Shown: piece by piece, positions 1 through 64,000 of the stretch
Layout of the letters: the number at the start of each line of letters is the position of its first letter
Numbering within the stretch: position 1 is the first letter of the stretch
Source: an uncultured Lachnospiraceae bacterium
GTDB lineage: Bacteria; Bacillota; Clostridia; Lachnospirales; Lachnospiraceae
Reading direction: 5' to 3'
DNA: 64,000 nt
Assembly: GCA_902765725.1 (NCBI GenBank)
Contig: CACXAT010000001.1
Location: 1 to 64,000 of the forward strand
Made by a program: the position numbers and the translations under genes
Notes under the pieces: generated by a model
Told to the model about the DNA's origin: nothing
The model's input: only the letters and a program-made list of their open reading frames with translations
Databases searched by the model: none

Positions 1-155
1 GGGATTATGCTTCCAGTCAGCTTATCAAGATATTTATCTGCCCCTCCTGTGTAGGGGCTATCATTTTTATACAAAGGAGCACATTCCCAGGGGGACATCC
101 CCTCATTTACCCAGAAATACAACACATAACTCCCAAAGTTATACAACTGAGGCAT
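1..155 (-). CDS. hypothetical protein, N-terminal part, cut by window edge
   Basis: An open frame of 51 codons begins with ATG at 155 and runs off the left edge. The start lies eight bases after a GGAGG and overlaps the last codons of the gene at 139-408, an arrangement typical of translational coupling. The first residues (MPQLYNFGSYVLYFWVNEG) resemble the N-terminus of DUF4160-type small proteins, which often sit in two-gene toxin-antitoxin-like modules. The rest does not clearly match, so this is only a possibility. Confidence 0.45.
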   Translation of the reverse strand, partial: MPQLYNFGSYVLYFWVNEGMSPWECAPLYKNDSPYTGGADKYLDKLTGSII

Positions 156-408
156 TTTCAAATCCTCCAGTCTGAGCGAACTCTATGATCAGATGGGCGT
201 TGTGTCTGAGAAAATCCATCAATGACTCAGTTTCTTTCTGTGAGTACCCCACAAGTTCTGTGATTTGATAAGATGGAAGTGTACATCCCAGGCTTTTGAA
301 GCCCCCATCCACTGGCGTTTCAATCCGCACCGCAACATTTCCAAAACTATCTATATCGCTGTATGTTATCTCAGTTTCATCAGGAAATACAACATATGAA
401 TATTTCAT
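139..408 (-). CDS. small hypothetical protein, 89 residues
   Basis: An 89-residue soluble protein with no signal peptide or membrane segment. Its start ATG at 408 follows GGGAGG at a spacing of about nine bases, which supports it as real. The sequence mixes acidic and hydrophobic residues without a motif I can name. It overlaps the next gene (start at 155) by 17 bases, so the two are probably co-translated. The pairing suggests a small two-component module such as a toxin-antitoxin pair, but no function is shown by the sequence. Confidence 0.55.
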   Translation of the reverse strand: MKYSYVVFPDETEITYSDIDSFGNVAVRIETPVDGGFKSLGCTLPSYQITELVGYSQKETESLMDFLRHNAHLIIEFAQTGGFENASVV

Positions 409-916
409 AAATAATAACCTCCCGTTTCAGGCACAGTCTCTCGTATTCCGCATTCATCATAGCATCTTCTCTCGATTTTCACTCCAGTGTACATTTTTTG
501 TTAAATCTAAAGCAACTATATCCTTGTCAATTTGAATCTCTTGAGTCATTATTTTTTGTCTCCTCAATTGACATTCCTATTTTTCCGTAAAAGATACGTC
601 CTTGATCGAGATTATCGCGATACATGGGTTCCATATCCGTGTCCTTTATATTCCCGATCCATTTTTCCCTCCAAGACTAATTGTTTTTCGAAATTATTAT
701 GGTCGCAAAAATCTCAAAAATTAATTGTATTATAACACAGGAACCATATCCGTTGTCTGCTCCCACTCCACCTTCGCCATTTGTACCGCCATCTTAGCGG
801 TCACAATTTGCGACCTCTAAACACATTATCTGTCATTGATTAATTCCATGTTTGCATTTCGCTACCAACTCTGCTCGAAGTATAATTGTCCAATCAAAAG
901 CCACCACAAAATTCTA
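409..916. other. gene-free stretch, about 500 bp
   Basis: AT-rich sequence with no convincing coding frame on either strand. Two similar short stretches occur, around 625-640 (GGTTCCATATCCG) and 741-755 (GGAACCATATCCG), but the shared part is too short to call a repeat. It separates the small-gene pair on the left from the IME-1 regulator and may contain decayed sequence. Confidence 0.4.
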
Positions 917-1423
917 TTATTCTTTCAGATTCAGATGCAGAGGCTTTACCTTCTCCAGCACCCCAGTCAGTGATTTCTTCCTTTTCTTATCCGTATGGGT
1001 CGCCTTCAGGCTTTCAAGCATGCCGAACAACAGTTTCCTGCCTTCATCGTCCATCTGTATGAAATCCGCAACCAACTCATCGACCTTCGGCATGTCCTCA
1101 TAATCTACCAGCATCAGTACTTTACCGAGGCGGTTTTCAATATATGTTTTCCGGTTCAGCTTATCCGTTACACCAAGGTAATTCGGAAGCATTTCCGGAA
1201 GAACTTCCGTGGTCTCTTCCTGATACGGATTGTTCTTACAGATCAGATCCACATCAATTCCCAGAACCCCGGCAATACGTAGTGCATGGTCAAACCGTAC
1301 GGCAGAGTCCCTTTTGATTACAGAATACAGTGTCGTAGGACTGATCCCGGCACGCCGCGCGAGTTCTTTTACAGACATATTCTTTGCATCTAAAGCATCT
1401 TTCAGATTTTTACCATAGCCCAT
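917..1423 (-). CDS. XRE-family transcriptional regulator (element repressor)
   Basis: A 168-residue cytoplasmic protein with an N-terminal helix-turn-helix of the XRE/Cro type (about residues 8-58: VKELARRAGISPTTLYSVIK, with a following helix and a conserved GID.D segment). The C-terminal 100 residues are charged and helical and match no family I recognise; there is no obvious peptidase or zinc motif. It is divergent from the excisionase and relaxase genes, with a perfect palindrome between them at 1472-1488. This arrangement is typical of a repressor holding an integrated element silent. The start at 1423 follows AAAGGGG at a rather long spacing. Confidence 0.8.
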   Translation of the reverse strand: MGYGKNLKDALDAKNMSVKELARRAGISPTTLYSVIKRDSAVRFDHALRIAGVLGIDVDLICKNNPYQEETTEVLPEMLPNYLGVTDKLNRKTYIENRLGKVLMLVDYEDMPKVDELVADFIQMDDEGRKLLFGMLESLKATHTDKKRKKSLTGVLEKVKPLHLNLKE

Positions 1424-1471
1424 ATCGTTTCAATTCCCCTTTCCTGATCATATTATAGTAATAATTGTTTC

Positions 1472-1488
1472 ATTACGCAAGGCGTAAT
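1472..1488. promoter_or_regulatory. probable operator palindrome for the XRE repressor
   Basis: ATTACGC-AAG-GCGTAAT is a perfect 7+3+7 inverted repeat in the divergent region between the regulator (start 1423) and the excisionase-like gene (start 1595), 21 bases upstream of the -35 box at 1509. Size and symmetry fit a dimeric XRE-type repressor. Binding is inferred. Confidence 0.6.
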
Positions 1489-1508
1489 TAATAAATGTTT
1501 TTATACTA

Positions 1509-1536
1509 TTGACATGTTCCATTATTTGGATATACT
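1509..1536 (+). promoter_or_regulatory. promoter for the IME-1 rightward operon
   Basis: A consensus -35 box TTGACA (1509-1514) is followed after 16 bases by TATACT (1531-1536). It points toward the excisionase-like gene that starts at 1595, leaving an untranslated leader of about 50 bases. Confidence 0.6.
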
Positions 1537-1594
1537 TATATACGATAGACGCAGTACGCAATTAGTATTTTATTTTGAAAGGAGAATAGCATTT

Positions 1595-1825
1595 ATGGAC
1601 CTTGCAAGGCGTTTTTCACAACCAACTGATAATACTGCAGCTGTACCGCTTATGTTGACGATCCGGCAGGCTTCAGCAAAGACCGGCCTGTCCTATAACC
1701 TTTTGAAAGGACTCTGTGAAGGGCACCGGATCGTACATCTGAAGTGCGGTACAAAATATCTGATCAACTATGAAAAACTCGTCGAGTTTCTCAATACTCA
1801 TGGAACGGAGGATTCCTTATGGTAG
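1595..1825 (+). CDS. excisionase-like helix-turn-helix protein
   Basis: A 76-residue protein containing an excisionase/MerR-type winged helix-turn-helix of the kind annotated as helix-turn-helix domain or Xis (LTIRQASAKTGLSYNLLKGL, then a KYLINYEKLVEFL helix). Such proteins bend attachment-site DNA and bias the integrase toward excision. The ATG at 1595 follows AAAGGAG with good spacing; an upstream in-frame ATG at 1514 lies inside the promoter and is rejected. The gene overlaps the next start (1819) by seven bases. First gene of the IME-1 operon. Confidence 0.75.
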   Translation: MDLARRFSQPTDNTAAVPLMLTIRQASAKTGLSYNLLKGLCEGHRIVHLKCGTKYLINYEKLVEFLNTHGTEDSLW

Positions 1826-2235
1826 AACAATTACTTGAAAACCTCTTCATAAAAGACCGAGCCTGTAAAGAGCTTGAACTACAGAAGAAACTGATTCTTC
1901 TTCCCCTGGGAATTGACTATGCTGATGCCCATCTCCATAGGGGAACTCATTCCGACAGCACAATGAACAGACTGCTATATCGTGAGAAACTTGCCAGGAG
2001 GCTGAAAAAAGCCCAGAAGGAAAAAGCCAGTATCAAAGCCGCCTGCCAAAAAGAACTGGATTTGATCCCGGATCCGGTTCTCCGAAGAGCAATTATTCAC
2101 AGGTATTATCACCACGAAAGCTGGAGAAAAGCAGCCGCCCAGTGTGGTATTTCAGAAGGAGCTCTCAAGATGAGATGGCGGCGCTATCAGAAACGGCAGT
2201 CCGATTCCGGAAGAGTCGGAAATGAACAGCCATAA
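1819..2235 (+). CDS. sigma-70 region 4-like DNA-binding protein
   Basis: A 138-residue basic protein. Residues about 60-95 form a charged helix (EKLARRLKKAQKEKASIKAA), and about 95-128 look like a sigma-factor region 4 helix-turn-helix (RRAIIHRYYHHESWRKAAAQ followed by GISEGALKMRWRRYQ). It resembles small sigma-like or ArpU-type regulators of phages and conjugative elements. It starts after GGAGG within the end of the excisionase-like gene, so the two are coupled. It may control the mobilization genes downstream of the terminator at 2282. IME-2 shows no equivalent. Confidence 0.65.
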   Translation: MVEQLLENLFIKDRACKELELQKKLILLPLGIDYADAHLHRGTHSDSTMNRLLYREKLARRLKKAQKEKASIKAACQKELDLIPDPVLRRAIIHRYYHHESWRKAAAQCGISEGALKMRWRRYQKRQSDSGRVGNEQP

Positions 2236-2281
2236 TCGAAAGTGTAAGGAATCATGAAAACTGAATATAGCATACCCATAT

Positions 2282-2315
2282 AGGCACCGCGGCTCACTCC
2301 GCCAGGTGCCTTTTC
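2282..2315 (+). terminator. intrinsic terminator after the regulatory genes
   Basis: AGGCACC (2282-2288) pairs with GGTGCCT (2305-2311), with further pairing inside, and is followed by TTTTC. It separates the small regulatory genes from DUF3847 and the relaxase, so the mobilization genes need read-through or their own promoter. Confidence 0.65.
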
Positions 2316-2431
2316 TATGCCCGGTACATGCTCTCTTCCATTTTGGAAAAGGTTAACTGCTTCCAGTATGTATGCCGGACGTAGAGGCTGAAAACAACAA
2401 TCTGAAAAGAAAACTCATGGAGGTACTCTCA

Positions 2432-2698
2432 ATGAAAAATGAAGACGACAGGGTAGATCATCTGCAAAACCAGATTCAGGAAATTGAAATGCGACAGAAA
2501 AAACTGACCTCGCAGATTAGACAGATTGGCAAGCGTCATGAATATACAAGCCGAAAAGCGCGTACGCACTACTTGATTCAGCTCGGTGCTGCTGTGGAAC
2601 ATGTATACGGTAATATGCTGGCAGATAAATCATTCGAGGATCTGTGCCGGTTCTTTTCTTCTCAAAAAAAGAGTCCTGAAGATGATTGTCGGCGTTGA
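2432..2698 (+). CDS. DUF3847 domain-containing mobilization-associated protein
   Basis: An 88-residue protein: an N-terminal coiled coil (heptad-rich, about residues 5-40), then a conserved RKARTHYLIQLGAAVEHVYG segment and a short C-terminal helix. This is the DUF3847 pattern, a family that sits directly upstream of relaxase genes in Firmicutes mobile elements and may be an oriT accessory (MobC-like) protein. The chosen ATG at 2432 follows GGAGG by eight bases; an upstream ATG (2372) lacks a good site. A homologue lies at 14226-14537 in IME-2, in the same place relative to oriT and relaxase. Confidence 0.75.
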   Translation: MKNEDDRVDHLQNQIQEIEMRQKKLTSQIRQIGKRHEYTSRKARTHYLIQLGAAVEHVYGNMLADKSFEDLCRFFSSQKKSPEDDCRR

Positions 2699-2726
2699 TA
2701 TATGGTTCTTACCGTTCGCAAGAATG

Positions 2727-2842
2727 GCGCACTTATAGACAACCGAAGGGTCGTCTACTGCGCGCGTGCCTTCAGCAGGAGCCCTCCCTGGGCGGGGTCC
2801 TTCCGGACAGGAGCCTTCCGGCGGACTCCTGCGGAGGGCTCC
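2727..2842. other. origin of transfer (oriT) of IME-1
   Basis: GCGCACTTATAGAC at 2727-2740 reads, on the minus strand, ATAAGTGCGCC, which matches the nick region of RSF1010/R1162-type MOBQ plasmids (TAAGTGCG|CCCT). An imperfect inverted partner (GTCTACTGCGCGC) follows at about 2753. A larger hairpin lies beside it: GGAGCCCTCC (2778-2787) pairs with GGAGGGCTCC (2833-2842). The site lies between DUF3847 and the relaxase, and the same nick motif occupies the equivalent gap in IME-2. Confidence 0.75.
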
Positions 2843-2914
2843 ATCCCAGCTCAATATTCTATATCCGGCTTACGCGAGCATGTTCCCGGAAGCCTGGAAC
2901 AAAGACACACACTC

Positions 2915-2948
2915 AAAACCGCATCGCTTTCGCGTGATGCGGTTTTTC
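2915..2948 (+). terminator. intrinsic terminator upstream of the relaxase gene
   Basis: AAAACCGCATC (2915-2925) pairs perfectly with GATGCGGTTTT (2936-2946) and ends in a T run. It lies between oriT and the relaxase start at 3019, so relaxase expression must pass or bypass it. Confidence 0.75.
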
Positions 2949-3018
2949 ATTGCCTGTACGTGCCGACATCCAGCAGGATGCGCTGCATGCATGAGCTGCG
3001 ATGGAAAGGAGACTCACA

Positions 3019-4557
3019 ATGGCGATCTATCATATGTCAATCAAAATTCACAGCCGCAGCAAAGGGCAGTCTGCCGTTGCCTGCGCTGCTTATCGAAGCG
3101 GAGAAAAGCTGAAAGATGAAGAAACCGGAAGGATCTGTGACTACCGAAAAAAGCAAGGTGTTGTATACAGTGAGATCCTTCTCTGCGAACATGCCCCTCC
3201 GGAGTTTTCGAATCGCGAAATACTTTGGAACAGCGTTATGAGGTGCGAGAAAAACTCTGATGCACAATTCGCCCGCGAATTTGAGCTCGCACTTCCAAGA
3301 GAACTTAACCGGAGCACACACATTCGTTTGCTCCACCATTTTCTGGAACCGCTGGTTCGCGAGGGGATGTGCATTGATTTTTCCATTCATGACAAAGGAG
3401 ACGGCAATCCCCACTGCCATGCTTTGGCAACTATGCGCCCGATCAAAGAAGACGGCTCATGGGGCCTGAAGGAACGCAAAGGATATCTGCTGGATGATAC
3501 TGGAGAACGGATCCCTATTATCGATCCGGAAACCGGACTCCAGAAAGTCGACAGCAGAAACCGCAGACAGTGGAAACGTGGCATGGTCGAAACGACCGGA
3601 TGGAACAAAAAGGAGAATGCGGAGCGATGGAGAAAAGAATGGGAAGAATGCTGCAACATGTTTCTCCCGGATAAAGACAAGGTCGACCATCGCAGTTACC
3701 TCCGGCAGGGCGTCCCTCAGATCGCAACAAAACATGAAGGCTATGAGGCTAGACAGATGGAAATGGAGGGCCGGTTCTCTGACCGGTGCGAGGAAAACCG
3801 AAAGATACGGAATCTGAATTCTCTGCTTCGCAGACTGAAACAGAAGATCTGCACCCTGACACAAAAACTGAAACAGCTCAAAAAAACATTTTATGAGATC
3901 AAGGAGACAGTCTATGAACAAAAAGATATTGGTAGACAACACAGAAATCGAAGCCATGTTCCTGGGTCTTATGGAACTTCTCTCACAACAGCAGAGTCTG
4001 ATCGGGGAGGCATCTTCTCTCTTGCTGGAACAGAAGGACCAGAGCGAAAGTATCCTGGGCGAACACAAGCTTCTTTCCCAACAGCTCAACGAAACGAAGA
4101 TAGAACTGGAGAAATGGAAGGAATTATCACAGACACTCAACGCAGAAAACAACTCATTGCTCAGGCAGAATCAGGAATTGCTGCGCTTGGCGAATCAATC
4201 CGGGAGGTGAAAAGACTAAATGAACGGTATGCAAGACTTCAGCGCCGACGATCTACTGGATCAGATGGAGGAGATGCAGAACGAGATCGAGCAAAAGGAC
4301 GACCAAATAAAGGATCAGGAAACCCAGCTTTACCAATTGAAGAAAACGGATGGCGAAAAAGACTGCGAGATCCAGAGGTTGAACGCATTTATCACGAATT
4401 TGAACAAAGAGAACGAAGACGCGCTAAGCAAGCAGGAAGAGAATCGGAACAAACTCGAGCAAGATCTCAAAAAGGAGAGATCACGCCGGCAATCTCTGAG
4501 CGAGACCTACCAGAGAGTAAACAGCCAATATATCACGCTCCTTCAAGAGCACGATAG
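3019..4557 (+). CDS. mobL: MobA/MobL family relaxase (MOBQ type)
   Basis: A 512-residue relaxase that would nick oriT, attach to the 5' end through a tyrosine and lead the strand into the recipient. The N-terminus (MAIYHMSIKIHSRSKGQSA) carries the family tyrosine. At about residues 120-137 the metal-binding histidine motif is visible (DKGDGNPHCHALATMRPI). Residues 1-220 form the MobA/MobL domain; the C-terminal 280 residues are charged and less ordered. The ATG at 3019 follows AAAGGAGA; six upstream codons from 3001 are excluded. From 3914 onward the same DNA also encodes other proteins in another frame, which is also true of the IME-2 homologue. Confidence 0.9.
   Translation: MAIYHMSIKIHSRSKGQSAVACAAYRSGEKLKDEETGRICDYRKKQGVVYSEILLCEHAPPEFSNREILWNSVMRCEKNSDAQFAREFELALPRELNRSTHIRLLHHFLEPLVREGMCIDFSIHDKGDGNPHCHALATMRPIKEDGSWGLKERKGYLLDDTGERIPIIDPETGLQKVDSRNRRQWKRGMVETTGWNKKENAERWRKEWEECCNMFLPDKDKVDHRSYLRQGVPQIATKHEGYEARQMEMEGRFSDRCEENRKIRNLNSLLRRLKQKICTLTQKLKQLKKTFYEIKETVYEQKDIGRQHRNRSHVPGSYGTSLTTAESDRGGIFSLAGTEGPERKYPGRTQASFPTAQRNEDRTGEMEGIITDTQRRKQLIAQAESGIAALGESIREVKRLNERYARLQRRRSTGSDGGDAERDRAKGRPNKGSGNPALPIEENGWRKRLRDPEVERIYHEFEQRERRRAKQAGRESEQTRARSQKGEITPAISERDLPESKQPIYHAPSRAR
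3914..4210 (+). CDS. coiled-coil protein nested out of frame within the relaxase gene
   Basis: A 98-residue, Leu/Gln/Glu-rich coiled-coil protein read in another frame inside the relaxase gene. The ATG at 3914 follows AAGGAGA by seven bases. It aligns without gaps over about 84 residues to the first part of the IME-2 protein at 12451-13095: both have a LL..QQ...EA..LL segment, a shared KWK, and a QNQEL near the end. The relaxase frame is also conserved over this region (EME(G/D) and AESGIA in both). No family name is recognised; a role as relaxosome accessory is a guess from position. Confidence 0.75.
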   Translation: MNKKILVDNTEIEAMFLGLMELLSQQQSLIGEASSLLLEQKDQSESILGEHKLLSQQLNETKIELEKWKELSQTLNAENNSLLRQNQELLRLANQSGR

Positions 4558-5164
4558 GTTTCAGCGTCGCTATAAACAGGATGTCAGTATGGCAGAGAAC
4601 AGAACGAAATCAGCCGAATACATTATGGCCCAGACCCAAAAGAACTGTAATGCTGCCAACGCCGCGCTTTTACAGTTTCGGACAGGCGGCATTTTTCTCC
4701 TGGGTGCTTCGGTTCCCTGTCTTCTTGTTCCCGGAGGCAGTTTTCTACGTGACTGCAGTCACCTGAGCCGCCTGACGGTGTCAGCAGCATACTCTGCATT
4801 TCTGAGGATCGTCAGCACGATCAAGAAACTGTCTGAACCGGCAATGGGATGGAATCACTTTGCAGGATATATCCTGCGGCTGCTTATGGCTCTTGTACCC
4901 ATCGCAGTGTTTGCCGCTATTGTTTACCTCACAACGCGATTCATAGTCCGGTATTTCAGCATCGCCGCAAACAGGATTCCTGCCCTTGCGTTTCTGCTTA
5001 CAAGTGCGCTGTGCGCAGCGTCATGGCAGGCCTGGAGCGCTGCAGACTATTACCAGGGAATAAACACTGCACTTGCGCTGATTATCGTCCAGCCGGTGTT
5101 CTGGCTTCTTAGATTGCTTCTCTCTCCGGTTGTACGGCGGGTGCTGCACCGGATTCGGGAGTAA
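4220..5164 (+). CDS. coiled-coil membrane protein, partly overlapping the relaxase gene
   Basis: A 314-residue protein. Residues 1 to about 150 are an almost continuous coiled coil (for example QMEEMQNEIEQKDDQIKDQE). The C-terminal half has about four hydrophobic segments near residues 155-175, 218-245, 257-277 and 282-305. The ATG at 4220 follows GGGAGG at 4202-4207. Its first 338 bases overlap the relaxase 3' end in another frame. In IME-2 the corresponding coiled coil is fused to the preceding nested protein and lacks the membrane part. It could tether the relaxosome to the membrane, but that is inference. Confidence 0.7.
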   Translation: MNGMQDFSADDLLDQMEEMQNEIEQKDDQIKDQETQLYQLKKTDGEKDCEIQRLNAFITNLNKENEDALSKQEENRNKLEQDLKKERSRRQSLSETYQRVNSQYITLLQEHDRFQRRYKQDVSMAENRTKSAEYIMAQTQKNCNAANAALLQFRTGGIFLLGASVPCLLVPGGSFLRDCSHLSRLTVSAAYSAFLRIVSTIKKLSEPAMGWNHFAGYILRLLMALVPIAVFAAIVYLTTRFIVRYFSIAANRIPALAFLLTSALCAASWQAWSAADYYQGINTALALIIVQPVFWLLRLLLSPVVRRVLHRIRE

Positions 5165-5339
5165 TCAATTAAGAACATACTGTTAATGGCAGAACTGACA
5201 AAATTTCAGAAGTCTTTCATTTATGGATTTCTCTTTTCCGTGCTCCTATGACTTTTGCGTTTTGTCATTTCTGTCATTTTATCATGATTCTCTGGGAAAA
5301 ACTGCAAACCACTGTATTCCAGAATCAGAGAGGGGAACT

Positions 5340-7178
5340 ATGAATAAAACCATAATGTATCAGTATATGAAAAATGGGCCAGCAGATACCCGTTCCAAAT
5401 ATCTGTTCCTTGTTGAAGATAAGGATATCGCCTTGAATATCTGCCTCGTAGGCAGTTCAGCACAGGCAATCCTGGACTGTAAAGATGAGACAGCATACTT
5501 CAATCTCGAAGAATTCCTGAACTACATGGAGTCTATCAGCAACACCGGGACAAGCCAGATAGACTTCACCTATGTGCTTTGCCTGTCGACCAGGAATCGC
5601 AATGACAGGGTAGAAGAATACTGCCGGAACAACCACCTGAATTTCAAGAACGCATGGCAGCTGTTCCGTAACAAAGAATACTGCGGTAAAACCAACTATA
5701 TAGACACCGTCCGGGAAATCATAAAAAACTACATAGACCGGCAGGAAGGGCCTGATGGAGAAGGGATCGGCATAGACCGGTCCGTTTTTCATATTTACGG
5801 GAAAAATGATGTGCCGAAAGGCGTTTATGACGGAAAAGTCGTGGACTACCTCATGACGCATGTCCGGATGTTCGTTATCGGATCTACACCCTATCTGTAT
5901 GCCGAAGGCGTATACCGGAAAGATCCCGATGGATCTTCCCTTCGTTCACATATCCGCGAGCTCCTGTTTGATGAATTCAGAAACAGTTCTATTATCAACC
6001 GGATATATCGGCAGCTGATCGATCAGCCATTTTTGAAAAAGACAATCAATGAGATAAATCTTCAGCCTCGGCGGTGGGTGAACTTCCAGAACGGGTATTT
6101 TGACCCGGTATCCTGGACATTGATCAAGCATGATCCGAAGTATCTCACCATCAATCAGATTCCTATGCGTTTTGACCCAGGTTCCTGGCCCAGACCGGAT
6201 CCACCGGATACAGCAAGTACAGAGGATACAGCGTCAGCTGATAAAGCTTTGGAGAATCCTATACTTCATAAGCCACACCTGATCGACAGGTTTCTGGAAA
6301 CAGCAATTTCGGATCCGGATAACCTTCGGATGCTCTGGGAATATTGTGGCTACTGCTTCACTGCTGACACAAGTATGCAGAAATTCCTGATGATCACCGG
6401 AAAGGGAGGTACCGGGAAATCGGTCGTAATTGATCTAATCACATCCATCATCGGATCGGAAAACTGTTCTGCGGTGACTCTCCAGAATCTGAACGAGCGG
6501 TTTTATCCAAGCTGCCTGTTCGGCATGCTTCTGAACGCCTGTGCGGACATCCCAAGCACTGCAATGGAGAACGTTGACGGGCTGAAAAAGGCCACTGGCG
6601 AGGACTTGATGATCTATGAACGCAAGGGTGAGAACCCCAGTTTCTACCACAGTTATGCCAAGCTCTTGTTCTCTGCGAATGAGATGCCGCTCAATCTTGA
6701 TGACAGGACGAATGCCTACTACCGACGCATGCTGGTTATCGAAATGAGTCATGTCGTCAGCGCAGAGGAAAACGATCTTGACTTGAAGTCAAAGCTCTAT
6801 GAAGAAAGGGACTATTTTCTCTTCCGTGCAATGGAAGGCCTACATCAGCTGTATACACAGGGGCGCTTCACACAGAGCCGGAGCAGCCAGGCACATATCG
6901 AAGAGCTGCGCCGGTCAGCGGATAGTATTCAGGCCTTTCTCTATGATCGGATCATGATAAAGGAAGGATCAAGGATTGCACGAAGCAGCATGTACGAGTC
7001 CTACAAGAATTACTGCGAGGAAAATGACCGCCGTCCTTACGGCAAATCCGTTTTCTTCCGCCGCATGAAAGACATACAACTGAAAAAGACCAGTGCCGGA
7101 TTCTTCTATATGAACGTCGACTTTAAGGAAGATGATTTCGTGGAAGTGGATCCTGAGGAGGAAGTTCCATTTTCATAG
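5340..7178 (+). CDS. P4-type phage/plasmid primase-helicase (D5-like)
   Basis: A 612-residue protein ending in a D5/P4-type superfamily 3 helicase. The Walker A motif is visible (ITGKGGTGKSVVID, about residues 352-365), followed by acidic Walker B-like and sensor segments (LLNACADIPS; LLFSANEMP), then a winged-helix-like C-terminus. The N-terminal 300 residues show no CHC2 zinc finger. These proteins unwind and may prime element DNA after excision or transfer. The ATG at 5340 follows GAGAGGGG; an upstream ATG at 5223 has no ribosome site. IME-2 encodes a shorter homologue at 10449-11828. Confidence 0.8.
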   Translation: MNKTIMYQYMKNGPADTRSKYLFLVEDKDIALNICLVGSSAQAILDCKDETAYFNLEEFLNYMESISNTGTSQIDFTYVLCLSTRNRNDRVEEYCRNNHLNFKNAWQLFRNKEYCGKTNYIDTVREIIKNYIDRQEGPDGEGIGIDRSVFHIYGKNDVPKGVYDGKVVDYLMTHVRMFVIGSTPYLYAEGVYRKDPDGSSLRSHIRELLFDEFRNSSIINRIYRQLIDQPFLKKTINEINLQPRRWVNFQNGYFDPVSWTLIKHDPKYLTINQIPMRFDPGSWPRPDPPDTASTEDTASADKALENPILHKPHLIDRFLETAISDPDNLRMLWEYCGYCFTADTSMQKFLMITGKGGTGKSVVIDLITSIIGSENCSAVTLQNLNERFYPSCLFGMLLNACADIPSTAMENVDGLKKATGEDLMIYERKGENPSFYHSYAKLLFSANEMPLNLDDRTNAYYRRMLVIEMSHVVSAEENDLDLKSKLYEERDYFLFRAMEGLHQLYTQGRFTQSRSSQAHIEELRRSADSIQAFLYDRIMIKEGSRIARSSMYESYKNYCEENDRRPYGKSVFFRRMKDIQLKKTSAGFFYMNVDFKEDDFVEVDPEEEVPFS

Positions 7179-7304
7179 ACTCCCGGACATGAAAACCCGT
7201 CAATGCATCACTCCGGTGGAATCGCGAGCCTCCGGATCGAAACTGTTAATACTACATACAACACGAAGTGAGAAGGCCTTCTCCATTTTTAGTATGGAGA
7301 GCAT

Positions 7305-8615
7305 ATGAAAAAGAAAACAAACGCGCCAGAGTTTCGCCTGGAGCTGCATGAAAAACTGAATAATCCGAATCTGACTGCTCCGTTGAGCGAAGCTGATCTC
7401 TTGCAGTACGCTGTTAAGAACGGTAAAATTGATATTGACGTTATGCTGGGTGAGATCAATGACATGAATAAAAAAGAAATACTATCCCGGCACAAGTACG
7501 CAATATCGCACTGTAAGAAAGGAGATCGAGAATACTACTGCACGCACCTGCCTAATCCAAAAGCAGGCGGTGCAAGACTGTTTCGCAAAAGAGATACTCT
7601 GGAACAGCTTGAGGAAGCAATCGTAGAATACTATCGCAAGCTGGAGGAAGAGATCTACATCGATAAGGTCTGGAAAGAATATAATGACCGGCGCCTTGAC
7701 TTCGGTGAGATCCAGCAATCCAGCTATGACCGCTACAATGATGATTTCCACCGTTTCTTTATAGCCCGGCCAAATAACCTGATTCATCGCAAGTTCCGTC
7801 TGATCACCCCGGATGACATTGAAGTGTTCATCAAAACGGCAATCAAAGAGTTAGGATTGTCTCGGAAAGCATATGGCGGCCTTCGCACGATTATTCGCGG
7901 AACCTTCAAGTACGGGAAACGCCGCAGATATACAGATCTCAGCATCTCCGAGTTCTTCGGGGATCTGGAACTGCCACGGAACATCTTTGAGAGAAGGATT
8001 ATCGAAAAGGAAAAAGAAGTCTTCAATGAAGATGAGATCCCTGTCATTACCAGTTATCTTCGGGAAAATCCGGATCTGCGCAACCTGGGGATTCTACTTA
8101 CCTTCGAGACCGGACTTCGTGTCGGCGAGCTAGCTGCATTGAGGGCCTCTGATCTGAATGGCAGGGTGATCCGGATCCGCCGGTCAGAAGTAAAACACCG
8201 TATCAGTACTGAATCTGGAAGTAAGTGGCTCTTTGAGGTCCAGGAACATGCTAAGACCGACGCTGGTGCAAGAGATCTGATCATTCCGTCCGGAGCGGCT
8301 GAGACTTTTCGCAGAATCACCGCGCTGAATCCGGACGGGGAATACCTGTTTGAGGAAAACGGAAAACGCTTAAATGCAAATTCGTTCAACAAGCGGCTCA
8401 CTTCAGTATGCCGAAAAGCAGGCATCCCGAAACGGTCGATGCATAAGATCCGCAAAACCTATGGAACCACACTGATCGATTCCGGTGTAGATGAAAAGTT
8501 CATCCAGGAACAAATGGGGCATCGTGATATTACAACCACAAAAAAGTTCTACTATTTCAGCAATAAGTCCCAGAAAAACAAGGAATTGCAGATCGAGCGA
8601 GCATTCAGTTCCTGA
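7305..8615 (+). CDS. int: tyrosine recombinase/integrase of IME-1
   Basis: A 436-residue integrase. An N-terminal region of about 100 residues is followed by a SAM-like core-binding domain (about 115-215) and the catalytic domain. Catalytic residues are visible: Arg in TFETGLRVGELAALR, the HKIRKTYG box (His and Arg), the QMGHRDITTT box (His) and the nucleophile Tyr in KKFYYFSNKS. It starts after GGAGAG. It ends about 115 bp before the shared att core at 8731, as expected for an element integrated at that site. It is clearly related to the IME-2 integrase at 8864-10099. Confidence 0.92.
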   Translation: MKKKTNAPEFRLELHEKLNNPNLTAPLSEADLLQYAVKNGKIDIDVMLGEINDMNKKEILSRHKYAISHCKKGDREYYCTHLPNPKAGGARLFRKRDTLEQLEEAIVEYYRKLEEEIYIDKVWKEYNDRRLDFGEIQQSSYDRYNDDFHRFFIARPNNLIHRKFRLITPDDIEVFIKTAIKELGLSRKAYGGLRTIIRGTFKYGKRRRYTDLSISEFFGDLELPRNIFERRIIEKEKEVFNEDEIPVITSYLRENPDLRNLGILLTFETGLRVGELAALRASDLNGRVIRIRRSEVKHRISTESGSKWLFEVQEHAKTDAGARDLIIPSGAAETFRRITALNPDGEYLFEENGKRLNANSFNKRLTSVCRKAGIPKRSMHKIRKTYGTTLIDSGVDEKFIQEQMGHRDITTTKKFYYFSNKSQKNKELQIERAFSS

Positions 8616-8633
8616 CCCGTACATATCATCGGC

Positions 8634-8661
8634 TGGTTCCTGTTGGTTCCAAATTGGTTCC
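8634..8661. repeat. three TGGTTCC direct repeats, possible integrase arm sites
   Basis: TGGTTCC occurs at 8634-8640, 8644-8650 and 8655-8661, spaced 10 and 11 bases, so all fall on one face of the helix. They lie between the IME-1 integrase gene and the att core at 8731. This is the usual place for arm-type integrase or excisionase binding sites; their use is inferred. Confidence 0.5.
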
Positions 8662-8682
8662 TGCCTCATTTCCGGCAAATAA

Positions 8683-8722
8683 AGAAACCCCGATTTTCCT
8701 TGTAGTTACAAGGAAAATCGGG
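8683..8722 (-). terminator. terminator beside the left att copy
   Basis: A perfect 16-base inverted repeat: CCCGATTTTCCTTGTA (8689-8704) pairs with TACAAGGAAAATCGGG (8707-8722), with a two-base loop. On the minus strand it is followed by a T-rich run (GGTTTCTTTATTT). It stands in the position a tRNA-Trp terminator would occupy if IME-2 were absent. Confidence 0.7.
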
Positions 8723-8730
8723 ACTTCACC

Positions 8731-8753
8731 CAGCAGGGGATGAGAGAATCGAA
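8731..8753. repeat. attachment site copy (IME-1/IME-2 junction)
   Basis: A 23-base sequence (begins CAGCAGGGGATGAG, ends AATCGAA) identical to 25171-25193, where it is the 3' end of tRNA-Trp. Outside these 23 bases the two loci differ at once. It marks the right end of IME-1 and the left end of IME-2. The fragment covers only the T-loop-to-acceptor part of the tRNA. Confidence 0.88.
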
Positions 8754-8830
8754 GGCAAGATTTTCATCCTCTCATTCCTCAAAATATCCAGTAATTATCA
8801 GCGTTTCAGCAACACGATGCCTAACCTTCA

Positions 8831-8863
8831 GGTGATGACTTTCTGATGACTTCGTGATGACTT
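8831..8863. repeat. left arm-type integrase sites of IME-2
   Basis: Three copies of (GG)TGATGACTT at 8831-8841, 8844-8852 and 8854-8863, in one orientation and roughly one helical turn apart. They sit about 80-110 bp inside the att core and abut the integrase stop codon at 8864. The same 11-mer recurs twice inside the right end of the element (25084-25106). Confidence 0.65.
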
Positions 8864-10099
8864 TCAGAACATCACCGCCTGAGCGATCTGATCCTGCTTG
8901 GTCTTTGCACTCCTGTTGCTGTAATAATAGAGTTTTCTGGTAGTAGAAACATCTGTGTGGCCCATCTGCTCTGCTACGAAGCTGTCATCAACATCATGAT
9001 CAAGCAGCATCGTTCCATATGTTTTACGGATTTTATGACTCGAATGATGTACGATTCCAAGCTTATCACAGATGTCGGAGATCCGTTTGTTCAACGTATT
9101 GCCTCTGATCCGCTTTCCCTTATTCATCAACAGATATTCACCGTTTGGATTCAGTGCCTGTATTTTTCTTAAGGTCTCATGTGCTTGCGGAGGCAGTACA
9201 ATATCCCTGCAGCCGGCATCCGTCTTTGCATGCTCTTTAATGGCCAGTTTCCAGGTGCCATCTTCCTCGCGATATTTGTACTCTGTACGGAATACATGGA
9301 GTACATTCTGCCCAATGTCAGAAGGCTTTAAGGCAACTGCTTCACCTACTCTTAAGCCTGTCTGGAACATGAGCATCAATCCCAGATTCCAGATATCTTC
9401 ATTGTTCTGAAGATAATTCCGGATCAAGGGCGTGTCTGCTTCCGAAAAGGTTTCACATTCCTTATGGCGCACCACGGTTCTGAAGGCGTGTCTGGAAATA
9501 TCAAGATCTCCCATGAACTGGGTAATACTGATATTGGTAAATCCATGCTTCTTTGCATACTTGAACATCCCGTTGATCAGTATCGCCAATCCCGAATACG
9601 CCCTGCGCGTCAGTTTCAGTTCCGAGATCGTTGTCTTGATAAACGTCTCCAGATCATCTTCTGTGATATTCTTTACTTTCTTCCTGCAGATCGGCTGAGA
9701 CTTTCTAAAGAATCGTTTATAATCGTCTTTGTACCGATCATAGGACTGCCTTTGGATCTCTCCATACAGCAGTTTTTCAGATGACCAGGCATTAAAAATG
9801 TCCTCCAGATAAATGGCATCTTCCTGGGCTTTATAATGCTTTACCAGATAATTCTCCAGTTCCTCCTTTGTTTTTCTGCGTCTGATCTTACGTTTTCCAT
9901 TTTCGTCGTAAATATAAGTCAGATACATGCCTTTCTTATCTTGCCAGATTTCTCGTGAATGCTGTGACAATAACTGTTCTCGCTTCATTCTCTCAACACT
10001 GGCAGCTATCTCGTCAACACGGAGTATACCATTGTTGACAGCCTCTCTCAATACGTCCTGTATATCCATCTCCTGGAGAATCTGTGTCTCAGCATCCAC
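8864..10099 (-). CDS. int: tyrosine recombinase/integrase of IME-2
   Basis: A 411-residue integrase homologous along its length to the IME-1 enzyme. The catalytic boxes are visible: Arg in MFQTGLRVGEAVAL, SSHKIRKTYGTMLL, QMGHTDVSTTRK and the tyrosine in KLYYYSNRS. A GTG at 10099 is preferred as start because AGGAGG stands seven bases upstream and the resulting N-terminus aligns with that of IME-1. The longer open frame to 10273 has no such site. The gene's 3' end meets the arm repeats beside the att site, so this enzyme most likely placed IME-2 in tRNA-Trp. Confidence 0.92.
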   Translation of the reverse strand: MDAETQILQEMDIQDVLREAVNNGILRVDEIAASVERMKREQLLSQHSREIWQDKKGMYLTYIYDENGKRKIRRRKTKEELENYLVKHYKAQEDAIYLEDIFNAWSSEKLLYGEIQRQSYDRYKDDYKRFFRKSQPICRKKVKNITEDDLETFIKTTISELKLTRRAYSGLAILINGMFKYAKKHGFTNISITQFMGDLDISRHAFRTVVRHKECETFSEADTPLIRNYLQNNEDIWNLGLMLMFQTGLRVGEAVALKPSDIGQNVLHVFRTEYKYREEDGTWKLAIKEHAKTDAGCRDIVLPPQAHETLRKIQALNPNGEYLLMNKGKRIRGNTLNKRISDICDKLGIVHHSSHKIRKTYGTMLLDHDVDDSFVAEQMGHTDVSTTRKLYYYSNRSAKTKQDQIAQAVMF

Positions 10100-10448
10100 G
10101 GTCTCACCTCCTTTCCCGTCAGACGTTTTGCAATTCGTCAAATGTCTATTCGGAAACTTGTGGGCATTCCCACAGTGCTTGTCCCCTTTTCTTCTGCACA
10201 TCCACACGTCTGGAAGACGGATATCAAAACACTGTATTCCCCGCTTCCCAGCACGTTTTAGACATATAGACACTTACTTTTATTTCAGTAATTCATAAGA
10301 AGAAGTATTCAAGATTCATATAAATAAGAGGAACAACCGGCCTGATATCCGTCTATCTGTCTGGCGATGCCATCCCTGGTCCTGCCAGGCATTTCCATGC
10401 ATGAGTCAGCTGACCGGATTTCTCCTTGTTCCTTTTGCTTTTCGAAGA

Positions 10449-11828
10449 TTATACTGGCCAGCAAAACCCGCCTGTATTGGTCTGCACATGGATCCCGTTA
10501 TAACCCCTGGCTGTCTTTCCTCCCTGTGTTTTGATATTCTGCGAATAGCTGATGCCAAACTTTGACTCGTTCTTTTTCAGATATCCGGTGAAGGTCCGCT
10601 CTGCCAGCGGCTTTTCTACATTGTCCGCACACCACTTCCGATATGCCTCGTACAGCTGCCGGGATGTTGCATGGGTTCTTTCCTCAAAACGAACATATCC
10701 CTCCGACTCCAGGAAAGAGAGGATATTGTTATCATCTCTCCGGACGTCTTCAAGATTACCTCTGGCGCGTTCGCTGATCGTAAAACGGTATCCGTTCCCG
10801 ATCAGGCGGTGCAGCCCTTCCAGCGCCCATAGCAGAATGCCTTCTGCCTCAGCAGCGAGCTTGTCCCCCAGGGCATAGTCATCCACACGGTTCTTATCCC
10901 TGTCCCTGGTCTGCAGGATTATCTGCCGGCGGTAAAAACCATCAGACCTGTCATGCAACGCGGTAAGCGATCCATTGCCCAGTCCCATCAGCCTGCAGTA
11001 AAGATCACCCTGTACGCTCTGCCTTCCTTTTCGTTCAAGATCGATCTTCCCTTCCAGGGTGACGATGACCTTCAGCGTATTCGTATCCGGCAAGGCTTCC
11101 ATCTTCATGTCGTCATCCAGCATCAGGAGCATTCCTTCCTGATCTGCCCGCGCAAAGCGGTCTGACGCCAGTTTCTGCATGCTGCTGGTCGTCATGTTAT
11201 TGCCAAGCAGCGCCCGGAGCACCTTGCCAAGCCTCGATTTCCCCTCACCACCGTTTCCGATAATAAGCAGCATCTTCTGCGCCGCATTCGTTGGGATCAG
11301 GCAATATCCGATGAATTCCTGCAGGGTAGGGATATCCTCCGGATAAAGCAGTTCATTCAGGAACCAGATCCATGTAGCAGGCACAGGTGCGTCCGTCCGG
11401 TAACTGACCGGGAGACGGTTGATGCAGAATGTCCGGTCCGTTGTAAACCTCCTCTCACGCAGGAAATAAGTCCCGTTATGAAAATGGATCCTGTCCGTCT
11501 CGATCGGGAGCTCTTCGCTCATGGCCATCAGCTTCAGTGCACCCATATACTTCTCCACATTCTTGGCCACGTTTGTTTTGATATATGGCCTGACATAAGA
11601 AAAGATCTCACTTTTCACGCTGTCATCACTTATGCGGCCATCTATGTCATAGAGACGGTCACGGATACACCTCATGGGATGCTTCTCCAGAAGGCAGGCG
11701 CAGAACGCGACCTCATCGATCCTGTTTCCGTCGAACCACTCCGGATCTGCTGCCTGCCCAAACGCCTCCATGGTCTCTTCAAACGCCTTCATTTTCTCCT
11801 GTGGTAAATCTGTCCAGTCTTCTTTCAT
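10449..11828 (-). CDS. P4-type phage/plasmid helicase of IME-2
   Basis: A 459-residue superfamily 3 helicase of the D5/P4 family. It has a Walker A motif (IIGNGGEGKSRLGKVL, about residues 188-203), an acidic Walker B-like segment (LLMLDDDMKMEALPD) and a sensor-like RLMGLGNGS, then a C-terminal winged-helix-like region (about 375-440). It is shorter than the IME-1 protein and overlaps the end of the CHC2 gene by 50 bases, suggesting that primase and helicase functions are split into two coupled genes here. Likely role: replication of the excised or transferred element. Confidence 0.8.
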   Translation of the reverse strand: MKEDWTDLPQEKMKAFEETMEAFGQAADPEWFDGNRIDEVAFCACLLEKHPMRCIRDRLYDIDGRISDDSVKSEIFSYVRPYIKTNVAKNVEKYMGALKLMAMSEELPIETDRIHFHNGTYFLRERRFTTDRTFCINRLPVSYRTDAPVPATWIWFLNELLYPEDIPTLQEFIGYCLIPTNAAQKMLLIIGNGGEGKSRLGKVLRALLGNNMTTSSMQKLASDRFARADQEGMLLMLDDDMKMEALPDTNTLKVIVTLEGKIDLERKGRQSVQGDLYCRLMGLGNGSLTALHDRSDGFYRRQIILQTRDRDKNRVDDYALGDKLAAEAEGILLWALEGLHRLIGNGYRFTISERARGNLEDVRRDDNNILSFLESEGYVRFEERTHATSRQLYEAYRKWCADNVEKPLAERTFTGYLKKNESKFGISYSQNIKTQGGKTARGYNGIHVQTNTGGFCWPV

Positions 11829-12447
11829 ACTCCTTCACCTTCTCCCTGTAGCAATTCATCAGATCTATCTTTTTCTCCGGAGTCCCCTCCAGAATTTCGT
11901 CCATAAGGAACTCAACCGTCGATATTTCCCGGAGCGCTTCACAAAAACGATCGTTCCATTCATCTTCCGGTCCGGAAGGCGCTTCCGTTTCCTTCCACGA
12001 CATCAGCAAATGATGGTAATCCGCCAGCACACGAAAAAAGCGCTCCTGTGTCGCAAGGCAGCGCTCTGTTAACGTTTTCTTTTTGGGAGGAAGGCGTCCA
12101 GGACGCCCCCTGTTTACTATTCTCTTTCCCACCCTTCCTGCAGAAGGCCGTCGCTGTTTGTATGATATTCCAAAATCATCAGCAAGCCTGGCAGCAGCCT
12201 CCAGTTTACTGATCCCCAGTAGACCCGCTGTGAAGTCAATCACATCTCCATCCGCACCACAGCCAAAACAATGATATCGACTGTCGATCTTCATGCTTGG
12301 GTCTCTGTCATCATGAAAAGGGCAGCGGGCCATTCCGCCTCTGTTGATTTTTACACCATAGTGCCTCGCAGCATCATCTGTTCTGATACTTTCCTTCACT
12401 GCCCGGAATACAGAGCGGCTGTTTCCATTGGTTGTCCTGTATCCCAT
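11779..12447 (-). CDS. CHC2 zinc-finger protein (primase zinc-binding domain)
   Basis: A 222-residue protein with the DnaG-type CHC2 zinc finger at about residues 42-66 (ARCPFHDDRDPSMKI, then RYHCFGCGADGDVIDF), giving the Cys-His-Cys-Cys ligands. The rest is basic and helical; no TOPRIM motif is seen, so it is not a full primase. Together with the overlapping P4-type helicase it probably forms the element's replication-initiation pair. IME-1 has no separate CHC2 gene in the window. The start at 12447 lies just after the stop of the nested coiled-coil gene. Confidence 0.8.
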   Translation of the reverse strand: MGYRTTNGNSRSVFRAVKESIRTDDAARHYGVKINRGGMARCPFHDDRDPSMKIDSRYHCFGCGADGDVIDFTAGLLGISKLEAAARLADDFGISYKQRRPSAGRVGKRIVNRGRPGRLPPKKKTLTERCLATQERFFRVLADYHHLLMSWKETEAPSGPEDEWNDRFCEALREISTVEFLMDEILEGTPEKKIDLMNCYREKVKEYERRLDRFTTGENEGV

Positions 12448-12450
12448 CCC

Positions 12451-13095
12451 TTATCCTCCCATGCCTGCAGCTGTGCATTTCTCTTTTTGTAATTCCCGGA
12501 TCTTTTCTCTGGCACTCTCATACAGGCCTCTCATCTGCTCATAGGATTTCCACAGATCATCGTATGCGGACTTCGCGTTCTCGTACTTCTGTTCCATCTC
12601 TTCCCAGAGCGTAAGCAGCATCTCGTTTTCTTCGTTCAATCTGGCACTCAATTGTCTCAATGAAATCTTCTGTGTGTACAAGGAGCGGGTTTCCTGCTTC
12701 CCTCTGGCTAATGCTGCCAATAGTTCCTCCCTCGTCATATCCTGCGAGGCTGCCGCTTCTTTGCCGGAGATCTCTTTCCTGCTTAAGCTGTTCGTACTGG
12801 CTTCGAATTCTTTTCCCGGCATCCATAACTCTTTTAATCCCTGCAATTCCTGATTCTGCTTCACCAATACTTCGTTCTGTTCTGACAGATCGCTGCAAAA
12901 GATCTTCCATTTCCGGATCTGTTCCTGCAGCTCCCGGATCTTCACTTCGTCCTTTTGGGACTGGTCCATCAGCTGATGCATGTCCTGGCAAATATCCTGC
13001 AGGAGTGCCATCGCCTCCTTCAGATAAGCCTGCTGCTTTCTGAGCAGCGAAATCATACAGTTCATCAATTCCATAACCGCTTCCGTCATTGCCAT
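12451..13095 (-). CDS. coiled-coil protein nested out of frame within the IME-2 relaxase gene
   Basis: A 214-residue, almost entirely coiled-coil protein. ATG at 13095 follows AAAGGGGAG. More than 80% of the gene lies inside the relaxase gene (12557-14032) on the same strand but in another frame. Its first 85 residues align to the 98-residue IME-1 protein at 3914-4210 (shared LL..QQ, KWK, QNQEL), and its later part corresponds in position to the coiled coil of the IME-1 protein at 4220. It has no membrane segments. No named family is recognised. Conservation of both frames between elements argues that both products are made. Confidence 0.75.
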   Translation of the reverse strand: MAMTEAVMELMNCMISLLRKQQAYLKEAMALLQDICQDMHQLMDQSQKDEVKIRELQEQIRKWKIFCSDLSEQNEVLVKQNQELQGLKELWMPGKEFEASTNSLSRKEISGKEAAASQDMTREELLAALARGKQETRSLYTQKISLRQLSARLNEENEMLLTLWEEMEQKYENAKSAYDDLWKSYEQMRGLYESAREKIRELQKEKCTAAGMGG

Positions 13096-14032
13096 AATCT
13101 CCCCTTTCTGTTCTTTTCTCCAACAATTCCCTGCCAGGGATAAAACCTGCAAGCTTTTTCATTTCTTCCCTGATCAACGCAATACTCCCGATCAGCTCAT
13201 CCAGCTGTTTCCTGGCTTTTTCCAGAAATGCGTTCCAGATCCGAATCGCCCTGTTTTCCTCACAGCGCTCGGAAATGAATCCTAACGCTTCCATTTGCCT
13301 GGCATGATATCCTTCATGGACAGTCGGCTCCTGCAGTTTTCCCTGGTCTGCATAACTGCGGTGGTCAATCTGGTCTTCGTTCTGAAGATATCTGTTGCAG
13401 CAAACCTCCCAGCTTTTTCTCCACTCATCAACCCGGTCCCGCCGGTTCCATCCGGTTGTTTCTACCAGGCCGCGTTTCCACTGCTTTCGGTTTCTTGCAT
13501 CGACCTTTTGTTTTCCTGTGGCCGGGTCGATGACAGGGATCCTGTTTCCATTCAAGTCCAGTAAATAGCTTTTTTTCTCTTTATCACCCCAGCTGCCGTC
13601 CTCCCTGATCGGACGCATCGTCGCAAGGGAATGGCAGTGCGGGTTCCCATCGCCCTTATCATGTATTGCGAAGTCAATGCACATCCCCTCCTCTACAAGC
13701 GGTTCAAAGAAATCATGCAACATCTTTATCTGTGATTCCCTGTCTGCTTCCCTTGGCAGTGCGATCTCAAACTCCCGCGCAAACTGCGCGTCCTTCGATT
13801 TTTCCACCTTCATCACGCTGTTCCAAAGCGTCCCCCTGTCCTGGTATTCAGCCGGTGCGTTCCTGCAGAGCATGATCTCTTTGTAGACAACTTCCTTCTT
13901 TTTCCTGTAATCACAAAGCTTCTGCAGTTCTTCATCGTAGATCCGTTCGCCGGCCCGGTACGCTGCGCAGGCTGCTGCCGACTCTCCTTTACTGCGGCTG
14001 TGGATCTTGACTGACATATGATAGATTGCCAT
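12557..14032 (-). CDS. mobL: MobA/MobL family relaxase of IME-2 (MOBQ type)
   Basis: A 491-residue relaxase. The N-terminus (MAIYHMSVKIHSRSKGESA) and the histidine motif DKGDGNPHCHSLATMRPI at about 120-137 match the IME-1 enzyme almost residue for residue, while the C-terminal third is much more diverged. ATG at 14032 follows AAAGGAGGAG. The gene lies directly downstream of oriT and DUF3847. From 13095 the same bases also encode the nested coiled-coil protein; the relaxase C-terminus there is rich in Gly, Asp, Glu and Arg, as is common in a frame under dual constraint. Confidence 0.9.
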   Translation of the reverse strand: MAIYHMSVKIHSRSKGESAAACAAYRAGERIYDEELQKLCDYRKKKEVVYKEIMLCRNAPAEYQDRGTLWNSVMKVEKSKDAQFAREFEIALPREADRESQIKMLHDFFEPLVEEGMCIDFAIHDKGDGNPHCHSLATMRPIREDGSWGDKEKKSYLLDLNGNRIPVIDPATGKQKVDARNRKQWKRGLVETTGWNRRDRVDEWRKSWEVCCNRYLQNEDQIDHRSYADQGKLQEPTVHEGYHARQMEALGFISERCEENRAIRIWNAFLEKARKQLDELIGSIALIREEMKKLAGFIPGRELLEKRTERGDYGNDGSGYGIDELYDFAAQKAAGLSEGGDGTPAGYLPGHASADGPVPKGRSEDPGAAGTDPEMEDLLQRSVRTERSIGEAESGIAGIKRVMDAGKRIRSQYEQLKQERDLRQRSGSLAGYDEGGTIGSISQREAGNPLLVHTEDFIETIECQIERRKRDAAYALGRDGTEVREREVRIR

Positions 14033-14139
14033 ACCGGCTCCTCCTTTCTGGCAAGCGCCGCCTGCTCCGATATGATGTTCACCGTGATTACCCGCCGCCT
14101 GCGCAAGGCCTCAGTCCGAGCAGGACTCCCGCTGAAAGC

Positions 14140-14181
14140 GCGCACTTATTCAGGACGACCTCTGGTTGTCTATAAGTGCGC
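14140..14181. other. origin of transfer (oriT) of IME-2
   Basis: GCGCACTTAT (14140-14149) and ATAAGTGCGC (14172-14181) form a perfect 10-base inverted repeat around 22 bases. The right arm reads CTATAAGTGCGCA and matches the MOBQ nick region (TAAGTGCG|C) of RSF1010-type plasmids. With the neighbouring GGTTGT it shares an 18-base core with IME-1 in the same orientation relative to the relaxase gene. Confidence 0.75.
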
Positions 14182-14225
14182 ATTTCTTCGAAATGAGCCT
14201 TTTTTCATAATCTGTGGGGAAATGA

Positions 14226-14537
14226 TCAGGGCAGCATAAAGGAGCATCTGCCGTCAATCACATTGAATGATCCTATTTTTCTCTCTGCTGTTTTCAGGTA
14301 TTCCCGGAAAGCCGGAAGATCTTCCTTCGGAATCTGTCTTCCCATAACAGACTCGACTTCAGCACCAATACCGATCAGCCGGTGTACACGCTGTCTTCTG
14401 TTCTGATAACTGATCTCATTCTCCTTTTTTCTGCGACATGCCTGTAACTGTTTGTTTTTTCTTTCGACCGATTCCAGTTTTTCTTCCAGATCCGCTACGT
14501 CCTGTTTCATCTTTTCAACCTGTTTGTCCATGATCAT
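14226..14537 (-). CDS. DUF3847 domain-containing mobilization-associated protein
   Basis: A 103-residue homologue of the IME-1 protein at 2432-2698. It has an N-terminal coiled coil (DLEEKLESVERKNKQLQACR), then the conserved RRQRVHRLIGIGAEVESVMG segment and a short C-terminal tail. ATG at 14537 follows AAGGAGG by five bases. It precedes oriT and the relaxase, the usual place for this family, and is probably part of the relaxosome or its regulation; direct evidence of function is absent. Confidence 0.75.
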   Translation of the reverse strand: MIMDKQVEKMKQDVADLEEKLESVERKNKQLQACRRKKENEISYQNRRQRVHRLIGIGAEVESVMGRQIPKEDLPAFREYLKTAERKIGSFNVIDGRCSFMLP

Positions 14538-14562
14538 CCGTTCCTCCTTCCCGGTAGAAGAG

Positions 14563-14594
14563 CAAAGAAAAAGGACCGCTGTTTAGCGATCCTT
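14563..14594 (-). terminator. intrinsic terminator in the leader of the IME-2 mobilization operon
   Basis: On the minus strand AAGGATCGCT and AGCGGTCCTT pair with one mismatch around AAAC, then comes TTTTTCTTT. It stands about 25 bases upstream of the DUF3847 start, so transcripts coming from the repeat region would stop here unless terminated late or antiterminated. Confidence 0.6.
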
Positions 14595-14635
14595 CAATCC
14601 GGTTTCTGTGCTTATAATTCAGTTTTCGATAATAC

Positions 14636-15260
14636 TATTGTACCCGGAAAAATGTGCAATTGTGTATCCACTTGCCGACTATCAGCACTGTTTTTTCATT
14701 TTTCTGTGCAACAATGTATCCGGTATGTATCGGAAGTGTATCGCAATGTATCGAGCGTGTATCTCTTCCAACCGGTGACATAATTCCACAATACAATTCT
14801 ACACCAAACAGGGTGTCATTGTGTTTCAACTTTCAGGGGTTCGTGCTCATCCCGTTTCATTTTTCTGGGTTCTTGTTTCACGAGCGTGTCAGGTGCATGT
14901 CATTTCATTTCAAATGACCGCTTGATAAACCAATGTTCCGAAAGGTGTATCACAATACCATTATACCCATGAAAATGCTTTTTTGTGTTTCCACTTGAGG
15001 GCACTTTGTTTCCAATTTCAGGGTTTTTGTTTCCTGGCGTTTCCAAAATGTTTTTCTGTGATTAATTTTGTTTCCAACAAGAGTTTCGTGTATCTATGTG
15101 TACCTCTTGAGGTAAAATATCACATTACCATTATACCCAGTCAAACAGTTTTTTGTGTTCACACTTGGCGCACATCTGTTCAAATATCGGGGTTTTTGTT
15201 TTCTGGCGTTCACAAAACAGTTTTCTGATGTTCAGTTTGTTTCCAAAATAGTATCAATGT
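14636..15260. repeat. four diverged tandem repeat units with unit-specific short motifs
   Basis: Four units of about 150-170 bp begin near 14636, 14785, 14944 and 15114. The last two share ACCATTATACCC, TTTTTTGTG and GGGTTTTTGTTT blocks in the same order. Each unit repeats its own six-base motif: GTATCC/GTATCG in unit 1, GTTTCA in unit 2, GTTTCC in unit 3, GTTCAC or GTTCA in unit 4. The first motif in each follows TTGT and precedes ACTT or AACTT. No long open frame is convincing. The array resembles iteron-type binding sites and may be a replication origin or control region. Confidence 0.6.
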
Positions 15261-15482
15261 AAGCAAGATGTACCAGTCAAGGATTGTGGACATAAAATTG
15301 ATATAAGTTGTACCCGTCACAAACGCTGTATAAGAAGCAGATCACCGCAAATCTATGATTCATTCTTGCAGCAAACTTCCTGGTTATTATGCGAGGAGCT
15401 ATTCTCAAGCTCATGTTCATGAGTTTTATAGATAATACCCTCTGAAAACACAGAGGGTATTTGGTAGTTTTGGTGTTTATCG
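15261..15482. other. spacer between repeat array and cargo, with a hairpin
   Basis: No gene is seen. ATACCCTCTG (15435-15444) pairs with CAGAGGGTAT (15451-15460). It lies just past the last cargo gene on the minus strand (stop at 15483) and probably terminates that operon, though the T-rich tail is weak. Confidence 0.45.
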
Positions 15483-16868
15483 TTACCTAACCCGCAAGGC
15501 TCTTTCTTTAGCTAAGAGAAGCGGACGCAGATATCCGAGTGTATCGCTCATGGGAAGTACGTCTTCTGAAAGATTTATTCCCAGCTCATTCTTCATATAC
15601 TTTCTTCGCTCTATAATCCTGCTCCAAGTCTCAGGATAATCTTCAGCCAGCCTTGCTCTCAGAGTTTCATCTGCGATGGCAATTCCGTCTTCTGCACTTA
15701 CTCCTCCGTAACCCGGTACAGATGGAATAATATCAAGCTGAAGCATCATTCCACTTCGCAGCCTTACTTCTGACCCCGGATAAAATGGCGACGAGCTCCA
15801 CTCTTCTGCACTTGTGTAGTGACCAGGATTTAATGTCCAGTGATACTGTTCTTTTGGAAGGATTTCTTCTATACTACTGTAGATTTCTCCACATGGCCTT
15901 CCTATTTCTATCATGGAAAGCCATGTTACAGTTGCCCGATAATAAGGAATCGATACCTTCTCTACATAGTCCCGGACTTCTATTGGGAGATCCTTTCTGT
16001 CAGAAGCAACATAACCTGCTCGAGAGGTTAGGCCGCCCCGAAGCCCCATTGTTAACGAAAATTTATCTCCCATATGGATTTTTTTCGCCCGTGGAAACAC
16101 TACCGCATTTGTAAACCGCTCGCCAGACGCGCAGATCGTTGTGACCGTTATAGGCTGTCCATTGTTCTTCATCAATCCGGCGACTTCCATCTCAGTCTTT
16201 CCGATTTCAATTCCGTTCATTGCCTCAAGTACAGCATTCGAGGCGAGGGCTGCTCCAAATTCAAAATGCGCCAGTTCATTTGCGTTGACAATATTCCGCA
16301 GCCCAGTCTCCGCATTTAAAAAGATGCCTGATGAATTGAATAGCTTTTCTTCAGGAACATTTGCCCGGATCGCATCTACAATAAACGATGGAATGTCATA
16401 CATCTTTTCATTTTCTTCTAAGCTGCCAGTAAAATATTTCCAGCCAATCAGTCCGACATTCCCTTTTCCGTCCAAACCTGCCGATCTGATAAGTTCCTTT
16501 AGTGTCGATTGTGTTTCCATCGGCTGATACGGAAGTGAGAAATGTGGAGTATGTATTACTTCCCCTGAAAGAAAACTGAACTGTGCCATCTTGAGATTTT
16601 CATTTCCCAGAAGATAGAAAGCTGTTCCATCAACGTGTAGGACAAGCAATGCTTCTTCAAACCGCGGTTCAAACCCTGTAAGATAAGCGAAATTTGCGCC
16701 GTGCTCCCTGTCTGCATAGATAACCAGAGTATCCAATCCCATCTCACGCATCTTTCTCAGTGTATTATCCAGATGCTCCCGCATAGTCTGTACATTCAGA
16801 TCAACCGGGGTCTTGCAGTCATGCCCTGCGGGTGCCTTAACTTCAGTGTATACAATATTCAGATCCAT
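15483..16868 (-). CDS. divergent M24-family (creatinase/prolidase-like) protein
   Basis: A 461-residue protein of the pita-bread fold family: an N-terminal creatinase-like domain (about 20-170) and a C-terminal M24 domain (about 200-400). A GH...EEW segment and an AEDG segment near the C-terminus match the family. However, the two aspartates that normally hold the metals (D.G...D.TR) read as TMGLRGGLTSRAG, the usual proline-histidine of the preceding strand is absent, and the first C-terminal Glu reads LDIIP. It may therefore be metal-independent like creatinase, or act differently. ATG 16868 follows GGAAGGA. Last gene of the leftward cargo operon; substrate unknown. Confidence 0.7.
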   Translation of the reverse strand: MDLNIVYTEVKAPAGHDCKTPVDLNVQTMREHLDNTLRKMREMGLDTLVIYADREHGANFAYLTGFEPRFEEALLVLHVDGTAFYLLGNENLKMAQFSFLSGEVIHTPHFSLPYQPMETQSTLKELIRSAGLDGKGNVGLIGWKYFTGSLEENEKMYDIPSFIVDAIRANVPEEKLFNSSGIFLNAETGLRNIVNANELAHFEFGAALASNAVLEAMNGIEIGKTEMEVAGLMKNNGQPITVTTICASGERFTNAVVFPRAKKIHMGDKFSLTMGLRGGLTSRAGYVASDRKDLPIEVRDYVEKVSIPYYRATVTWLSMIEIGRPCGEIYSSIEEILPKEQYHWTLNPGHYTSAEEWSSSPFYPGSEVRLRSGMMLQLDIIPSVPGYGGVSAEDGIAIADETLRARLAEDYPETWSRIIERRKYMKNELGINLSEDVLPMSDTLGYLRPLLLAKERALRVR

Positions 16869-16911
16869 TCTGTATCCTTCCGTTCCATGTTTCGTATCCT
16901 GTTTGCATCGA

Positions 16912-17841
16912 TTAAAGTACCTGCATGGCAGCACCAATCATCCCCGCATCATTTCCCAGTTCAGCTACAATAATATCTGCTCCGCGATCCGTTAGGAACA
17001 AATTTTCCTGATAATGCTTTCTAAGAGGTTCCAGGATCGTGTCTCCCCCTTTCGAAACGCCGCCTCCAATCATAAAGACTTCTGGATCGAATGCGTGTGT
17101 AAAGAAAGCCATCCCTTTTGCAAGTGGTTCCATGCAGATATCAAGGCACTTAATTGCCAGTTCGTCTTCTCCTCTGGCTGCATCGCAGATATCCTTCGCC
17201 GTGATTGACTCCAGGCTTCGAATTATGCTGTCTGTCGTATTCTCTGCCAGCATCTCCTTCATAACCCGAACGATACCGCTTGCCGAGGCTATATGATCCA
17301 CACACCCTAGATTGCCACAGCTGCAGCACTCATGGGCTGAACTGTCCGTTGTAATATGACCAATCTCGCCTGCCAGGCCATGTGCACCAGCAAGAATCTT
17401 ACCATCCAGCACAATCCCTCCACCGATTCCAGTACCGATAGTAATCAGCATTGCACTTTCATATTCTTTTCCGGCCCCTTGCACGTATTCACCTAGCGCA
17501 GCAACATTTGCATCATTTCCAGCTGCAATACGGCAGTCTGGAAACTCTTTTCCCAGTTCCTTTACTGGGTAAAAATCATTCCAGTTCAGGTTAACACAAG
17601 TCCTTACGTAACCATAACGATCAACCGGTCCCGGAATCCCCATTCCGATCCCTGCTGGTTGCAGTTCTCCATTACCTGTCAAATACTGGCGGATCTCATT
17701 AGCAATATCCGGGATAATATGGCTCCCTGCATTGGAAATATCTGTATCCGCGGTCCATTTATCAACGAGTGCTCCGTCTTTAGTAAATGCACCGATTTTC
17801 AACTGTGTTCCGCCAATATCCACGCCAAAATAAAGTGCCAT
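16912..17841 (-). CDS. ROK family sugar kinase
   Basis: A 309-residue ROK kinase without a DNA-binding domain, so an enzyme rather than a NagC-type repressor. The N-terminal phosphate loop (FGVDIGGTQLKIG) and the ROK zinc motif (ECCSCGNLGCVDHIAS, about residues 165-180, with GHITTD before it) are visible. It would phosphorylate a hexose or amino sugar with ATP in the cytoplasm. ATG 17841 follows AGGGAG. It lies in the importer operon between the amidohydrolase and the M24 gene, so it probably acts on the imported compound or a product of it. Confidence 0.85.
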   Translation of the reverse strand: MALYFGVDIGGTQLKIGAFTKDGALVDKWTADTDISNAGSHIIPDIANEIRQYLTGNGELQPAGIGMGIPGPVDRYGYVRTCVNLNWNDFYPVKELGKEFPDCRIAAGNDANVAALGEYVQGAGKEYESAMLITIGTGIGGGIVLDGKILAGAHGLAGEIGHITTDSSAHECCSCGNLGCVDHIASASGIVRVMKEMLAENTTDSIIRSLESITAKDICDAARGEDELAIKCLDICMEPLAKGMAFFTHAFDPEVFMIGGGVSKGGDTILEPLRKHYQENLFLTDRGADIIVAELGNDAGMIGAAMQVL

Positions 17842-17891
17842 CTGCTTTTCTCCCTGTAATAAGGGCTGCCTTCCGGCAGCCCCTCTTCCTA

Positions 17892-18791
17892 TCAAAGATT
17901 GTACAGCCTCGCTGCGTTGTCATGCAGAATTCCCTGTATGTCCTTCTCTGTAAAGGTCGGCCATCCTGACTGCTTGCAGATTTTATTCATTCCGTTTTCA
18001 ACCAGGTCAATCCAGTCCAGAATATCCTGTGTCGGGTCCGGCCCGAACAGATCATTGTTCGCAGCAACAAAGTCAGAAGCAAACATGACACGGTCAAGTA
18101 CGCCCATTTCTTTCGCAAGAACCATATTCCAGGTCATCCAAACCGGACGGGTGTAAAGCATTGCCAGATCCGTCCACAGATTCTCATCGTTTCTCATCAT
18201 CGTAAACAGGTACTCTGCCCAGGGGTATCCAATATGTTCCACTACTTTTTTCATATTTGGAAAATGGAAGGTCACATCGTTGAGGTTCTCCATCTTAGCA
18301 TATTTCGTGTGTGCCAGGACGGTAGGACCGCCTGCCGCGGAATGGTGGTACTGGCAGACCACATCTGCTTTCTGAATTGCTTCGTAGAAGGGGAACATAA
18401 CCGGGTCATTAGAATTAAACTGTCCGTATGGAGGTGTAAACAGGACTCCTCTGTAACCCTGATTAGTGATCTTATCTACCATATAATCATAATTCTTCTG
18501 ATTGAACCTTCCAGCCTCATCGATTGGCTCCACGCTGCAAAATGGGATAAAGAATTCCGGGTATTTCGCATAGGAAGTTTCGACAGCGATCTCGCCGAAT
18601 TCAGAGTTCCAAACTTTATGCATATCCTGTCCCATGCATACACAGTGCTCAACCCCGGCTGCCTTCATCCATTCTACAAGCTGGTCAATGTCCGTATCCT
18701 TCGGAATCGACTGTCCAAGTCTGTCATAGGTAGGCTTATCAAAACACTTTGTATTGATCAGGTGCATATGTGAATCTATTACTGTTCTCAT
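17892..18791 (-). CDS. amidohydrolase family 2 protein (TIM-barrel metal hydrolase)
   Basis: A 299-residue protein of the amidohydrolase-2 (ACMSD-like) group. The first-strand metal motif is at the N-terminus (VIDSHMHLINT), a histidine pair follows in VCQYHHSAAGG, another His in KKVVEHIGYPW, and a late Asp in RVMFASDFVAANN, as the fold needs. Members hydrolyse or decarboxylate small ring or acid compounds. The ATG at 18791 follows AAGGAG; an in-frame ATG at 18806 lies upstream of that site. It follows the substrate-binding gene of the importer, which suggests that it processes the imported substrate. Confidence 0.75.
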   Translation of the reverse strand: MRTVIDSHMHLINTKCFDKPTYDRLGQSIPKDTDIDQLVEWMKAAGVEHCVCMGQDMHKVWNSEFGEIAVETSYAKYPEFFIPFCSVEPIDEAGRFNQKNYDYMVDKITNQGYRGVLFTPPYGQFNSNDPVMFPFYEAIQKADVVCQYHHSAAGGPTVLAHTKYAKMENLNDVTFHFPNMKKVVEHIGYPWAEYLFTMMRNDENLWTDLAMLYTRPVWMTWNMVLAKEMGVLDRVMFASDFVAANNDLFGPDPTQDILDWIDLVENGMNKICKQSGWPTFTEKDIQGILHDNAARLYNL

Positions 18792-18851
18792 TGTTGTCTC
18801 CTTCATATTCTGTCGTATTATTCAGTCTCTTGTTCCTGCTTTTTCTCGAAA

Positions 18852-19808
18852 TCATTCATCGATGTTGAAGTCTTCAGCATTTTCTACTGTGAGCAGTTCT
18901 GGTGTCATCTGATAGATATCTTCAGCACCGTCTCGCGTATATGAACCCTCAAAGACCTGATCCAGAAAATCTACACAGGCTGATGCCATCTTTACTGCAG
19001 ACATTCCAGGGCTTGCATAGAGCTTGCAGCTCTCTCCCACTGCTTTCATTACTTCCTGCTGCTCTGGCATCGCATCATAACCAATAACATACGCCTTATC
19101 ATTTTCCAGGTCTTGGAGCGCATTATACGTTGCCATCGTACACTCATTCCACCAGCAGAAATACGCATCTGCGTCCGGATATGTTGTTGCCATATCTGTA
19201 GCCCAGGTGTAGCATCCATCCGCTGTTCTATCAGCAGATCTGCTTTTTACTACCTTCACATTCGGGTAATTTTCAGATATATACTCTTCAAATCCGGTAA
19301 CGCGCAGTCCACTTGATGCGATTGACGGCTCTTCTTCATACACAACAAGCAGTGCATCCTCTTTGCCGCCCACGGCTTTCATTGCCTGTTCCGCAGCCAT
19401 CTGGCCGCCTACATAATTGTCATAACGAACAGCCGCATCCTCATTTCCTTCTGCAGCCAGACAGTCATAGCCAACAATCGGGATTCCAGCTTCCTTTACC
19501 ATAGCCACTGCATCGCTTGCGCCATCTGAATCAATTGCCGTATAGATGATACCATCAACGCCCTGTGTCACCAGATTCTCCAGAATAGTGTATTCCTTAG
19601 CCCAGTCTCCTGCAGGATCCATTGTAACTGCCTTCCAGCCTTTTTCTTCAATCCGTTCAGTCGCTGTCTGAGATATCTGTGCTGCAAAAGCCTGCGACAT
19701 ATCCCACGGAACGATTGCGATCTTTTTGCTTTCCTCTGCGCTGGCTGCAAAAGAAGCAGCTGTAATTGTCATAACTCCGATAAGCATTGCAATTGTTTTT
19801 TTGTTCAT
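18852..19808 (-). CDS. sugar-type ABC transporter substrate-binding protein
   Basis: A 318-residue periplasmic-binding-protein-like domain of the ribose/galactose type (Peripla_BP_4), with two lobes visible from repeats such as VDGIIYTAIDSDGASDA and KAYVIGYDAMPEQQ. It has an N-terminal signal peptide ending about ASA-E at residue 24. There is no cysteine in or after the signal peptide, so the usual Gram-positive lipoprotein anchor is missing. It precedes an amidohydrolase and follows the permease in the same operon. Acidic and aromatic residues (FCWWNE) may line the pocket; ligand unknown. Confidence 0.85.
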   Translation of the reverse strand: MNKKTIAMLIGVMTITAASFAASAEESKKIAIVPWDMSQAFAAQISQTATERIEEKGWKAVTMDPAGDWAKEYTILENLVTQGVDGIIYTAIDSDGASDAVAMVKEAGIPIVGYDCLAAEGNEDAAVRYDNYVGGQMAAEQAMKAVGGKEDALLVVYEEEPSIASSGLRVTGFEEYISENYPNVKVVKSRSADRTADGCYTWATDMATTYPDADAYFCWWNECTMATYNALQDLENDKAYVIGYDAMPEQQEVMKAVGESCKLYASPGMSAVKMASACVDFLDQVFEGSYTRDGAEDIYQMTPELLTVENAEDFNIDE

Positions 19809-19876
19809 AAGTATTCTCCTTTTGTATTATTATTGAGGTCCACTGACCTTGGTTTCCATGTTGTACTGGTTAGTTG

Positions 19877-20899
19877 TTACTCTTCTTTTGCCTGCTTACT
19901 GACCGCCCTGTTGGACATTGAATTGAACCACTGTGCATAGAAAACAGCTATAATCATAAGTGCTCCTCGAATGACATACTGCCAGTTGGAACTGATGAAC
20001 ATAAGGTTCATGCCATTTGTAATCATGCCCATCATTAAGGCTCCGAGAAACACGCCAATGGTCAGTCCCTTTCCGCCGCCAAGAGAAACACCGCCAATCG
20101 CGCAGGCAGAAATGGCAATCGTGGTATATCCAGTTGCCGCATTCGGCGTCGCAGAGCCCACGCGCGCTGTCGACAGAATGCCTGCAATGGCTGAAAGCGC
20201 TCCGCTGATCACATAGGTTGAAAACCTGACATTCTTAACATTGATTCCCGAGATGAAAGCAGCCTGATAGTTTCCGCCAATGGCATAGATCTCTCTACCA
20301 TAGCTGGTCTTTCCCATGATCAAGGCCATGAATATGAACACGAGAGCAAGAATCCAGATTGAAACCGAGATGCCAAGGAATTTCCCGGCGCTCAGGTTTT
20401 TGAAACTGTCAGGCAGGGATGTAACTGCCTGGTTATCACATACGATGTATACGATTCCTCGTACTGCAGTCTGCGTACCGAGCGTTACGATGAACGGATC
20501 GATCTTTGTTCTTGATACAATCAGGCCGTTTACTGCACCAATACAGGCACAGATCACAACGGTAATCAGTACTGCCACAACCATGTTGGTCTTCAGTCCG
20601 AACAGGCCTTTTGTCACCATTAGCGCACAGCAGGTACCTCCTAAAGCGCAGGTTGATTCGATGGAAAGATCAAATGTTCCGTTGATGACTGGAAATGCCA
20701 GCGCACAGGAAAGGATCCCGTATACAACAATCTCTTTTAAGATATTTGTGATATTGTTGCTGGATAGGAATGATCCGCCGCTCCTTACCTGAACGAAAAT
20801 AGAATATACTATGATCAGGCAAATCAGTCCGGAGAGTTCAAAATATTTAGAACTGATCAGCTTTGTTAACAAATCGCTGTTTTGCTTTTTATTTTTCAT
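19877..20899 (-). CDS. ABC transporter permease, RbsC-like
   Basis: A 340-residue integral membrane protein of the BPD_transp_2 (RbsC/AraH) family with eight to ten hydrophobic segments. The family signature is visible near the C-terminal half (AISACAIGGVSLGGGKGLTIG, about residues 255-275). It forms the channel of the importer with the ATPase encoded upstream. ATG 20899 follows AAGGAGG at 20907-20913, overlapping the end of the ATPase gene (stop at 20910), so the two are tightly coupled. Confidence 0.9.
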   Translation of the reverse strand: MKNKKQNSDLLTKLISSKYFELSGLICLIIVYSIFVQVRSGGSFLSSNNITNILKEIVVYGILSCALAFPVINGTFDLSIESTCALGGTCCALMVTKGLFGLKTNMVVAVLITVVICACIGAVNGLIVSRTKIDPFIVTLGTQTAVRGIVYIVCDNQAVTSLPDSFKNLSAGKFLGISVSIWILALVFIFMALIMGKTSYGREIYAIGGNYQAAFISGINVKNVRFSTYVISGALSAIAGILSTARVGSATPNAATGYTTIAISACAIGGVSLGGGKGLTIGVFLGALMMGMITNGMNLMFISSNWQYVIRGALMIIAVFYAQWFNSMSNRAVSKQAKEE

Positions 20900-20909
20900 T
20901 GTTTCCTCC

Positions 20910-22397
20910 TTAAGCTGATTTATGTGAGATAGCATATTTCATGATTGTTTCTTCCGATGCCTCTTCCATGCTCAGTTCTCCCGAAAGATGACCTTCATGC
21001 ATCACCAGAATCCGATCGCTGATTCCCAGGAGTTCTGTCATCTCAGAAGAAACGACAATGATTGAAATCCCTTCTGTTGCCAGGTTATTGATGATCTTGT
21101 AGATCTCTGCTTTGGCACCGACGTCCACGCCTCTGGTCGGCTCATCCAAAAGGAGGATATCCGGCTTTGATGCAAGGCACTTTCCAAGTACGACCTTTTG
21201 TTGGTTGCCTCCGCTGAGCATGCGCACCAGCATGTTTCTTCCGGAACACCGGATGCGAAGTTTTTGTATATACTCCTCACATATCCCGGTCTCCTTTGAT
21301 GAATTAACAATCCCGCCTGATGATATCTTATTCAGAATACTTAAGACCATGTTCTGGAGGATGGACTGTCCAAGTATCAATCCCTGGTCTTTTCTGTCTT
21401 CCGGTACAAGTGCAAATCCTCTTTTCAGTCCCTGCTGCGGGGTTTTGTTTTTTATAGGCTCCCCATTCAGCAATATCTCACCCCGGCTCGGGTCCACACC
21501 GAAGATCGCACGGAGAAGTTCTGTCCTTCCAGCGCCGACAAGCCCAGCCACCCCCAGAATCTCTCCCTTTCTTAATGAAAGAGATATATCCGTAATGTTG
21601 TCGTTTGAGAGGTGTTTTACCTCAAGTATGGTATCTCCGATTGTATTCGTCTTCTCCGGGAACTGTTGTGTCATCTGGCGGCCAATCATCAACCTGACTA
21701 TGTCGTCTGTTGTACATTCTGCGACATTCAGGACCCCTGAATTCTCTCCATCTTTTAGGACCTCTACCCGATCTCCTACAGCAAAGATGTCTTCCATCCT
21801 ATGAGAGATCAGGATTACTGCGATTCCGTCCTCTTTCAATTTCCTAATCAGTCGATATAAATTATCTGTCTCTTCAATTGTCAGCGGAGCTGTAGGCTCG
21901 TCAAAAACAATAATGGAAAGATCGTGTGACATCGCCTTTGCAATCTCAATAAGCTGGCGGTTTGCAACATTGTACTGACGCACCAGGGAATCTGGTTTCA
22001 GATCAATCCCAATCTTTTTCATCAGTTCTTCTGTCTTCTGATAGAGATCCTTATAGTTGACAAACCCAGCCTTTGTCTCATACCGTCCGACATATATGTT
22101 TTCTGCAATGGACATATCCTCTATCTGGACCAGTTCCTGATGCACCATACTAATTCCCAAGTGAAACGCATCGAGTGGTTTTTGAATAATGGCTTTCTTT
22201 CCATCCACATAGATTTCGCCACCGCTGGGGGGCTCCACCCCAGCAAGAATCTTCATCAATGTTGACTTTCCTGCACCGTTCTCACCGCACAGGCAGAGCA
22301 CCTCGCCCTTCTTCAAATCCAGCGAAACATGTTTCAGAGCATGCACGCCACCATAACTCTTAGAAATATCTTTCATCTCTAATATCAGATCACTCAT
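20910..22397 (-). CDS. ABC transporter ATP-binding protein, RbsA-like (double cassette)
   Basis: A 495-residue ATPase with two fused nucleotide-binding domains, as in ribose and galactose importers. The first has Walker A GENGAGKST (about residue 40), the second the usual degenerate GLVGAGRTE (about residue 288). The second domain's signature is SGGNQQKVVLGKCL and its Walker B is ILLLDEPTRG. ATG 22397 follows AAAGGAGG. First gene of the leftward cargo operon, transcribed from the intergenic region shared with lacI. Confidence 0.92.
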   Translation of the reverse strand: MSDLILEMKDISKSYGGVHALKHVSLDLKKGEVLCLCGENGAGKSTLMKILAGVEPPSGGEIYVDGKKAIIQKPLDAFHLGISMVHQELVQIEDMSIAENIYVGRYETKAGFVNYKDLYQKTEELMKKIGIDLKPDSLVRQYNVANRQLIEIAKAMSHDLSIIVFDEPTAPLTIEETDNLYRLIRKLKEDGIAVILISHRMEDIFAVGDRVEVLKDGENSGVLNVAECTTDDIVRLMIGRQMTQQFPEKTNTIGDTILEVKHLSNDNITDISLSLRKGEILGVAGLVGAGRTELLRAIFGVDPSRGEILLNGEPIKNKTPQQGLKRGFALVPEDRKDQGLILGQSILQNMVLSILNKISSGGIVNSSKETGICEEYIQKLRIRCSGRNMLVRMLSGGNQQKVVLGKCLASKPDILLLDEPTRGVDVGAKAEIYKIINNLATEGISIIVVSSEMTELLGISDRILVMHEGHLSGELSMEEASEETIMKYAISHKSA

Positions 22398-22698
22398 AGG
22401 CACCTCCTTTGTTCGGCTGGGTACAGTTTAGCTTTGATACAATGTTTATCACAAGCGCTTTTTTATCTCTTTTTTCAACAATAAATACGTGCGCAATTTG
22501 TGCAACTTGCAACAATGTCGTGTTTTTCACCTTTTTTTGGGGCTATAACACAAAATATATAATTGACATCATTGGCACTCGTTGGTAAACTCCATGTATT
22601 GATAAATAATTTACCTTGTTAGATGTACCTAACTTGGTGCAAATTTTAACCACACCGCATGTTTCCTGTCTGATATGAAGAAAGGAATTTACCGAATA
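22398..22698. promoter_or_regulatory. divergent control region of the cargo regulon
   Basis: About 300 bp between the importer operon and the LacI gene. A LacI-type core palindrome AAGCGCTT stands at 22453-22460 within TATCACAAGCGCTTTTTTAT. For the rightward genes a promoter is visible: TTGACA at 22563-22568, 17 bases, then TAAACT at 22586-22591. A further dyad-like stretch (GTGCGCAATTTGTGC) occurs around 22490. Binding by the local LacI protein, or CcpA at the AAGCGCTT core, is inferred. Confidence 0.55.
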
Positions 22699-23763
22699 AT
22701 GAAAGAAAAAGTTACGCTTCAGGATATCGCGGATCGCTCTCATGTCTCCAAAGCGCTGGTATCGCGAGTCTTAAATAATAGGGAGGTTCGTGTCTCAGAC
22801 CAAAAAAGAGAACAGATCCTTAGAATCGCAAACGAGATGAATTATGTGCCAAGCGGCCAGATCCTTGCCGCAAGCCCGATCCCTTCATTAAATAAAACAA
22901 TTGCAGCTCTTCTTCCGCACATCTACGGGACTTTTATGTCAACACTAGCGGATTCAATTACAAAAAGGGCTTATGAAAACGGTTATTCTACTCTGCTGTT
23001 CGATTACAGGCAGAACAACGCGCTTGAGATGAAATATTTGGATCTTTGTCATTCCCTAAATGTTTCCGGAGTAATCCTGGATTCTATCTCCAACGCAAAT
23101 AACAATGACACCTATATTAAGAAGATTCATTCTTGGAACCTTCCGGTCGTTTACCTAGACTGCTATCCAAACACGAACAATACGACTGTAGTCACCTCCA
23201 CCAATAAGCAGAGTATGTACCGCCTGACGGAGTCCCTCATTGCTCGCGGGCATAAAAACATACTTAGTATCATACAGGATCGCTCTACCTTCACAAACGT
23301 ATCCATGTCCAGGCTGAATGGCTATTATGAAGCAATGGACCAGCATGGGCTTCGCGGATACAACGAGATCATTTATCCCAATCGGAGCTATGATCAGCAG
23401 CCCATACTCTCTCTTCTAAATTCAGGAACCAGGTTTTCTGCATTCATTATCCATACCGGTTCTGATGTCGGCCACTTTTGCAACCTGATCCATAAGACTT
23501 CATATGGGAAGGAGCTGGATTATGAGCTTGCCGTCTTTGACGATTTCTTCATTGGCTACAATGATTTTGTGTCTGGAAAAAACCAGGATGTGTACCAGAG
23601 GATTGTCTGTAATATGTCGCAGCGTCCAGAAGAACTTGCTTTCCGTTCGGTCGATAGCTTGATCGATTATATGAAAAAGGGACCAGCGTTTGTCCCTACT
23701 CAGCAATTCATAGACTGCGACCTTGCTTTTCCAAATGCCGAAAAGGCCAATGACTCCCTGTAA
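22699..23763 (+). CDS. LacI-family transcriptional regulator
   Basis: A 354-residue regulator: N-terminal LacI helix-turn-helix (VTLQDIADRSHVSKALVSRV, about residues 4-24, with a hinge by residue 60) and a periplasmic-binding-protein-like effector domain (about 65-340). It probably represses the divergent importer operon and its own gene unless the imported compound or a product binds. ATG 22699 puts the domain at its usual place near the N-terminus; the earlier ATG at 22675 has no ribosome site. It is followed by the ureohydrolase-like gene, 99 bases on. Confidence 0.88.
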   Translation: MKEKVTLQDIADRSHVSKALVSRVLNNREVRVSDQKREQILRIANEMNYVPSGQILAASPIPSLNKTIAALLPHIYGTFMSTLADSITKRAYENGYSTLLFDYRQNNALEMKYLDLCHSLNVSGVILDSISNANNNDTYIKKIHSWNLPVVYLDCYPNTNNTTVVTSTNKQSMYRLTESLIARGHKNILSIIQDRSTFTNVSMSRLNGYYEAMDQHGLRGYNEIIYPNRSYDQQPILSLLNSGTRFSAFIIHTGSDVGHFCNLIHKTSYGKELDYELAVFDDFFIGYNDFVSGKNQDVYQRIVCNMSQRPEELAFRSVDSLIDYMKKGPAFVPTQQFIDCDLAFPNAEKANDSL

Positions 23764-23862
23764 ACAGGCACAGAAAAACCATTTTTGAAGAAATACTTCT
23801 ATCCGAAAGGAAGAAAAACATCCCGCAAATTATTAGTACAGCTTTCAAGGAGGAGCATATTC

Positions 23863-24804
23863 ATGAAAAAAGCATCATTAAAGCAACTGTCTGTAATCGA
23901 AATGCCTTATGGTGACCTTAACTGGGGACCGGATCCGGAACATATCAAACCCGGAATCTTCTCAGATATTCAGCTGTGGAAAAAATACCGCGAGCTGGAC
24001 GATTACAAGCTCTGCGGCATATATGGAAAAGCCAATGTACCATACGATGTTGAAGAGATTGTTTACGACCCATTCCCGGGAGAGGAAGTGTATTTGACTC
24101 TGACACGGCAGCTCTCAGATGCCGTCCATAAGCACCTTTCATCGAACAATGCGCTTCTCTTGACCGGCGGATACTGTAAAGACGCTGTCGCTGTCTGCGG
24201 TGGTATCCAGCGAGCAATCGGTTCTGATAAGAAAGTCGCTATTATCTACCTGGATGCGCACAGTGATATGTCCACACCTGCCCTGACCCATACCGGCATT
24301 CTCGGTGGAATGGATTTGGCAACTGTTCTTGGCTTTGATATGGATGATTGGAGAAAAACAGCTGGACTCAATGTGCCTTTCGATGATCATTATGTATTGC
24401 TGAGCGATTTCAGGGAGGCCGAAGTGGATGATGACGGTGCCCTCACAATCGTCCAGAAATCCAATATTACCTGGCTTAAATCAGATGAATTCGAAGATGA
24501 GGCTAAATGGAAAGATACAGTGAATTCACTCGCGGAACAAGTTGATGCCATCTATCTTCACATCGATGCTGATGTCTTGAATCGCAAACATGTACCAAAT
24601 GCAGCGTGTGTCGCATCCGGTGGTCCTTCCATTGAGACCGTCATGCGTAACATCCGAATCGTTATGGAAACCGGTAAAGTACTGGTTTACGGAACCTATG
24701 GATTCTATTTTGACACTGACATTCCTGGACAGGATTCTCTGACATTGAGCGGGCTTCGAGTTGTTTCCGCCGGATTGGACAGTTGGAAAGAAATGCCTGT
24801 CTAA
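23863..24804 (+). CDS. ureohydrolase (arginase/agmatinase) family protein with altered metal site
   Basis: A 313-residue member of the arginase/agmatinase/formiminoglutamase fold. The second metal motif is intact (YLDAHSDMSTP, about residues 124-134) and the first two aspartates of the third are present (HIDADVLNRKHVP), but the usual third Asp is Asn. The first motif, normally GGxH, reads LLTGGYCKDA with Cys for His. The enzyme may still bind one or two metals or may have changed chemistry. ATG 23863 follows AAGGAGG. It is transcribed with lacI and is probably part of the cargo regulon; a guanidino or amidine substrate is possible but unproven. Confidence 0.75.
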   Translation: MKKASLKQLSVIEMPYGDLNWGPDPEHIKPGIFSDIQLWKKYRELDDYKLCGIYGKANVPYDVEEIVYDPFPGEEVYLTLTRQLSDAVHKHLSSNNALLLTGGYCKDAVAVCGGIQRAIGSDKKVAIIYLDAHSDMSTPALTHTGILGGMDLATVLGFDMDDWRKTAGLNVPFDDHYVLLSDFREAEVDDDGALTIVQKSNITWLKSDEFEDEAKWKDTVNSLAEQVDAIYLHIDADVLNRKHVPNAACVASGGPSIETVMRNIRIVMETGKVLVYGTYGFYFDTDIPGQDSLTLSGLRVVSAGLDSWKEMPV

Positions 24805-24862
24805 TCATCTGGGAATAATTAGTTGGGTGTTCTGGAATCCGAAAAGACTTTGGAAAATAAAA

Positions 24863-24900
24863 GGCGCAGACACATGGAATAGAGTTCCGGAGTCTGCGCC
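24863..24900 (+). terminator. hairpin after the ureohydrolase-like gene
   Basis: GGCGCAGAC (24863-24871) pairs with GTCTGCGCC (24892-24900) around 20 bases. It lies about 60 bases past the stop codon at 24804. There is no strong T run, but it is preceded by an A-rich stretch, so it could act in either direction. Confidence 0.5.
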
Positions 24901-24904
24901 GTTA

Positions 24905-25083
24905 CTGTGCATTGTTAGTTCTCTGATCGAACGACGAATCTTATATTTCTCCATTAATCCAAAGATTCTTTCCGAAAAGAGACTATACCGCCGTCATAAA
25001 TATATTTTTCCAGATAGCTGCCTTTCTCCTTTCAATAATTCTTCCCACGAAATAGATGCGGTTCTTTTCCGTATAACTATCCA
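24905..25083. other. right end of IME-2, no gene
   Basis: AT-rich sequence between the last cargo gene and the right arm repeats. No coding frame of note is visible. Confidence 0.4.
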
Positions 25084-25106
25084 GGTGATGACTTGGGTGA
25101 TGACTT
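25084..25106. repeat. right arm-type integrase sites of IME-2
   Basis: GGTGATGACTT occurs twice, at 25084-25094 and 25096-25106, 12 bases apart, the same 11-mer as at the left end of the element. The distance to the att core (about 65 bases) is typical of arm-type sites of tyrosine integrases. Confidence 0.65.
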
Positions 25107-25120
25107 TTTCAATTACGCAA

Positions 25121-25168
25121 AAACAAAGAAGCTGAAAGTCCTGATAAATACTGGACTTTCAGCTTCTT
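25121..25168 (-). terminator. terminator of the tRNA-Trp gene
   Basis: A perfect 16-base inverted repeat: AAGAAGCTGAAAGTCC (25126-25141) with GGACTTTCAGCTTCTT (25153-25168). Read on the minus strand it follows the tRNA 3' end by a few bases and ends in TTTGTTTTTG. Because it lies on the element side of the att core it was brought by IME-2. Confidence 0.75.
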
Positions 25169-25170
25169 TT

Positions 25171-25193
25171 CAGCAGGGGATGAGAGAATCGAA
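25171..25193. repeat. attachment site copy within tRNA-Trp
   Basis: The right copy of the 23-base att core, identical to 8731-8753. It covers the discriminator base, acceptor 3' strand and T-stem 3' side and part of the loop of tRNA-Trp plus three bases beyond. Integration here leaves the tRNA gene intact. Confidence 0.88.
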
Positions 25194-25244
25194 CTCCCAC
25201 CAAAGGTTTTGGAGACCCCTATCATACCATTTGACCAATCCCCT
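25174..25244 (-). tRNA. tRNA-Trp (anticodon CCA)
   Basis: The minus strand folds as a full cloverleaf. Acceptor stem AGGGGAT pairs with ATCCCCT, D stem GTCA pairs with TGAT, anticodon stem GGGGT pairs with ACCTT with G-U pairs, loop CTCCAAA with anticodon CCA, T arm GGGAG-TTCGATT-CTCTC, and discriminator G. The CCA tail is not encoded. The 3' end is the integration site of IME-2. Confidence 0.93.
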
Positions 25245-25360
25245 ACAATCGTCCAACAGACGACTTATTTTTTATATCACATTAAGCTCTGACATGTCAA
25301 TGGTTTTGTGGCATACTAAGCAGGAAGACGCACTGATATTCTCTCTGAAAGCAGGTTTCC

Positions 25361-25957
25361 ATGCCAGTTGATGTCTATCTTTCCTTTGTCGCCTATGCCT
25401 GTGCCGCCACCTTTCTGCCCGGCCCCAACAATATCCTTCTGCTCGCCGCGGCAGGTCAGTTCGGAGCGAAAAGATGCGTCCCGCTCCTGCTGGGCATCTG
25501 GACCGGTCTCATTACGGTCATGCTGATCGCCGGCAGCTTCTGCAGCGCTCTGGGCTCTCTGATCCCGCAGATCGCTCCCTACTTTAAATATGCGGGAGCC
25601 CTGTATATCCTGTATCTTGCCTGGAAGACCTTCACCCGGGAACCTGTCGATTCCGGAAGCTCTGATACGGCAAGGCCGCTGAAGTTCCGGGACGGCTTCC
25701 TTCTTCAGTTTCTGAATGTGAAGGTGATCCTGCTGGGTCTTGCCGGCTATCCGGGCTATTTTCTCCCCCAGGGGCAGTCCGCGGGACTTGTTATCCTGTT
25801 TGCGGTGACGATGACCGCCTGCTGCGGCACCGGCAACCTGATCTGGGTGGTTCTCGGCAGCCTTCTGTACCGTTTCTACAACCGCCATTACAGAGTCATC
25901 AACGCCTTCATGGCCCTGCTGCTGGTCTGGTGCGCCGTGAAGATGATCATGAACTAA
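25361..25957 (+). CDS. LysE/RhtB family amino-acid exporter
   Basis: A 198-residue membrane protein with about six hydrophobic segments. The N-terminal segment TFLPGPNNILLLAAAGQFGA carries the family's PGPN motif, and GFLLQFLNVKVILLGLAGYP fits the conserved N-P/K region of LysE-type translocators. These export amino acids or related compounds by proton motive force. The ribosome site is weak. It is the first gene on the chromosome side of tRNA-Trp and is convergent with radA, with only nine bases between stops. Confidence 0.85.
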   Translation: MPVDVYLSFVAYACAATFLPGPNNILLLAAAGQFGAKRCVPLLLGIWTGLITVMLIAGSFCSALGSLIPQIAPYFKYAGALYILYLAWKTFTREPVDSGSSDTARPLKFRDGFLLQFLNVKVILLGLAGYPGYFLPQGQSAGLVILFAVTMTACCGTGNLIWVVLGSLLYRFYNRHYRVINAFMALLLVWCAVKMIMN

Positions 25958-25966
25958 GCAGACCCT

Positions 25967-27388
25967 TCAGCTGAACACATTCATCAGTTCCCGCACATTG
26001 CTCACTCCCACCAGCTGCACGCCCTTGATGTCGCTGACTGCCTTCAGGCAGGCTCTGGGAAGGATGACCCGCTCGAAGCCCAGTTTCTGGGCTTCTCTTA
26101 CTCTGAGGGGTGCCTGGCTGACGGAACGGACCTCTCCGGACAGTCCGACCTCTCCGAACACCAGGGTCTTTTCGTCGATCACGATATCCTTGAAGGAGGA
26201 TATGATCGCAAGGATGATCCCCAGATCGACTGCCGGCTCCCGCAGCCGGACACCTCCGGCGATGTTGACATACACATCCATCTGGGACAGCCGCATTCCG
26301 AGCCTGCGCTCCAGGACCGCCAGCAGGAGGTTGACGCGGTTCAGGTCGGCCCCGTCCGCCGTCCGTCTGGGATAGGCGAGATTGCTTGTGGCGGTCAGCG
26401 CCTGGATCTCGATCAGGATCGGTCTGGTACCCTCCAGGGAGCAGGCCACCACCGAGCCGGAGGTGCCCTCAGGACGTCCGTCCAACATGAACTCAGAGGG
26501 ATTGGCGACCTCCCTCAGACCGTCCTGCTTCATCTCAAATACGCCGATCTCATCCGTTGATCCAAACCGGTTCTTGACCCCGTGCAGGATCCGGTAGCTG
26601 GCATGGCGGTCGCCCTCAAAGTAAAGCACGGTATCCACCATGTGCTCCAGTACTCTGGGTCCGGCCACAGCGCCTTCCTTCGTGACATGGCCTACTATGA
26701 AGATCGTGACGCCCAGTCCTTTTGCCAGCTGGAGCAGGACTCCCGTCGTCTCCCGGACCTGGGAGACAGAACCCGGAGCCGAGGAGACCGACTCACTGTA
26801 CATCGTCTGTATCGAGTCGATGATCACGACCTCAGGCTTCAGAGACAGGATCGCCTCCTGCACCTCGCCCAGGTTGGTCTCGCACAGCAGCAGCAGAGAA
26901 TCGCTGAACGCGCCCATCCGGTTTGCCCGGAGCTTGATCTGCTGCTGGGACTCTTCTCCGGACACATACAGGACCCTGCGGTCTGACAGATTGCGGCAGA
27001 CCTGCAGGAGCAGGGTGGACTTGCCGATCCCGGGATCTCCGCCCACAAGGATCAGTGAACCCTGCACCATCCCGCCGCCCAGGACCCGGTCCATCTCGGC
27101 GATTCCGGTGCTCACACGGTCCGCGTCGGTCACAGAGATCTCCTTCAGGGCAAGCGGCTTATTTCTGCCTCTGCCGCCGTTTCCGGGGGCCCCTGTGCCC
27201 GCACCGATGCTGTCCCACCGGATCACTCCGGCGGTCTGCTTCGCAGCGCTCTTTGAAGCGGAGGATGCCGCAGCTGGCTCCTCGACAAATGTATTCCACT
27301 CCCTGCAGGCCGGACACTGTCCCATCCATTTCGCGGACTCATAGCCGCAGTTCTGGCAGAAGAATACGGTTGCTTTTGCTTTTGCCAT
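25967..27388 (-). CDS. radA: DNA repair protein RadA (Sms)
   Basis: A 473-residue RadA. An N-terminal four-Cys zinc finger (CQNCGYESAKWMGQCPAC, residues 11-28), a RecA-like ATPase with Walker A GGDPGIGKST (about 116-125), the RadA-specific KNRFGSTDEIG motif, and a C-terminal Lon-protease-like domain (about 340-470) are all visible. It helps branch migration in recombinational repair and natural transformation. ATG 27388 follows AAGGA. Length matches the family. Confidence 0.96.
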   Translation of the reverse strand: MAKAKATVFFCQNCGYESAKWMGQCPACREWNTFVEEPAAASSASKSAAKQTAGVIRWDSIGAGTGAPGNGGRGRNKPLALKEISVTDADRVSTGIAEMDRVLGGGMVQGSLILVGGDPGIGKSTLLLQVCRNLSDRRVLYVSGEESQQQIKLRANRMGAFSDSLLLLCETNLGEVQEAILSLKPEVVIIDSIQTMYSESVSSAPGSVSQVRETTGVLLQLAKGLGVTIFIVGHVTKEGAVAGPRVLEHMVDTVLYFEGDRHASYRILHGVKNRFGSTDEIGVFEMKQDGLREVANPSEFMLDGRPEGTSGSVVACSLEGTRPILIEIQALTATSNLAYPRRTADGADLNRVNLLLAVLERRLGMRLSQMDVYVNIAGGVRLREPAVDLGIILAIISSFKDIVIDEKTLVFGEVGLSGEVRSVSQAPLRVREAQKLGFERVILPRACLKAVSDIKGVQLVGVSNVRELMNVFS

Positions 27389-27422
27389 ATCTGGTTCCTT
27401 CTATCGTGAATGCTTCAAGAAT

Positions 27423-28358
27423 TCAATGCTCTTTCGAGATGTATTCTCCCGCGTAATCGGAAGCTCTCCTGACCGCCTCCGGGATCTGCGCCCCTGCTGC
27501 GATGCAGTTCAGGAACATCGCGTCAAAGCTGTCCCCGGCGCCGAGAGTGGAGACCGGAATGACCGGTTTCAACGGGATCATGGTCCCGGGTTCTCCCTCC
27601 GTAAGGATCCGGACCGGATTGCCGCCGTCCCTGGCTATGACTGTGCCTGCGCCGCGCTCCAGAAGCTCCATGGCAGCCTCCCGGATCTCTTCCTGCCCGG
27701 TCACCTGATGAAACTCTTCCCTGCCTGATCCCAGGACCATGTCGCTCAGAGAGATCATCTCTTCCATCGCCCGTCTGCGCTCTCCTTCGTATCCGTAGGA
27801 CTCCGCGCGCACGTTCAGGTCAAAGATGATCTTTGCGCCGGCCGCTTTCCTGCCCCGGAAGAATTCCAGGACGGCCCGGTTATTATCCGCGTCATCCAGG
27901 ATCGCCATGCCGCTGGTAAAGAGGATCTCCTCCTTTGGGTCCAGAGCGCCTTCTTCCAGCAGTTTTTCAAAGCTCTTCTCCTGGAACCTGGGGAAATCCG
28001 CCCAGGGCGGCACGAAGCAGAACATGGTGCGCTCGCCGGTCTCATCCAGAACGGCGACGCAGTACATGTTGGACTTCTCTGTCTCAGCTGCCCAGCGCAT
28101 GTCTACACCGTTTTTCTCCATCTCTGCAAACAGGTATTCCCCGAGGCTGTCTCTCTTAAGCGGTGTGATGAATACAGGGTGGGCATCCAGTCTGCCCAGA
28201 TGCCGCGCGACATTGCCCACAGACCCTCCGCACTGCATGGTTACCTGCAGCTGATCTGTCACTTCTTTCGAGATGTCGAAGCTTCGCAGCGCCTGCTGCA
28301 TCTTCCCGTAGGGGACGATCAGGTCACAGCACAGGTCTCCCACACATATGATATGCAC
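27423..28358 (-). CDS. PfkB family carbohydrate kinase
   Basis: A 311-residue PfkB/ribokinase-type kinase. The N-terminal glycine motif (QCGGSVGNVARHLGRL, about residues 45-60) and the catalytic box near the C-terminus (VSTLGAGDSFDAMFLN, Asp as base) are visible. The substrate is a sugar or nucleoside not fixed by the sequence. A GTG start at 28358 is preferred because AGGGGG stands eight bases upstream. It follows a TrpF-like gene (28389-29057) after 30 bases, and the pair is probably one small catabolic or salvage unit. Confidence 0.85.
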   Translation of the reverse strand: MHIICVGDLCCDLIVPYGKMQQALRSFDISKEVTDQLQVTMQCGGSVGNVARHLGRLDAHPVFITPLKRDSLGEYLFAEMEKNGVDMRWAAETEKSNMYCVAVLDETGERTMFCFVPPWADFPRFQEKSFEKLLEEGALDPKEEILFTSGMAILDDADNNRAVLEFFRGRKAAGAKIIFDLNVRAESYGYEGERRRAMEEMISLSDMVLGSGREEFHQVTGQEEIREAAMELLERGAGTVIARDGGNPVRILTEGEPGTMIPLKPVIPVSTLGAGDSFDAMFLNCIAAGAQIPEAVRRASDYAGEYISKEH

Positions 28359-28388
28359 AGCTGCCACCCCCTTTAGCGCTCTTCCAGA

Positions 28389-29057
28389 TCAGTAGGTATG
28401 GGCGATCCTGCAGAATTCACGGACCTTGTCGATATTCTTGCGCACAAGCTCTCCATTTTCCTTGTCGGAGGTCTTGGTCAGGGAATCCACGCCGTCCGGG
28501 TGAACCGCCTCGATGGCCGCGGCAACGTTATCCGGCCCCAGGCCGCCTGCAAGGATGACCGGTATGTCTACCATGTCCACAATCTGTTTGTCAATGTTCC
28601 AGTCATTGACTTCACCGGCTGCGCCGACACCCGGTACGGTCTTGGATACGGTATCCAGGATCAGGATGTCCGCATAGCCTGCCTTGACTCTTGCGTCCTC
28701 GATGCTCTCGGGTCCTGTAATGCCGACGGCTTCCATCAGCTTGACCCCCGGAATCTCCTCGCGAAGACGGGCTGCAAACTCCGCGCTTCCCTCAAAGTTC
28801 GCGCACAGATGCAGAACGTCCGGCATGAGGGCTTTGGTCTGGGCCAGAACCGCGTCCGCGGTATATTCGACGGAGATCAGTACGCGCACGGCCTTTCCTT
28901 CGATCGCGTCAAAGATCTCCTTCGCCTTCTCCTGCGTGATGGCGCAGGGGAACTTGCCGCCGTGTACGCCTACCAGAAGGCCGATCCGGTCCGCTCCTGC
29001 CTCTATGCAGGCGAGTGCTTCTTCTGCTGTCTGGATGGAATAGATCTGTGTGATCAT
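28389..29057 (-). CDS. phosphoribosylanthranilate isomerase-like (TrpF-like) protein
   Basis: A 222-residue TIM-barrel protein resembling TrpF: a phosphate-binding IPVILAGGLGPDNVAAAIE near residues 170-190, a VDSLTKTSDKENG end and an N-terminal AGADRIGLLV. No other tryptophan gene is nearby, and the usual early catalytic Cys/Asp pattern of true TrpF is not clear. Its partner is a PfkB kinase, so a different sugar-phosphate isomerisation is likely. ATG 29057 follows GAGGAG. Confidence 0.7.
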   Translation of the reverse strand: MITQIYSIQTAEEALACIEAGADRIGLLVGVHGGKFPCAITQEKAKEIFDAIEGKAVRVLISVEYTADAVLAQTKALMPDVLHLCANFEGSAEFAARLREEIPGVKLMEAVGITGPESIEDARVKAGYADILILDTVSKTVPGVGAAGEVNDWNIDKQIVDMVDIPVILAGGLGPDNVAAAIEAVHPDGVDSLTKTSDKENGELVRKNIDKVREFCRIAHTY

Positions 29058-29160
29058 GATTATTTTCTCCTCTCTGTTGGTCAGACCCGGAGAACTGTGC
29101 GCTCTCCGGGTCCTGCTATCCTCTATGGGTTATGTATGTACATGTGGATCTTACGTGCGG

Positions 29161-29574
29161 TCAGGCTCTCTGGATCTCGACCTTTGAAGAGCCGCTCTCG
29201 GGCATCTCGATGGACAGAACGAGCTTTCCTCCCATTCCGGTCTCCATCATGCCCGTATCCTTCCCGTCAATGATGATGCGGTAGGTCGCTTCATCCGCCA
29301 ACCCCAGTACGATCTGGCAGTCTCCGGGGCATTCTACCGTGAAGGACAGTCCGTTTTCATTCCAGATGAAATCCTGCACTGCTGTTCCGGGTTCGGATTC
29401 ATACACCAGTGAGTCATTTTTCTCAAGTCTCGTGGATGCGCTGTAGGTCTTGACCTTATAGCTGTCACCCTTTACCTCGAATCCGCTTTTTTTGGTTTTC
29501 TCCGGGAGCTCATAATTGCCAAAGCAGAGGCTTCCGTCATTTCCCGCTGCAATCAGATCCTTTACAACCGCCAT
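29161..29574 (-). CDS. conserved hypothetical protein linked to clpC
   Basis: A 137-residue soluble, beta-rich protein with no signal peptide. It begins MAVVKDLIAAGNDGSLCFGN and looks like a family common in Lachnospiraceae that is sometimes annotated as endosialidase-like, with no experimental basis known to me. ATG 29574 follows GGAGGGG. It starts five bases after the clpC stop, so the two are co-transcribed; it may be a client or adaptor of ClpC, but that is speculation. Confidence 0.65.
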   Translation of the reverse strand: MAVVKDLIAAGNDGSLCFGNYELPEKTKKSGFEVKGDSYKVKTYSASTRLEKNDSLVYESEPGTAVQDFIWNENGLSFTVECPGDCQIVLGLADEATYRIIIDGKDTGMMETGMGGKLVLSIEMPESGSSKVEIQRA

Positions 29575-29578
29575 TTTT

Positions 29579-32086
29579 TTACCCCTCCGATTGAAACACG
29601 ATGTTATTGCCTTTCATGGTACAGACAACTGTCTGTCCTGCTTTAATATTACCAGATAATATATTCTCTGCAAGTTCATCTTCGATGTCATTCTGGATCG
29701 CGCGCTTCAGAGGCCTTGCACCGTACTTCTCGTCGAATCCCTTCTCCGCGATGTGGTCGCGCACGGAGGGCCTTACCTTCAGGCTGATCCCCATCTGCTC
29801 CTTCGCCCTCTTCTTCAGGTCCTTGAGAAGAAGTGTGACGATCTTCTTAATCTCATCCTTTGACAGCGAATGGAACACGATGGTGTCGTCGATACGGTTG
29901 AGGAACTCCGGCTTGAAGAGGCGTCTGATCTCTCCCATGACGGAATCCTTCATCGCATTGTAGTTTGCCTTCGCGTCATCCCCGGCCCCGAATCCGAGAC
30001 GCTTCGGGTTCAGGATCGCCTGGGCGCCGGCATTGGAGGTCATGATCAGGATCGTATTCTTGAAATCCACCCTGCGGCCCTGGGAATCCGTAATATGTCC
30101 TTCGTCCAGAACCTGCAGAAGGATATTGAAGATATCCGGGTGGGCCTTCTCGATCTCGTCAAAAAGAACTACGCTGTAGGGATGTCTGCGCACCTGCTCT
30201 GAGAGCTGGCCGCCCTCGTCATACCCGACATATCCGGGAGGCGAGCCTACCAGCTTCGATACGTCGAACTTCTCCATGTACTCTGACATATCCACACGGA
30301 TCATTGAGCTCTCGGAGCCGAATACGGTCTCCGCAAGTGCCTTGGAGAGTTCGGTTTTTCCTACGCCGGTGGGTCCCAGGAACAGAAATGAGCCGATCGG
30401 GCGTTTCGGATCCTTCAGGCCGGCACGTCCTCTGCGGATCGCCCTCGCAACGGCGCTGACAGCCTCTTCCTGGCCGATGATGCGCCCGTGAAGGGTCTTC
30501 TCCAGGCGGAGCAGCCGCCTGCTCTCGTCCTCTGTCAGCTTCTGCACCGGGATCTTGGTCCAGCCGGATACCGTCTGCGCGATATCCTCCGGTGTCACTG
30601 TCACAGACTTTGCCGCCCTGCTGCGCTCGGATGTCTTCCTGCCCTCCAGCTTCTCCTGAAGCTGAGCTGACCGTTCATGGAGCTCATGTGCCTTCTCCAT
30701 GTCTCCAGAGGTCAGGGCTTCTTCCAGGCTGTTCTTCAGCTCAGCCAGCTCCTTCTCCATCGCTGAGAGCTTCGGACTTGCCTGATAATACCCCAGCTGC
30801 CTCTTTGAGCAGGCCTCATCCATGAGGTCAATGGCCTTGTCCGGAAGGAAACGGTCTGATATATACCGCGCGCTCAGGCTTACTGCAGCCTCCAGCGTCT
30901 CGTCCGGAAGCTTCACGCCGTGATGCTTTTCATATACAGCGCGAAGTCCCTTCAGGATCTCCACGCTATCTTCCTGAGACGGCTCTTCCACCAGGATCGG
31001 CTGGAATCTGCGCGCAAGGGCAGCATCCTTCTCCACATGCTTGCGGTATTCATCCACCGTTGTCGCGCCGATCACCTGGATCTCGCCTCTGGACAGCATC
31101 GGCTTCATGATGTTGGCCGCGTCCAGCGCGCCCTCCGATCCGCCTGCGCCTATGATCGTATGCAGTTCATCTATGAACAGCAGTACGTCCGGGGACCCTG
31201 CCGCTTCGCTCAGCACTCGCTTGATGCGCTCTTCGAATTCGCCTCTGTACTTGGAGCCGGCCACCATGGCAGCCATGTCCAGCGCCACGATCCGCTTATT
31301 CTGAAGCGGCTCCGGCACATCGCCGCTGACGATCTTCTCGGCAAGTCCTTCCACGATGGCTGTCTTGCCGACGCCCGGCTCGCCCATCAGGCATGGATTA
31401 TTCTTGGTCCTTCTGCACAGGATCTGGCAGATCCTCTCGGTTTCGGCTCTCCTGCCTATGATCGGGTCGATCTTGCCCTCTCTCACAGCGTAGGTCATGT
31501 CCCTGGAGAACTGATCCAGAGTCGGTGTCGGGCTTGTGCCCGCGCCGCCCGCGCTCTGCATGACCATCTGCAGGTATTCCGAGAGCTGTTCGTCCGATAC
31601 GCCTATGATGTCCAGGATCCTGGTATACATCGCCTGGAAATCCACCTGCTTCGTATGAAGCAGCTTCGCCGCGTTGCAGTCCACATCTCTCATCAGCGCC
31701 AGGAGGATATGCTCCGTCCCCACGTCCTTTGAGAAGAAATAAACTGCCTGTTCTCCGGCTGTCCGAAGCGCCATCCTGGATCGGGGAGTCAGCTTTGAGA
31801 AGGGATCCTTCACACTGACCTTCCTGCCCCGTTTCCGCGGGCTCTTCCTGCCATCCGCTCCGTCCTGTGAGCGCGGATCGATCAGCTCCCTGACCAGGGC
31901 GCTTACAGACTCCCGGGTAACGTCAAATGAATTCAGCACGACGCTGGCGGTCCCTTCCTCCACCGCGGTCAGTCCCAGGAGAAGATATTCGGTACCTACG
32001 TACTCGCTTCCCTCTGCCGCCGCGGCTCTGGCTGCCTCCTCCAGCGCGCGCATCGCTGCTGCTGTATATTTATTCTGAACTTCCAT
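29579..32086 (-). CDS. clpC: ClpC-type AAA+ protease ATPase
   Basis: An 835-residue class I Hsp100 unfoldase. It has an N-terminal Clp-N double repeat (about 1-150), a first AAA+ module with Walker A GEPGVGKT (about 238) and [11 protein letters not shown], a middle coiled region with a UVR-like [18 protein letters not shown], a second module with GPTGVGKT (about 570) and LFDEIEKAH, and a D2-small C-terminal domain. With ClpP it degrades unfolded or regulatory proteins. No mcsA/mcsB/ctsR genes are next to it, unlike in Bacillus. ATG 32086 follows AAGGA. Confidence 0.93.
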
Positions 32087-32102
32087 TCATTTTCCTTATA
32101 GA

Positions 32103-33356
32103 TCACAGATCGATCATGTCGATCTCAACGCCCTTGCCTGTATTCTCTCTGTCTGCTGCAGGCGCTGCCTGTGCGGCCTTCTCGAGCTCTCTCTCCTGAG
32201 CCTCTCTGGCCGCCTCATTCTGCTGCGCAAGCTTTCTGGCCTGCTCAGCCTGCCTCTTTGCCTCCGCAGCCCTCGCCGCAGCGGCCTTGCGCGCATCCTG
32301 CTCTGCCTTGGCCTGTGCGGCGGCAGCCTTCTTCAGTGCCTTTGCCTCCGCCTTGTTCACCCGGCTCAGGTCCTTGGTCACGTCCTTGGGCACATTCTGG
32401 CCGCGGCTTGGCTGGGCGCTGCGGTACATCTTGGTCTCGTCCGTATGCTGCACCTGGCGTCTGGAGGGCTGCACCGGCGTGCCGATCTGCGCGTCTGTCC
32501 AGCTGGTCCTGGCGTTGGAGGGTTCCTCTCCCCATCCGTCGTCCGCCTCGGCGGCTTTCTTCTTTTTCTTCGCCTTGTCACGCTTTGAGGAGGCTTTCTC
32601 TTCCTCTTCTCCCCAGTCGCCCCATCCGTCGTCCGCTACCGGAGCAGACACCGGTCCGTTCTTCGTGCGGTAGGGATCATTCTCCCGGTATTCACGAAGC
32701 TCATGGGACAGGTCTCTTCTGCGAAGGAGCAGGCTGATCAGAATGAACAGGAATATGATGGAGACTGCGATCAGTCCGTACAGCACATAGGTCAGAAGAC
32801 GGATGTGCTCTCTCTGGGAGGTGATCTCTGCCTGAAGCTTTTCGATCGTATTCTCGGCGTCTACCAGAGAATTGCGGTCAACCTTCACGTATCTGGGATC
32901 CTCAGTCTCGACCTCGCTCTGCACCACCTCGGTGTCGATCGTGACATTGGAGGAGCTCTCATTTGCCGCGATCGCCTCCGCCGGATCCACGTCTCCGCGC
33001 GCAGAGGTCACATTCAGCACGTACTCGATCGCGTTGCCGCTCTCACTGGTGACCGTGATCACCACCGTGCCTGTTCCGTCTGCATTCAGAGTCGTGCCGC
33101 TGACAGAATTGATCGTAGCATTGGGATTCGTGGCCCGCGGCGTCAGCTGCAGTTCCGTCGTCCCTGCCGGGACCTGTACGGAATACTCCCAGATGTCATA
33201 GCGAAAATCGGGAGAAACTGTTACGCCCTGTGTTGTGATCCCCAGATCTGACAGTGAATTGTCATCCGACGCATATACTGTTCCCGAAAATGAAAACACT
33301 ATCATTACCGCCAGCGCAAGCACTGCATGAAGAGTGAACCGTCTAATTGTCTTCAT
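32103..33356 (-). CDS. secreted/membrane protein with cadherin-like domain and long charged cytoplasmic tail
   Basis: A 417-residue protein. It has an N-terminal signal peptide (to about residue 30), a cadherin-like beta-sandwich domain (about 35-120, SPDFRYDIWEYSVQVPAGT is typical), one membrane helix (about 182-206, LLTYVLYGLIAVSIIFLFIL) and a C-terminal tail rich in Lys, Ala, Glu and Trp-containing DDGWGDWGEE repeats. It is probably an outside-facing single-pass envelope protein with a cytoplasmic coiled tail. ATG 33356 follows GGAGG. It is separated from clpC by 16 bases and lies between clpC and purD. Function unknown. Confidence 0.65.
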   Translation of the reverse strand: MKTIRRFTLHAVLALAVMIVFSFSGTVYASDDNSLSDLGITTQGVTVSPDFRYDIWEYSVQVPAGTTELQLTPRATNPNATINSVSGTTLNADGTGTVVITVTSESGNAIEYVLNVTSARGDVDPAEAIAANESSSNVTIDTEVVQSEVETEDPRYVKVDRNSLVDAENTIEKLQAEITSQREHIRLLTYVLYGLIAVSIIFLFILISLLLRRRDLSHELREYRENDPYRTKNGPVSAPVADDGWGDWGEEEEKASSKRDKAKKKKKAAEADDGWGEEPSNARTSWTDAQIGTPVQPSRRQVQHTDETKMYRSAQPSRGQNVPKDVTKDLSRVNKAEAKALKKAAAAQAKAEQDARKAAAARAAEAKRQAEQARKLAQQNEAAREAQERELEKAAQAAPAADRENTGKGVEIDMIDL

Positions 33357-33390
33357 TGTGAAACCTCCAGTAATATCGACTTTTCTCTGA

Positions 33391-34665
33391 TTATACCTCA
33401 TCGATCGCCTTTGCGATATCATGTCTGAAGTACTTATTGTCAAAATCGACCCATTCAACTGCCTCGTACGCCCTGGCTCTGGCATCCTTCAGATCATCCC
33501 CCAGCGCGGTGATGCCCAGTACGCGGCCTCCGCTGGTGACGATCCTGCCGTCCTTCATGGCTGTTCCCGCATGGAAGCAGTAATATCCGTCCCTGCCGTC
33601 AAAGCTCTCCAGTCCCCGGATCTCCTTGCCCTTCTCATAGGCGACCGGATATCCGTCTGAGGCAAGTACGACGCACACACAGGCCTTATCGGAGAACTTC
33701 AGGTCGATCTGGTCGAGGGTCCCGTCGATGCACGCCTCAAAGACATCGATGATATCATTCTCCATCCTGGGGAGCACGACCTGCGCCTCCGGATCGCCGA
33801 AACGGCAGTTGTATTCCAGAACCTTCGGGCCGTCCGGGGTCAGCATCAGTCCGAAGAAGATGACTCCCTTGAACTCTCTGCCCTCTGCCTTCATGGCGTC
33901 CACCGTAGGCTGGAAGATCTTCTCGCGGCAGAACTGCTGCACCTCTTTTGTATAGAACGGGCTGGGAGAGAAGTTCCCCATGCCGCCTGTATTCAGTCCG
34001 GTATCTCCGTCTCCGGCCCTCTTGTGGTCCTGGGCGGATGCCATCTCTTTGATGTGGGTTCCGTCAACAAAGCTCAGGACAGAGACCTCGCGGCCTGTCA
34101 TGAACTCCTCTATGACCATCTCGTCGCCGGCAGAGCCGAACTTCTTCTCGCCCATGATCTCTTCCGCGCCTTCCAGAGCTTCCTCCAGCGTATTGCAGAT
34201 CAGAACGCCCTTGCCCAGGGCAAGGCCGCTTGCCTTCAGTACGATCGGGAAACTGGCCTCATTCTTCAGATAGGCGATGGCTTTCTCTTTATCCGTGAAG
34301 GTCTCGTACGCCGCGGTCGGGATATTGTACTTCTTCATCAGGTCCTTGGAAAATGCCTTGCTTCCTTCCAGGATCGCCGCGTTCTTTCTGGGGCCGAACA
34401 CCCGCAGCGAGCGCGCCTCAAACACATCGACGATGCCGCCCACCAGCGGATCATCCATACCGATGATCGTGAGGTCGATCTCATGGCTCTGGGCAAAGTC
34501 AGCAAGCTCCTCAAACTGGTCCGCCTTCAGCGGGACCAGCTCAGCGACAGCGCCGATTCCCGCGTTGCCCGGAGCGCAGTAGATCTTCTCCACTCTGGGG
34601 CTCTGCGCGCATTTCCACGCAATGACATGTTCTCTTCCGCCGCTTCCAACAATCAGAATCTTCAT
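33391..34665 (-). CDS. purD: phosphoribosylamine--glycine ligase
   Basis: A 424-residue ATP-grasp enzyme joining phosphoribosylamine and glycine in purine synthesis. The N-terminal MKILIVGSGGREHVIAWKC, the ATP-grasp core (about 100-300, ALGKGVLICNTLEEA, then LNTGGMGNFSP) and the C-terminal domain (about 325-420) are all present. Last gene of the purE-purM-purN-purD run. ATG 34665 follows GGAGGAA and its stop codon partner purN ends one base upstream. Confidence 0.96.
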   Translation of the reverse strand: MKILIVGSGGREHVIAWKCAQSPRVEKIYCAPGNAGIGAVAELVPLKADQFEELADFAQSHEIDLTIIGMDDPLVGGIVDVFEARSLRVFGPRKNAAILEGSKAFSKDLMKKYNIPTAAYETFTDKEKAIAYLKNEASFPIVLKASGLALGKGVLICNTLEEALEGAEEIMGEKKFGSAGDEMVIEEFMTGREVSVLSFVDGTHIKEMASAQDHKRAGDGDTGLNTGGMGNFSPSPFYTKEVQQFCREKIFQPTVDAMKAEGREFKGVIFFGLMLTPDGPKVLEYNCRFGDPEAQVVLPRMENDIIDVFEACIDGTLDQIDLKFSDKACVCVVLASDGYPVAYEKGKEIRGLESFDGRDGYYCFHAGTAMKDGRIVTSGGRVLGITALGDDLKDARARAYEAVEWVDFDNKYFRHDIAKAIDEV

Positions 34666-35295
34666 TTATTCCTCCGCGATGATAACTCTGCGTCCTTCAA
34701 CTGTAACCCTGCCATGCACGATCAGCTGGATCGCCTCCGGCAGGATCTTCCACTCCGCCTGCTCCATGATGCGCAGCTGGAGCTTACCGGGTGTATCGCT
34801 GCTTAAAACCTCCACCGCCTTCTGCAGGATGATCGGCCCTGTGTCCGTTCCCGCGTCCACAAAATGAACCGTCGCGCCGGACACCCTGACTCCGCGCTCC
34901 AGCGCCGCTTCATGGACCTTCAGGCCATAGTAACCTGTGCCGCAGAAGGATGGGATGAGGGAGGGGTGGATGTTGATGATCCGGTTCGGATAGGCCTCGA
35001 CCATCCGGGGCGGGATCACACAGAGGAACCCTGCCAGTACCACCAGCTCCGCTCCTGATCCCAGGACCGCCTCCAGCATCGCCTCGTTAAAGAGGTCTCT
35101 TGATTCATAATCCTTCGGAGAGATGGCAAGCGCAGGGATTCCTGCCGCCTTAGCCCGCTCCAGCGCATATGCATTTTTATTGTTGGACAGGACCAGACAG
35201 ATCCGGGCATCCGTGATCTTCCCCGCGTCAATGGCATCTATGATTGCCTGCAGATTGGTTCCGCCCCCTGATACAAGGACCGCTATCTTCATCAT
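34666..35295 (-). CDS. purN: phosphoribosylglycinamide formyltransferase
   Basis: A 209-residue formyltransferase using 10-formyltetrahydrofolate. The N-terminal [16 protein letters not shown] motif and the catalytic [19 protein letters not shown] region with its Asn-His-Asp residues are visible. The ATG at 35295 overlaps the purM stop by the four-base ATGA, a sign of coupled translation. Length is normal. Confidence 0.95.
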
Positions 35296-36317
35296 ACCAG
35301 CTCCGCGCTCTTCTCGCCGCTCTCCACTGTCCCGATCACGCAGGCCTTCTCGCCGGCGGACTCCACCGCGCGGATCGCCGCCTCAGTGTCTTTCGGATCC
35401 AGTGCCATGACCATACCGATCCCCATGTTGTAGGTGTTGTACATCATGTGGTCTTCGATCTCACCCTGTGCCTGCAGCATCTTAAAGATCGCCGGCACCT
35501 CATAGCTGTCCTTCCGGATGACTGCCTTCACGCCTTCCGGGAGCATTCTGGGCACATTCTCATAGAAGCCGCCGCCGGTGATGTGGCTGCATCCCTTGAT
35601 CGTTACGCCCGCTTCCTTCACAGCGCGAAGCGCCTTCACATAGATCTTCGTCGGGCGCAGCAGTGCCTCGCCCAGGGTCTCACCCAGTTCGTCATAATAG
35701 GTGTCCAGGCTCTCCCTGCTCATCTCGAATACCTTCCTGACCAGGGAGAAGCCGTTGCTGTGCACTCCGCTGGAGGCGATGCCCACCAGAACGTCTCCCG
35801 GACGGATCGACTGCCCGGTGATCAGATCCTTCTTATCGACAACGCCCACCGCGAATCCGGCAAGGTCATACTCGTCCTCCGGATAGAAGCCGGGCATCTC
35901 CGCGGTCTCCCCGCCGATCAGAGCAGCTCCGGACTGCACGCAGCCCTCGGCGACACCCTTCACAATCTGCGCAATCTTGTCCGGGTAATTCCTGCCGCAG
36001 GCAATATAGTCCAGGAAGAACAGAGGCTCCCCGCCTGCGCAGGCAATGTCATTGACACACATTGCGACGCAGTCAATGCCGACCGTATCATGTCTGTCCA
36101 GAAGAAATGCGAGTTTCAGTTTTGTTCCGACTCCATCTGTTCCGGAGACCAGCGTCGGCTCTTCCATGTCCTTGAATGCGTTCGCGGAGAATGCTCCCGA
36201 GAATCCGCCAAGGCCTGTCAGGACCTCCGGACGGTTCGTGCGCTCCACAAACTGCTTCATCAGTCTGACGGATTCATATCCGGCCTCAATATCAACGCCT
36301 GCCTTCTTGTAATCCAT
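35292..36317 (-). CDS. purM: phosphoribosylformylglycinamidine cyclo-ligase
   Basis: A 341-residue AIR synthetase. A glycine-rich [10 protein letters not shown]-type start region (about 55-70), the ATP-binding [14 protein letters not shown] segment and the [17 protein letters not shown] motif are seen. ATG 36317 follows GGAAGG. It closes the imidazole ring of AIR with ATP. Operon partner of purE upstream and purN downstream. Confidence 0.96.
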
Positions 36318-36341
36318 AGAACCTTCCTTCCGTTTGATTCA

Positions 36342-36848
36342 TTACTTTTTGTAGCTGCGGTATCCGAGTTCCTTCAGTTTCTGATCCTTTGCCTGTACCT
36401 CCGCGCACATCTTCGCGCTGTACTCTCTGAGTTTTTCGAGAAGCTCAGGATCGCTCATGGCAAGCATCTTCACGGCCAGAAGCCCTGCGTTTTTGCCTCC
36501 GTTGATCGCTACGGTCGCCACCGGGATTCCGGGCGGCATCTGGACGATGGAGTACAGACTGTCCCTGCCTCCGAGGGAAGACGTATGCATGGGGATGCCG
36601 ATGACCGGCAGCGGGAACAGAGCCGCGCACATCCCGGGCAGATGGGCCGCCATGCCCGCTCCGGCGATGATCACCTTGAATCCTCTCTCCTCCGCTCCCT
36701 TCGCATATTCAAAGAACACTTCCGGCTCCCTGTGCGCAGAGATAATCGTCATCTCATACTCCACTCCGAACTCTTCCAGGACATCCGCGGCCTTCGCCAT
36801 GATCTCCAGGTCCGAGTCCGAACCCATTACAATTCCAACATTTGCCAT
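36342..36848 (-). CDS. purE: N5-carboxyaminoimidazole ribonucleotide mutase
   Basis: A 168-residue PurE of class I. The motif GIVMGSDSDLEIMAKA at the N-terminus and the conserved SAHREPE and GAGMAAHLPGM segments are visible. ATG 36848 follows AAAGGAG; 19 codons of an upstream open frame are excluded. First gene of the leftward purE-M-N-D run, starting 69 bases after the peptidase stop. No purine riboswitch is seen upstream. Confidence 0.95.
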   Translation of the reverse strand: MANVGIVMGSDSDLEIMAKAADVLEEFGVEYEMTIISAHREPEVFFEYAKGAEERGFKVIIAGAGMAAHLPGMCAALFPLPVIGIPMHTSSLGGRDSLYSIVQMPPGIPVATVAINGGKNAGLLAVKMLAMSDPELLEKLREYSAKMCAEVQAKDQKLKELGYRSYKK

Positions 36849-36917
36849 ATGCGCTCCTTTCGTAAGACGACATTCCCGCAATCTTCTGCATGATTCTAAC
36901 CGCATGCATCCTCACTG

Positions 36918-39035
36918 TCAATGCATCGAATCCAGCGCTTCATTCAGCTCCTCTGTACCCGGAAGGATGAACCGTCCGTCCCGGATCAGCTCCGCGCGGT
37001 ACCCGTCTTCTCCGATGGCCTCGATCAGCCCCAGTTCCTCGTAGGGGATCGTGATATCGGTATGGCACTGGAAATACGCCTTTGACGGATCCTCCTTCCT
37101 GAGGATCGAGATCTCGTTGTCCTTCGCGACGATCTCCTTCCCGTCCGGATTGCAGATCGTGGTGTCTTCCTCCCAGGAATAGCAGGTGTCGCCCACCGCG
37201 AAGTGAGGACCTGTCTTCTCCGCGATCAGGATCGGCAGCCTGGACGCTATGCCGTACTTTCTTGCGGCGGCGTATGCGGTCGTGTTGGTCCCGATGGCGA
37301 ATTCACCCATGGGAAGCGTATCGTGATGGAACAGGATATTGTCCCGGATGTAGGAGTCGTTGTCCTCCTTCTTCTCGAAGTTCGAGCAGGAGGCACTCTC
37401 AATCATTCCGTCCCGGAAATGAAGCTCCAGGTCTCTGAAGTTCAGCCCGTTCAGGTATACCTGCGACACATGCAGGATCCCGTTCGTCCCCTTCAGCACC
37501 GGGCTGGTGAACACCTCTCCCAGCGGGATGTTGACGTCCGCACCGCAGTTCTCGAAGATAGTCTCCTTCTCCGGATCGTTCAGCGGATGGAGCTGTACCG
37601 TCAGGTCTGTACGATTCTGTCCCGCACCGACGATGTGCGCCTGGCGCCCCCGGTTCAGGGCATCGATGATCCTCTCCTGGATCTTCGAATACTTCTGCAC
37701 ATCCAGCGTGTTGACCTTTATGATCTCATGGAAGATCTTCTGATATCTGTCCGTATCGATCTTCCGCTCTTCTCCGGTGCCCTCTGCCGCAATATCGGGA
37801 AGCGGGAAGGCGATGATGGTAAAGCTCCTCTCACTTCCGATGATGTACTCATTGGTAATCTGAGACAGCTTCATGCGCATCTTCACCTGGATCTTCTGCT
37901 GTTTCTCATCGCAGGTCCAGGCCTCTTTCCTGCTGACAGGCTCAAAGGGATCCTCCCCGAAGGTCTCCATCACTGCCGGCCCTCCGTGGGCCGCGGCCAG
38001 CTCCTTCATGCTTTCGTAAGCTGACTGGGCCACCTCGATCCGGCGCTCGGCAAACTTCGCGTCCATCATAAGCGCGGCATCTTCCCGGTGGTCATAGTCA
38101 TACTGGGGATTGGGCACCGCGCCGGTCAGTCCGCTGCGCGAGGCTCCCCGGATCGTCAGGGCGCTGACCCCATAGCGGTAGATCGTCGGACGCAGGTTCA
38201 TCGCCTTGAAGTTCTCGATCGCCCTGCGCACCACCCTCTCAAAGCCGACGTGATAGTGAAGGTTCACGGTCCGTTTCTTCTCCAGCGGCTTTCTTCCGTA
38301 CACAAATCCCATGCGGTAACCTTCACTCCAGGTATCCGCCATCCTGTTGATCTCCTCCTGGGGCAGGGAATTGAGGTACCTGGCAGTGATGATCTCGCTG
38401 TCCGTAATATACTCGCCGTAGCGGTACAGATAGTTCAGGTCCGTCAGGTCGCTGTTCATGACGATGTCCGCGGCAAAATCACAGTCCGGATCGATTTGTT
38501 CCCGGATCCGGTTGGTAAGGATCACGTCCGCATAGTCGCTCTCGAACCAGTAGAGCGCCTCGCGCACGGACTGCGCAGCCGCCTCCCCGTCCTCCTGACG
38601 CAGGATCCCGCAGATCTGCACAAACAGCTCCACGTGGGCCGTGAGCTCCTCCGCCTTTCCTTCAAAGACGTAGGCGATCAGCCCTCTCTCCTGCGCATAC
38701 AGGAAGCACAGCAGTCTTCCGAAGGTCTCACCCAGCTGCTGCACCGCGTAAGCAGGATTGGCGTAGCTCTCCGCGTACCGCTCCGGCAGTATGTCCTCAT
38801 ACATCTTCCGGTTGCAGTCGGCCAGCTCCCCCGGATGCTGTTCGAAATGTCCATTTTCCAGTTTTGTCTTTATGTTGTCCATGAGCAGCAGAAACTCCGC
38901 CGTTCTTCTGACATATGAAACAAAACAGGCAGGAACCTCCGGCTCCTGCGCAATCTCTCTGACCCGGCCGACGGCCAGATCGTATCTTTCATTCAGTACT
39001 TCCCAGTCTTTCTCTTCAACCCAGATACTTCCCAT
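36918..39035 (-). CDS. M29-like aminopeptidase with long N-terminal extension
   Basis: A 705-residue protein. The C-terminal 400 residues resemble M29 (thermophilic AmpS-like) aminopeptidases: ligand segments NIPLGEVFTSP, MGEFAIGTNT and KTGPHFAVGDTCYSWEED are visible with the Glu, Glu, His and Asp needed for two metals. The N-terminal 300 residues are helical and lack a known fold. ATG 39035 is preferred because AGGAGG stands 14 bases upstream; a GTG at 39122 would overlap the preceding gene and has no site. It removes N-terminal residues from peptides, judging by the family. Confidence 0.75.
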   Translation of the reverse strand: MGSIWVEEKDWEVLNERYDLAVGRVREIAQEPEVPACFVSYVRRTAEFLLLMDNIKTKLENGHFEQHPGELADCNRKMYEDILPERYAESYANPAYAVQQLGETFGRLLCFLYAQERGLIAYVFEGKAEELTAHVELFVQICGILRQEDGEAAAQSVREALYWFESDYADVILTNRIREQIDPDCDFAADIVMNSDLTDLNYLYRYGEYITDSEIITARYLNSLPQEEINRMADTWSEGYRMGFVYGRKPLEKKRTVNLHYHVGFERVVRRAIENFKAMNLRPTIYRYGVSALTIRGASRSGLTGAVPNPQYDYDHREDAALMMDAKFAERRIEVAQSAYESMKELAAAHGGPAVMETFGEDPFEPVSRKEAWTCDEKQQKIQVKMRMKLSQITNEYIIGSERSFTIIAFPLPDIAAEGTGEERKIDTDRYQKIFHEIIKVNTLDVQKYSKIQERIIDALNRGRQAHIVGAGQNRTDLTVQLHPLNDPEKETIFENCGADVNIPLGEVFTSPVLKGTNGILHVSQVYLNGLNFRDLELHFRDGMIESASCSNFEKKEDNDSYIRDNILFHHDTLPMGEFAIGTNTTAYAAARKYGIASRLPILIAEKTGPHFAVGDTCYSWEEDTTICNPDGKEIVAKDNEISILRKEDPSKAYFQCHTDITIPYEELGLIEAIGEDGYRAELIRDGRFILPGTEELNEALDSMH

Positions 39036-39085
39036 AAAAAATGAATCGTCCTCCTGTGCCGCTCCCTGCGCCTCCTGCGGCAGGA

Positions 39086-39409
39086 TCACCCTGCCAGCCC
39101 GACGCAGAAAACGATAAACCACACTGCAACCATAAAACCGCCCATCAGCGTTCCCGTTTTACTCAGTGCATAGGACTGGTTTCTCTCACGGAAACTCTCA
39201 AGGCCTGCTGCCATGCCGTAGAATCCCATCACAAAACCGGAGAATCCCAGCGCGCCGATCCACTGCGGCGCTTTTCCCGCCATGACCATGCAGATAAATG
39301 CAGTCGACAGAAACAATATCACCGAGACGGCGCTGGCGACGGTAGATATGATCCCCCGTCCATACCGGTTTCTGTCCTCAAATCTGTATTTTCTAGGTTT
39401 TTTTGCCAT
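39086..39409 (-). CDS. small membrane protein with three membrane segments
   Basis: A 107-residue protein with a basic N-terminus and three hydrophobic segments near residues 20-42, 50-70 and 86-106. It resembles small DUF6142-type membrane proteins, but I am not sure of that match. ATG 39409 follows AGAGGAT and overlaps the VanZ stop (39393) by 17 bases, so the genes are coupled. Function unknown. Confidence 0.6.
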   Translation of the reverse strand: MAKKPRKYRFEDRNRYGRGIISTVASAVSVILFLSTAFICMVMAGKAPQWIGALGFSGFVMGFYGMAAGLESFRERNQSYALSKTGTLMGGFMVAVWFIVFCVGLAG

Positions 39410-39926
39410 GTATCCTCTGTACTCCCCTTCTGCCCTTCGGATCCCTGCGCTTATGGCCGCCCCCGCGGCGCCCCGGCTTCTTCATCACGCAGTGTTTCAC
39501 AAGAGAGAATATGATATATCCCGCGATGCATCCGAGTGTATTCAGGATCACGTCATCCACATCGCAGCTCCCCCTGCGGGTCACATACTGAATGACCTCC
39601 ACTGCCGCAGACAGTCCCGTCCCGCATGCGAGCACTACAGGAAAACGCCTGAAGCGCCGGTGCAGGACCGGCAGGATCGCTCCAAAGGGAACAAAGAGAA
39701 GGACATTTCCATATATATTCAGAAATGCCGCCCTCTCTCCCAGCGTCTGCCTGCTGTTTCGGAACCTTCTGATCTCCCGCAGCGGCGCGAGATTGATCCG
39801 GTGTCCGGCATCGGTCCCCCTTCCGTAGCGCTCCGCGAAGAAAAGGAGATAGACCAGAAGCACCAGATAGGCCGCAAACAGGATCGTCCCGAGAATCCGT
39901 ATCCTTCTGACAGATTCCCTGCGCAT
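39393..39926 (-). CDS. VanZ-like family membrane protein
   Basis: A 177-residue membrane protein with four hydrophobic segments, including VVLACGTGLSAAVEVIQYVT and the GSCDVDDVILNTLGCIAGYI motif that is characteristic of VanZ-like proteins. Family members affect envelope and glycopeptide tolerance, but here the function is open. Its ATG at 39926 overlaps the stop of the 52-residue gene by one base (TGATG). Confidence 0.85.
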   Translation of the reverse strand: MRRESVRRIRILGTILFAAYLVLLVYLLFFAERYGRGTDAGHRINLAPLREIRRFRNSRQTLGERAAFLNIYGNVLLFVPFGAILPVLHRRFRRFPVVLACGTGLSAAVEVIQYVTRRGSCDVDDVILNTLGCIAGYIIFSLVKHCVMKKPGRRGGGHKRRDPKGRRGVQRIHGKKT

Positions 39927-40084
39927 CAGAACAGAACGTTCTTCTTCTGGCTCATAAGCATGGCACCGCTGACGATTGCCATAACTCCTGTCACAATGCC
40001 TACGACCACAACGATGATCCCCGCCGTCATGGAGATCACTCCGGTTACATTCATTGTCTTATAGATCTTCTCGCCGTTTTCCAT
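39926..40084 (-). CDS. small single-pass membrane protein, 52 residues
   Basis: A short gene: ATG at 40084 follows AGGAGG by about six bases, and it ends in TGA overlapping the VanZ ATG. The 52-residue product has an N-terminal charged part (MENGEKIYKTMN), one long hydrophobic helix (about 14-42, rich in Val, Ile and Gly) and a basic end (SQKKNVLF). It is probably co-expressed with the VanZ-like protein. No family is recognised. Confidence 0.7.
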   Translation of the reverse strand: MENGEKIYKTMNVTGVISMTAGIIVVVVGIVTGVMAIVSGAMLMSQKKNVLF

Positions 40085-40094
40085 AGTGTCCTCC

Positions 40095-40751
40095 TTATCT
40101 CACGCCATACTCTTCATAGTATGCGTCGATCCTTTTTTTCATCTCGTCATCGATCACCGTGCCGTAGAGATGCTCCACCACTTCCTTCATGGTGACGATC
40201 GCAGTTGTCTCTATTCCGAAATTGTCCCGGATCTCATCCAGGGCACTCTTCTCGCCGGTGCCTCTCTCGCAGCGGTCCACAGAGACGACCAGCCCGAGAA
40301 CCTTCGCGCCTGCATGCTCCTGAATGATCGGGAGTGTCTCGCGGATCGAGGTTCCCGCCGTGGTGACATCCTCTATGATGACGACTCTGTCCCCGTCATT
40401 GACCGGGCCGCCCAGGAGGATGCCCTTATCTCCATGGTCCTTGATCTCCTTGCGGTTCGAGCAGTAGCGGATGTCCTTGCCGTATTTCGACGCGATGGCG
40501 ATGACCGCCGCGGTCGTGAGCGGGATCCCCTTGTAGGCCGGTCCGAAGAGGACGTCAAAATCCGTTCCGAACTTCGCCTCGATCGCCTGCGCGTAGTATT
40601 CGCCAAGCTTCGCCAGCTGGCTTCCCGTGCGGTAGAAACCCGTATTGACAAAAAACGGAGTCTTCCGGCCGCTCTTGGTCACAAAATCACCGAAGCGCAG
40701 GACCTGGCACTCTACCATAAAGTCAATGAATTCTTCCTTGTATCTCTCCAT
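40095..40751 (-). CDS. pyrE: orotate phosphoribosyltransferase
   Basis: A 218-residue enzyme that joins orotate and PRPP. The PRPP motif is seen at about residues 120-135 (DRVVIIEDVTTAGTSIRE), and GPAYKGIPLTTA fits the family. ATG 40751 follows AAAGAGG. Last of the pyrC-F-K-D-E run. Confidence 0.95.
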   Translation of the reverse strand: MERYKEEFIDFMVECQVLRFGDFVTKSGRKTPFFVNTGFYRTGSQLAKLGEYYAQAIEAKFGTDFDVLFGPAYKGIPLTTAAVIAIASKYGKDIRYCSNRKEIKDHGDKGILLGGPVNDGDRVVIIEDVTTAGTSIRETLPIIQEHAGAKVLGLVVSVDRCERGTGEKSALDEIRDNFGIETTAIVTMKEVVEHLYGTVIDDEMKKRIDAYYEEYGVR

Positions 40752-40767
40752 CGATAACCTCTTTTCT

Positions 40768-41679
40768 TTATTTCACACAGCCGATCAGTTCGCGTATATC
40801 TTCAATGTTATTCTCTTCCAGATACTGCTGTATCCCGTCGATGATCTGCAGCGTCGCGGTCTGGTCATGGAAATTGGCCGTACCCACCGATACCGCGCTG
40901 GCCCCTGCCATGATCATCTCCAGAGCGTCCTCTGCCGACGCGATGCCGCCCATTCCTATGATGGGGATCTTCACCGCCTGGGCGCACTGCCATACCATCC
41001 GCACTGCCACCGGATGGATCGCGGGTCCGCTGAGTCCGCCGGTCCGGTTTGCCAGCGCAAATGTCCTGCGCCGGATATCGATCTTCATCCCGGTCATCGT
41101 ATTGATCATGGACAGCGCGTCCGCGCCGCCTGCCTCCGCCGCCTTCGCGATCTGCGTGATATCCGTCACGTTCGGGCTGAGCTTCATGATGACCGGCTGC
41201 CTGGCCACTCTCTTTACCGCTTCCGTAATCTTCTCCACGCCCTCCGGGCTGGTCCCGAAAGCGATCCCGCCCTCCCGGACATTCGGACAGGAGATATTGA
41301 TCTCCAGCATGTCAGGTCTGGACTCTTCTGAGAGCTTCTCAACGCAGTCGATGTATTCTTCCACACTGTGACCGCATACATTGACGATCACCTTCGTATC
41401 ATAGTTTTCCAGAAACTTCAAGTCGCGCTTCGCGAACACTTCGTATCCCGGATTCTGCAGGCCTATGGCATTCAGCATCCCGGACGGCGTCTCGCAGATA
41501 CGCGGGGTCGGATTGCCCGGCCAGGGCACGGAGGCTACCCCCTTCGTGACCACAGCCCCCAGACGGTTCAGGTCCAGAAACTGCGAGAATTCTTCCCCGG
41601 CTCCGAAGGTCCCGGAAGCCACCATAACCGGATTTTTTAATGTGACTCCGCACAGATCCACGCTTAGATTCGGCGTCAT
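40768..41679 (-). CDS. pyrD: dihydroorotate dehydrogenase, class 1B catalytic subunit
   Basis: A 303-residue FMN enzyme. Motifs MVASGTFGAGEEFSQF, LQNPGYEVFAKRDL, EINISCPNVREGG with its catalytic Cys, and the GMGGIASAEDALEMI phosphate loop identify class 1B. It works with PyrK, the electron-transfer subunit encoded directly upstream. ATG 41679 follows GAGGGA. Confidence 0.95.
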   Translation of the reverse strand: MTPNLSVDLCGVTLKNPVMVASGTFGAGEEFSQFLDLNRLGAVVTKGVASVPWPGNPTPRICETPSGMLNAIGLQNPGYEVFAKRDLKFLENYDTKVIVNVCGHSVEEYIDCVEKLSEESRPDMLEINISCPNVREGGIAFGTSPEGVEKITEAVKRVARQPVIMKLSPNVTDITQIAKAAEAGGADALSMINTMTGMKIDIRRRTFALANRTGGLSGPAIHPVAVRMVWQCAQAVKIPIIGMGGIASAEDALEMIMAGASAVSVGTANFHDQTATLQIIDGIQQYLEENNIEDIRELIGCVK

Positions 41680-41694
41680 ATATCATCCCTCATT

Positions 41695-42474
41695 TTATAA
41701 TTCGATGTCCGTCGATAAGAACACCGGTCCCTCTGTACAGATCCTCTTGTTGTTTACCTGCGAGTGCTCATCCTTCTCAGTTGACCTGCATACGCAGCTC
41801 AGACACGCACCGATCCCGCAGGCCATCTTCTCTTCCAGGGACAGCCAGCACTCGATGCCCTCCTGCAGGGCATATGCCTTCAGAGCGCGCAGCATCGGCG
41901 TCGGGCCGCAGGCATAGATCACATCCGCCTTCAGGCCTCTCTCCCGGACCGCGTCCAGGACATTGCCCTTCGTGCCGGCGCTCCCGTCCTCTGTCGCGAT
42001 CACGCACTCAGAGGTGAAGTCGTCCAGCAGGAACTGCTCATCCCGGTATCCCAGGACTGCCGTCACACTTGCTGCCGCTCCCATTTCTTCCAGAACGTGG
42101 TCCAGCTGGATCATCGGCGGGATGCCGATGCCTCCGCCGACCAGCCACACTCTCTTCCCTTCTGCCCGCTCTGCCGGGAACCCGTTTCCCAGCGGGCCGA
42201 CCAGATCAACTCTGTCTCCCGGCTCCAGGCGGGAGAACTCTCTGGTCCCCTCTCCCGCGATCCGGAAGACCAGTCTCAGGCATCCGCTCTCCCCATCTGC
42301 CTCACAGATGCTGATGGGTCTTGGGAGAAGGCGGCTCCTGTCATTGGAATAAACGCTGACAAACTGTCCGGGAACCGCTTCCTGCGCGATCTGCCTGGTC
42401 TGGAGGACCAGACTGAAGATGTCTTTTCCGATCTCTTCGATATTCAGTACAGCTGCCTGTTCTCTGTATTTCAT
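41695..42474 (-). CDS. pyrK: dihydroorotate dehydrogenase electron transfer subunit
   Basis: A 259-residue flavin and iron-sulfur protein. The FAD domain has LPRPISICEAD; the nucleotide domain has KRVWLVGGGIGIPPM; the C-terminal cluster ligands are CGIGACLSCVCRST and a later Cys (KRICTEGPVF). It passes electrons from PyrD to NAD+. It starts within the end of pyrF (overlap of four bases), so translation is coupled. Confidence 0.94.
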   Translation of the reverse strand: MKYREQAAVLNIEEIGKDIFSLVLQTRQIAQEAVPGQFVSVYSNDRSRLLPRPISICEADGESGCLRLVFRIAGEGTREFSRLEPGDRVDLVGPLGNGFPAERAEGKRVWLVGGGIGIPPMIQLDHVLEEMGAAASVTAVLGYRDEQFLLDDFTSECVIATEDGSAGTKGNVLDAVRERGLKADVIYACGPTPMLRALKAYALQEGIECWLSLEEKMACGIGACLSCVCRSTEKDEHSQVNNKRICTEGPVFLSTDIEL

Positions 42475-43523
42475 ACTTTCTCCAGCGCCTTGGCGATATC
42501 TTTCTTCATGTCCTTGACGGCTGCCCTTGCGGCATCCGCAAAACCATCTGCTCCATACTTCTCTGCATAGGGGGCCTTCGTATAGGCGGCGATAATGCCG
42601 CGGGAGGAGTTGACCACTGCTCCCAGTCCGTCTTTGTTAAAGAACGGGACCAGGTCGTCTCCGGTTCCGCCCTGCGCGCCGTACCCCGGAACCAGGATGA
42701 AGCTCTTGGGCATGATCTTCCGAAGCTTCCTGCCCATCTCCGGATAGGTCGCTCCGACCACCGCTCCGACTTCACTGTATCCTGATTCACCGATCAGCCT
42801 CGGCTCGGATGCCCACTCGGCAACCTTCTCGCCGACGATCTCATACAGGGGGCGTACCCTGTACTGTTTCAGGATCTCCTTGTCCACATCCTTCACCAGC
42901 TTGTGGAGATTCATCTCCTTCTCCCCCTTTACGGCAAGGGCGGAGGGGCCGTCCAGATCCTTGTCCGGGACCAGCACCAGGCGGTCCTGGAACTCGCCGC
43001 TGGACGGGTTGGAGGTCTTGACCAGCACGAAGATTCCCTTGTCCTGCGCGTCGCACTCCTTCAGGAACGGGACCACGCCGTCCGAGCCAAGATAGGGGTT
43101 GACCGTGCAGAAGTCCTCATCGAAGGCTGCGTATTCCCTGTCGCCTGCCATGACTCTTCCAAGATGCGCTGCCGCGTACGCCGCGGAGGTGGAGCCGATG
43201 TCGCCCCTCTTCACATCTCCGATCACGATCAGGTCCTTAGACTTGCAGTAATCCACGGTCTTCTTAAAGGCTTCCAGTCCGGGAAGGCCGAACTGCTCAT
43301 ACATGGCGATCTGCGGCTTTACGGAAGGGATGAGATCACAGGTTGCGTCTATGATCGCCTTGTTGAACTGCCAGATCGCTTCCGCAGCTCCTTCCAGTGT
43401 CTCTCCCAGCTCATCAAACGCGCGGCCCTTGACCGTATCCGGGATGAAGTTCATCTGCGGGTCCAGGCCCACGCAGATCGGTGCATTGGTCTTTTTGATT
43501 GCTTTTACCAGCTGATCAATCAT
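42471..43523 (-). CDS. pyrF: orotidine-5'-phosphate decarboxylase
   Basis: A 350-residue OMP decarboxylase of the longer (type 2) group. The catalytic segment DLIVIGDVKRGDIGSTSAAY with its Asp-Lys-Asp residues lies near 90-110, and VPGYGAQGGTGDD fits the phosphate site. It is somewhat longer than the usual 280-310 residues; the extra length is internal. It starts after AGGAAAGGA. Confidence 0.93.
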   Translation of the reverse strand: MIDQLVKAIKKTNAPICVGLDPQMNFIPDTVKGRAFDELGETLEGAAEAIWQFNKAIIDATCDLIPSVKPQIAMYEQFGLPGLEAFKKTVDYCKSKDLIVIGDVKRGDIGSTSAAYAAAHLGRVMAGDREYAAFDEDFCTVNPYLGSDGVVPFLKECDAQDKGIFVLVKTSNPSSGEFQDRLVLVPDKDLDGPSALAVKGEKEMNLHKLVKDVDKEILKQYRVRPLYEIVGEKVAEWASEPRLIGESGYSEVGAVVGATYPEMGRKLRKIMPKSFILVPGYGAQGGTGDDLVPFFNKDGLGAVVNSSRGIIAAYTKAPYAEKYGADGFADAARAAVKDMKKDIAKALEKV

Positions 43524-43543
43524 CTCTTTCGTCCTTTCCTGCC

Positions 43544-44914
43544 TTAAGGCTTTGCAAAATCAAAACCGCCGTCTCTGTAAACGATCTCTCCGTCGCAGAT
43601 CGTACATTTCACTCTTCCTCTGACCTTCCAGCCGTCAAATGGAGTATTCCTGCCCTTGGAGGCGAATTTCTTCTTGTCTATGATCCACTCCTGGGCCGGA
43701 TCTATGATCACGATGTCGGCCGGATTATCGACGGCGATCCTGCCGTCTCCGTACTCTTCCATCAGGTTGAAGACCTTGGCCGGATTCGTACTCATGCGCC
43801 GGATCAGCTCCAGCGGGCTCAGGATCCCCGGCTCCACCAGCCGTGTGACGGCCAGCGGCAGTGCCGTCTCCAGGCCCACGATCCCGAAGGCTGCCGTCAG
43901 CATGGATCCGAACTTCTCATTTGCCGCATGGGGCGCATGGTCGGTAGCGATGCAGTCGATGGTGCCGTCCTGCAGTCCCCGGATCAACGCATCCCGGTCC
44001 GCCGGTGTGCGGAGAGGCGGATTCATCTTATACTGAGGATTGTCTGTGCGGATATCGTCACTTGTCATGGTCAGATGGTGGGGGCAGACCTCTGCGGTCA
44101 CATGCACCCCGCGCTCCTTCGCGACCCGGATCATCTCCACAGCTCCGGCCGTGGACACGTGGCACAGATGAAGGTGTCCGCCCGTCTCTGCCGCCAGCAC
44201 AAGGTCCCGGGCAGTAATCACGTCCTCCACGCTGTTGGAGATCCCCGGAAGCTTCAGGCGGATCGCGTTGGCATCCTCATTGACTACGCCGCCATGTACC
44301 AGATTCCTGTCCTCGCAGTGGGCGCAGACCGGGATCCCCAGATAGGCGGCAAGGCGGAAAGCCTCCCTCGCGATCCGGGCATCCATGACGCTCTTTCCAT
44401 CCTCTGAGATCGCAGGGGCTCCCGCGTCAACCATCCCGGAGATGTCCGCCAGCTCTTCGCCCTTCTGTCCGCGGGTGATCGCGCCGATCTGCATCACATG
44501 CACCGGCGACAGGGCGGCCGCCTTGAAACGTACATAATTGAGCTTATCGGGTGTGTCGATGACCGGCTTCGTATTCGGCATCGCGCAGATCGTCGTATAG
44601 CCGCCATGGGCCGCAGCCTCCGCTCCTGTCCCGATATCTTCCTTGTAGGTCAGTCCCGGGTCGCGGAGATGGACATGCAGATCCACAAGGCCCGGTGCGA
44701 CCCAGCACCCGGACGCATCGATGACTGCCGATTCATCGGAGACGATATCGTCTCCGGCGCCCACCACCTTGTCGGCCTCACGCTTCCTGGGCGCAGGCAG
44801 TGTCAGGTTCTCTCCGATCCCGGTGACCTTCCCGTCCTCGATCAGGACGTCTGTCACCTTGTCAGTCCCTGACTCAGGGTCCAGCAGTCTTCCGTTCTTG
44901 ATTAATATCTGCAT
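43544..44914 (-). CDS. pyrC: dihydroorotase
   Basis: A 456-residue type I dihydroorotase. The metal motif VDLHVHLRDPG lies near residues 75-85, a metal-binding NTKPV.. segment and ATDHAPHAANEK near the C-terminus. It closes carbamoyl aspartate to dihydroorotate. ATG 44914 follows GGGAGGTGA. First gene of the pyr run and only 36 bases from the deacetylase stop, leaving no room for a PyrR leader there. Confidence 0.94.
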   Translation of the reverse strand: MQILIKNGRLLDPESGTDKVTDVLIEDGKVTGIGENLTLPAPRKREADKVVGAGDDIVSDESAVIDASGCWVAPGLVDLHVHLRDPGLTYKEDIGTGAEAAAHGGYTTICAMPNTKPVIDTPDKLNYVRFKAAALSPVHVMQIGAITRGQKGEELADISGMVDAGAPAISEDGKSVMDARIAREAFRLAAYLGIPVCAHCEDRNLVHGGVVNEDANAIRLKLPGISNSVEDVITARDLVLAAETGGHLHLCHVSTAGAVEMIRVAKERGVHVTAEVCPHHLTMTSDDIRTDNPQYKMNPPLRTPADRDALIRGLQDGTIDCIATDHAPHAANEKFGSMLTAAFGIVGLETALPLAVTRLVEPGILSPLELIRRMSTNPAKVFNLMEEYGDGRIAVDNPADIVIIDPAQEWIIDKKKFASKGRNTPFDGWKVRGRVKCTICDGEIVYRDGGFDFAKP

Positions 44915-44950
44915 CCAATCACCTCCCGTTTCTGGAACTGGTGTATTCTG

Positions 44951-46438
44951 TCACATCTGGGGGACCGGTGTGGGACGATTGGAGTCCCATGCGGTTTCCA
45001 CATCATACAGGTCCGAAATAAGCTCCGGACTGTAGTACATGCGGTATCCGTCCAGATTCCTGCGGCCCTGCCTGAGGAAGTCCGGTCCCACCTGGACCCA
45101 GGCCTTGACGCTGGAGTCTACATTGCAGTAGAAGTTGAATCCCATTGACTTATAATGGGCATAATATTCATTGTCATAGGTGTAAGGCTGCCAGTCTCCG
45201 ATATCCGCGCCGAAGGCAAAGATCAGTATATCGGTCTCTCCCACGACCGGTACGACCCAGTCATGCCAGCGCTGGGAATCTCTCTGCACCTGCTCGATGG
45301 TATACTGGCGTGGATTGATATGTCCCCAGGTATGGGACGCGAATTCCCATCCTTCTGCCTTCATGGCATCTGCCACAGCCTTCGCGTCTGCCACTTCCCT
45401 GTCGAAATCAAAATCCGGATTGGCCTCGAAGAAGGCTCTCTGGTACTCGGTGACGCGCCCTTCCTCTCTTGTCTTGTACACCTCGTCGGTCCGGTAGCCC
45501 AGCACGCCCTCGTATCCTGTCAGGGCCAGGACTCCCTTGTGTCCGTGGTAGGAGAAGTCCGGATGCTGTTCGACGAAGGTATCCACGATCGGCACCAGAT
45601 CATAATCCCCGACCGAGACCGAGCCGTCGTCTTCTATATAGGTATTCTTGACCTTGCCATCCTCGGTGACGATCAGCTTCTGGGCGAATCCGTCGCCATC
45701 CATGTAGTGGTAATAGCTGCAGTCATCCATACTCAGCACAAAGGGAATCTTCCCCGGCGGCAGTAGGATCTCTCTGGTTGTCAGGGATCCGTCGTCCGCG
45801 ACAGAAGCCATATCGTGCAGGCTCACCATGACATATCCGCGGTTGTACATCTGCGTGATGATCGAGTTGAACTCGGAGACCGTCGTCATGACCTGGTTGT
45901 ACCCGGCTTCCTTCTCATCTCCGTCAAAGGCCTTCGCGTCATCCCAGACCAGCGTGTGGAAGAACACGTGCGTGATCTGATCGATGGGGTATGCGCTGCA
46001 CCCTGCCTTCGTCGCTTCATAGGTGGAGACAAGGTTCTTAAAGCGCTCATTTCTGTCATAGCCCGGCTGGGAGCGAAGAAGCGAGATCGCCCCGTCGTAA
46101 TCATACTGAAGCGCCAGCCGGTTGGCCTGCGTTTCCAGAGAGTCCTCCTCCTGGTCGGAAATGAGCGGTACTACGCCGCTGTCCGGAGCCTCCTGTCCAT
46201 TCTGCTCTGACTCCTGTACAGCAGCTTCCTGTGCCGCTGCCTGCGCCGCGGCGGATTCCTTCTCGGCTTGCTCCCTGGCCCAGGGATTCTGATACTCCCT
46301 GAATCTGACCTCATAGATCAGAAGCGCCGCCAGCGCGATGATGGCCAGTATCAGGATCGCGATGAGACATTTCATCAGAAGGCTTCCCCTTCTGTAGCTG
46401 TTGTCTCTGTCCGGATATAGATCGTCCCTTCTGCTCAC
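44951..46438 (-). CDS. membrane-anchored polysaccharide deacetylase
   Basis: A 495-residue protein. A basic N-terminus is followed by one membrane anchor (about residues 23-44), an Ala/Glu-rich linker, and a NodB-like deacetylase domain (about 240-470). The metal motifs are visible as SMDDCSY (Asp-Asp) and SHTWGH (His...His). It probably removes acetyl groups from peptidoglycan or another surface glycan. It lies upstream of pyrC on the same strand, but is probably a separate unit in function. Confidence 0.85.
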   Translation of the reverse strand: MSRRDDLYPDRDNSYRRGSLLMKCLIAILILAIIALAALLIYEVRFREYQNPWAREQAEKESAAAQAAAQEAAVQESEQNGQEAPDSGVVPLISDQEEDSLETQANRLALQYDYDGAISLLRSQPGYDRNERFKNLVSTYEATKAGCSAYPIDQITHVFFHTLVWDDAKAFDGDEKEAGYNQVMTTVSEFNSIITQMYNRGYVMVSLHDMASVADDGSLTTREILLPPGKIPFVLSMDDCSYYHYMDGDGFAQKLIVTEDGKVKNTYIEDDGSVSVGDYDLVPIVDTFVEQHPDFSYHGHKGVLALTGYEGVLGYRTDEVYKTREEGRVTEYQRAFFEANPDFDFDREVADAKAVADAMKAEGWEFASHTWGHINPRQYTIEQVQRDSQRWHDWVVPVVGETDILIFAFGADIGDWQPYTYDNEYYAHYKSMGFNFYCNVDSSVKAWVQVGPDFLRQGRRNLDGYRMYYSPELISDLYDVETAWDSNRPTPVPQM

Positions 46439-46605
46439 ATTTACACCCCCTGTACTCCGCTCCCCTTAAGCTGTGTATAAGTTTACCATATTTCCCTTCC
46501 GCAATACAGTAGAAAAAGGAACAGCCCGCCCGGACATGTGAAGGCGGGCAGGTTGCGCCTGCGCGGTCTCGATGGTATCATGAGGCTGAAAGAAGGGATT
46601 ATATT

Positions 46606-47163
46606 ATGCCTGAACAGTTAAAAACGCTATATAAGCTCATGACCATGTACACCCTCAGCAGAGTGGATTTCGCGCTGACCAACAGTCAGATCACCAATGT
46701 CTTCCTGGACCTGGGATACACGAATTACTTCAATGTCCAGTATACCCTGGGAGACCTGGTCAGCTCCGAACTTGTGCACGAAGAGATCTACCCGGATTAC
46801 CGCTACTATATGCTGACGGACGAAGGCAGAAAGAGCATCGAGGCACTCAAGAGCAGTCTTGCCTCCTCGATCCGGAGCGATATTGACGAATATCTGCGCG
46901 CGAACCGGCTGGAATTCCGGGAAGCTCTGGCCACCCGGGCGGAATACTACCGCACCACCGAGGGCGATTACGCGGTCCGCTGCCGGGTCATGGAGCACAC
47001 CACCGCGCTCATCGACCTGACCCTCACCGTTCCCAATGAGACCCAGGCAAAGATCGTCTCAAAGGAATGGAAAGAAAAGAGCCAGGATGTGTACGCATAT
47101 GTCATGCGCACTCTGACCCAGCCCGACCATATCGACAGGATGATGGAGGAGGATCTTCAGTGA
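46606..47163 (+). CDS. DUF4364 family protein
   Basis: A 185-residue cytoplasmic protein. Residues 1 to about 75 form a winged-helix-like domain (TNSQITNVFLDLGYTNYFNV, then HEEIYPDYRYYMLTDEGRK), which suggests a DNA-binding regulator; the rest is mixed alpha-beta. DUF4364 is widespread in Clostridia and of unknown function. ATG 46606 follows AAGGGA. It is divergent from the deacetylase gene and ends in a strong terminator. Confidence 0.85.
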   Translation: MPEQLKTLYKLMTMYTLSRVDFALTNSQITNVFLDLGYTNYFNVQYTLGDLVSSELVHEEIYPDYRYYMLTDEGRKSIEALKSSLASSIRSDIDEYLRANRLEFREALATRAEYYRTTEGDYAVRCRVMEHTTALIDLTLTVPNETQAKIVSKEWKEKSQDVYAYVMRTLTQPDHIDRMMEEDLQ

Positions 47164-47190
47164 TCCTGTCCCTCTGACACACAGACGCGA

Positions 47191-47225
47191 AAAGAGGCCT
47201 TTCGTTATGAAAGGCCTCTTTCCGT
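47191..47225. terminator. bidirectional intrinsic terminator
   Basis: AAAGAGGCCTTTC (47191-47203) pairs perfectly with GAAAGGCCTCTTT (47209-47221). It lies between the convergent DUF4364 gene and the cell wall hydrolase. Confidence 0.8.
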
Positions 47226-47325
47226 CCAGTTGTTGAATGTAACATCCTGCAGGCGGTTTTACCCGCCGGCCGGGACTTACCATAATTCAGGGAACGCCGT
47301 CGGCGTTCATGCAGCGGTGCTGCCG

Positions 47326-48846
47326 TCAGGAGAAATAATGAGCTCCCAGCTTGTAGCTTCCGCTGTGGGTATTGAAGTACAGCGGATATCCGGGTACCGG
47401 AGCTGCTCCGTTCAGTGCATCCTGGGCAGCTGCGTAGCAGTTGGAGTTGACTCCTGCGTTGATGGCAGCCTGCAGAGATCCTGAGCTGGACGGTGTGAAC
47501 TGTCCGGGCTGATTCAGTACTTCTGCGATCGTATTCGGGAAGCTGGAGCTGTTGACACGGTTCATTACGACCTGTCCGACTGCGACCATTCCATCATAGG
47601 ACTGATTGCCTGCCTCGCACCAGATGATCGCCGCCAGCAGATCCAGATCGCTGGCTCCGCCATAGAGGCCTGAGCTGTTGGAGCTTGCCGCTGCAACCGC
47701 CGCCGATGTGGTGCTCTCCTGTGCACTGTCATCCTCTGAAGGATCTGCCTCTGCGTATTCTGCAGTGTCCTCCTCCAGATAGGTTTCGTCATCCTCTGCG
47801 TAGAAGATCTCTTCATCATCTTCCGCTTCGAGGTATTCCTCATCCTCTTCCTCTTCGTCGGTATCGTCCGCCACTGCAGCCGTGCTCTCTGATGCGGCAT
47901 TTACTTCACAGTTTCCGCCGCAGGCTGCAAGATACGCGTTCCAGGCAGCTGTCGCTGCGGCAGCCTTCTGCTTCGCATCCTCCTCGGACGTGCAGTTCAT
48001 CGCTGCTTCCTGCGCCTTCATATAGGCTTCATAGAGTCCCTGGATATACGGATCGTCCGACACGGTCTGGATCGTGCTGTAATCCTCCGCCGGAGCAGCT
48101 GCATAGGTCTCAGCCGCGCTGTCATACGAAGAGCTCTCTTCATACGCTGCAGACTCTTCATAGGACTCTTCCTGATACACCGGCTCCTGATCGGTGGTAT
48201 CCGCGGATCCTCCCAGATCCTCTGCGGACATGGTCACGACCACATCCTCGTCATCCTCTCCCTCTGCCGGTACAGCCGTATCGACCAGAAGTACGCGGGT
48301 GACATCCTCCTCGGAAACATAGCCTGCGGTCTCAGCGCCCTTCTGGACTGCGATCCAGTGTCCGTTATCCTGGATCATTCCAAGGACCGCGCCATCGTTC
48401 AGGGTTCCGGATACAGAAGCATCCCCGGCACTCTTTGAAAAGACATGGACGTCATTCCAGTTCGCCGTTACACCCTGCTCGCCGTAATGGGCCGCAAGAC
48501 CACGCGCTTCCTCTCCATAGGTGAGGAACTCATTTTTCACATAGCCGGTGACCCTTCCGGATTCGACCTGTGTCCATTCCTCGCCTTTATCGATCACCCG
48601 GACTGCAGCGCCCCGATACAGGTATCCGGCCGCAGCGCTGTCCGCGCTTGCTTCCTTGCGGATCACGGCTCCGGTATCTACGGTGTCGTCGTTGGTCATG
48701 GCTATGCTCGCCCAGTCCTCGGAAGTCCAGTTGATCTCGTCAATGCCAAATGTATTATTCGCAGCGAAAACCGGCACGATATTCAGATTGCCTGCCAGCA
48801 CTGCTGCTGTCATTACTGCGGCCAGTCTCATTGTGTTCTTCTTCAT
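47326..48846 (-). CDS. secreted cell wall hydrolase with SH3 domains (SleB/Hydrolase_2 type)
   Basis: A 506-residue exported protein. It has a signal peptide (MKKNTMRLAAVMTAAVLAGN, cut near residue 28), two bacterial SH3 domains (about 55-115 and 125-185), a long Ser/Glu/Ala- and Asp/Glu-rich linker, and a C-terminal Hydrolase_2 domain (about 385-506; AAIIWCEAGNQSYDGMVAVG with the catalytic Glu). It likely cuts glycan strands of the wall. ATG 48846 follows AGAGG. The acidic stretch (for example DDTDEEEEDEEYLEAEDDEE) is unusually long. Confidence 0.85.
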   Translation of the reverse strand: MKKNTMRLAAVMTAAVLAGNLNIVPVFAANNTFGIDEINWTSEDWASIAMTNDDTVDTGAVIRKEASADSAAAGYLYRGAAVRVIDKGEEWTQVESGRVTGYVKNEFLTYGEEARGLAAHYGEQGVTANWNDVHVFSKSAGDASVSGTLNDGAVLGMIQDNGHWIAVQKGAETAGYVSEEDVTRVLLVDTAVPAEGEDDEDVVVTMSAEDLGGSADTTDQEPVYQEESYEESAAYEESSSYDSAAETYAAAPAEDYSTIQTVSDDPYIQGLYEAYMKAQEAAMNCTSEEDAKQKAAAATAAWNAYLAACGGNCEVNAASESTAAVADDTDEEEEDEEYLEAEDDEEIFYAEDDETYLEEDTAEYAEADPSEDDSAQESTTSAAVAAASSNSSGLYGGASDLDLLAAIIWCEAGNQSYDGMVAVGQVVMNRVNSSSFPNTIAEVLNQPGQFTPSSSGSLQAAINAGVNSNCYAAAQDALNGAAPVPGYPLYFNTHSGSYKLGAHYFS

Positions 48847-49127
48847 CTGTACACCTCTCATCTCAATTTCAGCTTCAAGATATTAAATAACAGCCGAAAT
48901 TGTTACGTATTTGTTAAGAATTAGTTGCATAATACATCATCTTTTATTTTCTGTCAATAGATAACCTGCACTCCCATATCACTGCAGCAAAGCAGGGCAG
49001 GCCAGATAACGCAAGAAATCATTCCCCAGGAGCGGTAAATATGATATGTTAAATAAGTGTAATATTTCGTAAAAACCATGGATCCGGTCTGCATGGACTC
49101 TTCCATATTAAAAAGAAGGAATCCGCA
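48847..49127. other. AT-rich divergent intergenic region
   Basis: About 280 bases between the cell wall hydrolase and the SGNH-like gene. It should hold promoters for both, but no strong match is called. Confidence 0.35.
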
Positions 49128-50552
49128 ATGCTTACATCAATCAACAAAAGAAAATGGCTGATACGCCTCTCACTTCTTCTGCTGCTCTTCGCCCTTCGGT
49201 CCGCGGCAGCTCCGCGTCTGACGGTCCGCGCCGCCGCAAAGCTCAGCAGCACCACCAGAAAGGTGAAGTACGGCAGAAGCTTTACCCTGAAGGTCAAAGG
49301 CACGAAGAAAAAGGTGAAGTGGTCTTCCTCCAACCGCAAGATCGCCACCGTCGCCTCTTCCGGGAGGTATACGGCAAGGATTAAGGCGAAGCAGAAATAT
49401 GGCACCGCGGTCATAACCGCGCGGGTCGGCAAGGTCCGGCTCTCCTGCCGCGTGTACGTCTCAAAGACCGGCAAGGTCTCCAAAGCATACAGCACGGTAA
49501 TCGAAGCCGATCAGCACCCGGTCTCGGGCGGCACCTGGAAAAGCACACGCTACCGGGATAAGAATGGATGGTATCTGACCAGCACCTTCGCCCGGATCGG
49601 AAAATACCGCTATTACTTTGGAAGTGATTCGAAAAAGAAGAAGGGATTCTTCGATGTGGACGGGTACAGCTACTGGGCGGACAGCACCGGCCACCTGGCT
49701 GTGAGCACCACGCCCATGATGTCAGACGGCGACTGCTATGCCTTTGACGCGAACGGGCACATGGTGAAGGGACGCGAAATCAGGATCGGAGACAACTATT
49801 ATTATTACGACTACAACGGAGTCCAGGTCCATCAGGCGATGGTCGGCACCCGGTACTACGGTCCGAAGGCCAGCCGGCTCTTTGATCTGGAGACCGCCTT
49901 CTCAGGGGAGATGTCCGCCCGCGATCTGAGTTCGTATGAATACCTGTATGTAGGGGCGTCCAAGCCCTATCAGATGGGAGTAAAGCTGAGAGATCTCGAC
50001 AGCAGGATCTGTTTCAACTGCGCCAGCGGCGCCACCATCGGCTTCTTCTTCAGCCCCCACAGGGGAACGGAAGCGCTCCTGCCGGTCATCCGGAAATACC
50101 TCACGCAGCGGCCGGACGGCATCGTGATCAGTGAGATGAGCGGAAATGACCTCGAGAATCTGAACGGATACATCGGGATCTACAAGGCGATCCGGGAACA
50201 TTTCCCCAGGGCAAGGCTTGCCCTTCTGGACATGCTTCCGGTGCGCAAAGGCGCGGCAAAAAACGCCACCTGTATGTGGTTCAACAATGCGCTGCACAGC
50301 ACCTTCGGCCCCTGGAATCCTGTCACAGGCGGCTGCCTGTACGGTTTCGAGCATCTGTACAACCAGCCTGATTTCAGGACCGTTGACGGAACTCATTACC
50401 CGGATGATATGAAGCGCGTAACCTATGAGTACATTATGAAGACCCTCGGCAGACCGGTGAAAATAGAATATACCACGGTCAGCGATACAACAGAAAACTG
50501 GACTGCCGTCACGGAATGTCTTCCGGATACAGTCCAGTCAGTCGCTCGCTGA
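49128..50552 (+). CDS. secreted SGNH hydrolase-like protein with Ig-like and wall-binding-like domains
   Basis: A 474-residue exported protein. A signal peptide (about 1-37) precedes a bacterial Ig-like domain (about 38-110), repeat-like Tyr/Gly segments typical of wall-binding modules (about 150-235, YSYWADSTGHLAV, NYYYYDYNGVQVHQ), then a C-terminal domain with an SGNH-like order of motifs: GAS (YLYVGASKP), GND (EMSGNDLEN) and DGTHY near the end. It may be an esterase of wall or surface polymers; the SGNH call rests on motif order only. ATG 49128 follows AAGGAA. Confidence 0.65.
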   Translation: MLTSINKRKWLIRLSLLLLLFALRSAAAPRLTVRAAAKLSSTTRKVKYGRSFTLKVKGTKKKVKWSSSNRKIATVASSGRYTARIKAKQKYGTAVITARVGKVRLSCRVYVSKTGKVSKAYSTVIEADQHPVSGGTWKSTRYRDKNGWYLTSTFARIGKYRYYFGSDSKKKKGFFDVDGYSYWADSTGHLAVSTTPMMSDGDCYAFDANGHMVKGREIRIGDNYYYYDYNGVQVHQAMVGTRYYGPKASRLFDLETAFSGEMSARDLSSYEYLYVGASKPYQMGVKLRDLDSRICFNCASGATIGFFFSPHRGTEALLPVIRKYLTQRPDGIVISEMSGNDLENLNGYIGIYKAIREHFPRARLALLDMLPVRKGAAKNATCMWFNNALHSTFGPWNPVTGGCLYGFEHLYNQPDFRTVDGTHYPDDMKRVTYEYIMKTLGRPVKIEYTTVSDTTENWTAVTECLPDTVQSVAR

Positions 50553-50564
50553 GCCCATATTCTA

Positions 50565-51350
50565 TTAAGACAGACGCTGTCTGCACGCCTCATACAGAAG
50601 GATGGAGGACGCGACAGCCGCATTCAGAGATTCCACCTGCCCATGCATCGGGATGCGGATCGCCTGATCCGCAAGACGGGCCGTATTCTCCGTAAGCCCC
50701 CGGCTTTCATTGCCGATCATAAATGCGGTCGGTCCGGTATAGTCCTGGGTGAAGGCCTCAACGCTGCCCTTCAGATGTGCCGCGTACAGCCGCACCTTCT
50801 GCTTCTTCAGCGCGAGGATCTCCTTCTCCAGGCTGTCCGTATAGACAAAGGGCACCCTGAAGACGCTTCCCATCGTGGACCGGGTCACCTTGGGATTGGT
50901 CAGATCCGCGCAGTCCCGGCTCAGGAGAATGCCCGTCACCCCCGCAGCTTCCGCGGTGCGCAGGATCGTTCCCAGATTTCCGGGATCCTGCAGGTTCTCC
51001 AGCACCAGAAGAAGCGCCGGTGTCTGTGTTCCCAGAAGGTCCGGTGCAGTGTAATGAAACTGAGATACAACGGCCAGGATCCCCTGGGGCGACCTGGTAT
51101 CTGACAGATATTCAAAGACCCGGTCGGACACAATCTCCGCCTTTATATGTCTTCCCGCCAGCAGTTCCCTGCCTGCCGGGCTGCCTGCAAAGCTCTCCGA
51201 CGCATACGCTTCCAGCAGTTTATCTTCCGGGATCTCCCGGAACATCTTAGGTCCTTCGACCAGAAAAACATCCCTCTGCGAGCGTTCCTTCGCGCTTTTT
51301 TTTAATTTCACCAGATCCCTGATCCGGCTGTTTGCGGTACTTGTGATCAT
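50565..51350 (-). CDS. TrmH/SpoU family RNA methyltransferase
   Basis: A 261-residue SPOUT methyltransferase. The N-terminal substrate-binding domain begins SAKERSQRDVFLVEGPKMFR. The C-terminal SPOUT domain has ENLQDPGNLGTILRTAEAAG, MIGNESRGLTE and IPMHGQVESLNAAVASSILL, the three family motifs. It methylates rRNA or tRNA ribose with S-adenosylmethionine. ATG 51350 follows AGGACAG. Confidence 0.93.
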   Translation of the reverse strand: MITSTANSRIRDLVKLKKSAKERSQRDVFLVEGPKMFREIPEDKLLEAYASESFAGSPAGRELLAGRHIKAEIVSDRVFEYLSDTRSPQGILAVVSQFHYTAPDLLGTQTPALLLVLENLQDPGNLGTILRTAEAAGVTGILLSRDCADLTNPKVTRSTMGSVFRVPFVYTDSLEKEILALKKQKVRLYAAHLKGSVEAFTQDYTGPTAFMIGNESRGLTENTARLADQAIRIPMHGQVESLNAAVASSILLYEACRQRLS

Positions 51351-51381
51351 CTCTGTCCTGTTATGCTGCTGTAGTCTGTGT

Positions 51382-52356
51382 TCAGATCGAGAGTGCCTTC
51401 GCTACACGGAGCATGTAATCCGGAAGATGCTTCTGCATCTTCAGTGCCTCCGCGATGTCAAAGTCCACCCAGTCTCCGTTGCGGTATCCGACGACACGGT
51501 TGCTCTTGCCCTCCGCAAGAAGATCGACCGCCATCGCTCCCATCATGGAGGCGTACACTCTGTCCTTGCAGGTCGGGCTTCCGCCGCGCTGCATGTGTCC
51601 GAGTATGGTCGCCCTCGTCTCGACTCCCGTGGCTGCCTCGATGCGGCGCGCCATGGAGGCGGAGTGGCCGATTCCCTCGGCATTGATGATGATGTGATGC
51701 TTCTTGCCGCGTCTTCTGCACTCAATGATGTTATTGATCAGCGTCTGCTCATCGTAGTCATAGGTCTCTGGAAGCAGGATATCTTCTGCGCCGTTGGCGA
51801 TTCCGCACCATAGAGCGATATAGCCCGCGCGCCGTCCCATAACCTCGATGATCGAGCAGCGCTCATGGGAGGTGGAGGTATCACGGACCTTGTCGATTGC
51901 TTCCATGGCTGTGTTGACCGCCGTGTCAAAGCCGATCGTGTATTCCGTGCACGCGATATCCAGGTCAATCGTCCCGGGGACTCCTATGGTATTGATCCCC
52001 AGCTCCGCCAGCTTTCCGGCTCCGGCAAAGGATCCGTCGCCGCCTATGACGACCAGGCCCTCGATCCCATTTTCACGGCAGACCTCAGCGCCTCTTCGCT
52101 GTCCCTCAGGCGTCCTGAACTCCATGCTCCGGGCCGTGTACAGAAATGTGCCGCCCTGCGCAACGGTATCTGACACCGAGCGGGCGTCAAGGTCTGTAAA
52201 CTCTTCATTCAGCAGGCCCTTATACCCCTGGTAGATTCCCTTGACTTTAATGCCCTGGCTGATGGCGCGACGCACAACTGCCCTGATGGCAGCATTCATT
52301 CCCGGCGCGTCTCCGCCGCTGGTAAGCACTCCGATGGTACTAATCTTTGACGCCAT
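51382..52356 (-). CDS. pfkA: ATP-dependent 6-phosphofructokinase
   Basis: A 324-residue PfkA. The N-terminal GVLTSGGDAPGMNAAIR, the ATP motif VIGGDGSFAGAGKL (GGDG rather than the GGDD of pyrophosphate types) and the catalytic TIDLDIACTEYTIGFDTA with its Asp are seen, then GYIALWCGIANGAE. It phosphorylates fructose 6-phosphate, the committing step of glycolysis. ATG 52356 follows AAAGGAG, excluding 29 upstream codons. It follows citrate synthase by 40 bases. Confidence 0.95.
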   Translation of the reverse strand: MASKISTIGVLTSGGDAPGMNAAIRAVVRRAISQGIKVKGIYQGYKGLLNEEFTDLDARSVSDTVAQGGTFLYTARSMEFRTPEGQRRGAEVCRENGIEGLVVIGGDGSFAGAGKLAELGINTIGVPGTIDLDIACTEYTIGFDTAVNTAMEAIDKVRDTSTSHERCSIIEVMGRRAGYIALWCGIANGAEDILLPETYDYDEQTLINNIIECRRRGKKHHIIINAEGIGHSASMARRIEAATGVETRATILGHMQRGGSPTCKDRVYASMMGAMAVDLLAEGKSNRVVGYRNGDWVDFDIAEALKMQKHLPDYMLRVAKALSI

Positions 52357-52396
52357 AGTATTCTCCTTTGCGTGATGCTGAACCTGGTGACAGGTC

Positions 52397-53764
52397 TCAG
52401 TCTCTCTCCTCAAGCCTCCGGTAAGCCTTGTGATGGCCGACATACTTATATGCCGGACGGATCAGCTTGCCTTCGTTGATCAGTTCCTCCATCCTGTGCG
52501 CGCTCCATCCGGCGACCCTTGCGATGGCAAAGATCGGTGTGTACAGCTGCACCGGGATACCCAGCATGGAATATACAAATCCGGAATAGAAGTCTACGTT
52601 GCAGCAGATCGGCTTGGAGAGCTGTTTGCGCTCCGAGAGCAGCTTCGAAGAGATCTTCTCCACGGATTCATACAGTCCGAACTCTTCCTCCAGGCCCTTT
52701 GCCTGAGACAGCTTTCTGGCTGCTTCCTTCAGGATGACCGCACGCGGGTCGCTCAGGGTATAGATCGCGTGACCCATTCCGTAGATCAGGCCGGAGCAGT
52801 CAAATGCCTCCTTGCGCATGATCTTCTCCAGATAGTCCTGGATCGCCGCCTCATCCTGCCAGTTGCTGATATGTGCCTTGATGTCGGAGAACATGTTCTC
52901 GACCTTCAGGTTGGCGCCGCCGTGCTTGGGTCCCTTCAGGGACGCCAGGGACGCCGCGATCGCCGAATAGGTATCCGTTCCGGTAGACGAGACAACGTGG
53001 TTCGTAAAGGTAGAGTTATTACCGCCGCCATGCTCCGCATGGATCACCAGACACTCATCCAGGACCCTTGCCTCCAGATCCGTATATGCCCCGTCATCGC
53101 GCAGCATCCGCAGGATGTTCTCCGCGGTCGACAGATCCTCACTCGGGTAGCGGATGATCAGGGAGCGCTCGTTATTGTAGTGCTGATAGGCATGATAGTT
53201 GTAAACAGCGATCAGGGGCATGACTCCGATCAGAAGGAGACTCTGCCTGAGCACGTTCGTGATGGAGATGTCATCCGGTGCCTTGTCATAGGAATACAGG
53301 GTCAGGACCGAACGCTGCATGCCGTTCATGATATTCGCGCTCGGCGCCTTCAGGATAACGTCCCGGACAAACTTGGACGGCAGTTCCCTGTACTGCGACA
53401 GCAGGTGAATGAACTCGCGCAGTTCATTTTTATTCGGAAGCTTACCGAACAGCAGGAGATACGTTGCCTCCTCGAAGTTGAACTTCCTGTTCTTGTTGCC
53501 TTCGATCAGCTCACTGACCTTGTATCCCTGAAAATAAAGCTCGCCCTCGATCGGAACGGACTTGCCGTCGATCTCTCTTCGTCCGTTGACATCCGAGATC
53601 TCCGTAAGTCCTGTAAGGACGCCGCGTCCGTTGGACTCACGCAGTCCCCGCTTGACGTCAAACTTCTGATACAGGCCAAGATCCATCTTGTTTGCGTTGA
53701 ATGCCGCATCTGTCATCTGCTCCAGACGCTCATCCCGCATCTGTTTTTCAAGTTCATTCAGCAT
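52397..53764 (-). CDS. citrate synthase (citrate/2-methylcitrate family)
   Basis: A 455-residue citrate synthase. Catalytic segments are visible: CLVIHAEHGGGNNSTFTNHV (first His), LKGPKHGGANLK and GLIYGMGHAIYTLSDPRA (second His). It condenses acetyl-CoA with oxaloacetate or propionyl-CoA. ATG 53764 follows GGAGG. The 455-residue length with an N-terminal extension is like the clostridial form. It is followed by pfkA on the same strand, so both may be co-transcribed. Confidence 0.9.
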   Translation of the reverse strand: MLNELEKQMRDERLEQMTDAAFNANKMDLGLYQKFDVKRGLRESNGRGVLTGLTEISDVNGRREIDGKSVPIEGELYFQGYKVSELIEGNKNRKFNFEEATYLLLFGKLPNKNELREFIHLLSQYRELPSKFVRDVILKAPSANIMNGMQRSVLTLYSYDKAPDDISITNVLRQSLLLIGVMPLIAVYNYHAYQHYNNERSLIIRYPSEDLSTAENILRMLRDDGAYTDLEARVLDECLVIHAEHGGGNNSTFTNHVVSSTGTDTYSAIAASLASLKGPKHGGANLKVENMFSDIKAHISNWQDEAAIQDYLEKIMRKEAFDCSGLIYGMGHAIYTLSDPRAVILKEAARKLSQAKGLEEEFGLYESVEKISSKLLSERKQLSKPICCNVDFYSGFVYSMLGIPVQLYTPIFAIARVAGWSAHRMEELINEGKLIRPAYKYVGHHKAYRRLEERD

Positions 53765-53883
53765 GAAGCTGCCTCCGTTCAAAACAAAATTCCCAGTATG
53801 GGACTAGATTATAACAGGTCGGGCGGCATGTCAATCAAAACGATTCATCAATGCAGTGTGTTAAAGAGCCCGTGCAATACTTC

Positions 53884-53919
53884 GGGGGAGAGTATGACGA
53901 TTCGCCGACACTCTCCCCC
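53884..53919. terminator. hairpin between ybaK and citrate synthase
   Basis: GGGGGAGAGT (53884-53893) pairs with ACTCTCCCCC (53910-53919). It lies just past the ybaK stop on the minus strand. It lacks a clear T run, so its role as a terminator is only likely. Confidence 0.5.
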
Positions 53920-53962
53920 TGGTATGAACCGGCCAGGCTGCTGCGCCGGGATCTTCCGGATC

Positions 53963-54445
53963 TTACTCCAGAAGGTCCGCATACTCCGCTTTCGATACAG
54001 ACAGCAAGTCCTCCGGTCTGAGTTCAATCTGTGCACCGACCCTGCCGCCGCTCACATAGACTATCGCAAGGTCACGGGCAGATTGATCAATTCTGGTTAC
54101 ATATTGTTTTTTCATGCCGATCGGCGTACACCCGCCGCGGATATATCCTGTAACTGCGTTGATCTCCCTGACATGGATCAGGTCGACCGACTTCTCCCCC
54201 ACGGACTGGGCTGCTTTCTTGCGGTCCAGCTCTCCGTCAATGGGGATCACAAATACATAGAACGCACCGCTCCTTCCTCTTGTGACAAGAGTCTTGTACA
54301 TCGTGCGGTGATCCTGTCCCAGCATGTCCGCTATGTGCTGGGCGTCTATAAACTCGTCACATTCATATGTGTGCACCTTATAGTCCACCTTCGCACGGTC
54401 AAGCATCCGCATGGCATTGGTCTTGATCTCTTTTGACTTAGCCAT
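53963..54445 (-). CDS. ybaK: Cys-tRNA(Pro)/Cys-tRNA(Cys) deacylase, YbaK/EbsC type
   Basis: A 160-residue editing-domain protein. The N-terminal part (NAMRMLDRAKVDYKVHTYEC), the DHRTMYKTLVTRG segment and the C-terminal GGRVGAQIELRPEDLL match the YbaK family, which removes mischarged Cys from tRNA-Pro. The stop codon of the arsR-like gene overlaps its ATG at 54445, so the two are coupled. Confidence 0.9.
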   Translation of the reverse strand: MAKSKEIKTNAMRMLDRAKVDYKVHTYECDEFIDAQHIADMLGQDHRTMYKTLVTRGRSGAFYVFVIPIDGELDRKKAAQSVGEKSVDLIHVREINAVTGYIRGGCTPIGMKKQYVTRIDQSARDLAIVYVSGGRVGAQIELRPEDLLSVSKAEYADLLE

Positions 54446-54912
54446 TATTTCTTATTCTTTTTTCCCTTCTTGCTCTTTTTTGATTTTTTCTTCTCGTCCT
54501 TGCGCTCGCTCTGTTCCCCCGATGACACAGGCGCCTCGGAGGGCTCAGACGAACCGGCAGTCAGCGCAGGCGCAGCCAAGACCGCGGCGGTATTCCGGGT
54601 AAGCTCGGCGCGCACCTTCGTTCCATCGGTAAACTGATCAAGGTAGCTGACCGTTTCCTTCAGTACTTCCGTATTCAGAGAATAATAGGTCCATTTCCCA
54701 TGCCTTAACGCGATCACAACCCCCGCGTCCACCAGGCTCTTCATATGATGGGAGAGCGTAGACTGGACAACATCAAGCGCTTTGAGGATCTCCCCGGCGC
54801 TCAGTTCTTTTTCATGCAGCAGCAATAGTATCTGCAGCCGATGCGGATCACCGATCGCCCTGAAGATCTGGTCAAATGTTACACCGCCTGCCTTGCTCGC
54901 CCTGTTCTTCAT
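54445..54912 (-). CDS. ArsR-family transcriptional regulator with lysine-rich tail
   Basis: A 155-residue winged-helix regulator (about 8-90; RAIGDPHRLQILLLLHEKEL and LDVVQSTLSHHMKSLVDAGV). No Cys metal site is visible in the recognition helix. The C-terminal 40 residues are disordered and lysine-rich. ATG 54912 follows AGGGGAG. It overlaps ybaK, an uncommon pairing, and may control both genes. Confidence 0.85.
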   Translation of the reverse strand: MKNRASKAGGVTFDQIFRAIGDPHRLQILLLLHEKELSAGEILKALDVVQSTLSHHMKSLVDAGVVIALRHGKWTYYSLNTEVLKETVSYLDQFTDGTKVRAELTRNTAAVLAAPALTAGSSEPSEAPVSSGEQSERKDEKKKSKKSKKGKKNKK

Positions 54913-55053
54913 ATCTATGCTCCCCTTATATACTGTCACGCCCCGCCGGGGCAGTTATCTTCATAATATCGACGTTCTCCGATCTGTCGATTTGTCTGCC
55001 GGGCGCCCTTTTTCAGACACCTGACACTCTTTGGCCGATGTTTCAGCCAGTTC

Positions 55054-57228
55054 TTACCATACTCCGCCGGAGGTTCCCGCTGCACCGGCTGATGCGGTCG
55101 TTGACGCAGCCGCCGCGGCAGCAGCCTGTGCTTTCTTCTGCGCTGTCCAGTAAACGATGGAGCCTGCCCCATCGTCTTCCACTGTCCCGTAGGTCTCCTC
55201 GATCTGCGTCTTCAGCGATGTACTGTCAAAAGGCCCCTCTGCCATACTCATCGCTGTCTCGCTCTCGTCCTTATAGACCACGACCGGAACGCCGATCTCA
55301 ATAGACTCATAGATCAGCTTCACAGCCTGAAGCGGTGTGTTGATGCAGCCGTGGCTCCCGGCGCCAAGGTATACATTGCCGCCGAACCAGTATCTGCTCT
55401 GCATGTCATGGATTCCGATTCCCCCGTTAAAGGGCATCCAGTAATCGACCGGAGATCTGTAGCCCTCGCCGGACAGAAGCGCATTGCGCATGTGATCCTT
55501 CAGGGACCATACGCCGCCTGAAGGCGTCTCGTTGCCGGCATAGGGGTTGCCTGTGACCACCGGCGTTTTTACCACCAGACGGCCATCCTTGTAGAACCAC
55601 ATCGTCTGTGTCGTCAGGCTGATCTCCACATAGGTATCGCTCAGATCATTGGCGATGGGGTTATATGCTTCATGATTCCAGACCGGTTCAAGAGTGGTCT
55701 GCTTCTGTGCATGTACCGCGTCAAGAATATTCTGGTACATGCTCTCCTGATCCAGTTGCCAGCCATAGTCGCCGCGGCCTTCCTCAAGCTCCACCTTCGT
55801 ACCCAGGCTGGTATAGAAGGTCCTTGCGCTCTGGTACGTGTCATATTTCTCAGCAAGCCTTGAAACGTAGGCGCGCACCTTCTCCTCGTTCACGTAATAG
55901 GATCCGTCTCTCTTTGACAGGAATGTGCGGATCACCTCAGAGTTGATCACTTCCTCGGTATCACCAAAGAGCATGGTGATCTTTGCGCCGAGCACCTTGT
56001 TGAGCGCCTGCGCCTCTGTCATCAGGAGGATGTCGCTGCCGAATACGGTCGGTGACTCATACAGTCCCATCTGATCCAGATTCATCCGCGTGCTTCCGGA
56101 TTCAAGAGCCTGTGTGACCGCCTCCAGAGTCTCTTCGTATTTGAGCTTTGTCCCGTAGACCTCGGGTGAGACAACCGCGCCGTCATCCGTCAGCGTGAGC
56201 TTCGCGTTCTGGGGCACGATAATGTTCTCCTCCTGGAAGCAGGGAAGCGCCTTCAGAACCTCCGGAACGCTCTCTGCGTCAAATGACGTCTCCAGGTTCT
56301 GCTCCTGCCCCGACAGTGCGCGTGCGATCATCATGACCGGCCACGCCCAGCTCTTCTGTGTCTCCATCGTATGCGCGATCGAACCGTCGTCCACATACTC
56401 AAGAGCAATGTCCTGGGCAGTGATCACATTCTGCGCATTGACAAGGGCGCCGGCATCGGCGTCCGCGTCACTATGGCCCGACGGATCTCTTCCGTCCAGG
56501 GTGAGAGTGTAGGAATCCACCTTCGACTTTACGGCCGCCTTGACATCATACACGGACAGACCGGCCGCCCTGATCCCGAAAAACTCGGTCCCCGGGTAGA
56601 ATCGGTTGCGGTAATGCCACGCGGTAAATCCGTACGCGGCGGCAGAGAAAGCCAGGACCGCGGCGAGCACCGGGACCCTGTATCTGCGCAGCCATCCGCC
56701 TGCGGATGCGTTATTGGACTGTTTGACTGTAACGGTGAGGAGCGGATTGCGATACTCCGCAGCAAGATAAGACCTGACAGGCTTGGCAGCACTCTGCCCG
56801 GAAGCTGTGGACTGAGCGTTTCCGAACTCTGTATTCACAGACGCCGTATTTACAGGTGCTGTATTCACAGACACGTTTGCTGAAGGCATCTGTGCCCGGG
56901 GCTTTGTATCCTGGACAGATTCCTTCTGCGGTGTGGAAGAGCCGGTATTCTCTTTAACATGGAACAAGCGTCCGTCGCTGCCTACTTCCAGTCTGTCCAT
57001 ATGACTGTTGATAAGACCGCGCCCGACGCTCTTTTTTGATGTTGAATTATGATTACCCTTAGCCGCACCGCCAGCTGCCCGCGTCCTGTTTTCAGCTTCT
57101 TTTCTCGCCTTTCTGGCAGAGCTGCTGTCAACATAGAGAAGAGAATTCCTCTCTCCTCCCATACGGGAATAACGGCTCGACGACGACAGACCTTCCCTCG
57201 GGTCTTCCGCCAAGCTGCCCCTGTTCAT
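55054..57228 (-). CDS. membrane-anchored L,D-transpeptidase with long cytoplasmic N-terminus
   Basis: A 724-residue protein. About 180 residues of charged, Ser/Asn-rich cytoplasmic tail (with a VNTAPVNTASVNTEFGN repeat) precede a membrane helix near 185-205. A PG_binding_4-type region follows, and the C-terminal YkuD domain (about 530-680) has the catalytic GAGSHGCINTPLQAVK motif. It would make 3-3 cross-links in peptidoglycan outside the membrane. ATG 57228 follows AAGGGG. A shorter paralogue is next upstream on the same strand (57417-58844). Confidence 0.9.
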   Translation of the reverse strand: MNRGSLAEDPREGLSSSSRYSRMGGERNSLLYVDSSSARKARKEAENRTRAAGGAAKGNHNSTSKKSVGRGLINSHMDRLEVGSDGRLFHVKENTGSSTPQKESVQDTKPRAQMPSANVSVNTAPVNTASVNTEFGNAQSTASGQSAAKPVRSYLAAEYRNPLLTVTVKQSNNASAGGWLRRYRVPVLAAVLAFSAAAYGFTAWHYRNRFYPGTEFFGIRAAGLSVYDVKAAVKSKVDSYTLTLDGRDPSGHSDADADAGALVNAQNVITAQDIALEYVDDGSIAHTMETQKSWAWPVMMIARALSGQEQNLETSFDAESVPEVLKALPCFQEENIIVPQNAKLTLTDDGAVVSPEVYGTKLKYEETLEAVTQALESGSTRMNLDQMGLYESPTVFGSDILLMTEAQALNKVLGAKITMLFGDTEEVINSEVIRTFLSKRDGSYYVNEEKVRAYVSRLAEKYDTYQSARTFYTSLGTKVELEEGRGDYGWQLDQESMYQNILDAVHAQKQTTLEPVWNHEAYNPIANDLSDTYVEISLTTQTMWFYKDGRLVVKTPVVTGNPYAGNETPSGGVWSLKDHMRNALLSGEGYRSPVDYWMPFNGGIGIHDMQSRYWFGGNVYLGAGSHGCINTPLQAVKLIYESIEIGVPVVVYKDESETAMSMAEGPFDSTSLKTQIEETYGTVEDDGAGSIVYWTAQKKAQAAAAAAASTTASAGAAGTSGGVW

Positions 57229-57416
57229 TTACTGCCCCTTAATAATATGCGCTCTGATCCGGCCGCCCTTACAGTCAGATCAGCTCCCCGTCAGCGTGAT
57301 ACATATTTATTATATCGAAACAGGGCGGAAATTCAATGCACTCCATCTAAGTTTTTCAAAAAACTTATGCACCAGTTTTACACAGGTTTTCCCCGGTTTT
57401 TCACATCTTTTCAAGC

Positions 57417-58844
57417 TTACTTGTACAGTACCACCGGCGTCCCGGTCGGTGCCTGATTGAAGATCGTTTCGGCGAGATATGCCGGCATGTTGACACAGCC
57501 GTGAGAGCCGTTTGTCTGATAGATCTGGCCGCCGAAGGACTGCCTCCAGGACGCGTCATGCAGACCCTGTCCGTCATAGAACGGCATCCAGTAGGTAACC
57601 GGCGTCCCGTTGGTCTCATTGGACGGAATCAGTGTTGCCGGGCTCTCCTTGTACGCGATCGGATAGATACCTGTCTGTGTCTCCGTCTTCTTCGCGACGC
57701 ACCCCGTCACCACATCACCCTCGATGACCAGCGCGTGTTCTTTGTAGAACCATGCATGCTGCATCGAGATCGACACCTCGACATATGTCCTCATGTCGTC
57801 CCTTCCGGATCTGTCGATGCCGGTATAGGTATAGACCGGTTCTCTCTCCGTCTCTGTATTGGCGCGGATATCGGCAAGAAGCTGCTGGTATTCGCCCTCC
57901 TCATCCACGAGATAGCCGTAGTTGTTCTCATTTTCTCCGAATTCAATGGTGGTCCCGAGACTGGTATTGAAGCTCCGGTTGTAGTAGATCGTGTTATACT
58001 TCTGCCCGATCGACATGACATATTCCCGGATCAGCTGCTCGCTCAGATAGCCTTCCCCGTTCTCGAACATGACCCAGTTGGAGATGGTGCTCCAGTCGAT
58101 CGTTTCCTTCTCGTCGCCGTACACATAGGTGATGACAGCCTTGTCATAGGCGTTGTAGGTGTTCACCTTGAGATTCAGGTCCGCGTCCGTTGACAGGACA
58201 TCCGGCGCTATGTACATCTCCGCCGGGATCTGGACCGTGATGTCTGCTGACGGCTTTGATCCCCCGATCGCCTCATCGACGGCCGTCTGCACCAGATGGC
58301 GGACATCCTCGTCATTGAGCTGCGTTCCCTGTACTTCAGGAATGATGGAGTAGGTCTTGGTCTTCTCGTCGTAGGTCATCTCGGCATTCTTATTCAGAAC
58401 GCGCTCATCCGCCAGCGCGGATACCGTGACGGCCGAAGCCAGAGTCTGCGCGTTTTTGAGGAAGGGAACGTCGATCTGGAACGCATTGCCGTTCATCATG
58501 GAATCGATGAGCACCGGTATGGAGCTCTTCTGCTTGGCGAGGGCATCCTCTGCCGCAGCCTTCAGGGCGGCTTCATCGATGGTATAGCCCAGATCCTCCA
58601 GGGTCCATACAGCCTCTTCCTTGTCGCCCTCCTTCACCCGTACAGCCGCCGCCGTGAAGGCTTCCTTGAGAAGCGGAACCACTTCCTCCGGAGTCTTCTC
58701 CGATACATCGAATCCGTCAATGGTCGACTTCTGAAAATAAGTCGTGCGGTTCCATTCTTTGCCGAGATATACGCAGACGATCACGATGATCGCCAGTATC
58801 ATTACAGACAGGATGCCAAAGCACCACTTCATTACTTTACCCAA
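57417..58844 (-). CDS. membrane-anchored L,D-transpeptidase
   Basis: A 475-residue protein. N-terminal membrane anchor (about 7-29), a PG_binding_4-like region with repeated EV.PLL..A segments, and a C-terminal YkuD domain (about 345-475) with the catalytic TNGSHGCVNMPAYLAE motif. It is a paralogue of the next protein at 55054-57228, but lacks the long cytoplasmic tail. A TTG start at 58844 is chosen because GGAG stands eight bases upstream; the ATG at 58832 is 14 bases away. Confidence 0.9.
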   Translation of the reverse strand: MGKVMKWCFGILSVMILAIIVIVCVYLGKEWNRTTYFQKSTIDGFDVSEKTPEEVVPLLKEAFTAAAVRVKEGDKEEAVWTLEDLGYTIDEAALKAAAEDALAKQKSSIPVLIDSMMNGNAFQIDVPFLKNAQTLASAVTVSALADERVLNKNAEMTYDEKTKTYSIIPEVQGTQLNDEDVRHLVQTAVDEAIGGSKPSADITVQIPAEMYIAPDVLSTDADLNLKVNTYNAYDKAVITYVYGDEKETIDWSTISNWVMFENGEGYLSEQLIREYVMSIGQKYNTIYYNRSFNTSLGTTIEFGENENNYGYLVDEEGEYQQLLADIRANTETEREPVYTYTGIDRSGRDDMRTYVEVSISMQHAWFYKEHALVIEGDVVTGCVAKKTETQTGIYPIAYKESPATLIPSNETNGTPVTYWMPFYDGQGLHDASWRQSFGGQIYQTNGSHGCVNMPAYLAETIFNQAPTGTPVVLYK

Positions 58845-58994
58845 ATCTCCGTCTCCTGTATTCTATACATTATTCTGTATTGCGCCGGCCGTTCTTCACA
58901 GCATGCCGCCAGCAGGTACACTATATCATCATTCATCCTGTGCGTCACCGTTGAATGAATGGAAATCTTTGTTAAGACTTTCTGAGGAAAATGA

Positions 58995-59024
58995 AAGCCG
59001 GGGCATCCCCGGCTTCCAATACTA
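58995..59024 (-). terminator. intrinsic terminator after the zinc-ribbon membrane gene
   Basis: AAGCCGGGG (58995-59003) pairs with CCCCGGCTT (59007-59015) around three bases, and on the minus strand is followed by TTTCATTTTCC. It lies about 70 bases past the stop at 59084. Confidence 0.75.
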
Positions 59025-59083
59025 TCAATTCGATCTGTACGTCATTCCGTCTTCTGCCGCCGTCCGCGGCTTCGCTGCCCGGA

Positions 59084-60457
59084 TCAGCCGCGCTTTACAA
59101 GGATCTTGTAAAGCAGCACCCAGAGTCCCGAGAACAGGAAATATGCCGCTGCCGCGCCTCGTGCTGCCAGTCCGACATAGTCATTTGAAGCCATCGGGAT
59201 CATCAGAAGCACACAGGCTGCCACACACAGCAGGGACAGGAATACAAGGAATCCCGGCATTCTTCCCGGGTCGGCTCCGGTCTTTGAATTGACCTTGACG
59301 ACCTTCAGGCAGAACATCCACTGGATGTAATACATCACGACAAGCACGGACAGGATGATCATGACGATCAGCACGATGATCCCCTGCACCAGGGATGAGT
59401 CAACGGCTGAGGATGAACCCTGCGCGCTTACGACAACGAAATACACCGCGATTACAAGTCCGATCGCCAGAACCAGGCAGGCAATGATGAACTTCAGGAC
59501 CATCATGACCCTGGCCAGTGTATAACCGCCCATCGCGAACTGTCTGCGCTTGGTATCCGTTCTGAAGAACATCAGCCACAGTCCCAGGCAGAACAGAACA
59601 TTCGGTACCAGGACTACGACAACGATTCCAAGTTCAACCGTCTGTCCGAGCTGGGCCACGATTCCCTGGACATTGACGATCATCGATACCAGCTGGGACG
59701 CAAGCTCGGAGATCATCTGCGTGATAAAGCTTCTTCCCGTGCCGCCGAAGATATTCGCCAGCATCGTGTCCGCTTCTTTGATATTGCGCAGCGCATTGCC
59801 GCAGTAGATGTTGTATACGTTCAGTACCAGCATCGCGGTAAATGAAAGCGACATGAGGAAGAACGATACGGACTTGACTCTCTTGCGGGCACGCACCATA
59901 AATGCCTTGCTTCCGCCCGAGCTTTCTCTTCTTCCGTAATCTCTCGCCTGCGGGGCCTGATTCTGGCCCTGGCGGTATCCGTAGCCCGCGCTTCCGTACT
60001 GTTCGCGTACCGGTCTGCCCTCTGCTCCGGAATCCCTCTTTGCCTCATACTGCCTGCGGGCTCCGTAGGTCTGGCCTCTGCCCACATCCTGACGCCAGTC
60101 TTCTCCATAACCCGGTGTGCCGTCCATCTGGGAGGCATTGCGCTCCTCTTCCGTGAACTGGCCGCCCGGTGTCGTTTCCGCAAACTGCTCATTGACAGGG
60201 GTCTGACCCGCAAACGCAGGCTCCTGGGTCACCATGGCCTCATCAGCTGCGGAGGTATCCTCCTGTGCTCCTGCATCGCTCAGAGCGCCGGCGTTCTCTG
60301 CTTCCTCCGAAGCAGGTCCGTCTGCCGCCTCATCCAGCGAAACCTCTTCAACCACACTGTCAACAGTCGGGATCGAAACCCCTAATTTATTACCACAGAC
60401 TGAACATGTTGCTGCCGCATCCTCATTCTCATGTCCGCAATACATACATCTCTTCAT
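59084..60457 (-). CDS. zinc-ribbon membrane protein
   Basis: A 457-residue protein. The N-terminus is a four-Cys zinc ribbon (MKRCMYCGHENEDAAATCSVCGNK). A long acidic, then Gly/Gln/Arg-rich disordered region (about 40-185) precedes about six membrane segments (from about 205 to 455). No enzyme motif is visible. ATG 60457 follows GGGAG. It is 60 bases downstream of xpaC and probably belongs to the same envelope-stress locus. Confidence 0.65.
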   Translation of the reverse strand: MKRCMYCGHENEDAAATCSVCGNKLGVSIPTVDSVVEEVSLDEAADGPASEEAENAGALSDAGAQEDTSAADEAMVTQEPAFAGQTPVNEQFAETTPGGQFTEEERNASQMDGTPGYGEDWRQDVGRGQTYGARRQYEAKRDSGAEGRPVREQYGSAGYGYRQGQNQAPQARDYGRRESSGGSKAFMVRARKRVKSVSFFLMSLSFTAMLVLNVYNIYCGNALRNIKEADTMLANIFGGTGRSFITQMISELASQLVSMIVNVQGIVAQLGQTVELGIVVVVLVPNVLFCLGLWLMFFRTDTKRRQFAMGGYTLARVMMVLKFIIACLVLAIGLVIAVYFVVVSAQGSSSAVDSSLVQGIIVLIVMIILSVLVVMYYIQWMFCLKVVKVNSKTGADPGRMPGFLVFLSLLCVAACVLLMIPMASNDYVGLAARGAAAAYFLFSGLWVLLYKILVKRG

Positions 60458-60517
60458 AAGCAATCTCCCGGGATTAATACATACTACGCGCTATTATACT
60501 GCGAAACCACGTTTCAA

Positions 60518-61966
60518 TCAAATCTTTTCTTCTTCCTCGCCTGCGGGGGCCGCGGCTGCCGCCGACCCTCCCCAGGATGAATAGGAAGAGTAAGAAGACG
60601 CGGGCTGTGAAGCAGCTTTTGCGGGCTCCGAAACAGCCTTTGCGGGCTCCGCTGCAGCCTTCGCCGGCGCCGGAGCAGCTTTTGCGAATTCATTTCCTCC
60701 CGTGAGGCCATCCTGCGCCATCATCTGGCCCATCACCGAGATGTCACTCGACACATCCCATGCGGTTGACTGATAGAAGGAATCCAGGAATCTCTCAAAG
60801 GCATCGTTGATCGTGTCCAGAGAATCCTCGATCTCCCTCTTGGCATTTTCAATATTTGTTCCCTGCACGCTCTGGCGGTCCAGCGTCGCGTAGGTATCAA
60901 CCAGTTTCTGGGTGGTAGGCAGATAATACTTCATCATGCGGTGCATATCCGGCGCGCTCTCGGGCGCCTCCGCCACACGGTCGAAGATATTCGTCACGAT
61001 CTGCTCGAGGCGGTTCAGCTTCTGCGTGAACGCCTCCCCGGGGACCTCCTCGTTCTTCTGGTGGATGTGGGCGATAAATGCCTTGCCCTCCTCCACGATC
61101 TCCTGCATCTCTTTGCTCAGGCGCTCCGCCTTCTTCGCTTCACTCTTCTCACGCGCGTCGATGGCCTCCTCCATCTTGCGGTATTCCTTGAGATCCGACT
61201 CCCTGAATACGCTCTTCTCTTTCCGCAGCTCATACTGCTTCATGGTCTCCAGATACTGCTCATAGGCTTCGGAGCTGGTCATGAATGCCGTCATCTCCTT
61301 GTCCATATAGGCTTTTCCGGTGAAGACATTCTCACGGATCATGTTCTGGAGATCCTCCGCAGCCTCCTTCTCCGTCTTGCCGAAAGCCGCCGCGACCTCC
61401 TTGATGGTTATGGTATCACGCTCCTCCATCATCTTCAGGAGCTTGCGCGCGCGCCGGATCAGACCGATCTTCTTGATCCCCTTGAACAGACTCCAGCAGC
61501 CGCCGGCGGTCAGGGCGCCCAGAAAGAGCGCGAGGACCAGCATGCCGAAATCCCCGAAGGAGAGGGCAACTGCTGCCACAAAGGGAATCCCCATCCCGAA
61601 GCTGAAGATTCCGCTCAGGATCGAGCGGATATACGATCCCACCGGACTCACAACTCCGTCGGTGCCAAGAAAGGCGGCCCCGGCCTCATTGTAGCTGTCC
61701 GTATGCCGCACCTTCGCCTGGGCATCAGCATAACTGCTGGTGGATTCGGCGCGGTAGGTCCTTGCGCCGTCCATGCGGTAATAAGGCTTCTTCTCCCCCA
61801 GCACAGCGCCGGTCAGGCTGTCATGGACCGCATCCGCAGCCTCATTCAGCGCCTCCGTGATCTGCCGGTTCAGTGAACTGTAATCTCCGCTGCTGATCGC
61901 TTCATTTACCAGCTCAGCAATATGTCCGACGGCCTCAAATCCGTCAAAGCTGTCCTTCTTTCCCAT
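60518..61966 (-). CDS. xpaC: XpaC-like (5-bromo-4-chloroindolyl phosphate hydrolysis) family protein
   Basis: A 482-residue protein. An Asp/Ser/Tyr-rich N-terminus leads to two membrane segments (about 145-200, IPFVAAVALSFGDFGMLVLA), then a long coiled-coil region (about 215-420, for example RESDLKEYRKMEEAIDAREK) and a Pro/Ala-rich tail. The pattern fits XpaC-like proteins, which pair with TelA. ATG 61966 follows GGGAGA. It is divergent from telA at 62170. Confidence 0.75.
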   Translation of the reverse strand: MGKKDSFDGFEAVGHIAELVNEAISSGDYSSLNRQITEALNEAADAVHDSLTGAVLGEKKPYYRMDGARTYRAESTSSYADAQAKVRHTDSYNEAGAAFLGTDGVVSPVGSYIRSILSGIFSFGMGIPFVAAVALSFGDFGMLVLALFLGALTAGGCWSLFKGIKKIGLIRRARKLLKMMEERDTITIKEVAAAFGKTEKEAAEDLQNMIRENVFTGKAYMDKEMTAFMTSSEAYEQYLETMKQYELRKEKSVFRESDLKEYRKMEEAIDAREKSEAKKAERLSKEMQEIVEEGKAFIAHIHQKNEEVPGEAFTQKLNRLEQIVTNIFDRVAEAPESAPDMHRMMKYYLPTTQKLVDTYATLDRQSVQGTNIENAKREIEDSLDTINDAFERFLDSFYQSTAWDVSSDISVMGQMMAQDGLTGGNEFAKAAPAPAKAAAEPAKAVSEPAKAASQPASSYSSYSSWGGSAAAAAPAGEEEEKI

Positions 61967-62169
61967 AGGTCTCCCATCATAAAAATGCGCTCTTTGCGCC
62001 TGTATTCCTGATCTCACTTCCGGGGTATCCCCTGTCTTTGTATTATGCCTCAATTCCCGGTCAAGCGCAATTGACACTTGTGCAGACTGCTTCATCCGAT
62101 TAAAATAAAATCAATATTGCCGGGGAGCTTCCGCTCCCCATCCAGCACGAACAAGAGGAGGTATTCTGA

Positions 62170-63450
62170 ATGGCCGAAGATAATAAAAACCTGTTTGATG
62201 TCAATGCCCCGGCACCGACTCCCATCACGCTGACCTTCGGAGAAGAAGGCGCTCCCGAGATCCATGAGGAGACTCCTTCTGATGATCCCGCTGCAGGCGC
62301 AGCTGCCGAAGCCGCTGCCGCTGCCCAGGAAGCAAAAGATATCCTCAAAGAAGTCCAGAGCACATCCGGCGCCACCGGCAACGCCGCCGCAGACGCAGCC
62401 GCCGCCATCGCTCCCGAGATCGCACTCTCACCCGAGGAGCAGGCACAGGTAGATGCCTTTGCTGAAAAGATCGACCTGCACAACTCCAACGCGATCATGC
62501 AGTACGGAGCGGGCACTCAGAAGAAGATGTCCGATTTCTCAGATCTTGCCCTTGAAAATGTCAAGAACAAAGACATGGGCGAAGTCGGCAAGCTCATTTC
62601 CGGACTGGTCACAGAGCTGAAGGACTTCGATATCGACGAGGAAGACAAGGGCTTCTTCAGATTCTTCAAGAAGCAGGGCAACAAGCTGGTCGCCATGAAG
62701 GCAAAGTACGATAAGACCGAAGCCTCCGTTGATGATATCGTGCAGGTTCTCGAGAATCATCAGATCCAGCTGCTCAAAGACGTTGCCACCCTTGACAAGA
62801 TGTACGACCTCAACCTGGCCTACTTCAAGGAACTGTCCATGTACATCGCGGCAGGCAAAAAGCGTCTGGCAGAGGTCAGAAACGGCGAGCTGAAAGAGCT
62901 CCAGGAAAAAGCAGCCAGAACCGGCGACGCGCAGGATGCCCAGAACGCCAAAGACTTCGGCGCACTCTGCGACCGCTTCGAGAAGAAGCTCCATGATCTG
63001 GAGCTGACCCGTCAGATCGCGATCCAGACCGGCCCGCAGATCAGACTTGTCCAGGATTCCGACACCCTGATGGCAGAGAAGATCCAGTCAACGATCGTCA
63101 ACACCATCCCGCTGTGGAAGAACCAGATGGTCATCGCCATGGGCGTGGAGCACTCCAATCAGGCAGCCAAAGCCCAGCACGAAGTCTCCGAGCTGACCAA
63201 CAGTCTTCTCAGGAAGAACGCAGAGCAGCTCCACACCGCATCTGTAGAGACCGCAAAAGAATCCGAGAGGGGCATTGTGGATATCGAGACACTGAAAAAG
63301 ACCAACTCCGAACTCATCTCCACTCTGGACGACGTCCTGAAGATCCAGGAAGAAGGCCGCTCAAAGAGAGCCGCCGCCGAAGCCGAGATGGCAAAGATGG
63401 AGAACGAGCTCAAGGCAAAACTGCTGGAGATCTCGAAGACCTCCAAGTGA
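62170..63450 (+). CDS. telA: TelA-like toxic anion resistance protein
   Basis: A 426-residue, almost wholly helical cytoplasmic protein. The N-terminal 80 residues are acidic and disordered (Ala/Glu-rich); residues about 95-420 match the TelA family (NSNAIMQYGAGTQKKMSDFS, then QIRLVQDSDTLMAEKIQSTI and TIPLWKNQMVIAMGVE). Family members are linked to tellurite and antibiotic tolerance, by a mechanism that is unclear. ATG 62170 follows AGAGGAGG. It is divergent from xpaC, not in one operon with it as often seen. Confidence 0.88.
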   Translation: MAEDNKNLFDVNAPAPTPITLTFGEEGAPEIHEETPSDDPAAGAAAEAAAAAQEAKDILKEVQSTSGATGNAAADAAAAIAPEIALSPEEQAQVDAFAEKIDLHNSNAIMQYGAGTQKKMSDFSDLALENVKNKDMGEVGKLISGLVTELKDFDIDEEDKGFFRFFKKQGNKLVAMKAKYDKTEASVDDIVQVLENHQIQLLKDVATLDKMYDLNLAYFKELSMYIAAGKKRLAEVRNGELKELQEKAARTGDAQDAQNAKDFGALCDRFEKKLHDLELTRQIAIQTGPQIRLVQDSDTLMAEKIQSTIVNTIPLWKNQMVIAMGVEHSNQAAKAQHEVSELTNSLLRKNAEQLHTASVETAKESERGIVDIETLKKTNSELISTLDDVLKIQEEGRSKRAAAEAEMAKMENELKAKLLEISKTSK

Positions 63451-63461
63451 CGATCCGTCAG

Positions 63462-63498
63462 AAAAAACAGGGCGCCCGACACGGGCACCCTGTTTTTT
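63462..63498 (+). terminator. terminator of telA
   Basis: AAAAAACAGGGCGCCC pairs with GGGCACCCTGTTTTTT with one mismatch around GACAC. It lies 12 bases after the telA stop. Confidence 0.85.
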
Positions 63499-63732
63499 CG
63501 TATCACACGAGACGGACGACGCAGGGATGCCCGGACGTGCGCATTTCAGACTAAGCACGGAGGGCATCCTGCGAGGACGTCGACCCGGGATCGTACCCTG
63601 CGAGGACGTCGACCCGGGATCGTATCCTTCGAGACGGACGATGCAGGGATACCCGGACGTGCGCATTTCAGACTAAGCACGGAGGGTACCCTGCGAGGAC
63701 GTCGACCCAGGATCGTATCACACAAGACGGAC
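63499..63732. repeat. two imperfect copies of a structured intergenic repeat
   Basis: Two copies of about 100 bp occur, starting near 63508 and 63630. They share a core (CCGGACGTGCGCATTTCAGA and CTAAGCACGGAGGG around it). A 27-base stretch (CTGCGAGGACGTCGACCC, then GGGATCGTA or AGGATCGTA) occurs three times, at 63569, 63598 and 63691. Each copy folds as an outer stem (CAGGGAT.CCC with GGG..CC(C)TG) and an inner CGTGC/GCACG stem. Base changes between copies keep the outer stem paired. No protein frame is supported. Confidence 0.7.
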
Positions 63733-63737
63733 AGAAG

Positions 63738-63775
63738 AAGGGTGCCCAATCGCGCGCGATGGGCACCCTTTTCTG
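63738..63775. terminator. bidirectional terminator between telA and the livF-like gene
   Basis: AAGGGTGCCC (63738-63747) pairs perfectly with GGGCACCCTT (63761-63770), and the loop contains the self-complementary ATCGCGCGCGAT. A T run follows on the plus strand. Confidence 0.75.
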
Positions 63776-63808
63776 TCTCCTAAATAACATTTATTAGCTC
63801 TGCACGTT

Positions 63809-64000
63809 TTACTTACGCGCCTTCCCCAGATAAGCCTCCTTGACCTCCTGGTTCTCGGCAAGATCCATTCCGGATCCGCTCAGCGTAATGCGGCCGGTCT
63901 CCATTACATATCCCTTGTCGGCCGCCTTCAGCGCCATATTCGCATTCTGCTCGACCAGCAGGATCGTCATACCCTGGCGGTTGATCTCACGGATGATATC
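63809..64000 (-). CDS. livF: branched-chain amino acid ABC transporter ATP-binding protein, C-terminal part
   Basis: The last 63 codons of a gene entering from the right edge; the stop TAA is at 63809-63811. The translation has the typical end of LivF: QGMTILLVEQNANMALKAAD with the H-loop region altered in the usual LivF way (E-Q-N), then GYVMETGRITLSG and a short tail. It energises import of branched-chain amino acids with LivG, LivH and LivM, which are presumed to lie to the right. Confidence 0.85.
   Translation of the reverse strand, partial: DIIREINRQGMTILLVEQNANMALKAADKGYVMETGRITLSGSGMDLAENQEVKEAYLGKARK

Follow-up and report, generated by a model that had tools for sequence, protein, structure and literature searches.

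MobB of the IncQ plasmids has been reported to tether the relaxosome to the membrane and the coupling protein, and a comparable role has been inferred for MbeB and MbeD of ColE1. The relaxase transport signals of R1162 reportedly require MobB, to go by the title of a 2007 paper of Parker and Meyer. The genes for these proteins lie inside relaxase genes. In RSF1010, mobB is located within mobA/repB in a different reading frame, and mobilization requires each of MobA, MobB and MobC (PMC2200642). We checked the layout in two further plasmids. In the IncQ plasmid pDN1, mobB (1702-2112) occupies the +1 frame of mobA, which is open to 3062, and its product is a helix plus one membrane segment; MobA matches PF03389, MobB matches PF17511 and the oriT has a GGCGCACTTA core. 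In ColE1, mbeB and mbeD are consecutive +1-frame genes in mbeA, and both match their own profiles (PF04837 and PF04899). Nested genes of this kind were therefore already known, and the sequence-only reading of the locus described here erred in supposing that no such overlap had been described for MobA/MobL relaxases.

The window analysed is a stretch of 64,000 nucleotides from an uncultured Lachnospiraceae bacterium (GCA_902765725.1, contig CACXAT010000001.1, positions 1 to 64,000). It contains two integrative mobilizable elements, IME-1 and IME-2, with the following features.

2372-2698, forward strand: DUF3847-like gene of IME-1, upstream of the relaxase gene (PF12958, 31.1 bits, under the curated cutoff of 40), a possible relaxosome accessory
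2727-2770, forward strand: oriT-like segment of IME-1, beginning GCGCACTTATAGACAACC, with the GGCGCACTTA core common to IncQ pDN1
3019-4557, forward strand: MobQ/MobA_MobL relaxase gene of IME-1 (PF03389, E=4.8e-77; NF041496 MobQ, 219.8 bits, cutoff 200)
3901-3907, forward strand: ORF1 ribosome-binding site AAGGAGA, seen in the sequence (anti-SD duplex -8.3 kcal/mol)
3914-4210, forward strand: ORF1 of IME-1, nested, +1 frame, 98 aa, predicted single long helix
4202-4210, forward strand: ORF2 ribosome-binding site GGGAGG(TGA), seen in the sequence (anti-SD duplex -14.1 kcal/mol)
4220-5164, forward strand: ORF2 of IME-1, +1 frame, 314 aa, positional counterpart of DUF6040
12451-13095, reverse strand: nested +1-frame gene of IME-2, 214 aa, an apparent fusion of ORF1 and an ORF2-like helix
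12557-14032, reverse strand: MobQ relaxase gene of IME-2 (PF03389, E=7.6e-77; 49% identity to the IME-1 relaxase)
14140-14183, reverse strand: oriT-like segment of IME-2, with two GCGCACTTA/TAAGTGCGC cores
14226-14537, reverse strand: DUF3847-like gene of IME-2 (PF12958, 38.4 bits, cutoff 40)

Both relaxases match the MobQ/MobA_MobL models (PF03389 and NF041496) above the curated cutoffs. The integrase genes of IME-1 (7305-8615, forward strand) and IME-2 (8864-10273, reverse strand) face each other about 250 bp apart, which indicates that two MobQ elements have integrated adjacently in opposite orientation.

The IME-1 relaxase has its catalytic part at about residues 1-250, and ORF1 and ORF2 overprint its tail from about residue 298. 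Nine bases separate the ORF1 stop from the ORF2 start, and the GGGAGG of ORF2 (4202) runs into the TGA of ORF1 (4208). The first 338 nt of ORF2, about one third of the gene, lie within the relaxase gene and the rest extends beyond the relaxase stop. The sequence-only reading had placed these two genes and their ribosome sites, and the nested frame of IME-2, at the same coordinates and out of frame with the relaxases, and all of this was correct. The motifs it had listed as common to IME-1 and IME-2 are likewise present, both in the nested proteins (LL..QQ, KWK and QNQEL) and in the relaxase frames (EME(G/D) and AESGIA). No membrane segment was detected in the nested IME-2 protein by hydrophobic-segment analysis.

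When the relaxase codons were resampled synonymously, the +1 frame remained free of stops over ORF1 in 11.5% of the draws for IME-1, in 1.8% for IME-2 and in 0.6-29% for other loci. The open frame is thus unremarkable for IME-1 alone (P=0.115), and these rates favour the idea that it is a by-product of the codon and amino-acid make-up of the relaxase tail, the nested protein never being made. The reverse test, in which the nested proteins were held fixed, was stronger: 0.3-8% of draws kept the relaxase frame open across ORF1, and for the ORF2 overlap the share was <0.1% at most loci, the exception being L004, where the overlap is short. The by-product idea is also at odds with the continuation of ORF2 as a conserved membrane protein beyond the relaxase stop. 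What is decisive against chance is conservation, as the +1 frame is kept open in independent loci with similar starts and similar proteins; chance was rejected on this ground and on the codon tests described below, despite the P value for IME-1. The nested IME-2 protein, used as a query, found no relative in 397 Lachnospiraceae genomes, so what supports IME-2 is its resemblance to IME-1 together with P=0.018.

Substitution rates were compared frame by frame in four diverged representatives (group A), whose alignment was gapless except for 9 nt in one sequence. In the N-terminal part of the relaxase, where there is no overlap, pN/pS was 0.18 in the relaxase frame and 1.22 in the +1 frame. Over ORF1 the order was inverted, with 0.39 [0.32-0.48] in the nested frame and 1.30 [1.03-1.72] in the relaxase frame, and over the ORF2 overlap the values were 0.58 [0.46-0.73] and 0.73 [0.56-0.96], respectively. 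The baseline of the dNN/dNS test is biased (0.70 in the non-overlapping part), so it is the inversion between zones that is telling. Between IME-1 and L032, dNN/dNS was 0.18 [0-0.71] over ORF1 and, in the ORF2 overlap, 0.09 [0.02-0.21]; the pair has too few differences for constraint on the relaxase tail to reach significance. Both frames were constrained in the MOBP pair L103/L104 (dNN/dNS 0.28 [0.18-0.41], dNN/dSN 0.35 [0.22-0.54]), where the relaxase frame over the ORF2 overlap gave 0.56 [0.38-0.82]. The pair L118/L120 was uninformative on frame constraint.

These codon tests, the frame-specific rates that the sequence-only reading had proposed as a check, indicate that the nested genes are real, and they bear out its claim of dual coding rather than chance. 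With selection over ORF1 acting on the nested frame and not on the relaxase frame, the opposite of what a by-product of the relaxase would give, we regard that explanation as very improbable. By every sequence test the nested frames behave as true coding sequence. The further claim that both frames are conserved stood over the ORF2 overlap, in several lineages, and fell over ORF1, where the relaxase frame is without amino-acid constraint.

The functional relaxase might end before ORF1, the open frame across ORF1 and ORF2 being unneeded as relaxase. Consistent with this, relaxase-frame pN/pS over ORF1 is at least 1, the tail is far shorter in L004, whose relaxase reaches only 22 codons into ORF2, and the MobQ pairs L047/L121 and L109/L111, taken singly, give relaxase-frame estimates close to 1 in the ORF2 overlap. 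No relaxase stop codon precedes ORF1, however, the relaxase frame is open over both nested genes despite the low odds, and the constraint on it over the ORF2 overlap in group A and in L103/L104 speaks for a used tail, so that an early end seems unlikely to us. We read the relaxase tail over ORF1 as a tolerated linker that is kept open, and the ORF2 overlap as a stretch that appears truly shared by both frames in several lineages.

The ORF1+ORF2 pair was also found in L032, the relaxase of which is 95% identical to that of IME-1, in L003, L004, L035 and L036, in an Agathobacter rectalis plasmid (NZ_CP143948, L046) and in many loci reached via DUF6040. Both an ORF2-type and a relaxase frame were readable in 43 distinct loci, many being close relatives of others in the set; in all 43 the ORF2 or DUF6040-type gene starts inside the relaxase frame, always in +1, with an overlap of 68-611 nt. 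At four ORF2-type loci no relaxase could be detected; two of these lie at contig ends and two are fragments. Ribosome sites lie upstream of most nested starts, and dozens of mobile elements from gut bacteria share the nested arrangement. ORF2 occurs without ORF1 in the MOBP members and in some MobQ members (L047, L119 and L121). The conserved pair was not found in ordinary MobL relaxases of the same genomes (L005-L031). A scan of genome contigs with the relaxase found L032 as a single locus, a scan of viral contigs found seven MobL relatives, with the nested pair in none of those whose relaxase was read, and a tblastn search of plasmids with the L004 ORF2 gave no match.

A block, AGAGAAAGYGAGGGA, precedes the ORF1 and/or ORF2 starts in L004, L035, L036, L079, L093, L097, L099, L109 and L111, sometimes both starts within one locus, and may reflect an old duplication of the start region. 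Several loci are damaged. In L102, L103 and L107 the relaxase is frameshifted or fragmentary and the ORF1/ORF2 frame is still open; both have decayed in L094. L087 (G191, about 2790-3807, reverse strand) has kept a full-length ORF2, with a putative toxin-antitoxin pair upstream, and has lost the relaxase core; it may be a decaying remnant. L037 (G651, from another family of the same order) has a relaxase followed by an overlapping +1-frame gene for a 450-aa helical membrane protein, which had no match to the DUF6040 or ORF2 queries and is possibly a further branch.

The 43 overlapping loci include relaxases of two kinds. DUF6040 genes are nested in MOBP (PF03432) relaxases as well, including that of pCD-METRO, and BLAST at E 1e-3 finds no match between the MobQ and MOBP relaxase cores. 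The ORF2 parts of the two groups match strongly (E to 1e-47), and so do some stretches of the overlap. L109 (MobQ) and L120 (MOBP) have a single block in common, 147 nt at 74% DNA identity, which lies inside the overlap. With cores unrelated by BLAST and matching ORF2 and overlap parts, the simplest reading is that the dual-coding cassette, consisting of the relaxase tail in frame 0 and the DUF6040 gene in frame +1, is an exchangeable module, which recombination inside relaxase genes has carried between MOBQ and MOBP. We hold this to be moderately probable; convergent re-use may be the alternative. If the cassette has been exchanged, one overprinted accessory protein would serve relaxases of different kinds.

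The ORF1 model, built from 13 sequences, is a single helix over residues 2-97 (mean pLDDT 95.2), and the protein has the recurring motifs ...QQ... and LNxENxxLxxQNxxL. The ORF2 model has a long, confidently modelled N-terminal helix, with blocks near 90, and hydrophobic segments of low confidence (whole-length pLDDT 66); in IME-1 about four such segments follow the helix. PF19506 (DUF6040) matches ORF2 of L003, L046 and L047 above its curated cutoff. It gave no significant match to IME-1 ORF2 in the profile search, and this protein aligns with its DUF6040-type relatives in the N-terminal part and in position. No significant similarity to the MobB, MbeB or MbeD families was found in the sequence of ORF1 or ORF2, and Pfam matches of both to eukaryotic coiled-coil families were dismissed as compositional noise.

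Annotation practice probably hides both features. In L046 ORF2 the PF19506 profile covers residues 90-321 and nothing before them. The public records start the DUF6040 protein late, near the relaxase end, at 6661 instead of 6442 in L046 and at 1994 in L118, which drops the N-terminal helix. The L046 record, the one annotated record carrying ORF1, does not list it, in a plasmid gene table that is incomplete. We found no mention of DUF6040, and no description of the overlap in Clostridia, in the literature, of which coverage was incomplete. New here are the unannotated ORF1 family, the truncated annotation of DUF6040 and an overlap cassette that MOBQ and MOBP relaxases have probably exchanged.

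The existence, frame, conservation, selection and distribution of the nested genes were obtained from sequence; from these we infer their expression, the pairing of ORF1 with ORF2, membrane tethering and a role in transfer. The reading that we prefer, and consider probable, is a three-in-one mobilization operon in which ORF1 and ORF2 act as a MobB-like tether of the relaxase-DNA complex to the membrane and coupling protein. In frame 0, the relaxase would nick the adjacent oriT-like site. The +1 frame on its C-terminal tail would supply two overprinted auxiliary mobilization genes, of which ORF1 would encode a small protein that is nearly one long helix and ORF2, of the DUF6040 type, a helical stalk with membrane segments. 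Translation of ORF2 is probably coupled to that of ORF1, since its ribosome site abuts the ORF1 stop. ORF2 would sit in the membrane and ORF1 would pair with the ORF2 helix, the relaxase tail or both; the two proteins would anchor the relaxase-DNA complex at the membrane and link it to the coupling protein of a helper T4SS (conjugation system). The anatomy and position of the genes, and the reported dependence of R1162 relaxase transport on MobB, make a MobB-like role in coupling the relaxosome to the membrane likely; the IME-2 version without a membrane segment, and the many members with ORF2 only, count against it, as do the lack of a significant match to MobB, MbeB or MbeD, the low confidence of the whole-length ORF2 model and the non-significant constraint on the relaxase tail between IME-1 and L032.

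ORF1 and ORF2 could also be real nested genes with a function outside DNA transfer, such as entry exclusion, surface interference or element maintenance. NCBI names MbeD a mobilization/exclusion protein, ORF2 is a predicted membrane protein with several hydrophobic segments, and in L087 it persists without a relaxase core, a locus that may be mere decay. The strict and always overlapping association of ORF2 with relaxase genes of two families points instead to a role in transfer, and we think a function elsewhere improbable, if less so than an early end of the relaxase. The nested genes are probably needed for the transfer of many mobilizable elements in gut Clostridia, among them the plasmid pCD-METRO, which has been linked to metronidazole resistance in C. 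difficile.

The nested-gene system is thus confirmed and widespread, and the modest surprise lies in its spread over relaxase families and its absence from annotation. The nearest described relative is IncQ MobB (RSF1010, R1162 and pDN1), which has a relaxase of the same Pfam family, PF03389, a nested gene in +1 that starts just past the catalytic domain (codon ~249 in pDN1, ~298 in IME-1), and an oriT core, GGCGCACTTA, common to pDN1 and the loci studied here. The helix and membrane parts provided by MobB alone in pDN1 are provided by ORF1 and ORF2 jointly in IME-1, with the membrane part in ORF2. IncQ has one nested gene whereas IME-1 has two, IME-1 ORF2 has several hydrophobic segments and extends past the relaxase stop, unlike IncQ MobB, and IncQ mobA carries a primase domain that the relaxases here are without; the PF17511 profile had no match in ORF1 or ORF2 of IME-1, IME-2 or their relatives. 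ColE1 resembles IME-1 in having two consecutive +1 genes in the 3' part of the relaxase gene, with few bases between them, one for a helix and membrane-segment protein and one for a small helical protein. It differs in its MOBP(HEN) relaxase, in the reversed order, with the membrane protein first, and in that both genes are fully nested; PF04837 and PF04899 had no match in ORF1 or ORF2. The DUF6040 genes beside relaxase genes (pCD-METRO ORF4 and Agathobacter rectalis NZ_CP143948) share the position and the +1 overlap of ORF2, and differ in the late start and unlisted ORF1 of their records and in the PF19506 match, which was not significant for IME-1 ORF2. That Gram-positive MOBQ and MOBP elements, IncQ and ColE1 all have this out-of-frame layout, always in +1, suggests that relaxase tails have repeatedly come to host overprinted helical membrane partners.

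Follow-up and report, generated by a model that had tools for sequence, protein, structure and literature searches.

A four-unit array at the head of a mobilization operon

The window analysed here is a stretch of 64,000 nt from an uncultured Lachnospiraceae bacterium (GenBank assembly GCA_902765725.1, contig CACXAT010000001.1, positions 1 to 64,000, forward strand). It contains about 640 bases (14625-15262) in which short motifs recur in an orderly manner. Plus-strand open reading frames of 87 and 81 aa overlap this array, with no support as genes, and a coding role was rejected. The question raised by the locus is what such an array does for the DNA that carries it. The array lies within a mobilizable element, termed element B, which is integrated at a tRNA-Trp gene and whose operon genes are all on the minus strand. 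The features of element B are as follows:

8731-8753, no strand assigned: attL core, an exact 23-nt copy of the tRNA-Trp 3′ end
8833-8865, no strand assigned: three arm-like TGATGAC repeats at the integrase side, with 11-bp spacing
8864-10273, minus strand: tyrosine integrase of element B (profile match)
10449-11828, minus strand: DUF5906/D5-type helicase (profile match)
11779-12447, minus strand: CHC2 zinc-finger (primase-type) protein (profile match)
12557-14032, minus strand: MobA/MobL relaxase (E 7.6e-77)
14144-14185, no strand assigned: oriT-like site containing TCTATAAGTGCGC, apart from the array
14226-14537, minus strand: DUF3847-like protein of 103 aa, first gene of the operon (just under the Pfam cut-off score)
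14570-14595, minus strand: leader hairpin and U-run resembling an intrinsic terminator, between the array and the first gene
25086-25104: two TGATGAC repeats at the opposite end, beside tRNA-Trp
25173-25244: attR, the tRNA-Trp gene itself

Since both ends of the element are defined by att copies and TGATGAC repeats, the 10 kb to the right of the array are cargo inside the element, ending at tRNA-Trp. The first-pass annotation, made from the sequence alone, had placed the array between mobilization genes and cargo, and this position is correct. The oriT-like site, which resembles those of MOBQ origins, has 37-bp matches at 92% identity in many other genomes of the family. Because it is separate from the array, the possibility that the array is itself an oriT was rejected. 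A TCTATAAGTGCGC-bearing site is also present in element A (window 2715-2785), a related second element located to the left of B, tail to tail with it. Element A is of a more conventional control design than B, with a divergent XRE-like regulator (917-1423) and a TTGACA/TATACT promoter near 1510-1545; it also codes for an HTH protein (1819-2235) and a distant DUF3847 homolog (2372-2698). Elsewhere in the window, tandem repeats were seen at 60600-60686 (21 bp, 4.1 copies) and 63568-63633 (29 bp, 2.3 copies).

Each unit combines phased boxes with a -10-like element

Read on the minus strand, the array consists of four paralogous units starting at 14625, 14784, 14948 and 15118 (spacings of 159, 164 and 170). 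A 50-nt block is kept across the units, with 66-82% identity to the reference copy. The four tandem units described in the first-pass annotation are therefore real, their starts, spacing and block identity having been confirmed. All have the same layout: a set of boxes, 20 nt, a -10-like hexamer and a start region of conserved, GTATT(G/A)T-like sequence. The boxes of each unit are copies of a short word of its own, present three to six times at multiples of one helical turn (10.5 bp):

Unit 1, 14625-14783, minus strand: six GATACA boxes (14758-63, 14747-52, 14737-42, 14726-31, 14715-20 and 14663-68; gaps 11, 10, 11, 11, 52) and the -10-like TACAAT (14637-14642)
Unit 2, 14784-14947, minus strand: three TGAAAC(A/G) boxes (14874-80, 14853-59 and 14822-28; gaps 21, 31) and the -10-like TAGAAT (14796-14801)
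Unit 3, 14948-15117, minus strand: five GGAAAC(A/G) boxes (15069-75, 15038-44, 15028-34, 15007-13 and 14986-92; gaps 31, 10, 21, 21) and the -10 TATAAT (14960-14965)
Unit 4, 15118-15262, minus strand: four TGAAC(A/G) boxes (15229-34, 15207-12, 15177-82 and 15156-61; gaps 22, 30, 21) and the -10 TATAAT (15130-15135)

In every unit, exactly 20 nt separate the end of the last box from the start of the -10. None has a TTGACA-like -35, except for a 4/6 match in unit 1. All four point, via the common leader terminator, into the DUF3847-mobA-CHC2-helicase-integrase operon. The words GATACA (six copies), TGAAAC (three), GGAAAC (five) and TGAAC (four) are nearly exclusive to their units, the strays being a single GGAAACA in unit 4, at its far end, and two GATACA copies that fall outside unit 1. 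The earlier observation that every unit carries its own repeated word is thus correct, although for unit 4 only the repeat stands and not the word given, GTTCAC, which is actually GTTCA(A/C/G). The strongest regularity, the one-turn phasing of the boxes, had been missed. An origin of the boxes as a tandem-duplication artefact was rejected: those of unit 1 are identical while the spacers between them are unrelated.

Counted from the -10, every box of the four units falls on a 10.5-bp lattice. The mean phase error of 0.43 bp was equalled by none of 200,000 random placements; the corresponding probability is optimistic because the units are paralogous and the trials therefore not independent. The exact 6-mer counts of units 1 and 3 exceeded those of all 1000 dinucleotide shuffles, while those of units 2 and 4 were reached by 147 and 127 of the 1000, respectively. 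Since word counts alone are not significant for these last two units, the case for them comes from phasing and conservation. Among the element loci examined, phased chains of at least four 6-mers occurred solely in these arrays. A phased-word detector run on 811 kb of host sequence otherwise found short perfect tandem repeats alone. About one third of the host genome was read as loci and the remainder covered by pattern search; neither the tested triple-box patterns nor the promoter core were detected at any other site. A generic sigma-70 scan gave 3 promoters where 3.1 were expected, a result that fits the missing -35 boxes but is not positive proof.

The array is conserved and reused before unrelated genes

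The comparison set comprised three arrays, from two genomes, and a unit standing alone in a third genome; G250 and G407 are apparently the same metagenome-assembled genome (MAG). The rumen MAG RUG14672 contains a MobA relative 97% identical to that of element B. In its element (locus L016) the order is units 1, 2 and 4, a NUDIX cargo gene and unit 3. The NUDIX gene (L016 4360-4828) has an apparent frameshift near its start. Unit 4 of this element is a hybrid in which promoter sequence resembling that of unit 3 is joined to unit-4 boxes, indicating that units recombine with the 20-nt distance kept. Between the integrase genes of the same locus (L016 11276), a 44-bp stretch that in the window includes the tRNA-Trp att copy (8716-8759) is missing; elements A and B are therefore fused there, with no att site between them.

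On a different contig of RUG14672 (L025), all four units are present in the same order as in the window. This array heads a CHC2 gene, a RepA-like AAA helicase gene and a different integrase gene beside tRNA-Met/Val, without MobA. At the DNA level the two elements resemble each other only in the leader and the array (window 14548-15254), with 88% and 84% identity over two aligned halves. Their helicases, integrases and first genes all differ, the CHC2 proteins and the integrases being 39% identical each. The same codes in the same order before a different helicase indicate that box identity does not track the helicase. The check proposed earlier, whether the unit motifs vary with the helicase or CHC2 sequence, gives no support for such a joint shift, as the same four codes precede a RepA-like AAA helicase and a CHC2 protein of 39% identity.

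In orthologous units, 113 of 116 box columns were invariant, versus 231 of 293 spacer columns (Fisher p=2e-7), so each of the four codes is maintained. The random drift of motifs in homologous elements, suggested earlier as a possible refutation, was not seen. Between units 3 and 4, the boxes had not changed more than the flanks (18/24 versus 41/53). Faster divergence of boxes than of flanks is thus unsupported; the box differences, once present, are conserved.

When the promoter-core pattern was searched over 98 relatives, exact matches within the genus were confined to these mobile elements. Weak matches in the family (G086, G101 and others) were dismissed as chance. Phased arrays were not found in the 1.5 kb upstream of 20 other MobA genes of the family, nor did the array have any BLAST match in collections of phages and plasmids. 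Pattern scans of IMG/VR with the core block and with GATACA and GGAAACA triples identified loci unlinked to this element family; three of the 190 box-pattern loci had any integrase match. Rfam gave nothing credible on the array (the UPD-PKib match, E 0.23, is chance).

A unit always points into the next gene on its strand, be it DUF3847-mobA, CHC2, the NUDIX cargo gene of L016 or the operon of an integrative and conjugative element (ICE) described below. The leader hairpin with its U-run was found in all four array-type loci. Since the transcript of every unit would meet this leader before the first gene, attenuation or antitermination is a likely second layer of control. Terminator-like hairpins were also seen in the sequence of at least one related ICE (L348), before its surface-protein gene.

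A single unit 3 precedes an ICE transfer operon

At the head of an ICE operon in G375, a third genome from the same genus, stands a lone unit 3 that is 91% identical over 105 bp. Leader and ribosome-site sequence accompanies it, at 87% over 55 bp. The first gene downstream codes for a giant surface protein (adhesin) with 2143 codons to the end of the locus, continuing further. It is followed on the same strand by genes for TrbL, RhuM/Fic, PrgI, a TraG-type ATPase (VirB4-like), two NlpC/P60 proteins and a VirD2-like relaxase. Beyond these lie genes for VirD4-like and integrase-like proteins, both named from sequence alone. Just 3′ of the -10, this unit 3 (L060, about 6568) and unit 1 of the MobA element of RUG14672 (L016, about 5397) show a Spo0A-box-like TGTCGAA, where the window has ATCGAA.

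Because unit 3 and the leader head an ICE transfer operon, at least unit 3 probably responds to a signal that activates a helper. No relative of the VirB4 of this ICE was detected in the two array-bearing genomes at E<=1e-60. In related ICEs of the genus, the upstream DNA contained no unit-type promoters or boxes on contigs long enough to judge; several ICE contigs end before the promoter region and were excluded. None of the ICEs examined carried unit 1, 2 or 4. With no such VirB4 relative detected in the array genomes and no boxes on the related ICEs that could be judged, the link to a helper comes from one ICE and one unit, and the unit 3 of that ICE could be a transplanted remnant or fragment.

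Alternative explanations

The operon codes for both a helicase and a primase, and the first-pass annotation had proposed a binding array in which site and binder shift in step, as in iteron origins. The units might then be sets of iterons, each set of a different specificity, that serve the DUF5906/D5-type helicase or the CHC2 primase. The short phased repeats and the low G+C content (0.35-0.41 across most of the array) are iteron-like, and the core TGAACA of unit 4 resembles the iteron of satellite phage P4. The array is nevertheless kept beside a helicase of another family and a CHC2 protein only 39% identical, a lone unit with leader and ribosome-site region precedes an ICE transfer operon, and the fixed distance from box to -10 and the leader terminator are features of promoters. 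A replication origin therefore appears improbable. What stands of the earlier proposal is a protein-binding array with codes that differ among units, and not an origin with a resident binder evolving in step. An explanation by recombination seems less probable still. The units would be arm-type sites or attachment-site remnants of related tyrosine integrases, stacked by repeated insertion. The integrase-side repeats of elements A, B and C, namely GGAACCA (8640-8661), TGATGAC (8833-8865) and AGCCA (L025 4994-5035), are likewise spaced by about 10-11 bp, and all these motifs finish in CA in one orientation. Element B, however, has its arm motif TGATGAC at each end (8833-8865 and 25086-25104) and not within the array, no unit is matched by any of the three arm motifs, and two elements at different tRNA genes have the same four units in the same order. 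Three related tyrosine integrases with arm-like repeats of their own do offer a ready set for studies of arm specificity.

The idea that the units are sites for different regulators, also raised in the first-pass annotation, fits best, and the regulators could belong to the host. One or more OmpR/PhoB-type response regulators of the host would bind the boxes of an ordinary promoter, with no link to a helper. In another genome of the family (G106), three GATACA copies with 11-bp spacing lie upstream of a gene for an OmpR-family regulator, and three more at a second locus lie upstream of a lipoprotein gene. At both loci a -10-like hexamer follows the last box by 9 nt. An OmpR/PhoB-type winged-helix regulator is, by analogy, a fair guess for unit 1. 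Yet the nearest box of the array is 20 nt rather than 9 nt from the -10, and the absence of the tested triple-box patterns and the core elsewhere in the host genome means that no other such target is found there. Control by the host is rather unlikely, if far from negligible; because the tested box patterns are absent elsewhere in the host genome, a regulator borne by other mobile elements is at least as likely. The G106 loci (L278/L329 and L282/L330), where the lipoprotein gene adjoins electron-transport genes, form a candidate two-component regulon.

A putative multi-input control region

The reading preferred here, to which a probability of about two in three is given, is that the array comprises four tandem activator-dependent promoters that belong to the mobilizable element and are governed in trans. 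A -10 that lacks a -35 and is preceded, at a constant distance, by boxes sharing one helix face is the hallmark of such promoters. The array would be the control region of the operon for mobilization, replication and integration, and its four promoters would descend from one ancestor. In each, an activator bound to several boxes on one helix face would recruit RNA polymerase to a promoter that has a -10 but lacks a good -35. The four codes would answer to four regulators, or to four variants of one, each able to turn on the operon (an OR gate), with the common leader terminator as a further control of the attenuation type. In the operons of element B and of the second array-bearing element, none of the genes was recognised as coding for a regulator, so control is probably in trans.

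The near identity of unit 3 to the promoter of ICE transfer genes suggests that this hitchhiker may listen for several helpers. In a more tentative version, which we consider possible but doubtful, all four promoters would have been captured from, or mimic, four helper ICE lineages. The element would then sense any arriving helper through that helper's own activator, as a multi-input detector made only of DNA.

The timing of excision and transfer is largely unexplored in the mobilizable elements of Firmicutes. If the preferred reading is right, the array provides a concrete sequence that can be mutated, with four promoter codes, one of them matched to a known ICE operon, and would show how one hitchhiker can use several helpers. 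The box codes could then guide the search for the cognate activators and indicate which helpers can be used. The array also offers a natural set of putative promoters that share one geometry but differ in operator specificity.

Comparison with known systems

The origin and crr of satellite phage P4 contain repeat units with several short iteron-like sites and are associated with a D5-type helicase. In the present array, too, repeat units contain several such sites and the element has a D5-type helicase, but the codes differ by unit, the array is not tied to one helicase, and the units are shaped like promoters. Promoters of the OmpR/PhoB family have 11-bp direct repeats (Pho boxes) upstream of a -10 without a good -35. 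Direct repeats of about 11 bp before a -10 are clear in unit 1, the other units having gaps of 10, 21 and 31 bp. Unlike in those promoters, the nearest box lies one turn farther from the -10, and gaps of one, two, three and five turns are mixed.

The closest likeness is to the helper-activated promoters of SGI1 (Salmonella genomic island 1), which lack a -35 and have the -10 at 22-24 bp from the AcaCD activator site (PMC5058578). A 2017 review holds that most such mobilizable elements remain silent until the regulator of a helper arrives, and the examples of helper-triggered excision that we draw from it are all Gammaproteobacterial (PMC5704250). The AcaCD/FlhDC-responsive promoters of SGI1 (PMC5058578) and the SetCD-controlled MGIs (PMC5704250) also concern mobilizable elements for which the master activator of a helper is the signal. 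As in SGI1, the array has a -10, no -35 and activator-type boxes, at 20 nt upstream versus 22-24 bp. The sharing of a promoter with helper transfer genes that is typical of the SGI1 type was seen for unit 3 and the leader, and was not found for units 1, 2 and 4. The differences are that SGI1 has one activator code (core GCCCAAAATGGGC) driving different genes, whereas the array stacks four codes before one operon, and that its sites are multi-copy direct repeats with box sequences different from the AcaCD core. By analogy, the array would work like the AcaCD group without being a member of it, and is best read as the Gram-positive equivalent of these SGI1 promoters, with four input codes.
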